From positions 1 to 21,440 of IMG/VR virus record IMGVR_UViG_3300033148_003949: 21,440 nucleotides of DNA; one strand, written 5' to 3'. Source of the stretch: a virus. Every line of letters begins with the position of its first letter. Positions within the stretch are counted from its first letter, which is position 1. The position numbers and the translations under genes were made by a program. The notes under the pieces are model-generated. The model worked only from the letters and a program-made list of their open reading frames with translations. It made no database searches and was not told where the DNA came from. This document shows, piece after piece, positions 1-21,440 of this stretch.

Positions 1-391
1 CCCCACCGGCAGTGATCTTGCCGTCCTTCAGCACCACCGAGTCGATGGTGACCCCGGACCCCGCAGTGTGCTCATAGATGGCGTCAACGGACATTCCCGT
101 GAGGAGATCCAGCATGGTGAGCTGGATGCAGTTGCGGGCGTCTGAGAGGACGTTCTTGGCACCCTCCGTGACAGCTACTATCTGAGCAACCGTGTTGCTC
201 ACTTCGTCGAACAGGTAGCGGCCATCGGCATCAGTAGTGGCTGTGTCCTCATACGTCTCAGACCCGCCATCCTGCGCGGCCTCCCAGTTCGTCGCGGTCC
301 ACCGCTCAACGGTCAGGCCGGCCTTCGCCACGCCCTTCTCGTTGACCACCTTGCCGACGAGGTCTATCTTCGAGCCTGCTGGTGCCGCCAT
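1..391 (-). CDS. Virion-associated protein with carboxypeptidase-regulatory-like N-terminal domain (partial)
   Basis: An open frame starts at ATG 391 and runs off the left edge, giving 130 residues with no stop. A strong GGGGGAG site lies 7 nt before the ATG, in nearly the same leader as the capsid gene. Residues about 8-70 (IDLVGKVVNEKGVAKAGLTV, then TTDADGRYLFDEV) read like a carboxypeptidase-regulatory or Cna-B type beta-sandwich, in which a variable strand pair is followed by a DxDGxYxF signature. Such folds are common as add-on domains of phage tail and fibre proteins. Near the edge, GVTIDSVVLKDG resembles a segment recurrent in phage fibre or head-decoration proteins. It is the last gene visible of the late operon, 19 nt after the stop of the preceding gene. 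A fibre or other surface role is inferred; the C-terminal part that would decide it is outside the window. Confidence 0.75.
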   Translation of the reverse strand, partial: MAAPAGSKIDLVGKVVNEKGVAKAGLTVERWTATNWEAAQDGGSETYEDTATTDADGRYLFDEVSNTVAQIVAVTEGAKNVLSDARNCIQLTMLDLLTGMSVDAIYEHTAGSGVTIDSVVLKDGKITAGG

Positions 392-410
392 GTCTGTCTC
401 CCCCGCGCCT

Positions 411-701
411 CTAACCCAGAACCGCCGTCACGTCCAGGTAGTCGTTCGCGTCAGTCCCGCACAGGTAGAAGCTGCTGAGCGGGTCCGAACCCGTCCCGAA
501 GTTGATTTTGTGCACATCGCCGGGGATCAGCGCATGCCCATTCGTGAGCGTCACATCGCTCTTCCCGACCACGATGCAGCCGCCTGCGGTGTTCGCCGCC
601 CGCGCCTTCACGCTGATAACGCGCACCTTGTCGCCTATGTCCTTCATCTGGACCGCGGCCGCCCCGCCTGTGGGCTGCACGGAGAACATGATCGACCTCA
701 T
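411..701 (-). CDS. Small beta-rich virion protein, 96 aa
   Basis: The 96-aa product starts at ATG 701, which shares one base with the TGA of the upstream gene (TGATG), indicating translational coupling; GGAG lies about 10 nt before it. The sequence is rich in short beta strands and small residues: CIVVGKSDVTLTNGHALIPG followed by a strand ending in FYLCGTDANDYLDVTAVLG. The pattern of a strand, 'VxLTNGxxLxPG', then an 'LYxxGTxxxDxLxV' tail recurs in small structural proteins at the end of phage head/tail operons and is thought to form a jelly-roll-like accessory domain. There is no signal peptide, membrane helix or catalytic motif. A minor tail or decoration component is the likeliest role, from context and fold style only. 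Confidence 0.72.
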   Translation of the reverse strand: MRSIMFSVQPTGGAAAVQMKDIGDKVRVISVKARAANTAGGCIVVGKSDVTLTNGHALIPGDVHKINFGTGSDPLSSFYLCGTDANDYLDVTAVLG

Positions 702-1120
702 CAGCCCAACTCCGGTATGTAGTAGCCGCCCACGGTGAGATGAACGTCGTCATCGTCGGTCTTGCCGTTTATCCACGTACCGGGGTTCACAAGCAATTGC
801 ATCCCCACAAGGGCCAGATTCGTGTTCTTGAGCAGGTTGACCGAGATGATGGTCTTGGCCACTGCCGTAGCGCCCTCCGCGGCTGCCTCGTACAACACGA
901 TTGTAGCGCCATCAACCCCAACGTCCTTATCTGTCGTGATGATGAGCATGGTCACCACGAACTGCTGGCCGGGCCTCGGAGCGAAGAAATTGTAGGCCGT
1001 GTTGATCGTGTCGAGGTACTGGTACTTCGGGTCCGAGTAGGCGTATGGGCGCGTCAGCACCTCGCCGAGTTCACTGACCTCAGCAGCCCGCTTCTGGCCC
1101 CACAGACGAAACCTGATCAT
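701..1120 (-). CDS. Beta-sandwich virion protein, 139 aa
   Basis: The 139-aa product starts at ATG 1120, three bases after the preceding TAG; the SD is weak (TAGG), so coupling to the upstream gene is likely. After a short tail (MIRFRLWGQKRAAEV) it gives alternating beta strands: a 'YQYLDTINTAYNFFAPRPGQ' segment, hydrophobic strands around residues 54-64, 'ATIVLYEAA', and a C-terminal 'HLTVGGYYIPELG'. This layout of an 'F-x-P-x-x-G-x-x-F-V-V-T' strand and a 'GYY' end resembles small structural proteins found downstream of phage tail genes. A virion or tail-tip accessory protein is inferred. No enzymatic motif is visible. Confidence 0.75.
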   Translation of the reverse strand: MIRFRLWGQKRAAEVSELGEVLTRPYAYSDPKYQYLDTINTAYNFFAPRPGQQFVVTMLIITTDKDVGVDGATIVLYEAAAEGATAVAKTIISVNLLKNTNLALVGMQLLVNPGTWINGKTDDDDVHLTVGGYYIPELG

Positions 1121-1123
1121 GGC

Positions 1124-1660
1124 CTAGTGCTCGAAGACGTGCATGGCCCCGGACAGCACGCCGGTTGCTGTGTCCCACAGGAGGGCAATAGCCTGCCCCT
1201 GCGGAATGACGATGCGGGCATCCCACGTCACGAGGCGCCCGTTGTCGGCCGGCAACGTGATGAAGTCAAGCACGCCCTCGTTGTCGAGGTCCGTGATGTC
1301 GACACCGTACTCACAGACAGCATCCGGCACGTTGGTGTTGCCGAGATACTTGTTCACCGGAGTCAGCGTCGTGCCGCCCGTCGGGCCGGAGCCGGAGACA
1401 CGGTGCACTTCGAGGATGCCCTTCACCGTAGTACCGACTTGAAGAGAGCTGACCGTAAGTATCTTCGTGCCGGTGTTCTCCAGGTAGAAGAAGTAGTCGT
1501 CGGCGCCGGTCGGGTCCACGCCGTCGAACGGCAGAGACCACGCACGCTGACTCTCCTGGTTGTGGTGCTCGGCGTGCTGAATCCCAGTTGCCACCACCAG
1601 CCCTTGCCCGTACTTGTCAACCTTCATTCCCTGTTTGGTCTGCGGATCTTCGATGTGCAT
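1124..1660 (-). CDS. Beta-sandwich virion protein, 178 aa
   Basis: Start ATG 1660 overlaps the TAA of the preceding small gene (TAATG), with GGAGAGG about 5 nt upstream. The 178-aa product has a polar N-terminus (MHIEDPQTKQGMKVDKYGQG) and then a predicted beta-sandwich: 'DDYFFYLENTGTKILTVSSL', a strand with 'ILEVHRVSG', the linker 'GGTTLTPVNKYLGN', and the end 'VIPQGQAIALLWDTATGVLS'. The 'YFFxLxNxGxKxLxVxSL ... GGTxLTPVNxxxGN ... IPxGQAIAL' order is familiar from small structural proteins in tailed-phage operons. It sits between a 60-aa predicted helical protein and a 139-aa beta protein, all in one coupled string. A tail-tip or capsid-surface role is inferred from context. Confidence 0.77.
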   Translation of the reverse strand: MHIEDPQTKQGMKVDKYGQGLVVATGIQHAEHHNQESQRAWSLPFDGVDPTGADDYFFYLENTGTKILTVSSLQVGTTVKGILEVHRVSGSGPTGGTTLTPVNKYLGNTNVPDAVCEYGVDITDLDNEGVLDFITLPADNGRLVTWDARIVIPQGQAIALLWDTATGVLSGAMHVFEH

Positions 1661-1842
1661 TATGGCCTCTCCTGCGGGTCCATATCGGTCACCTGGCTCA
1701 ACTGGAACACGATGCGCTCCAGCACGTCTATGACCCGGTCCTGCTCCTCCTGGGCAACACGAATCGCCTTGCTCGGGGTCTCACTATCAGACAGCGACCC
1801 ATCCTGCTGTATGACGTTGGCTGTGCTCTCAATATCCGGCAT
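1660..1842 (-). CDS. Small acidic helical protein, 60 aa
   Basis: The 60-aa product starts at ATG 1842, sharing its A with the TGA of the long upstream tail gene; GGTGG lies about 8 nt before. A GTG three bases upstream is a less likely start. The protein is acidic and polar. Its second half (residues about 25-54, AIRVAQEEQDRVIDVLERIV then FQLSQV) has a heptad-like hydrophobic spacing and should be a single amphipathic helix or coiled coil. It ends at a TAATG overlap with the next gene. The tight coupling on both sides and the codon bias support a real gene. The function is not recognised; a small oligomeric connector or chaperone for adjacent virion proteins is possible. Confidence 0.7.
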   Translation of the reverse strand: MPDIESTANVIQQDGSLSDSETPSKAIRVAQEEQDRVIDVLERIVFQLSQVTDMDPQERP

Positions 1843-3713
1843 CACGGTGCCACCAATATAGCCTTGAACACGCCTTCGCGCCTCTTCCCCCCCACTTCAG
1901 CGCCCTCGAAGGGCGGGATGAGCATGACCCGATGAGTCTCGGTGCCGTTGCCGTTCCTGAAGGTGAACTCGCCCAGGGTGTTGGCCTCCAGGGCCGTCCA
2001 GAGAGCGTCCTCCAGGGCACGGGCTGTCTTGTGGCGGTAGTTGCGCGTGCAGTCGATGGGTACGTAGAAGCCCTTGCGCACATCCAGGCGCTTCAGGTAC
2101 TTGAGCCTCATCCAGCGACAGTCCGGGGAAAGGGTGCTGGTACTGCCCCGTGCCGGGACAGCCTTGAACTGGATGACCTTGAACTCCAGCCCGGCATCAG
2201 AGGCGAAGGTGAACTCATGCTCCCCATCAGTGGTCGTCTTGCCGTCGGTGAGGGAGGCGTTGTCCAGGAGTGTCCAGGCGGTGGCGTAGTCCTTCCGGTA
2301 GTAGAACTGGAAGTACTCGGTGGCCGTGCAGTCCGTGACGTAGACGGCGAAGCGCGTGGCGGTCTTGTCGATGACCGAGTTATCGGCATCGAACTCGCCG
2401 GTGATGAGGCCATCTGCCGTAGCCTGGAACGGGAAGTCGGTAGTCTCAAGCGGGTTCTGGATGGTGGTCTGGAGCGGGAGGAGGTAGACTGTGTTGTTCA
2501 TGGCGCACCAGAGGCGGTACACGTCATCAGCCGTAGCGATGACGCCGGCCGTGGCTGCTGTGGCGTCCTCCCCAGCGATGTAGATGGGCCTCCAGCCCTT
2601 CCCGCTCCACTTCAGGACCGTGGAAGAGCCGATGTCCTCTGGGAGGACAGCCATGCCGAACGCGCCACCGGCAGTGAACAGGTCCTCCTCGTACTCGGCG
2701 GTCGTGGCGTCGATGATGGCGTAGATGGCGTTGATGCCCGGCAGGAGCTTGATTATGCTCCCGGTGTACTCGTTGGGCATGCCGTAGTCCCGGTCAGGCC
2801 CCACAAGGCGGTCATCGGCACTCTGGGAGAACCCGCCGTACCTGTACACGGCCAGACCCGCGGAAACGAACGCCGACTCCCGCCACACGCACGCTCCCAT
2901 GCCCGCGTAGTCGTGATACGGCCCCGGCAGTGAGGTCCTGACCCACTCAGCGTTGTCGAAGTCCAGAGCAAAGAAGCCCTCCTTGGTGCGGAGGTGGACC
3001 AGCGGGTCACCGGCATCATCGACGAACAGGAGCAGGCCGGTGAAGTAGCCGGATGGGAGCGTGGAGAGGGCGTTCAGGGCCCACGTCACCCCCTCGTCCA
3101 CCGAGTACCGAAGCTGGCCGTCGTTGTCTATGGCCATGAGCTTGCTGTCCCACTCGACGAAGTACCGTGCGGGAACAGCGGCCCCCGAGAGGGCTGTGCC
3201 GGTAGTCCAAGTGGTGCCGTCGAAACGATCGAAGTCGGTGCCGCACGCGTAGTAGAGCTTGCTCTTGTGAACGAGGGAGTCTGTAGGGAAGGTGGTCAGG
3301 GAGGCGAGTTCTGAACCCCACGAAGCAGTTGCCTCCACCCACTTCCTAGCGCTTTGCCCGAATACCGCGTACATCTCGTTGCCGTACTCACGCAGGTCTT
3401 GGCAGTCCACGCCGGTCGGGTTGCCGGCATCGGTGACCAGCGTGGAGAGGGTCATGTGCCCTTTGCGGTCCGTATCCAGATCCCCCCACCAGTACCGCTT
3501 GGCGTCATCCTTCTCGTTCATGTCGAGGATGCCGATACCCTCAGTCAGGTCTGAAATGATCCACGAGGACTCCAGGAGTTCGTCGTCCTTGGTGGTATCC
3601 CCGGTGACGCGCTTCTCCGCGAACCCGGATGCCTGGAAAGAGCGCACCGGACCGGCGGTGGGGTAGAAGTTGCCGAAGAGGCTGACCTCGTTCGTGCGAA
3701 AGACGTTTGCCAT
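1842..3713 (-). CDS. Propeller-like tail protein (tail nozzle/tubular protein B analogue), 623 aa
   Basis: The 623-aa product starts at ATG 3713, directly after the TAG of the adaptor gene, with AAGGTGG about 8 nt upstream. It has repeated short beta-strand blocks with aromatic tips: 'GNEMYAVFGQSARKW', 'SKLYYACGTDFDRFDGTTWT', 'DSKLMAIDNDGQLRYS'. At residues 204-211 the sequence SVDEGVTW matches the Asp-box/BNR consensus SxDxGxTW typical of beta-propellers. The region 430-600 looks like separate beta-sandwich domains. Position directly after a connector-like protein matches the tail tubular A/B (adaptor/nozzle) order of short-tailed phages. In such particles the nozzle closes the tail tube. 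Assignment is by context, size and fold style; no close family was recognised, and a tail-associated sialidase-like lectin role is an alternative. Confidence 0.75.
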   Translation of the reverse strand: MANVFRTNEVSLFGNFYPTAGPVRSFQASGFAEKRVTGDTTKDDELLESSWIISDLTEGIGILDMNEKDDAKRYWWGDLDTDRKGHMTLSTLVTDAGNPTGVDCQDLREYGNEMYAVFGQSARKWVEATASWGSELASLTTFPTDSLVHKSKLYYACGTDFDRFDGTTWTTGTALSGAAVPARYFVEWDSKLMAIDNDGQLRYSVDEGVTWALNALSTLPSGYFTGLLLFVDDAGDPLVHLRTKEGFFALDFDNAEWVRTSLPGPYHDYAGMGACVWRESAFVSAGLAVYRYGGFSQSADDRLVGPDRDYGMPNEYTGSIIKLLPGINAIYAIIDATTAEYEEDLFTAGGAFGMAVLPEDIGSSTVLKWSGKGWRPIYIAGEDATAATAGVIATADDVYRLWCAMNNTVYLLPLQTTIQNPLETTDFPFQATADGLITGEFDADNSVIDKTATRFAVYVTDCTATEYFQFYYRKDYATAWTLLDNASLTDGKTTTDGEHEFTFASDAGLEFKVIQFKAVPARGSTSTLSPDCRWMRLKYLKRLDVRKGFYVPIDCTRNYRHKTARALEDALWTALEANTLGEFTFRNGNGTETHRVMLIPPFEGAEVGGKRREGVFKAILVAP

Positions 3714-4526
3714 CTAGTTCGCCACCTTCTCTCCCCGGCCAGCCACGAACAGGTCCTCGCGCAGGTCGTTGGCCATGGCCTGGGCAAGCCTCATCTGGCT
3801 CTCGTGCTCCTCGAAGTCGGCGCCCTTGCCGCGTATGCGCGACTGGTGCAGGAGGGCCTTGGCCTGCTGGACGATGAACGCGGCGTTTACGTTGCAGTCG
3901 TCGGCATCCCCGGTCAGCAGGGAGGGCTCGGACTGGCCCACGAGGCGGAGGTTGCGGCCAGCAGTGAAGGTCCAGAGGCCGGGGTCAAACCAGAGCTTCG
4001 GGGTACTCCCGTGCAGTATCCGCCAGTGCATCCGGTCGACCTTGCCATCAGACACGCTGTACTCGTCTGCCGTGCCCCTCTCCTGGAATATCTCCTCGAC
4101 GTATGCAAAGCCGGTGGGGATGGTGTATTCGTAGGTGGAGGCGGCTGTCTCCAGCGTGGCATCCACCTTGTCCTCCAGCGCCTCCCCCTGCACCATGCTG
4201 ATGGCCTCGTTGATGGCCCAGATGAGTTCGGTGGGGCGGAAGTCGGGGAGGAAGTAGAAGAGGTCCTCAGCGTCGATCAGCGTGATGGCGGGGGTGATGA
4301 CGAACACCCCGGTGCCGGTCGTGAAGTCCGTAACCTCAACGTCCGTGTCGATGTTGGTGCCGGCGTAGCAGTGGCCGAACCAGTCGTTGAAGTAATCGTC
4401 CTCGTACGCGGAGAGGGCAGCAGCGGCAAACCCGGTGGTGCTGTACGTGCCGGTGGGGGTGACGTCGTGCGCCTCACCCACGGAGCGGGCAAGCCGGATG
4501 CAGAGTTGAGCCAGGGTCTGCGCCAT
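3714..4526 (-). CDS. Head-tail adaptor (connector) protein, 270 aa
   Basis: The 270-aa product starts at ATG 4526, right after the TAG of the previous gene, with GGAGGAAG about 3 nt upstream. The N-terminal 'MAQTLAQLCIRLARSVGE' is a helix of the kind that begins many phage adaptor proteins. The middle has 'FRPTELIWAINEAISMVQGE', an 'xxxLxxxINEAxxxV' helix seen in gp6-like and tail tubular A-like adaptors. The C-terminal half mixes beta strands with a long helix (AAFIVQQAKALLHQ, then ADFEEHESQMRLAQAMANDL). Such proteins form a dodecameric ring under the portal and accept the tail. The following gene is the large propeller-like tail protein, as expected. The family match is by pattern and neighbours, not by search. 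Confidence 0.72.
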   Translation of the reverse strand: MAQTLAQLCIRLARSVGEAHDVTPTGTYSTTGFAAAALSAYEDDYFNDWFGHCYAGTNIDTDVEVTDFTTGTGVFVITPAITLIDAEDLFYFLPDFRPTELIWAINEAISMVQGEALEDKVDATLETAASTYEYTIPTGFAYVEEIFQERGTADEYSVSDGKVDRMHWRILHGSTPKLWFDPGLWTFTAGRNLRLVGQSEPSLLTGDADDCNVNAAFIVQQAKALLHQSRIRGKGADFEEHESQMRLAQAMANDLREDLFVAGRGEKVAN

Positions 4527-4751
4527 CTACTTCCTCCGAAGGCCCTCGTTCACCTTCTCCCGACTGCTCATGTGGTCCGGGTGAGGATTCAGGCTCTTCC
4601 CCGTCTTCGCCCTGGCCATCGAGTAGCACATCGCTATCGCCTGATCCTGGGGCCTCCCCCCGTCCACTTCCGTGCTGATGCAGCTGCCAATCGCCTCCCT
4701 AATCTGCTCCGGGCTGCTGCTCTTCGTCAGACTGTCCACCGCTGTCGGCAT
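4527..4751 (-). CDS. Small phage protein with PQDQAIAMCYSMAR motif, 74 aa
   Basis: The 74-aa product starts at ATG 4751 and ends with TAG directly before the adaptor gene. The SD is weak (AAGGACC about 8 nt upstream), and the start lies inside the preceding gene, so translation is probably coupled. Residues about 14-50 carry 'EQIREAIGSCISTEVDGGRP' and then 'QDQAIAMCYSMARAKTG'. The 'CI...EG.PQDQAIA.C.S.A' signature is one I recognise from short phage head-module proteins and from tails of some prohead-protease fusions, where its function is unknown. The C-terminus is basic (SSREKVNEGLRRK). Codons are strongly GC at third positions, which supports coding despite a 53-bp overlap with the upstream gene. 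Confidence 0.72.
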   Translation of the reverse strand: MPTAVDSLTKSSSPEQIREAIGSCISTEVDGGRPQDQAIAMCYSMARAKTGKSLNPHPDHMSSREKVNEGLRRK

Positions 4752-4944
4752 GGCGTATGGTCCTTCCCCGCCTGCTGGCGTCGATCTGGCTGCAGATGCT
4801 CCTCACGCGATGCCCCATCGCCACTTCCGGGTTCACCACCACGTAGAACCGCGGCCGGCCGTCCCCGGTCACCTCAAGGCACTCCCCGGCCATGATGCTA
4901 GTGAGCGACATCAGCTTCAGCTGGCTGAACGATATCCTCTCCAT
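4699..4944 (-). CDS. Small protein with weak Phd/YefM antitoxin-like N-terminus, 81 aa
   Basis: The chosen start is ATG 4944, preceded by a very strong AGGAGGA about 6 nt upstream; longer in-frame starts lack such a site. It overlaps the preceding gene by 47 bp and the next by 53 bp, each in a different frame. The N-terminal 'MERISFSQLKLMSLTSIMAG' followed by 'ECLEVTGDGRPRFYVVV' has the layout of Phd/YefM antitoxin N-domains (Sx(E/Q)LK..., a 'GExLEVTxxGRP' turn, then a hydrophobic strand). This may be chance or a captured fold; no toxin partner is obvious. The remainder (GHRVRSICSQIDASRRGR then a polar acidic tail) is unlike known antitoxins. Role in the virion operon unknown; a small transcription factor or scaffold helper is conceivable. 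Confidence 0.62.
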   Translation of the reverse strand: MERISFSQLKLMSLTSIMAGECLEVTGDGRPRFYVVVNPEVAMGHRVRSICSQIDASRRGRTIRHADSGGQSDEEQQPGAD

Positions 4945-5257
4945 CGGCTTCCTCCTGTGCAGGCTCAGTGCCGTTGCCGCAGGCCAGGGCCCGGCGCTTG
5001 CGGATGGCGTTGGGGTCGTTGGGAAGCCACCTGCCCTCCCAGCGGGCGGTGGTGATGGCATCCCACTCCTCGCGGGTGTAGCCGGGGGGGCGCTTGGCGG
5101 TCATCCAGAACTCGGTGACCTGGCGCCCGCCTCTGGTTCGGGTTATGGTGCCGCCCACATGCGGGTTGGCCTCGGGCAGCACGGTATCCATGGTGGCATA
5201 CTGGTTGCCGCCGTGTCCGGGGATGTCGCCGTACTCGTCGCGGGCGTACTTGGCCAT
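4898..5257 (-). CDS. Unknown virion-operon protein, 119 aa
   Basis: The 119-aa product starts at ATG 5257, sharing one base with the TAA of the YkgJ-like gene (TAATG), with GGAGGAG inside the end of that gene as its SD. The N-terminus is polar with Gly/Asp (ARDEYGDIPGHGGNQYATMD). The middle has 'FWMTAKRPPGYTREEWDAIT' and 'RWLPNDPNAIRKRRALACGN', both aromatic- and proline-rich, and the last 25 residues are an acidic tail. No domain is recognised. There is no signal or membrane segment. It lies between the cysteine-cluster protein and two smaller overlapping genes, so these four may act together. Confidence 0.68.
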   Translation of the reverse strand: MAKYARDEYGDIPGHGGNQYATMDTVLPEANPHVGGTITRTRGGRQVTEFWMTAKRPPGYTREEWDAITTARWEGRWLPNDPNAIRKRRALACGNGTEPAQEEADGEDIVQPAEADVAH

Positions 5258-5835
5258 TACTCCTCCTCCCGTGTGAGCACGGTCAGGTCCGGCAGCAGCA
5301 CCTTGTTCTCCCCCTCCATAGCCTCCTCAATGATATGGCGGACTGCCTGGAGCGAGGGCATGCACCTGATACGCACCACCATCTGCTTCACTTCCCCCCC
5401 GTCCAGCACCATCGTCCGCCCACCCATGATCGGGAACAGGTAGCAGACATCAGGCCGGTGATCGTAGATGCTGCATGCCCCGTCCTTGAGGTAGGGGCAG
5501 CCCTCACTGGTGTCCAGCCACGGCACGCCCTCGGCGTCGATGTTGAGGGGCACCGGGTTCTCGACGTTGTCCCGGATGCGCTTGTCATCGGCCTCCTTCA
5601 CGGTCGTCCGCGGGTAGGAGCAGCACATGGTGCATCCCCCCGGCGGGCAATCCAGATCATCCAAGAGCCTCCGCACGGTGAGCGGGTTGTACTCAATCGG
5701 CAGGGGGATATTGGTCCCCCCGCCCTCACCGTAGCGCACCAGCACGTCCAGCCAGAACTCCTCGTCAGCGACAAGGTCCGTCCGCCCCTGGTACTTGGCA
5801 AACATGGCCTGCTCCGGTGCAGTCAGATCAGCCAT
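5257..5835 (-). CDS. YkgJ-family cysteine-cluster (zinc/iron-chelating) protein, 192 aa
   Basis: The 192-aa product starts at ATG 5835 with AGGAGAG about 6 nt upstream. It carries the cysteine layout of the YkgJ (putative zinc- or iron-chelating) family: C63, C68-x2-C71-C72, then C113-PYLKDGA-C121-SIYDHRPDV-C131-YLFP and C158. The 'CPYLKDGACSIYDHRPxxCxxFP' block is the family hallmark. These proteins are thought to bind a metal or iron-sulphur cluster; some cellular members have been linked to protein modification, but biochemistry is poor. The N-terminal 60 residues are extra, helical and acidic. It is embedded in the virion operon, after the decoration gene and its hairpin, and is coupled to the next gene. 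That context suggests a role in particle assembly or in modifying virion proteins, by inference only. Confidence 0.85.
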   Translation of the reverse strand: MADLTAPEQAMFAKYQGRTDLVADEEFWLDVLVRYGEGGGTNIPLPIEYNPLTVRRLLDDLDCPPGGCTMCCSYPRTTVKEADDKRIRDNVENPVPLNIDAEGVPWLDTSEGCPYLKDGACSIYDHRPDVCYLFPIMGGRTMVLDGGEVKQMVVRIRCMPSLQAVRHIIEEAMEGENKVLLPDLTVLTREEE

Positions 5836-5860
5836 CGGGCTCTCCTATTCGGTTGTGATA

Positions 5861-5884
5861 GCGGGGGGATTGCCCGCCCCCCGC
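5861..5884 (-). terminator. Strong GC hairpin between decoration gene and YkgJ-like gene
   Basis: A perfect 8-bp inverted repeat (GCGGGGGG at 5861-5868 with CCCCCCGC at 5877-5884) encloses an 8-nt loop. It lies in the 65-bp gap after the decoration protein gene. No T-run follows on the minus strand, so it is not a classical intrinsic terminator. It could attenuate transcription, stabilise the 3' end of the upstream mRNA, or be a processing site. Confidence 0.5.
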
Positions 5885-5900
5885 ATCGGGTTCGCCGGGA

Positions 5901-6935
5901 CTAGTCAGCGAATGTCCAGTCGCCGTCCGAGTGGATGACCAGCCAGTTGGTCGCATCCACCGCCCGGAGCTCAAGGATGCAGTCCAGCCCCTTGTCGTCC
6001 GTGGCCTTGTCGTGGACCCCACCGTCCGAGGGGTCGATGAGCTTGTCCGAGGTACCTGCCGCCACGATCAGCGTCTGTGTCTCGGCCAGGTGCTTGATCA
6101 GGAAGTACTTCCCCGCAGCCGCCGTCGGCAGCGTCAGGGTCGTGCTCGCAGCCGGAGACACCTCGACGTACCCCTGCTCCGCGTCTGTGAGCGTTGCAGT
6201 GGCTGTCTTGGAGGTCTTCTGCACCATCTTGACCACACCCGTGGTAAGCGTGATGCTGCCGTCCGTCAGGGTGGCATCGCCAGCGGTCAGGGTCAGGTCA
6301 CCCTTCGTGAGGACGACATCGCCCTCAGTGTTGGTGAACGTGCCCTTCAGCATGGTGATGTCGGTGCCCACGTAGAGCTTCTTGGTGATGCCCAAGCCGC
6401 CCTTCGTCTTTATCGAAGCCGTGTCGGCGTCGCTGGCATCGGTGGTGTCGGTCACGGAGAGCACGTCGCTGGCCGCCAGGGTCGTGAAGCTGCCGGCCAC
6501 GCCCGTGAGCGCGGTGTTCGGCTGCAGCAGTATCCTGTCCCGGTCCAGGTTGTACCCGACGAGCTGGCTGTAGGTGCCTCCCGCACTGGAAGAGGGCTTG
6601 CCGTCCTCACCCAGGTACAGGGCGGCGCCGAAGTAGTCGGTGGACGCCCCGAAGTGCTGCTGAGTCACCGCCCCGCCGGTGCCGACCGTCCGCGGCGCCT
6701 CAAGTTCGACGGCCAGGGCAAGCCATATCTCCTCTTCGGCTGCCCCGTCCTCGCAGGCGACTGCTTGAGCCGGCTGGGAGTCAGACTGGTCGGCGAACTG
6801 GAAGGCGCTGGTGGCGTCGGTGTTGTAGAAGCTGACGAGGTCTCCTACGACCACCGCCTCCATTACCACGCCCCTGAATCGCCCCCAACTATGGAGAACG
6901 GTCTTCTTGTTCCGGTCTGTGTATGTGAAGGCCAT
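5901..6935 (-). CDS. Capsid decoration / head-fibre protein, 344 aa
   Basis: The 344-aa product starts at ATG 6935 with AGGAGGAAGG just upstream, among the strongest SD sites in the window. Residues 1-145 resemble a capsid decoration domain (short beta strands around 'VVVGDLVSFYNTD', an 'LALAVELEA' strand, and an 'LYLGEDG' strand). Residues about 178-235 are fibre-like: 'KGGLGITKKLYVGTDI' followed by short repeats of the form GDVVLTKGDLTLTAGDATLT. Such 'GGxGIxKxLYVG' segments are typical of phage tail and head fibres. Residues 245-344 form another beta domain with 'TTLTLPTAAAGKYFLIKHL' and 'KLIDPSDGGV', also seen in fibres. It directly follows the capsid gene, separated by a hairpin. A trimeric capsid-surface fibre or decoration protein that helps adsorption is inferred. 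Confidence 0.78.
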   Translation of the reverse strand: MAFTYTDRNKKTVLHSWGRFRGVVMEAVVVGDLVSFYNTDATSAFQFADQSDSQPAQAVACEDGAAEEEIWLALAVELEAPRTVGTGGAVTQQHFGASTDYFGAALYLGEDGKPSSSAGGTYSQLVGYNLDRDRILLQPNTALTGVAGSFTTLAASDVLSVTDTTDASDADTASIKTKGGLGITKKLYVGTDITMLKGTFTNTEGDVVLTKGDLTLTAGDATLTDGSITLTTGVVKMVQKTSKTATATLTDAEQGYVEVSPAASTTLTLPTAAAGKYFLIKHLAETQTLIVAAGTSDKLIDPSDGGVHDKATDDKGLDCILELRAVDATNWLVIHSDGDWTFAD

Positions 6936-6985
6936 TGCCTTCCTCCTGCGTCTGGCGCCGAATCAAGGGCCGACGCCACGCCCCT

Positions 6986-7011
6986 CCCGGTGATTTCGTC
7001 GGCTCACCGGG
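6986..7011 (-). terminator. Hairpin downstream of the capsid gene
   Basis: CCCGGTGA (6986-6993) pairs perfectly with TCACCGGG (7004-7011) around a 10-nt loop. It sits in the 135-bp gap between the major capsid gene and the decoration gene, the longest gap within the minus-strand operon apart from its promoter side. There is no T-run on the minus strand, so partial termination or mRNA 3'-end protection is more likely than full termination. Confidence 0.5.
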
Positions 7012-7070
7012 TAAAGCCTCCTCACGGCTGATTGGGGCTCAACCGAGCGAAGAAGCCCGTGGTCCGCGTC

Positions 7071-8039
7071 CTACGCTGTCACCGTGGTGGCCGGTGCCAG
7101 TCCCGTGAGCTTCGAGCACGTGATTATGCTCTGGAGCATCAGGCCGGGGTACCAGATGAGCCGGACGCGCTTGGCGTTCTTCGTCTCCAGCTCGTCCCGG
7201 AACCTCTTGACCCTCAGCGCCCCACCCGACTGGAGGCCGGAGCACGCCTTCGAGCCGAACTGGATGAAGAAGACGGTTGTGGCGTCGTCGTCGTCATCCA
7301 GTTCGGTGCCGTCGGTGGGCTGGTGGCCGTAGCCGCTGCCGTAGTCCTTGTCGCACGCCTCGTCGTTCGAGAGGTGATCTGAGACTACGAGTGGGACCTC
7401 GTTGATGGTCTGCACGGTCTTGCCCTGAATGTCCATCTTCGTGATGCCACCCACGCCGTTCAGGTACTGGTTGATCTCCCGGCGCATCTTCTTGGTCATC
7501 ACGCAGATGTCCGCGTCGCCGTCCGTGATGAGGTCGTTGGCCTCCTCAAGGGCGATCATGGTGCAGGCCGCAGGTGTCTCCGAGGACCCACTGGCGACGG
7601 TGTTGTAGGTCTCGCTCGTCATCAGCTGGTGCAGCCCGTCGAACCGCTTGGTCTCGGTGGCCGCATAGCCGTAGAAGAACGTGTCCAGGAACGCCCGCCG
7701 CATGCTCTTCGCCTTGGACTCGATCTGCTCGCTCATGAGGTCGTTCATGTTCGAGCGCGTGGTCCGAAGGTACTCGTCTACGTCAGCGTCGCCACCCAGG
7801 ATCTTGGTGTGGGCGGTGTGCTGCGTAACGGTGGACGTGTCCTCGACCCATGTGTCCCCCACGGAGTAGAAGTCCGAACCCGAGATGGTCGTCTCCACGT
7901 CGTAGGTGAGTCCGTTCCCCCTGATGTCCTTGAAAGGCAAGCGCGTAAGGATGGGGTCGTGCTTCACGAGCAGCTCGATGACGCCCCTCTGGAGCACGTC
8001 ATTCGAGTACTTGCTGGCCTCAACCAGAGTCATTGCCAT
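7071..8039 (-). CDS. Major capsid protein (HK97-fold type), 322 aa
   Basis: The 322-aa product starts at ATG 8039 with GGGGGAG about 8 nt upstream. Its order fits an HK97-fold capsid protein without a cleaved N-terminal region: an N-terminal arm (MAMTLVEASKYSNDVLQRGV), an E-loop-like stretch about residues 50-80, a long spine helix about 97-122 (NMNDLMSEQIESKAKSMRRA), then A-domain strands and helices including 'DADICVMTKKMRREINQYL'. An acidic run (DDDDD, about 248-252) precedes strand 'VFFIQFG'. The gene follows the scaffold gene by 50 bp and is flanked by a hairpin after its stop, as expected for the most abundant protein. No protease gene is near, so the product probably assembles uncleaved. 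Confidence rests on position, size and this layout. Confidence 0.88.
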   Translation of the reverse strand: MAMTLVEASKYSNDVLQRGVIELLVKHDPILTRLPFKDIRGNGLTYDVETTISGSDFYSVGDTWVEDTSTVTQHTAHTKILGGDADVDEYLRTTRSNMNDLMSEQIESKAKSMRRAFLDTFFYGYAATETKRFDGLHQLMTSETYNTVASGSSETPAACTMIALEEANDLITDGDADICVMTKKMRREINQYLNGVGGITKMDIQGKTVQTINEVPLVVSDHLSNDEACDKDYGSGYGHQPTDGTELDDDDDATTVFFIQFGSKACSGLQSGGALRVKRFRDELETKNAKRVRLIWYPGLMLQSIITCSKLTGLAPATTVTA

Positions 8040-8089
8040 GTCTGTTCTCCCCCGCCGCGATGGCCAGTGTCAGTGCCCCGCGAGCGCTG

Positions 8090-8869
8090 TTATCGTTGTC
8101 GTATCGGTCGTTTGAGCCCGGCTAGGACTTTCTCCTCCGGACTCATGTTCTCAACGGAACGGTTGGTGGTCCCGACCCTGCCGGAGTCCACCTTCGTGCG
8201 GCCCTTGACCTTCTTCTCCTTCGCCTCCAACGCCAGCTCCTTGGCCTTGAACTTCATGGCCGCTGGACCCCCGCCTCTCTGCTCCGCCTCCCGTACTTCG
8301 GGGTCGTTGAGCAGGAGGGTAGCGTCCACGCCATGCTCCTCAGCCAGTTCCTTGGCGAAGTTGATCCGGGAAGCAGCTTCCAGGCGGGCGGCATCACGCG
8401 AGAGACGTTCCCGTGCCTCACGCTCCCCCCGCCGCTGCTCCAGGGCCTTCGAGGCCGCTTCCTGCCGTTCCCGGCTCCGGGTGGCGGCGTCGGCAGCGGT
8501 CATCTCGCCAGCGGCCACGGCGGCGCTATCCACCTGGGCGTGCTGGCGCTCCACTGCCTCAGCATCGGCGATCTCACGCTCGATCTCCTGCCGCAAGACA
8601 GTGTCCCTGAGCGTGCCGATCTGCGTGTCCTTGGCCGACAGACCCTGCTTGAGCTCCGCGACCTCAGCCGCAAGGCTCTCCACAGTAAGCCCCTCTTCCT
8701 TGGACTCGTCCCCCGCAGCCTCTTCTGAACCTTCGCCACCCTCTCCAGGTTCGTCACCAGCAAACGGGTCATCGGTTACTTGGGAAGAGTCATCGCCCTC
8801 CCCAGGTCCGTCGCCCTCTTGCTCCTCCGTTACTTGGAGCTGGTCTGCCAGGTCCTTTTCAGTCGTCAT
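8090..8869 (-). CDS. Capsid scaffolding protein, 259 aa
   Basis: The 259-aa product starts at ATG 8869 with GGAGG about 7 nt upstream. Residues 1-60 are highly acidic and disordered (EEQEGDGPGEGDD, GEGGEGSEEAAGDESKEEG). Residues about 61-225 are a charged, alanine-rich coiled coil (VESLAAEVAELKQGL, RERQEAASKALEQRRGEREA). The C-terminus is basic and ends 'SPEEKVLAGLKRPIRQR'. An acidic N-terminus, coiled coil and basic capsid-binding tail are the hallmarks of scaffolding proteins, which line the procapsid and leave before or during packaging. It is directly upstream of the capsid gene. No nuclease or protease motif is present. Confidence 0.85.
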   Translation of the reverse strand: MTTEKDLADQLQVTEEQEGDGPGEGDDSSQVTDDPFAGDEPGEGGEGSEEAAGDESKEEGLTVESLAAEVAELKQGLSAKDTQIGTLRDTVLRQEIEREIADAEAVERQHAQVDSAAVAAGEMTAADAATRSRERQEAASKALEQRRGEREARERLSRDAARLEAASRINFAKELAEEHGVDATLLLNDPEVREAEQRGGGPAAMKFKAKELALEAKEKKVKGRTKVDSGRVGTTNRSVENMSPEEKVLAGLKRPIRQR

Positions 8870-8890
8870 CTGACTGCCTCCATTATGCCA

Positions 8891-8904
8891 CAGCCTGCAG
8901 GCTG
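8891..8904. repeat. 14-bp perfect palindrome between polyvalent and scaffold genes
   Basis: CAGCCTGCAGGCTG is a perfect 14-bp palindrome that begins 1 bp beyond the stop of the 1303-aa gene and lies 22 bp before the scaffold start. With no loop it is a poor hairpin; a dimeric protein binding site or chance is as likely. It is noted because the rest of this gap is only about 36 bp. Confidence 0.35.
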
Positions 8905-8905
8905 G

Positions 8906-11900
8906 CTAGCGTGCAGCAATGTTCTGCACTGTCTGTCGAAGCGTCTGTTTGAGCCACGCATCGAAACTCGGGGCACCCAGCGGAGCCTGCTCATAGACCA
9001 CCTGGAGTCGCGTGGCCTCTCCAGGGGTCAGGTCACCGTCCTCGTACCAGACCTTGCGAAGGGCGCGCAGGAGCGAGCCATCCAGATGCGGCCTCACTCG
9101 CTGCCATGCCGCCATAGCGTTCGAGAACCCAGAGCGGCTGGCGGGTGTGGGTCGACCGGCGGACTGGAGGAGGGTGTTCATCCGCTTCTTGCCCAGCACC
9201 TTCTCGTAGTCCTCCAGTATCTTCGGGTCGATCTCATACCGGAGGACGTTGTTGTCCTTGAGATACTCAGTAGCGAGAACCTTGGCGCGGGTGCTCTGGA
9301 GGGTGCTGACGCGGCCGAGGATGAACAGTTTGGCATCGACCTCTGGGTTCAGTTTTCGGTGCTGTATACGCGAGAACCGTTGCCCGCGCTCCCTGCGCTC
9401 GTCCTCGTCGGTGGAGATGTCGTCGTAGACCTCGATATCCCCTTCCCACTCCTCCCAGAGGTTGGACATGATGTTGGTTGGATATGCCCTGCCGCCAAAG
9501 AACTCCGAGGTGCCACGGATGGCCCGTTGCCTGATATCGCCACCCTCCAGAGCCACCGTCTGGACCCAGATAGGCATGAAGTTCTCGGCTACGGTCTTAG
9601 TAAACGAGAGGAAGCCATCGCGGGTAGGGTCCCCGATGAAGTCTTTGCCAGTAGCCAGATCCCAGGCATTGGAGACAACCGGGCTTGAGAGGCCGCGGAC
9701 GAATCGGATGAGTGGGTTGCGAATGTACTCACCCTTCCCCCATCCGACAGATGTGTCACCGAGCTTGGTGGGGTCATCGACTGTCGCTCCGAGGAGTTTG
9801 ATGACGCTGCGCACCTTGCTGCCCGGACCCACATTCTGCCCACCCACTTCCCAAGTGAGGAACTTGTTGGAGGCAGGGTCCAGATGGCGCAGGGCCTCCT
9901 CCTGGCTCTCACCCATAGCCAGGGAGATGGCGTAGCCGGTTGCCACTACTGCCGATACGCCCTTGATGAGGTGTTCGCGGGCGAGAGAACCCCGGATGCC
10001 ACCGGTACCGACCATCCCCCTGACTGCATCGAAGAGGAGGGCGGCTATGGCAGCGTTGTACCGAGGGGCGAGCATAGCCGCAGTCATCTTCTGCCTCGCC
10101 CCGGTACTCATCCCCAGGCGAGCCAGTGAAGTGACCCCGCGGAACTCGTTGACGAACTGGGCGATGTCGGCACGGCGGGCCGCGGTGGTGCCGAGGTGGT
10201 CGAAAGCTTTGAGCAACTCTATCCCGGCTATGTCCATGGCCGACTCGAAGCCGCGCTGGAATGGGCTGAGGGCCATATCGGGGGCCTTGGCGGCGGCGCC
10301 CACTACCTTGTATGGGGACCTTGCCAGCCGCGCCACTGTGCGGGAGAACTCGGTGAACTCGGTACCACCCTGGCGGGTGAGAACGGTGATCGGGTACCTT
10401 TGCGCGATGGCGATGTTCTCAGGACGCTTGAGGTACGCCGCGTGGAACTGCGGATCACGCATAGCCTGCACGAACCCTCTACCGGCCCTGACGTAGGCCC
10501 TCGGGTTCCCACCCGCCAGGAAAAGAAGCTGAATCAGCATGGGGCTGACATCACCAGCGAGCATGAAGTAGCGGGAGACGGCGTTGAACTGGTTGACCGC
10601 GGCAAGGGCCTCGGAGAAGTTCGGGTTCAGGCTCTTGTTGACGGCGTCAGCCACCTCCTTGCCACCTGGACCCTTGAAGTACTTGCCAGCAAAGGCCGGG
10701 GCCTGGATAGCACCCTCCCCCGCCTTGAGAGCCCTGAGGCGCTCACCGGCCCTTGCGAGACTAGCCTGTGTGTCCCGGACTTCAGCGAGCACCTCATTTA
10801 TCAGGCCACCGCGGAACTTCTGGGTGCCTGGGGCAACGCGCTCGCCACGGATGGCCGTGATGGTGTCGTCGAGGACCTGCATGGAGCGCTGGCGGAGGGC
10901 GCCCACGGGCTTGACCTTGGCATCGGTGAGAACTTGGGCGGCCTTGATGACATCGGACCGCCAGACACGCGTGGCTGGTTTGAGGCCCCGCTCCTCCAGC
11001 ATGGGGAAGACGCGCTCAATCGCCTTCACGGTACCCACGGGCAACTGCTCACCACGCTTGGCCCGCTGAAGTGCCAGCACGGCCCTGCGCGCGCTCTGTA
11101 GTTTCCTACTGGCAGCCAGCCTCGCGGCCTTGAGTTCCTCGCTTGTGCCCGCCGTCCTCCACGGTACTTCGTCCAGCAGCCAGTCAGCCATGCGCTTGTC
11201 GGCGATCTTGTTCAGCCCTCCCTCGATGTTGAGTCTGAGTGCTTCCTCTACCGGCAGTTCGTAGGCCCCAGCAGCGATTGCCTCCTCGGGGGTGTCGTAC
11301 CACTTGTGCTTCTCGAAGGCCAGTTTGCCGCCGGGTCTGGATGGGCCAGAACGGACACCGAAGGTCTCGATGGTGCCGTCCGGCATGTCCTTGGCAAACA
11401 CCCTGCTACCGATGTACCGCCTACCCTCCTCGAAGGTGAGCTTCTTGACTTCAATGCCCTCCGCCGCCATAACTCGCTCAAGGTCGTCCGTCAGGGACCC
11501 GACCCGAGTGATGAACTGTTGCTGTTCCGGAGTCATTCGGGGCATGTACTTCTTCGGGTTAGCAGCCAGCGTGTTGACAGTGAGGCCCTTGAACGGTCCC
11601 GCCTCAAGCAGACCGTGCTCGGATATGCGGCCGAAAACCTTGGTGGAGGGCCCGAGAGCGTCAATGTGGACCATAGCGGTTTGCGCTAGCGTCTCGACTT
11701 CTGCGCCGAGATGGGCGCGGCCAGCTGCGTACTTGGTGTAGGCGGGAGCGTCCGGTCCAGTGATGCCGAAGGGCTTGAGAACCGTGCGCATACCAGGGAG
11801 GGCAGCAATCTTCTTGAAGATATCTGGGCGGGAGGTGATGTCGACCACCGTATTGGCGTCCGTCAGGGCACCGATGAGGCGAGTCGGTTCGCCTCCTGAG

Positions 11901-12817
11901 ACAGCCGCTAGCCGGCCCCGTTGCAGGCCTATCTTGGGGTCGATAGCTCTGGCCACTGCATGCAGGGCAGGACGAATTGCATACCGGCCGGGCAGTGTGG
12001 TGGCGCGCAGAGCGGCTTGTGCGGGTGGGGCAAGTACAGCGCCGGCCTCGCGGGCGCCTGCTCCCGCAACAGCCGCCAGTCTCTCTACTGGCCCTTCCAA
12101 GCCACCGGGGACAGATTCCACAAGAGGGTGCGGGCGGCCTCTGAGGGCCATGCCGGGACGGGCGCTACCGAGGGACAGCTGTGGACCAACCCGCGGGAGT
12201 ATACCGCCTGGGGCGCCGGCGCGAACAACTGATGCCCCTGTCCTTCCGGCAAGCCCTAGCTCAGCCCCAGCGCCCAGGCCACCACCGACCAAACTGCCAG
12301 CGATCCCACCTAGCTTCCGGGGCAGACTGCCCTCCTTGAACGGGGCCTCCCCAGCGGCCTCCCCGGTCCACGCACCGAGCGTCCCGATCGGGTACATCCC
12401 GGCCCCATACGCCTGCGCCATGCCCCCAACGAACTCCCCAAGGCTGGCAGGCTCTCCCCCCGCCCAGTACCGTCTCTGCCCGCGCGCCTCAACCGCCTTC
12501 ATGAGACTCCCAATGCGCTCGTCGAGGGTACCAGCCGGGAGGGAGCCTATGTTGATGCCGAGTTCGGCTGCCCGCGCCTCAAGCTTTGTCAGGGTGTCCA
12601 TCTTTGTGGACAGGGGAGTGTCCTTCAGGGGGTCGGTAGGTTCAGGCTCAGGGGGTGCAGCAGGTGGAGTGGATGGAGCCGCAGGGGCAAGCAGGGTGGG
12701 CCTCGGCCTCGCGGGCGCGCCCATACGCGTAGGCAGTGGTTCGCGCGTGCGCGTATCAAACCCCTTCGCAGCGCTCACGAAGGTCTGGGCAACCTCTTTC
12801 TGCCACGGCTGGGCCAT
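8906..12817 (-). CDS. Large internal virion / polyvalent protein with LPD38-like region, 1303 aa
   Basis: The chosen start is ATG 12817, which shares its A with the TGA of the upstream gene; GAGGTGG lies about 8 nt before it. A GTG four codons earlier is less likely. Order: Pro-rich linker (about 30-62), Gly/Ala-rich hydrophobic stretch (about 126-195, e.g. GGIAGSLVGGGLGAGAE) that could interact with membranes, a long helical middle, and region about 731-931 which resembles the large polyvalent protein-associated domain 38 of phages: 'YFMLAGDVSPMLIQLLFLAG', then 'FVNEFRGVTSLARLG' and 'MLAPRYNAAIAALLF'. LPD38-type proteins are giant phage proteins thought to be carried in the virion and ejected. 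A DNA-ejection or internal core role is inferred. Unusual for its place between portal and scaffold. No lysozyme or transglycosylase motif is seen. Confidence 0.8.
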   Translation of the reverse strand: MAQPWQKEVAQTFVSAAKGFDTRTREPLPTRMGAPARPRPTLLAPAAPSTPPAAPPEPEPTDPLKDTPLSTKMDTLTKLEARAAELGINIGSLPAGTLDERIGSLMKAVEARGQRRYWAGGEPASLGEFVGGMAQAYGAGMYPIGTLGAWTGEAAGEAPFKEGSLPRKLGGIAGSLVGGGLGAGAELGLAGRTGASVVRAGAPGGILPRVGPQLSLGSARPGMALRGRPHPLVESVPGGLEGPVERLAAVAGAGAREAGAVLAPPAQAALRATTLPGRYAIRPALHAVARAIDPKIGLQRGRLAAVSGGEPTRLIGALTDANTVVDITSRPDIFKKIAALPGMRTVLKPFGITGPDAPAYTKYAAGRAHLGAEVETLAQTAMVHIDALGPSTKVFGRISEHGLLEAGPFKGLTVNTLAANPKKYMPRMTPEQQQFITRVGSLTDDLERVMAAEGIEVKKLTFEEGRRYIGSRVFAKDMPDGTIETFGVRSGPSRPGGKLAFEKHKWYDTPEEAIAAGAYELPVEEALRLNIEGGLNKIADKRMADWLLDEVPWRTAGTSEELKAARLAASRKLQSARRAVLALQRAKRGEQLPVGTVKAIERVFPMLEERGLKPATRVWRSDVIKAAQVLTDAKVKPVGALRQRSMQVLDDTITAIRGERVAPGTQKFRGGLINEVLAEVRDTQASLARAGERLRALKAGEGAIQAPAFAGKYFKGPGGKEVADAVNKSLNPNFSEALAAVNQFNAVSRYFMLAGDVSPMLIQLLFLAGGNPRAYVRAGRGFVQAMRDPQFHAAYLKRPENIAIAQRYPITVLTRQGGTEFTEFSRTVARLARSPYKVVGAAAKAPDMALSPFQRGFESAMDIAGIELLKAFDHLGTTAARRADIAQFVNEFRGVTSLARLGMSTGARQKMTAAMLAPRYNAAIAALLFDAVRGMVGTGGIRGSLAREHLIKGVSAVVATGYAISLAMGESQEEALRHLDPASNKFLTWEVGGQNVGPGSKVRSVIKLLGATVDDPTKLGDTSVGWGKGEYIRNPLIRFVRGLSSPVVSNAWDLATGKDFIGDPTRDGFLSFTKTVAENFMPIWVQTVALEGGDIRQRAIRGTSEFFGGRAYPTNIMSNLWEEWEGDIEVYDDISTDEDERRERGQRFSRIQHRKLNPEVDAKLFILGRVSTLQSTRAKVLATEYLKDNNVLRYEIDPKILEDYEKVLGKKRMNTLLQSAGRPTPASRSGFSNAMAAWQRVRPHLDGSLLRALRKVWYEDGDLTPGEATRLQVVYEQAPLGAPSFDAWLKQTLRQTVQNIAAR

Positions 12818-13116
12818 CAGACAAGCCACCTCATCCGCGGGGCATACAGGCTCTGCCCCATCTGGCCCCTAGCACGAGGCGAGCGGGAGAGGTACGCCTG
12901 CCGGTATGGGTAGGTCTGGGCGTGCTCTTGGAAGGTGAGAGTGGGTTCCCGGCCCTGCATCATCGCCCTCGCCAGCCTGCCCTGGTAGTCCTGCCAGACA
13001 TTGCCGTATCTGCCCCGCCAGTAGTCGGTGAAGGCCGGTGACGGGGAGCGCGGCCGGACAGCAGCGTACACCATCTCGGGTTCTCCGCCGAGGAACTCAT
13101 CCAAGTAGTTTGCCAT
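12817..13116 (-). CDS. Conserved-looking small phage protein, 99 aa
   Basis: The chosen start is ATG 13116 with GAGGGAA about 9 nt upstream; an in-frame TTG at 13131 would add 5 residues but lacks a site. The product has aromatic-rich segments: 'FTDYWRGRYGNVWQDYQGRL' and 'FQEHAQTYPYRQAYLSRSP', and ends 'SLYAPRMRWLV'. The 'YWRxRYxxxxxxYxGxL ... FxExxxxYPxxxxYxxxSPxxRG ... APRMRWxV' order is one I recall from unnamed phage proteins beside portal genes. It overlaps the 1303-aa gene by TGATG. A cofactor or chaperone of the large internal protein is a reasonable guess. Not membrane-bound. Confidence 0.72.
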   Translation of the reverse strand: MANYLDEFLGGEPEMVYAAVRPRSPSPAFTDYWRGRYGNVWQDYQGRLARAMMQGREPTLTFQEHAQTYPYRQAYLSRSPRARGQMGQSLYAPRMRWLV

Positions 13117-13127
13117 GGCATGTTCCC

Positions 13128-13883
13128 TCAACCGGCGATGGCGTACTTGCGGGCCAGAGCATCAAGGTAGGTCTCCTGCTCAAGCGCCGCGGCTTCTGTG
13201 CCCGCCCACGCCCGCTGCGGAGCATCCCTGAACGCCCGCTGGGACATGATCCTGGCCATCCACGGCAGGGTGCCGCGTTCTCGCAAGGCTCCCCTGAACG
13301 CAGCGCGCTGTCCTGTGGAAGGGTCGATGCCCATTTCAGCGAAGAACATCATCTGCTCCTCGGGGGACATGCCGCGGAGTTCACGGAAGGACCCACCACC
13401 GGGCAGGGAAGCCTCGGGGGTGATGCCCGAGAGGTAGTCGGCATAGGGCGTCCTCGGGACCCCCAGAGCCTCTTCCTCATACGCTTGAAGGGCATACGGG
13501 AGAATGTACTGGCTGCCCAGCCCCCGCCGGTACTGGGCATAGGGTGTCTCGGCGCCGGTGGGGATGCCGAGTTGCTGCTCGAACTGCCCCTGCCAGTACT
13601 GTGGGCCGGTGAGCCACTCACCAGGAGCACCGCCGGGCACAGCCCCAGTATCGTCAATCCCCTCTGACTCCTTGCCCTCCCAAGAAGCGCTCCCTGGGTC
13701 ATTGGGATCACTGAAGGTCCAAACCCCGAGCGAGTTGGGTGGCTTGGTCTGGTTCTTAGTCGGCACAGTCGCGTTTGGCCACCTTGCGGTGATTGCGGCA
13801 ATCACGGTGCCGGTAGGTACCGAGCCGTCAACGCCAACCCAGCCGAGTTCGTTCCCGTCAAGAAGAACCTTGTACCACCACAT
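13128..13883 (-). CDS. Unknown virion-module protein, 251 aa
   Basis: The 251-aa product starts at ATG 13883, 6 nt after the portal TAA, with a GGGGGG run about 9 nt upstream. Residues 1-35 form a small beta-rich domain (MWWYKVLLDGNELGWVGVDG). A flexible, proline- and glycine-rich linker follows (about 45-95). The C-terminal half is helical with many aromatics and charged residues: 'YILPYALQAYEEEALGVPRT', 'MSPEEQMMFFAEMGIDP', 'ETYLDALARKYAIAG'. No known family is recognised. It lies between the portal and a 99-aa protein that leads into the 1303-aa protein. An accessory ejection-module or connector role is plausible, from context only. Confidence 0.7.
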   Translation of the reverse strand: MWWYKVLLDGNELGWVGVDGSVPTGTVIAAITARWPNATVPTKNQTKPPNSLGVWTFSDPNDPGSASWEGKESEGIDDTGAVPGGAPGEWLTGPQYWQGQFEQQLGIPTGAETPYAQYRRGLGSQYILPYALQAYEEEALGVPRTPYADYLSGITPEASLPGGGSFRELRGMSPEEQMMFFAEMGIDPSTGQRAAFRGALRERGTLPWMARIMSQRAFRDAPQRAWAGTEAAALEQETYLDALARKYAIAG

Positions 13884-13889
13884 GACCGG

Positions 13890-15866
13890 TTACCCCCCTT
13901 GCCCAGCGGCCGCTCCTGCAGCAGCCGGCGACTCGATTCCTAGTGCCTTGAACAATTGCAGAACGATGTCCTGCCTCCCCGCCTGCTCCAGTATCCGCAC
14001 GATCGTCACCAGGAACTGCGGGTCGGGTGGAGCGCCAGCCTCGACCATTCGGACGAAGGCGTCGGCCTCTGCCTGCCTACCCGCCCCCACCAGTACGTTC
14101 AGTATAGCCTCAGCCAGAGGTTGTGGGATCTGCGGCCCCGGCGCCTGCCCAGGTGTGGGTGTGGGCTGAGGCTGTCCACCCGGCCCCGGCATCGCGCCCT
14201 CTGGACCTGCTCCCGCTGCTGCACCCTCTGGACCAGGCGCCGGTTGTGGCCCCGGCTGTCCCTCGAACAACTCCACGACCAGCTCAGCAGCCCGCTTCTC
14301 GCCAGCCTCCTCAAGAGCCTCTGCAATAAGCGCCGTCCTCACCGCCGGGTTGTTCTTCCCCTGCTCGACGAGGATTCGCCGCTCCTCAGCATCCGGGTCG
14401 CGGAGCTTGAGTATGTCAGCCCGGCCCGTCCGCTTGGACAGCGCCGGCATCTCGTCGGGTGACTGCTTGGACGTGAGGGCGAGGAACATCTGCGCGTCGG
14501 CCTCTTCGTCCCTGGGGAGCCGCGGCTCCACCTTGACCTCTACCCGCCAGCTCGGGTCCACTGTCTTGGGCTTGGTGGTGACCCTGAAGAACTCGCCCTC
14601 GTTGTTGTAGCCGGAGAGCTCGGCGGTCTTGATGTCCTCGACAGTGGCAAACTGGTGCAGGAACTCCTGGGCCAGCCAGGTGTACGCCTCAGCCAGCAGA
14701 TCGGTTATCGGCCCATATATAGTCCTGGCCGCTTCGTTGCGGATTGCCAGGGCCCGCCCGCTTTCTGCCGCCGTTGCACCCCCGTAAGCGAGCGGGCCGT
14801 GGTGGGTGACTTCCTGCCATTCATTGTCGATGACGCCGAGGATCTGGAATGTCTCGGCAGGGGGCTTCGGGAGTTCGAGGGGGGTGATCTTCTCATCCTT
14901 GTCTGTGCGAATCTCGCGGAAGCCGCGGTAGGGGTCGCCCTCGATACTCTTCTTCCCGGTCTTGGACTGGTGGATGAGGGTGCCGGCCACGGACCGCCTC
15001 TGCATGTCCATGAGGCGAGAGATGTAGCGATTCCGGGGCTTCACGAGCTTCCTGCCCATGCCCCACACGCTCTCACCTTGGAACTCGATAGTGTCCTGGC
15101 GGCCCTCGGACTGGGTGAGGATGGTGGGCATGCTGCCGACTGGAAGGATGAGGCCGGGGACATGGCCAATCCCATGCTGGGAGTCTTCGTCGTTGATGTC
15201 CTTGACGAACTCTCCACCTATGAGGATGGCATTGGCCTCCGGGGTCCAGAAGTCGGTGATGTCCCCCGACATGCCCTCGGCCTTTTCACCGTACTCGGCC
15301 TCAAGCTGGCTCTTCGTGGACGGGCGCTTGAACGCCATCCAGAGCAGCCCGTTGGGACCCATCTCCCACGTCACATGGAGCATGTCCCAGACAGCCACGT
15401 CGAAGACCGTGTCCTCCTCACCCTCCGGCACGAACGCGAGGGCGCGCATGGCGACCCACCCGCGGGCCAGCCCGTGGAAGGTGAGGGCCTTGCGGAGTGA
15501 GGGTTCGGCTATGGAGCGGCGCCGCCGGTCGACAGCGTCGAGTGCCCCGAAGAGGAACAGTTCGCCCTCGGAAGCGGCTGTCCGGTCTGCCTCTTCGCTA
15601 TCGTCGGGCAGGGTGATGGACAGGGTGAGCCGCGCCCGGTTGATCCCGGACTCTGCCGTGTCGAAGAAGTTGCGCGGCGAGGTGGTGGTGAAGTGCTCGT
15701 ATCCCTTCCCCTCCTCGCTGTCCGGGTCGTTCTGGGGCTCGTAGTCGTCAAGGGCATACAGCTCGTAGAAGTCGTCGTCCATGCGGGTACGCAGGTTCTC
15801 AAGCGTCCCCTCCATGGCCTTGACGGCCTCAAGAATCTCGCCGGGGTCCTCGAACGTCCTAGCCAT
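13890..15866 (-). CDS. Portal protein, 658 aa
   Basis: The start at ATG 15866 is chosen because AGGAGG lies 9 nt upstream and it overlaps the stop of the small upstream gene (ATGGCTAG); a longer frame to 15899 has no comparable site. Order: helical N-terminus with acidic patches (DDDFYELYALDDYEPQNDPD), then 'FFDTAESGINRARLTLSITL', a wing-like domain with 'VFDVAVWDMLHVTWEMGPNG', stem/crown-like segment 'FQGESVWGMGRKLVKPRNRY', a region ending 'GPLAYGGATAAESGRALAIR' (a segment typical of portal clips), and a long Pro/Gly-rich linker (about 535-583) before a short helical C-terminal domain (about 584-645). The product forms the dodecameric ring for DNA entry. It lies directly after terL, the canonical place. 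The Pro/Gly linker plus extra helical domain is unusual. Confidence 0.88.
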   Translation of the reverse strand: MARTFEDPGEILEAVKAMEGTLENLRTRMDDDFYELYALDDYEPQNDPDSEEGKGYEHFTTTSPRNFFDTAESGINRARLTLSITLPDDSEEADRTAASEGELFLFGALDAVDRRRRSIAEPSLRKALTFHGLARGWVAMRALAFVPEGEEDTVFDVAVWDMLHVTWEMGPNGLLWMAFKRPSTKSQLEAEYGEKAEGMSGDITDFWTPEANAILIGGEFVKDINDEDSQHGIGHVPGLILPVGSMPTILTQSEGRQDTIEFQGESVWGMGRKLVKPRNRYISRLMDMQRRSVAGTLIHQSKTGKKSIEGDPYRGFREIRTDKDEKITPLELPKPPAETFQILGVIDNEWQEVTHHGPLAYGGATAAESGRALAIRNEAARTIYGPITDLLAEAYTWLAQEFLHQFATVEDIKTAELSGYNNEGEFFRVTTKPKTVDPSWRVEVKVEPRLPRDEEADAQMFLALTSKQSPDEMPALSKRTGRADILKLRDPDAEERRILVEQGKNNPAVRTALIAEALEEAGEKRAAELVVELFEGQPGPQPAPGPEGAAAGAGPEGAMPGPGGQPQPTPTPGQAPGPQIPQPLAEAILNVLVGAGRQAEADAFVRMVEAGAPPDPQFLVTIVRILEQAGRQDIVLQLFKALGIESPAAAGAAAGQGG

Positions 15867-15987
15867 CGGACTCGGCCTCCTCGGGCGCAGGAAACTCAAA
15901 TACCCCGTCGTGCTTGGGGCACACGATGTCGGTTCGCAGACCGTTTGGGCTATCGTCTAGCCCACAAATGCACTCTGGCTCAGCCAC
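15859..15987 (-). CDS. 42-aa cysteine-rich protein with CxC...CxxH pattern between terL and portal
   Basis: A GTG at 15987 begins a 42-aa frame that overlaps the terL stop by 8 bp and the portal start by 8 bp. GGGAGGG lies about 7 nt before the GTG. The product reads AEPECICGLDDSPNGLRTDI then VCPKHDGVFEFPAPEEAESDG: C6-x-C8 and C23-x2-H26 could bind one zinc, followed by an acidic tail. A longer in-frame ATG (16041) would overlap terL by 62 bp and has no clear site. Very short proteins with a CxC...CxxH pair occur in phage packaging modules but are not named. The double overlap with a good SD supports translation. It might bridge terminase and portal or be a regulatory peptide; this is inference. 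Confidence 0.6.
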   Translation of the reverse strand: MAEPECICGLDDSPNGLRTDIVCPKHDGVFEFPAPEEAESDG

Positions 15988-17572
15988 TTCTGAACCCTCC
16001 CTGTGCAGGCTGAGCAGGTGGAGGCAGGTTCCCCCGAGCATCGGACTCGCGCTTGAAGGCGTGTACGGGAGTGGTGTCGGTGTAGAGGCTGACCTCTTTG
16101 CGCATCTGCCACGCCAGTGCCACAGCCATGGGGTAGTCGTCGTGCTCGCCCTCAAGGGCCTCCACACGGCTGTTCTTGTCTTCGTTGATGATAACGGAGA
16201 AGAACTCCAGCAGGCCGCGCTCGGAGGGGATGACCAGCTCCCGATTCCGCACGGCCACGATCAGCTCACCCCAGACCTCGTATCGGTTGCTGGGCATGGT
16301 GTGCCAGCCGGGGGTGTCCTTCTTGCGCTCGTAGAGGTTCGGGTACTCAAGCTCCTCGGCCTTCCTGAGTACCATCCTCCCCCAGTCGTTGTCCTCGATG
16401 ACCCAGAGGGGGTAGCCGTACATCTTCAGCATCCGCACCGACTCGGCAGCCTGGGTATCCGTGGCCATGGTGTTGGAGTAGATGTGGGCCACGACCATCC
16501 CGGTACCGGCATCCAGTACTACGGTCGGGGAACTGTCTCCGCCTGTGCCCCCCGAGGGGTCCGAACCGGCCGCGTACTTCTTCCCCACGACAGGCTTCTG
16601 GAATATCTCAATCGGCCCGTCCGTCTCCACGGGGCTGCGGCAGTCCTGGAGCATGTCCTTCAGGGCGTCGATGTCGAAGGCCGCAAGGGTCCGGGAGAGG
16701 GCCAGCATCTCCGCTTCGGTGCGCGGGTACTCCTGCTCCATGTACAGCTCAGGGCTCATCCCCTTCAGGTCCTGCGTGCGCGCCTCCGCGTACCTATCCT
16801 CGTACCACTGTTCGTCCCGGTCGGCTCGCGCAAACACCCCGTAGAAGACCCTCTTGAAGTTGTTGCCGGGCGCCCCCTTGTATATCTGCCTGAACAGGGA
16901 CCTGGGCTTCCTCTTGTTGATGGTGGAGACCTGGATGAGCTGCCCGCCCCCGTCAATGGTGGGCTTGACGGCCATGTAGTTCTCGGAGAGGTGCTCGTGG
17001 TTGTCGGCCTCGTCCTGGATGACCAGCGAAGCCGTCTCGGACCTGCCGGCCTTCTCCGTGCTCGGCCAGGCGACGATCTTGGAGCCGTTCGCAAATATGC
17101 GATGCTCGTTGCTGTCCTTCAGGATGCGGCTCTTGAGATGGTCGGGCATGTGCTCGTGGATGAACCGGCATTTCCCGAGGAACACCCCGGCCTCGGTCTC
17201 CCCCTGCGAGAACAGGAAGATGACGGCGCCGGGGAAGAACTCCGCCTTCCAGCCCGCGTACGCCGCCAGCAGCCACGTCACCCCCAGCTGCCGGGCCTTG
17301 CCGATCGAAATGAGCCGGTTGAGAGCGAGGTTCCGCCCGGTCCTGTCGTCCCAGACCTCAGCGGAAATCGTCCGGGCGAGCTCCACCAAGTGCGGCCACG
17401 GCTGCCAGGAAATGACCCCCCGGCCCGGCGGGGGTTCGAGAATCCTTACCAGGTCGAGGTAGTCGCGGAAGGACTGCTCGCAGAGGGCGCGCTCGACTAC
17501 TGTGTCGTCCACCTCAAGAAGGGGGGTACGCGTGGGCGCTTCGGTTGTCATGGCGCGGGCAGTAGTTGTCAC
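15980..17572 (-). CDS. terL: Terminase large subunit (ATPase and nuclease), 530 aa
   Basis: The 530-aa product starts at GTG 17572; an ATG at 17551 is an alternative, neither having a strong SD. ATPase: Walker A-like KARQLGVT (92-99), Walker B LVIQDEAD (183-190) with the catalytic E188, and coupling motif QVSTIN (214-219). Nuclease: SDPSGGTGGDSS (D338) and EDNDWG (E392/D394) with a late HDDYPMA (D478/D479), the usual acidic triad for an RNase H-like headful or cos nuclease. The KARQLGVT box is typical of terminases from many siphoviral and podoviral phages. It cuts genomic concatemers and drives DNA through the portal. TerS lies upstream, separated by a possible 41-aa gene; the 42-aa gene overlaps its 3' end. 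Confidence 0.95.
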   Translation of the reverse strand: MTTTARAMTTEAPTRTPLLEVDDTVVERALCEQSFRDYLDLVRILEPPPGRGVISWQPWPHLVELARTISAEVWDDRTGRNLALNRLISIGKARQLGVTWLLAAYAGWKAEFFPGAVIFLFSQGETEAGVFLGKCRFIHEHMPDHLKSRILKDSNEHRIFANGSKIVAWPSTEKAGRSETASLVIQDEADNHEHLSENYMAVKPTIDGGGQLIQVSTINKRKPRSLFRQIYKGAPGNNFKRVFYGVFARADRDEQWYEDRYAEARTQDLKGMSPELYMEQEYPRTEAEMLALSRTLAAFDIDALKDMLQDCRSPVETDGPIEIFQKPVVGKKYAAGSDPSGGTGGDSSPTVVLDAGTGMVVAHIYSNTMATDTQAAESVRMLKMYGYPLWVIEDNDWGRMVLRKAEELEYPNLYERKKDTPGWHTMPSNRYEVWGELIVAVRNRELVIPSERGLLEFFSVIINEDKNSRVEALEGEHDDYPMAVALAWQMRKEVSLYTDTTPVHAFKRESDARGNLPPPAQPAQGGFRSG

Positions 17573-17584
17573 TGGGTCACCGTG

Positions 17585-17710
17585 TCACTCGTCACAGGCT
17601 AGAACAGGTGTGCTGGGCCTGGAAATGGGTGTGGAAATCTCCGCGGTGTCAAGGTTCCCCCGCCACTTCGGCGTGCGCGGTCCGGGCATGGGGGGTGCGC
17701 GATTCGCCAT
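17585..17710 (-). CDS. Possible 41-aa proline-rich protein between terS and terL
   Basis: ATG 17710 shares one base with the terS TGA (TGATG), and the frame ends at a TGA 12 nt before the terL GTG. The 41-aa product has many prolines (APPMPGPRTPKWRGNL, then TPISRPSTPVL). No SD separate from the terS end is clear, so coupling would be needed. Without this gene the terS-terL gap would be 137 bp, unusually long for this operon. It may equally be a non-coding spacer. No family is recognised. Confidence 0.4.
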   Translation of the reverse strand: MANRAPPMPGPRTPKWRGNLDTAEISTPISRPSTPVLACDE

Positions 17711-18240
17711 CACTCGGGGGTTGCGGCTACGGATTCGGGTTCCGGTTGGGGCTCTGGCGGTGTATTGCGTTTCCTCCGCATCTCCAACCATGCCCGCATC
17801 TCGTCAACAGTGAACCCGTCGAGGGCATCTGTGCGCGTAACCTGCCCGCTGTATTCCACTGCCTGAGTGGGTTTGCCGAACGCGTAGGCCATCAGCAGCT
17901 CCGTGGCCCGGCTGCGATCCCGCCCTGCACTCTCCGCCATCTCCGCCAGTATCGCAAACCCCTTCTCGTTCGCCCACTTGCGGCAGCGCTCGCGGAACGC
18001 CTTCCCAGTCTGTGCGCGTCCGGCCGGGTTGCCACTCTGCCCCGGCGCCCACCGTCCACCGGTGGCGCGTGCAATGGGCGTGGCAGCAGGTTTGGGGGTT
18101 AGGGTGTCTCCCACAGCTGGACGACTTTTGATTTCCTTCTCAGGAACGGCAGTTGCGGGGGTGTCTCCCTCAGCTCGGGCGGTTTTGCTAGGTGGCACGT
18201 GGGTGTCTCCCTCAGCTCGGGCGGTTTTGCTAGGTGGCAC
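17710..18240 (-). CDS. terS: Terminase small subunit-like protein with DUF5681-type motif, 176 aa
   Basis: The frame opens at GTG 18240 after an in-frame TAG at about 18274; no ATG is available before the domain. GGGAG lies 8 nt before this GTG, and the same SD-plus-GTG is repeated for a second GTG at 18198. Residues 1-46 are tandem repeats of a 14-residue unit (PPSKTARAEGDT). The core is residues about 62-130: GRWAPGQSGNPAGR, the signature of DUF5681-type phage proteins, then a helical part 'KAFRERCRKWANEKGFAILA' and 'ATELLMAYAFGKPTQAV'. The C-terminus is Pro/Glu-rich. Position just before terL with a 'GxSGNPxGR' domain is the usual setting of such small-terminase candidates. They bind the packaging start site. 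The repeats and start ambiguity are odd. Confidence 0.75.
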   Translation of the reverse strand: MPPSKTARAEGDTHVPPSKTARAEGDTPATAVPEKEIKSRPAVGDTLTPKPAATPIARATGGRWAPGQSGNPAGRAQTGKAFRERCRKWANEKGFAILAEMAESAGRDRSRATELLMAYAFGKPTQAVEYSGQVTRTDALDGFTVDEMRAWLEMRRKRNTPPEPQPEPESVAATPE

Positions 18241-18269
18241 GTGGGTGTCTCCCTCAGCTCGGGTGGTCG
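18157..18269 (-). repeat. 42-bp tandem repeat covering the terS ribosome site and start
   Basis: Two full 42-bp units (18157-18198 and 18199-18240) and a partial third (18241-18269) match almost exactly. Each unit contains GAGGGAGACACC, which is both part of the coding repeat (AEGDT) and the SD for the next GTG. A degenerate fourth unit is visible near 18100-18120 (AVGDT). Period equals 14 codons, so copy-number change keeps the frame. Confidence 0.85.
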
Positions 18270-18335
18270 TCTACCTTCATCTTAGCACCTAGCCGCGGGC
18301 GCGTGCATGCGTGTGAGGCCCGGCGTGGGCAGGGG

Positions 18336-18365
18336 TTGACCTGTGGGGTAAGGGTGTGTTAGGGT
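18336..18365 (+). promoter_or_regulatory. Candidate sigma70-type promoter for the small-gene array
   Basis: TTGACC (18336-18341) is followed after 18 bp by TAGGGT (18360-18365), a good -35 and a TAnnnT -10 of the sort used in GC-rich bacteria. Transcription would start near 18372 and leave a short leader before ATG 18395, whose SD is AAGGGGGAG. The opposite strand has only a weak -10-like TAAGAT at 18284-18279 for the late operon. Confidence 0.5.
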
Positions 18366-18394
18366 AGGCGGCACGCAAGCGCGAAGGGGGAGAC

Positions 18395-18604
18395 ATGGAC
18401 ATACTCAAGGCATTTGATAGGGCAATGCGGCCCCGTTCGGTACCGCGGCACCCGTTCTGGAACCCAGAGCGCCGCGACCTGATGTGTGCCGGATGCGGCA
18501 AGTCATTCGGGCCCACGTTCGACCCGGCGCTGGATGCTGAGTACGAGCGCCACACCAAGCGTTGCCCAGCACGTAGGGCGCTCGTGAACGGCGGTTCAAG
18601 CTAG
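18395..18604 (+). CDS. Small C2HC zinc-finger protein, 69 aa
   Basis: The 69-aa product starts at ATG 18395 after AAGGGGGAGAC. It is basic at the N-terminus (AFDRAMRPRSVPRHPFWNPE). Ligands C31-x2-C34 and H53-x3-C57 with an 18-residue gap make a plausible C2HC zinc finger. It is the first gene after the candidate promoter. Such small zinc-finger proteins are frequent in phage early regions and often modulate host or phage transcription. Role not recognised here. Confidence 0.75.
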   Translation: MDILKAFDRAMRPRSVPRHPFWNPERRDLMCAGCGKSFGPTFDPALDAEYERHTKRCPARRALVNGGSS

Positions 18605-18624
18605 CCAGCAAGGGGGAGTGAACG

Positions 18625-18888
18625 ATGACCCCAGACCAGTACCATGCCGCTTTCATGGCAGGTTACAAAGCCCACCACAAAGAACACACGGGGACGTGCA
18701 AGGCCCGAAACGCCAAGTACGGGGATGCTTGCTGGTGGTTCAACAAGCTATCAGACAGTCAATTCAGTTCGTCAATGCACGAGTTGGATCGAGAACGATT
18801 GGCCGGCATCGTAGGGGATACCGTCTCAGAGGTTCGACTGGTGGCCCCGTTCGGAACCAACGTCGGATGGGTTGAGATTTATGCCTAG
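18625..18888 (+). CDS. Unknown small protein, 87 aa, paralogue-like to next gene
   Basis: The 87-aa product starts at ATG 18625 after AAGGGGGAGTGAACG. Near its start, YHAAFMAGYK (6-15) parallels YHAALVAGYR of the 67-aa protein encoded next, so they may be diverged copies of one fold. The centre has three aromatic/cysteine residues (CKARNAKYGDACWWFN). It ends in a beta-like segment (EVRLVAPFGTNVGWVEIYA). A hairpin overlaps its stop. No known family is recognised; cytosolic early-gene product. Confidence 0.72.
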   Translation: MTPDQYHAAFMAGYKAHHKEHTGTCKARNAKYGDACWWFNKLSDSQFSSSMHELDRERLAGIVGDTVSEVRLVAPFGTNVGWVEIYA

Positions 18889-18897
18889 CCTCTAGGC
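18883..18897 (+). other. Small hairpin overlapping a stop codon
   Basis: GCCTAG (18883-18888) and CTAGGC (18892-18897) form a perfect 6-bp stem with a 3-nt loop; the TAG stop of the 87-aa gene is inside the first arm. This may mark an RNA processing or stability point between genes of the array. It could also be chance. Confidence 0.3.
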
Positions 18898-18922
18898 CGG
18901 TCCAAGAAGGGGGAGTGAGACG

Positions 18923-19126
18923 ATGGCACGACGATACGCCGGCGTCGCGGACCGTGCGGAACTACACAACTGGTACCACGCTGCCTTAGTTGCAGGGTAC
19001 CGCGGGCGGTACGAGCGTATGAGCTACGCCGCACGGCAGTTCGCACGAACACACGCGGGGTGGACCAGAGCAAGTGCCTATAAGGAACTGGAACAAGCGC
19101 TCAGAGACGCATGCTGCTGGAACTGA
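18923..19126 (+). CDS. Unknown small basic protein, 67 aa
   Basis: The 67-aa product starts at ATG 18923 after AAGGGGGAGTGAGACG. It is helical and basic (ADRAELHNWYHAALVAGYRG, then RYERMSYAARQFARTH). YHAALVAGYR matches the equivalent region of the 87-aa protein encoded just upstream, suggesting a duplication. The end is acidic/helical with 'YKELEQALRDACCWN'. No zinc pair is evident; the two terminal cysteines are adjacent. Function unknown; nucleic-acid binding is possible because of its arginine content. Confidence 0.72.
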   Translation: MARRYAGVADRAELHNWYHAALVAGYRGRYERMSYAARQFARTHAGWTRASAYKELEQALRDACCWN

Positions 19127-19176
19127 GAGGAGAGGCGCGCGGGTCGAATGGCTCGGGCGCCAGAAGGGGGATAACG

Positions 19177-19509
19177 ATGACCCAGCACACAGGGACGCGA
19201 TTCACAGTCGCCGATGTCGGTTGCTACGTTGATTCGCACCGCGGGCAGTACGCGGGGGAGCGCGTGCAAGAGATAGCGGCTGAACACGGTTGGACAGGAG
19301 AACAACTGCCCGCCGGCGCGGAGTGGTATCACGAGGCAACAGACGAGGCCGAAACGTTCCTGAACGATCTACCCCACGATCCCGGCCTGGTCTGGTCATG
19401 GTCCGACGGCGACTTTGGACTGTACGCCTTCTGTCTGCGCTGCGGAGAGTGGCGGGATGCTGAGGCCGGGGGCGTCTACTGCGAGAGCTGTATCGGAAAG
19501 GGGGACTAG
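19177..19509 (+). CDS. Zinc-ribbon-ended small protein, 110 aa
   Basis: The start is ATG 19177 after AAGGGGGATAACG; a longer frame upstream starts inside the preceding gene and lacks this site. The N-terminal 85 residues hold acidic helices (AAEHGWTGEQLPAGAEWYHE). The C-terminus has C86-x2-C89 and C102-x2-C105 (CLRCGEWRDAEAGGVYCESC), a classic zinc ribbon. It closes 2 nt before the next gene. A protein-protein or nucleic-acid contact through the ribbon is likely; the family is not recognised. Confidence 0.77.
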   Translation: MTQHTGTRFTVADVGCYVDSHRGQYAGERVQEIAAEHGWTGEQLPAGAEWYHEATDEAETFLNDLPHDPGLVWSWSDGDFGLYAFCLRCGEWRDAEAGGVYCESCIGKGD

Positions 19510-19511
19510 CG

Positions 19512-19637
19512 ATGATCCGAGAGACGATCGACTGGCCGGCCATGCGCCGGTACTTCCGGAGCCTGCCTAAGGATGCGCAAAAGCGGGTACTGGCCGCTGC
19601 GAGTCCGAGGGTGCGGCGCCTGCTGAAGGGGGAATAA
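19512..19637 (+). CDS. Tiny basic helical protein, 41 aa
   Basis: ATG 19512 lies 2 nt after the previous stop; AAGGGGGACTAGCG is the same leader as its neighbours. The 41-aa product has two basic helices (PAMRRYFRSLPKDAQKRVLA then SPRVRRLLKGE). It could bind DNA or RNA, or be an inhibitor peptide. It is too short for confident family assignment. The conserved leader, good codon bias and tight spacing support translation. Confidence 0.6.
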   Translation: MIRETIDWPAMRRYFRSLPKDAQKRVLAAASPRVRRLLKGE

Positions 19638-19650
19638 GGGAGGGAGCACC

Positions 19651-19935
19651 GTGAAGTGGGATACCAAGAAGACTGTGTTAGGTGTGGCGGATGGTTACAC
19701 CATAAGGGTGCGAGAAGGTGCCTACCCCGGCATGTGGTCTGCCGAGATGCTGAACCCTCACACCAACCGCATCGTCGGCAACAGGTGGTGTGATACCGAG
19801 GAAGAGGCCACACGAATCGCCACCATCGCCCTGAATGACGACAAACAGCGACGTGATTCCCTTGAGGCTCTGGGCCTGCCGATTCCAGCGGAGGCGCCCC
19901 ACGAGTACGCCAAGGCACTGGAGGAACAGCGATGA
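19651..19935 (+). CDS. Unknown small protein, 94 aa (GTG start)
   Basis: The 94-aa product starts at GTG 19651 after GGGAGGGAGC, with no in-frame ATG at a better site. The first half is beta-like (VLGVADGYTIRVREGAYPG, WSAEMLNP), with a C-terminal helix (EEEATRIATIALNDDKQRRD and APHEYAKALEEQR). It overlaps the next gene by ATGA. No known family; small phage-type early protein. Confidence 0.68.
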   Translation: MKWDTKKTVLGVADGYTIRVREGAYPGMWSAEMLNPHTNRIVGNRWCDTEEEATRIATIALNDDKQRRDSLEALGLPIPAEAPHEYAKALEEQR

Positions 19936-20162
19936 CACAGCCACAGATCGAGACCCCAACTGTCGACGTGCACGTACACGGCGGCGGGCCGATGTGCACC
20001 GTCTACTCATTCGAGCTGATGACAGACGCGGCCCGGCAGTGGGTAGACGAAAACGTACAGGCCGAGGCATGGCAGTGGCTAGGCCATTCCCTAGCAGTGG
20101 AGCACGGGTACACCCGCGAACTCGCGCAGGGGATGCTGGACGCGGGGCTGAACGTGGTCTGA
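19932..20162 (+). CDS. Small conserved-type phage protein, 76 aa
   Basis: ATG 19932 overlaps the previous TGA (ATGA), so translation is coupled. After 20 variable residues the product reads 'TDAARQWVDENVQAEAWQWL' and 'GHSLAVEHGYTRELAQGMLD'. The 'AAxxWxDENVxxExxQWxGxxLxVExxYxxxLxxGMxDAGL' layout is one I recall from small unnamed proteins of many phages and prophages. Probably alpha/beta and cytosolic. No enzymatic residues can be assigned. Confidence 0.77.
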   Translation: MTQPQIETPTVDVHVHGGGPMCTVYSFELMTDAARQWVDENVQAEAWQWLGHSLAVEHGYTRELAQGMLDAGLNVV

Positions 20163-20172
20163 AGCCCAACCC

Positions 20173-20206
20173 CTGCCGGCAAGCCCTGGAGGTGGTTTGT
20201 CGGCAG
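20173..20206 (+). other. Intergenic hairpin, 10-bp stem
   Basis: CTGCCGGCAA (20173-20182) pairs with TTGTCGGCAG (20197-20206) over 10 bp with one G-U pair; the loop is 14 nt. It lies in the 99-bp gap between the 76-aa and 116-aa genes. No T-run follows; mRNA processing or pausing is possible. Confidence 0.45.
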
Positions 20207-20261
20207 CAGTGGGGCGTAGGGCCTCAAGAGAGACCGGGGAAACAGCAAGGGGGAACAGGCT

Positions 20262-20612
20262 ATGCACATTGAACAAACGGAAAGCGGCGCACTCCGCGTG
20301 CGGCGCCGAACCGGATCGCCCACAGATGCCCGGATACATCGTGACTCGACACTCATGTACCAGATAGCCCGAGAGCTGAACCGGCGCTGCGGCCTGGACG
20401 TTATCCGCAAGGACGCCAGCAAGGATGGCGGGAACCTGACCTCGGAGGGCAACTACTACGTGGTGGACCGGAAGCGCCGATTTGCCTGGCACCACGCGGA
20501 GTACCAGATCGACTTCGCGTACTCACAATACAACACCGGCCCGCCGTGCTGGTTGTACCTCCAGCCGCTGGGTGACGTGCCGCGGCTGGCACTGGTGAGG
20601 GAGAGCACATGA
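20262..20612 (+). CDS. Unknown small protein, 116 aa
   Basis: The 116-aa product starts at ATG 20262 after AAGGGGGAACAGGCT. The N-terminal part is basic (GALRVRRRTGSPTDARIHRD), then a helix (LMYQIARELNRRCGLDVIRK), and the C-terminal half is aromatic-rich: 'NYYVVDRKRRFAWHHAEYQI' and 'FAYSQYNTGPPCWLYLQP'. It overlaps the next gene by ATGA. No family is recognised. Confidence 0.7.
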   Translation: MHIEQTESGALRVRRRTGSPTDARIHRDSTLMYQIARELNRRCGLDVIRKDASKDGGNLTSEGNYYVVDRKRRFAWHHAEYQIDFAYSQYNTGPPCWLYLQPLGDVPRLALVREST

Positions 20613-20836
20613 GGATACGAGTCCCCGAGGGTGGGACCGAGCTGATCGATCAGCTCAAGGCCGAAGGCGAAACGGTACTGCGAACCGAGTCCTGCGGTAT
20701 GGCCGGCACCCTGTACCACATGAGCTGCGGGTGCGTGCGCTCGTACTCAGTCAACTTCATTGCCCCGTGGCAGGATGACGCCGTAACCGAGCGGCTGTTC
20801 CCGTGCGAGAAGCACAAGGCGCTTGGAACGCAGTAA
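20609..20836 (+). CDS. Small cysteine-rich protein, CxC...CxxH, 75 aa
   Basis: ATG 20609 overlaps the previous stop (ATGA). The 75-aa product has C40-x-C42 and C66-x2-H69 (CGCVRSY... PCEKH), and an extra C29. This is the same CxC...CxxH pair as in the 42-aa protein between terL and portal, although with a longer gap. A small zinc-binding fold is likely. The N-terminal helix/beta segment is unremarkable (GGTELIDQLKAEGETVLRTE). Confidence 0.7.
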   Translation: MRIRVPEGGTELIDQLKAEGETVLRTESCGMAGTLYHMSCGCVRSYSVNFIAPWQDDAVTERLFPCEKHKALGTQ

Positions 20837-20872
20837 GCCGAAACGCTCGGGCGCAGGCAGAGCTCGGGCGTC

Positions 20873-20895
20873 GCGTGAGAGTTGCCCGCTCACGC
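20873..20895 (+). other. Intergenic hairpin, 7-bp stem
   Basis: GCGTGAG (20873-20879) pairs with CTCACGC (20889-20895) around a 9-nt loop, in the 98-bp spacer before the last gene. Two GCTCGGGCG copies (20845 and 20862) occur just upstream, so the spacer is structured. No promoter or T-run is seen. Confidence 0.4.
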
Positions 20896-20934
20896 CTGAT
20901 GATGGCAGGCCATAGCAGAGAAGGGGGCGAGACG

Positions 20935-21318
20935 ATGACGACGAAACAGAAGACGTGTGAGGACCGTATCGGGAAATCGATGGCCAGAGTGCGGGCCGTT
21001 ATCGAGCGGTACATGGCCGATCCAGACCTGATGGAGGATGGTGACGAGGACGAGCTGCCGCCGTTCAACGAATACGGGCTCTCCGTCGACGTGGTAGAGG
21101 CCGGCACATTCGAGGGCCAGCGCGCCCCTTATGGCCGCTACCAGCTCTGTTGGGGCGGACCGACCAAGGAGCTCCGGTTCTACTTCAACGGGGATATCGA
21201 GTTCTGGTTCCTGGACTGGTTCGACGGCGCGCACCGCGACGTGACCGGGGAAGCGTGGGCGCGGTGGCTCGGAGACTACTTCGAGGACATCGTGGAGGGA
21301 TGGCCCACCAACCGTTGA
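20935..21318 (+). CDS. Acidic small protein, 127 aa
   Basis: The start is ATG 20935 after AAGGGGGCGAGACG; an upstream in-frame ATG at 20803 lies inside the preceding gene and lacks a site. The 127-aa product is acidic (DPDLMEDGDEDELPP) with many aromatics: 'YQLCWGGPTKELRFYFNGDI' and 'EFWFLDWFDGAHRDVTG'. Proteins with 'YxLxWGGPxxEFxFxxxxxxEYxFLDWFDGA' layout occur in many phages without known role. Its negative charge leaves DNA mimicry as an untested idea. Last gene before the terminal hairpin. Confidence 0.75.
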   Translation: MTTKQKTCEDRIGKSMARVRAVIERYMADPDLMEDGDEDELPPFNEYGLSVDVVEAGTFEGQRAPYGRYQLCWGGPTKELRFYFNGDIEFWFLDWFDGAHRDVTGEAWARWLGDYFEDIVEGWPTNR

Positions 21319-21333
21319 GACTACCCCAACCAT

Positions 21334-21377
21334 CAGGCACGCCAGCTTGGGCTCCCCCCGGCCAGCTGGCGTGCCTG
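21334..21377 (+). terminator. Strong terminator-like hairpin ending the small-gene array
   Basis: CAGGCACGCCAGCT (21334-21347) and AGCTGGCGTGCCTG (21364-21377) are a perfect 14-bp inverted repeat with a 16-nt loop. It starts 15 nt after the last stop. A U-tract is missing, so either the host uses U-less GC hairpins or the structure protects the mRNA end. Being symmetric, it could also stop transcription arriving from the right. No gene is seen from here to the window edge. Confidence 0.68.
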
Positions 21378-21440
21378 CGCGTCCAGCGGGGCATCAGGGC
21401 ACCGGCCATGCCCTGCCCCCACGTCTCCGGCCATCCTGGG

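Follow-up and report, generated by a model that had tools for sequence, protein, structure and literature searches.

Proteins of the PF03692 family (CxxCxxCC; YkgJ) carry a putative zinc- or iron-chelating domain, and to our knowledge most of them are without a known activity. The closest described system is FliB of Salmonella, which binds one [4Fe-4S] cluster through a CX4CX3CC motif and needs this cluster for the methylation of flagellin lysines (PMC8598068). These lysines are exposed on the flagellin, and the authors of that work compared the motif, an N-terminal and cysteine-rich cluster in a protein with eight conserved cysteines, with PF03692 (PMC8598068).

The phage gene discussed here lies on the minus strand at 5257..5835 of the window, by which we mean the whole 21,440-nucleotide stretch of viral DNA that was analysed (IMG/VR record IMGVR_UViG_3300033148_003949, positions 1 to 21,440). 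Its assignment as a YkgJ/PF03692 gene of 192 aa rests on the open reading frame, the Pfam match and an eight-member family with invariant cysteines. The initial annotation had proposed an open reading frame of this length at the same position; the gene is real, but it belongs to the minus strand, and the plus-strand reading is not the gene in question. An AGGAG ribosome-binding-like site can be read in the sequence ahead of its ATG (5842..5846, minus strand). The TAA stop and the ATG of the following gene overlap, and the ribosome site of that gene lies within the last YkgJ codons. With a GC3 of 0.85, YkgJ has the same codon use as the capsid and decoration genes.

A Pfam profile search matches the protein to PF03692 with 35.2 bits (E 2.1e-8). 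As this score exceeds the gathering cut-off of 23 bits, the YkgJ cysteine layout noticed in the initial annotation is no chance pattern. The layout is present as CX4CX2CC...CPYLKDGAC...C...C, with eight cysteines at C63, C68, C71, C72, C113, C121, C131 and C158, and the suspected conservation holds, all eight being invariant in the homologous phage genes. The cysteines of the CX4CX2CC stretch (codons 63-72, 5620..5649, minus strand) are candidates for ligating a metal centre, [4Fe-4S] or other; none of them varies among the eight members or the aligned other phage YkgJs. The YkgJ family signature, CPYLKDGACSIYDHRPDVC, occupies codons 113-131 (5443..5499, minus strand), as seen in the Pfam match and the alignments, and the codon of C158, the eighth conserved cysteine in the family alignment, is found at 5362..5364 (minus strand). 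Codons 1-60 (5656..5835, minus strand) form a family-specific N-terminal extension of the pattern YxGRxDLxxDExFW...PLPxxxxPxTxR, which is kept in the eight relatives and confidently modelled.

The likeness to PF03692 covers the whole cysteine layout, the CPFL..C.IY..RP..C motif and a score beyond the gathering cut-off in all members. The phage subfamily differs in having CX4CX2CC in place of CX2CX2CC, and in its N-terminal extension of about 60 residues, its conserved LLPDLT tail and its location in virion operons. With FliB, the phage protein shares the number of conserved cysteines and a PF03692-like cluster. FliB acts on a surface-exposed, assembling protein, and the genes next to the phage YkgJ code for surface or fibre-like proteins. 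However, the last gap of the motif is one residue shorter in the phage protein (CX4CX2CC versus CX4CX3CC), the FliB model extends over 373 positions compared with 192 aa in the window protein, and FliB is a flagellar and not a phage protein. The FliB model NF038110, with a cut-off of 85 bits, found no match in six of the seven contigs that carry full-length members, and its best score was 10.3 bits for one of the two copies in contig L096; NCBIfam likewise gave no match for the YkgJ of the window or that of contig L018. With neither the model matched nor the CX4CX3CC spacing present, an identification of the subfamily as FliB is rejected, and our claim is therefore that the protein may work like FliB, not that it is a FliB.

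An AlphaFold2 model built from 28 aligned sequences reaches a mean pLDDT of 91.8 and a pTM of 0.83, compared with a pLDDT of 39 when the alignment holds two sequences, and it places the N-terminal extension as confidently as the core. The initial annotation had called this N-terminus virion-module-like; it contains no recognisable virion domain and is instead specific to this YkgJ subfamily. The sole notable structural match is a predicted phage zinc- or iron-chelating protein (probability 0.97, E 0.02), and sequence and fold searches found no counterpart among solved structures. Ferredoxin-like matches at Z 2-3, a range below the trust level, hint that residues 36-60 and 136-186 of the model may make up a single sandwich into which the cysteine region is inserted.

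In the window, the genes on the strand of YkgJ run in the order terminase (15980-17572), portal-like (13890-15899), a 1307-aa protein, scaffold-like, major capsid (7071..8039, PHROG 212, E 1.2e-49), decoration-like (5901..6935), YkgJ, about three small genes and an SU10-type adaptor (3714..4526, PF24175). The flanks named in the initial annotation, a decoration gene and an adaptor gene, are thus recovered, the former upstream and the latter downstream beyond the small genes. The decoration-like protein, of 344 aa and encoded directly upstream of YkgJ, has an N-terminal part that follows the capsid gene in at least 15 relatives, and a C-terminal domain at 5904..6323 (minus strand). The small gene whose start overlaps the YkgJ stop (4898..5257, minus strand) encodes 119 aa and has relatives in sister phages. 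Further downstream, at 4699-4944 on the minus strand, lies the gene of a small protein (MERISFSQLKLMSLTSI...VTGDG...) that looks by eye like a Phd/YefM-type antitoxin, with no obvious toxin adjoining; the protein is conserved, and its relatives in L018, L013, L015, L016 and L002 recur between the decoration and adaptor genes.

Relatives of the capsid protein are encoded on 26 IMG/VR contigs, and these give a divided answer as to whether other phages hold the gene at this place. In one of them, L018, YkgJ follows the decoration gene in exactly the arrangement of the window, and its product is 48% identical to the window protein over the full length, with all cysteines retained. In L013 and L015, by contrast, a relative of the 119-aa gene stands directly after the decoration gene, and in L011 the decoration gene is followed by a short stretch holding such a relative. 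These three sites are empty, and the YkgJ gene is therefore accessory.

Among the capsid relatives, only L018, where YkgJ likewise adjoins the decoration gene, shares with the window the C-terminal domain of its decoration protein. Between the two phages the domain displays 89% protein identity, compared with 53% for the capsid protein, while third codon positions agree at only 43%, indicating that the domain is under unusually strong constraint. A recent transfer of the domain between the two phages was considered and rejected, given the low agreement at third positions despite the high protein identity. The co-occurrence of domain and gene weakly points at the decoration protein as a candidate YkgJ substrate in the window, weakly because it concerns two phages only.

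Alignment searches and DNA patterns extended the family to eight full-length members on seven viral contigs, namely the window, L018, L030, L033, L034, L075 and L096, the last with two tandem copies. Contexts are those of metagenomic fragments, and the L033 and L034 genes were read in L049 and L050, respectively. All eight members keep the N-terminus of about 60 residues and the eight cysteines, with G17, F27, W28, Y35, L45 and P46 invariant within the extension, and all lie above the PF03692 gathering cut-off, the relatives scoring 33-50 bits. In each of the seven contigs with a full-length copy, the gene resides in a head/tail module. The capsids in these modules belong to four families: PHROG 212 in the window and L049, and by similarity in L018; PHROG 1357 in L030; PHROG 10/PF05065 in L050; and Mu gpT/PHROG 371 in L096. 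In L096, the two divergent copies (7396-7989 and 8548-9120) come directly after the Mu-gpT-type capsid gene, and in L075 YkgJ is close to the tape-measure gene, with a tail terminator also present. A further member with a shortened N-terminus is encoded on L107, a contig with a head-tail adaptor and a tail terminator. There, at 6149-7194, the shortened gene is preceded by an open reading frame that by eye is HNH endonuclease-like and has relatives in L030, and this YkgJ may have been interrupted by a homing element.

In L030, L049 and L050, YkgJ is the third gene of a shared cassette of four. It is preceded by the genes for a small protein, which is Cys-rich in L030 and L050, and for a 128-aa protein, and it is followed by that for a repeat protein of 1080-1322 aa; in L030, one 82-aa gene separates YkgJ from the repeat gene. 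A relative of the 128-aa protein is found beside YkgJ in L075 and nearby in L107. The large proteins (L030:10497-13739, L049:14150-18118, L050:15858-19418) consist mostly of 20-residue repeats with the consensus TALLGLKxTASRvvaxTRxD, with lysine at column 7 and arginine at columns 12 and 18. For the L030 repeat protein, neither Pfam nor PHROG nor the phage records yielded a match, and the phage records likewise had none for the C-terminal decoration domain or the 128-aa neighbour. Two fused open reading frames were also observed in these modules. One, upstream of YkgJ in the virion module of L049 (11464-12789), joins glycosyltransferase-2 and methyltransferase domains; the other, in L050 (7130-9184), joins a portal (residues 58-379, PF04860) and a class I SAM methyltransferase (residues 526-619, PF08241).

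Searches beyond these contigs returned little. In INPHARED, the only hits were short motif matches, one in Hena1 and a weak one of 27% in MT835878, so that no cultured phage with a subfamily member was found there. PADLOC gave no match, and a literature search on YkgJ in phages, CxxCxxCC and virion lysine methylation yielded nothing on this protein.

We consider it most probable, at roughly 40%, that the subfamily is an accessory late gene for a stand-alone PF03692/YkgJ metal-cluster enzyme acting on a phage-particle protein during assembly. Judged from the sequences, metal loading into a virion protein or modification of one, as the initial annotation had put it, is still the best guess. Our leading interpretation is a putative metal- or [4Fe-4S]-dependent enzyme that would modify a virion surface protein, because of the likeness to FliB, the surface or fibre-like neighbours and the modification enzymes in related virion modules, such as a glycosyltransferase 2 in L013. 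In such an enzyme, the first four cysteines (CX4CX2CC) would hold a [4Fe-4S] cluster, or another Fe or Zn centre, as in FliB, and the subfamily-specific N-terminal part could help to recognise the virion substrate. The reaction would be a post-translational modification, most likely lysine N-methylation. Its target might be an exposed multi-copy surface protein, which for the window and L018 would be the decoration protein and for L030, L049 and L050 the Lys/Arg-repeat protein with its 20-residue units; as the neighbours of YkgJ differ between phages, no single substrate is implied. Through the modification, the particle surface could change in hydrophobicity, stability or adsorption. A more specific version, in which a horizontally moving phage enzyme family with a cysteine-bound [4Fe-4S] cluster methylates or otherwise modifies lysines of capsid-decoration or fibre proteins, is rather doubtful in all its parts together.

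The same head/tail setting could also be expected of a minor virion or assembly component with a structural Fe-S or Zn centre, for example a packaged accessory protein of the head or connector. Such a component would agree with the strong constraint on all eight cysteines and with the tandem copies of L096, which resemble capsid accessory genes in following the capsid gene, and iron-sulfur clusters are reportedly mentioned in papers on siphophage tail structures. Nevertheless, the subfamily always occurs in head/tail modules without keeping to one position, being found with head genes in the window and L096 and with tail or fibre genes in L030 and L075, next to unrelated capsids, which is hard to reconcile with a stoichiometric part. 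Moreover, the subfamily shares its YkgJ core with other phage YkgJs, and sister phages dispense with the gene. A structural role is on the unlikely side.

The wider distribution of YkgJ bears on a different explanation, that of a host-directed moron, a metal-binding protein acting late on the host, for example on one of its proteins or on the balance of metals or redox state, and placed in the late operon merely for expression. YkgJ genes are no rarity among phages: 91 IMG/VR stretches with YkgJ were detected by a strict DNA pattern, about 85 of them outside the subfamily and usually in other contexts. The placement that had struck the initial annotation as unusual recurs in virion modules on more than one contig, yet the presence of a YkgJ gene in a phage is not itself exceptional. 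Other phage YkgJs (e.g. Hena1_00060 of Erwinia phage Hena1) have the same PF03692-type core and motif, and seven of the cysteines are invariant also against 20 other phage sequences. They do not have such an N-terminal extension, however, and their best score to the family profile is 41 bits, compared with 170 for a new member. In a tree of the cysteine core only, the nine family sequences stand on one side of a branch and 46 other phage YkgJs on the opposite side (SH-aLRT 86). Among 120 neighbours of 35 other YkgJs, the commonest identified are transcription regulators and DNA methyltransferases, with few terminase, portal or protease genes (25 most frequent of 94 families), and such neighbours are mostly non-virion genes. 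From the different neighbours and the separate branch, we conclude that location in a virion module characterises this subfamily and not phage YkgJs generally.

For a host-directed protein speak the absence of the gene in sister phages, its varying neighbours, the phage YkgJs at non-virion contexts and the wide occurrence of YkgJ proteins in cells, with matches in 9-10 of 14 control genomes. Against it, morons should occupy scattered sites, whereas all seven contigs with a full-length copy, which between them have four capsid types, carry the extended subfamily in a virion module, and it was found in no other setting. A scan of GTDB genomes for cellular relatives with the pattern GRxDLxxDExFW, which misses the L096 copies and the L075 gene, returned nine chance matches and no relative. 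We regard a host-directed role, too, as unlikely. Very improbable is a carrier function, in which YkgJ would supply a virion protein with Zn or Fe, by delivery or insertion, and leave it covalently unmodified: the Pfam label of PF03692 as putative zinc- or iron-chelating domain and the small Cys-rich proteins adjoining YkgJ in L030 and L050 would suit it, but by eye the neighbouring decoration and repeat proteins have no evident conserved metal-binding motif.

The restriction to virion modules among otherwise dissimilar phages suggests, at the level of sequence, that the extended YkgJ proteins chemically modify a protein of the virus particle. If this reading is true, a metal-cluster enzyme encoded beside its target would chemically tailor phage particles. 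Surface modification of this kind is known for flagella, but we know of no case for phage virions. Independently of the mechanism, a YkgJ subfamily that recurs in virion modules with four capsid types offers a specific and testable setting for a Pfam family of unknown function.
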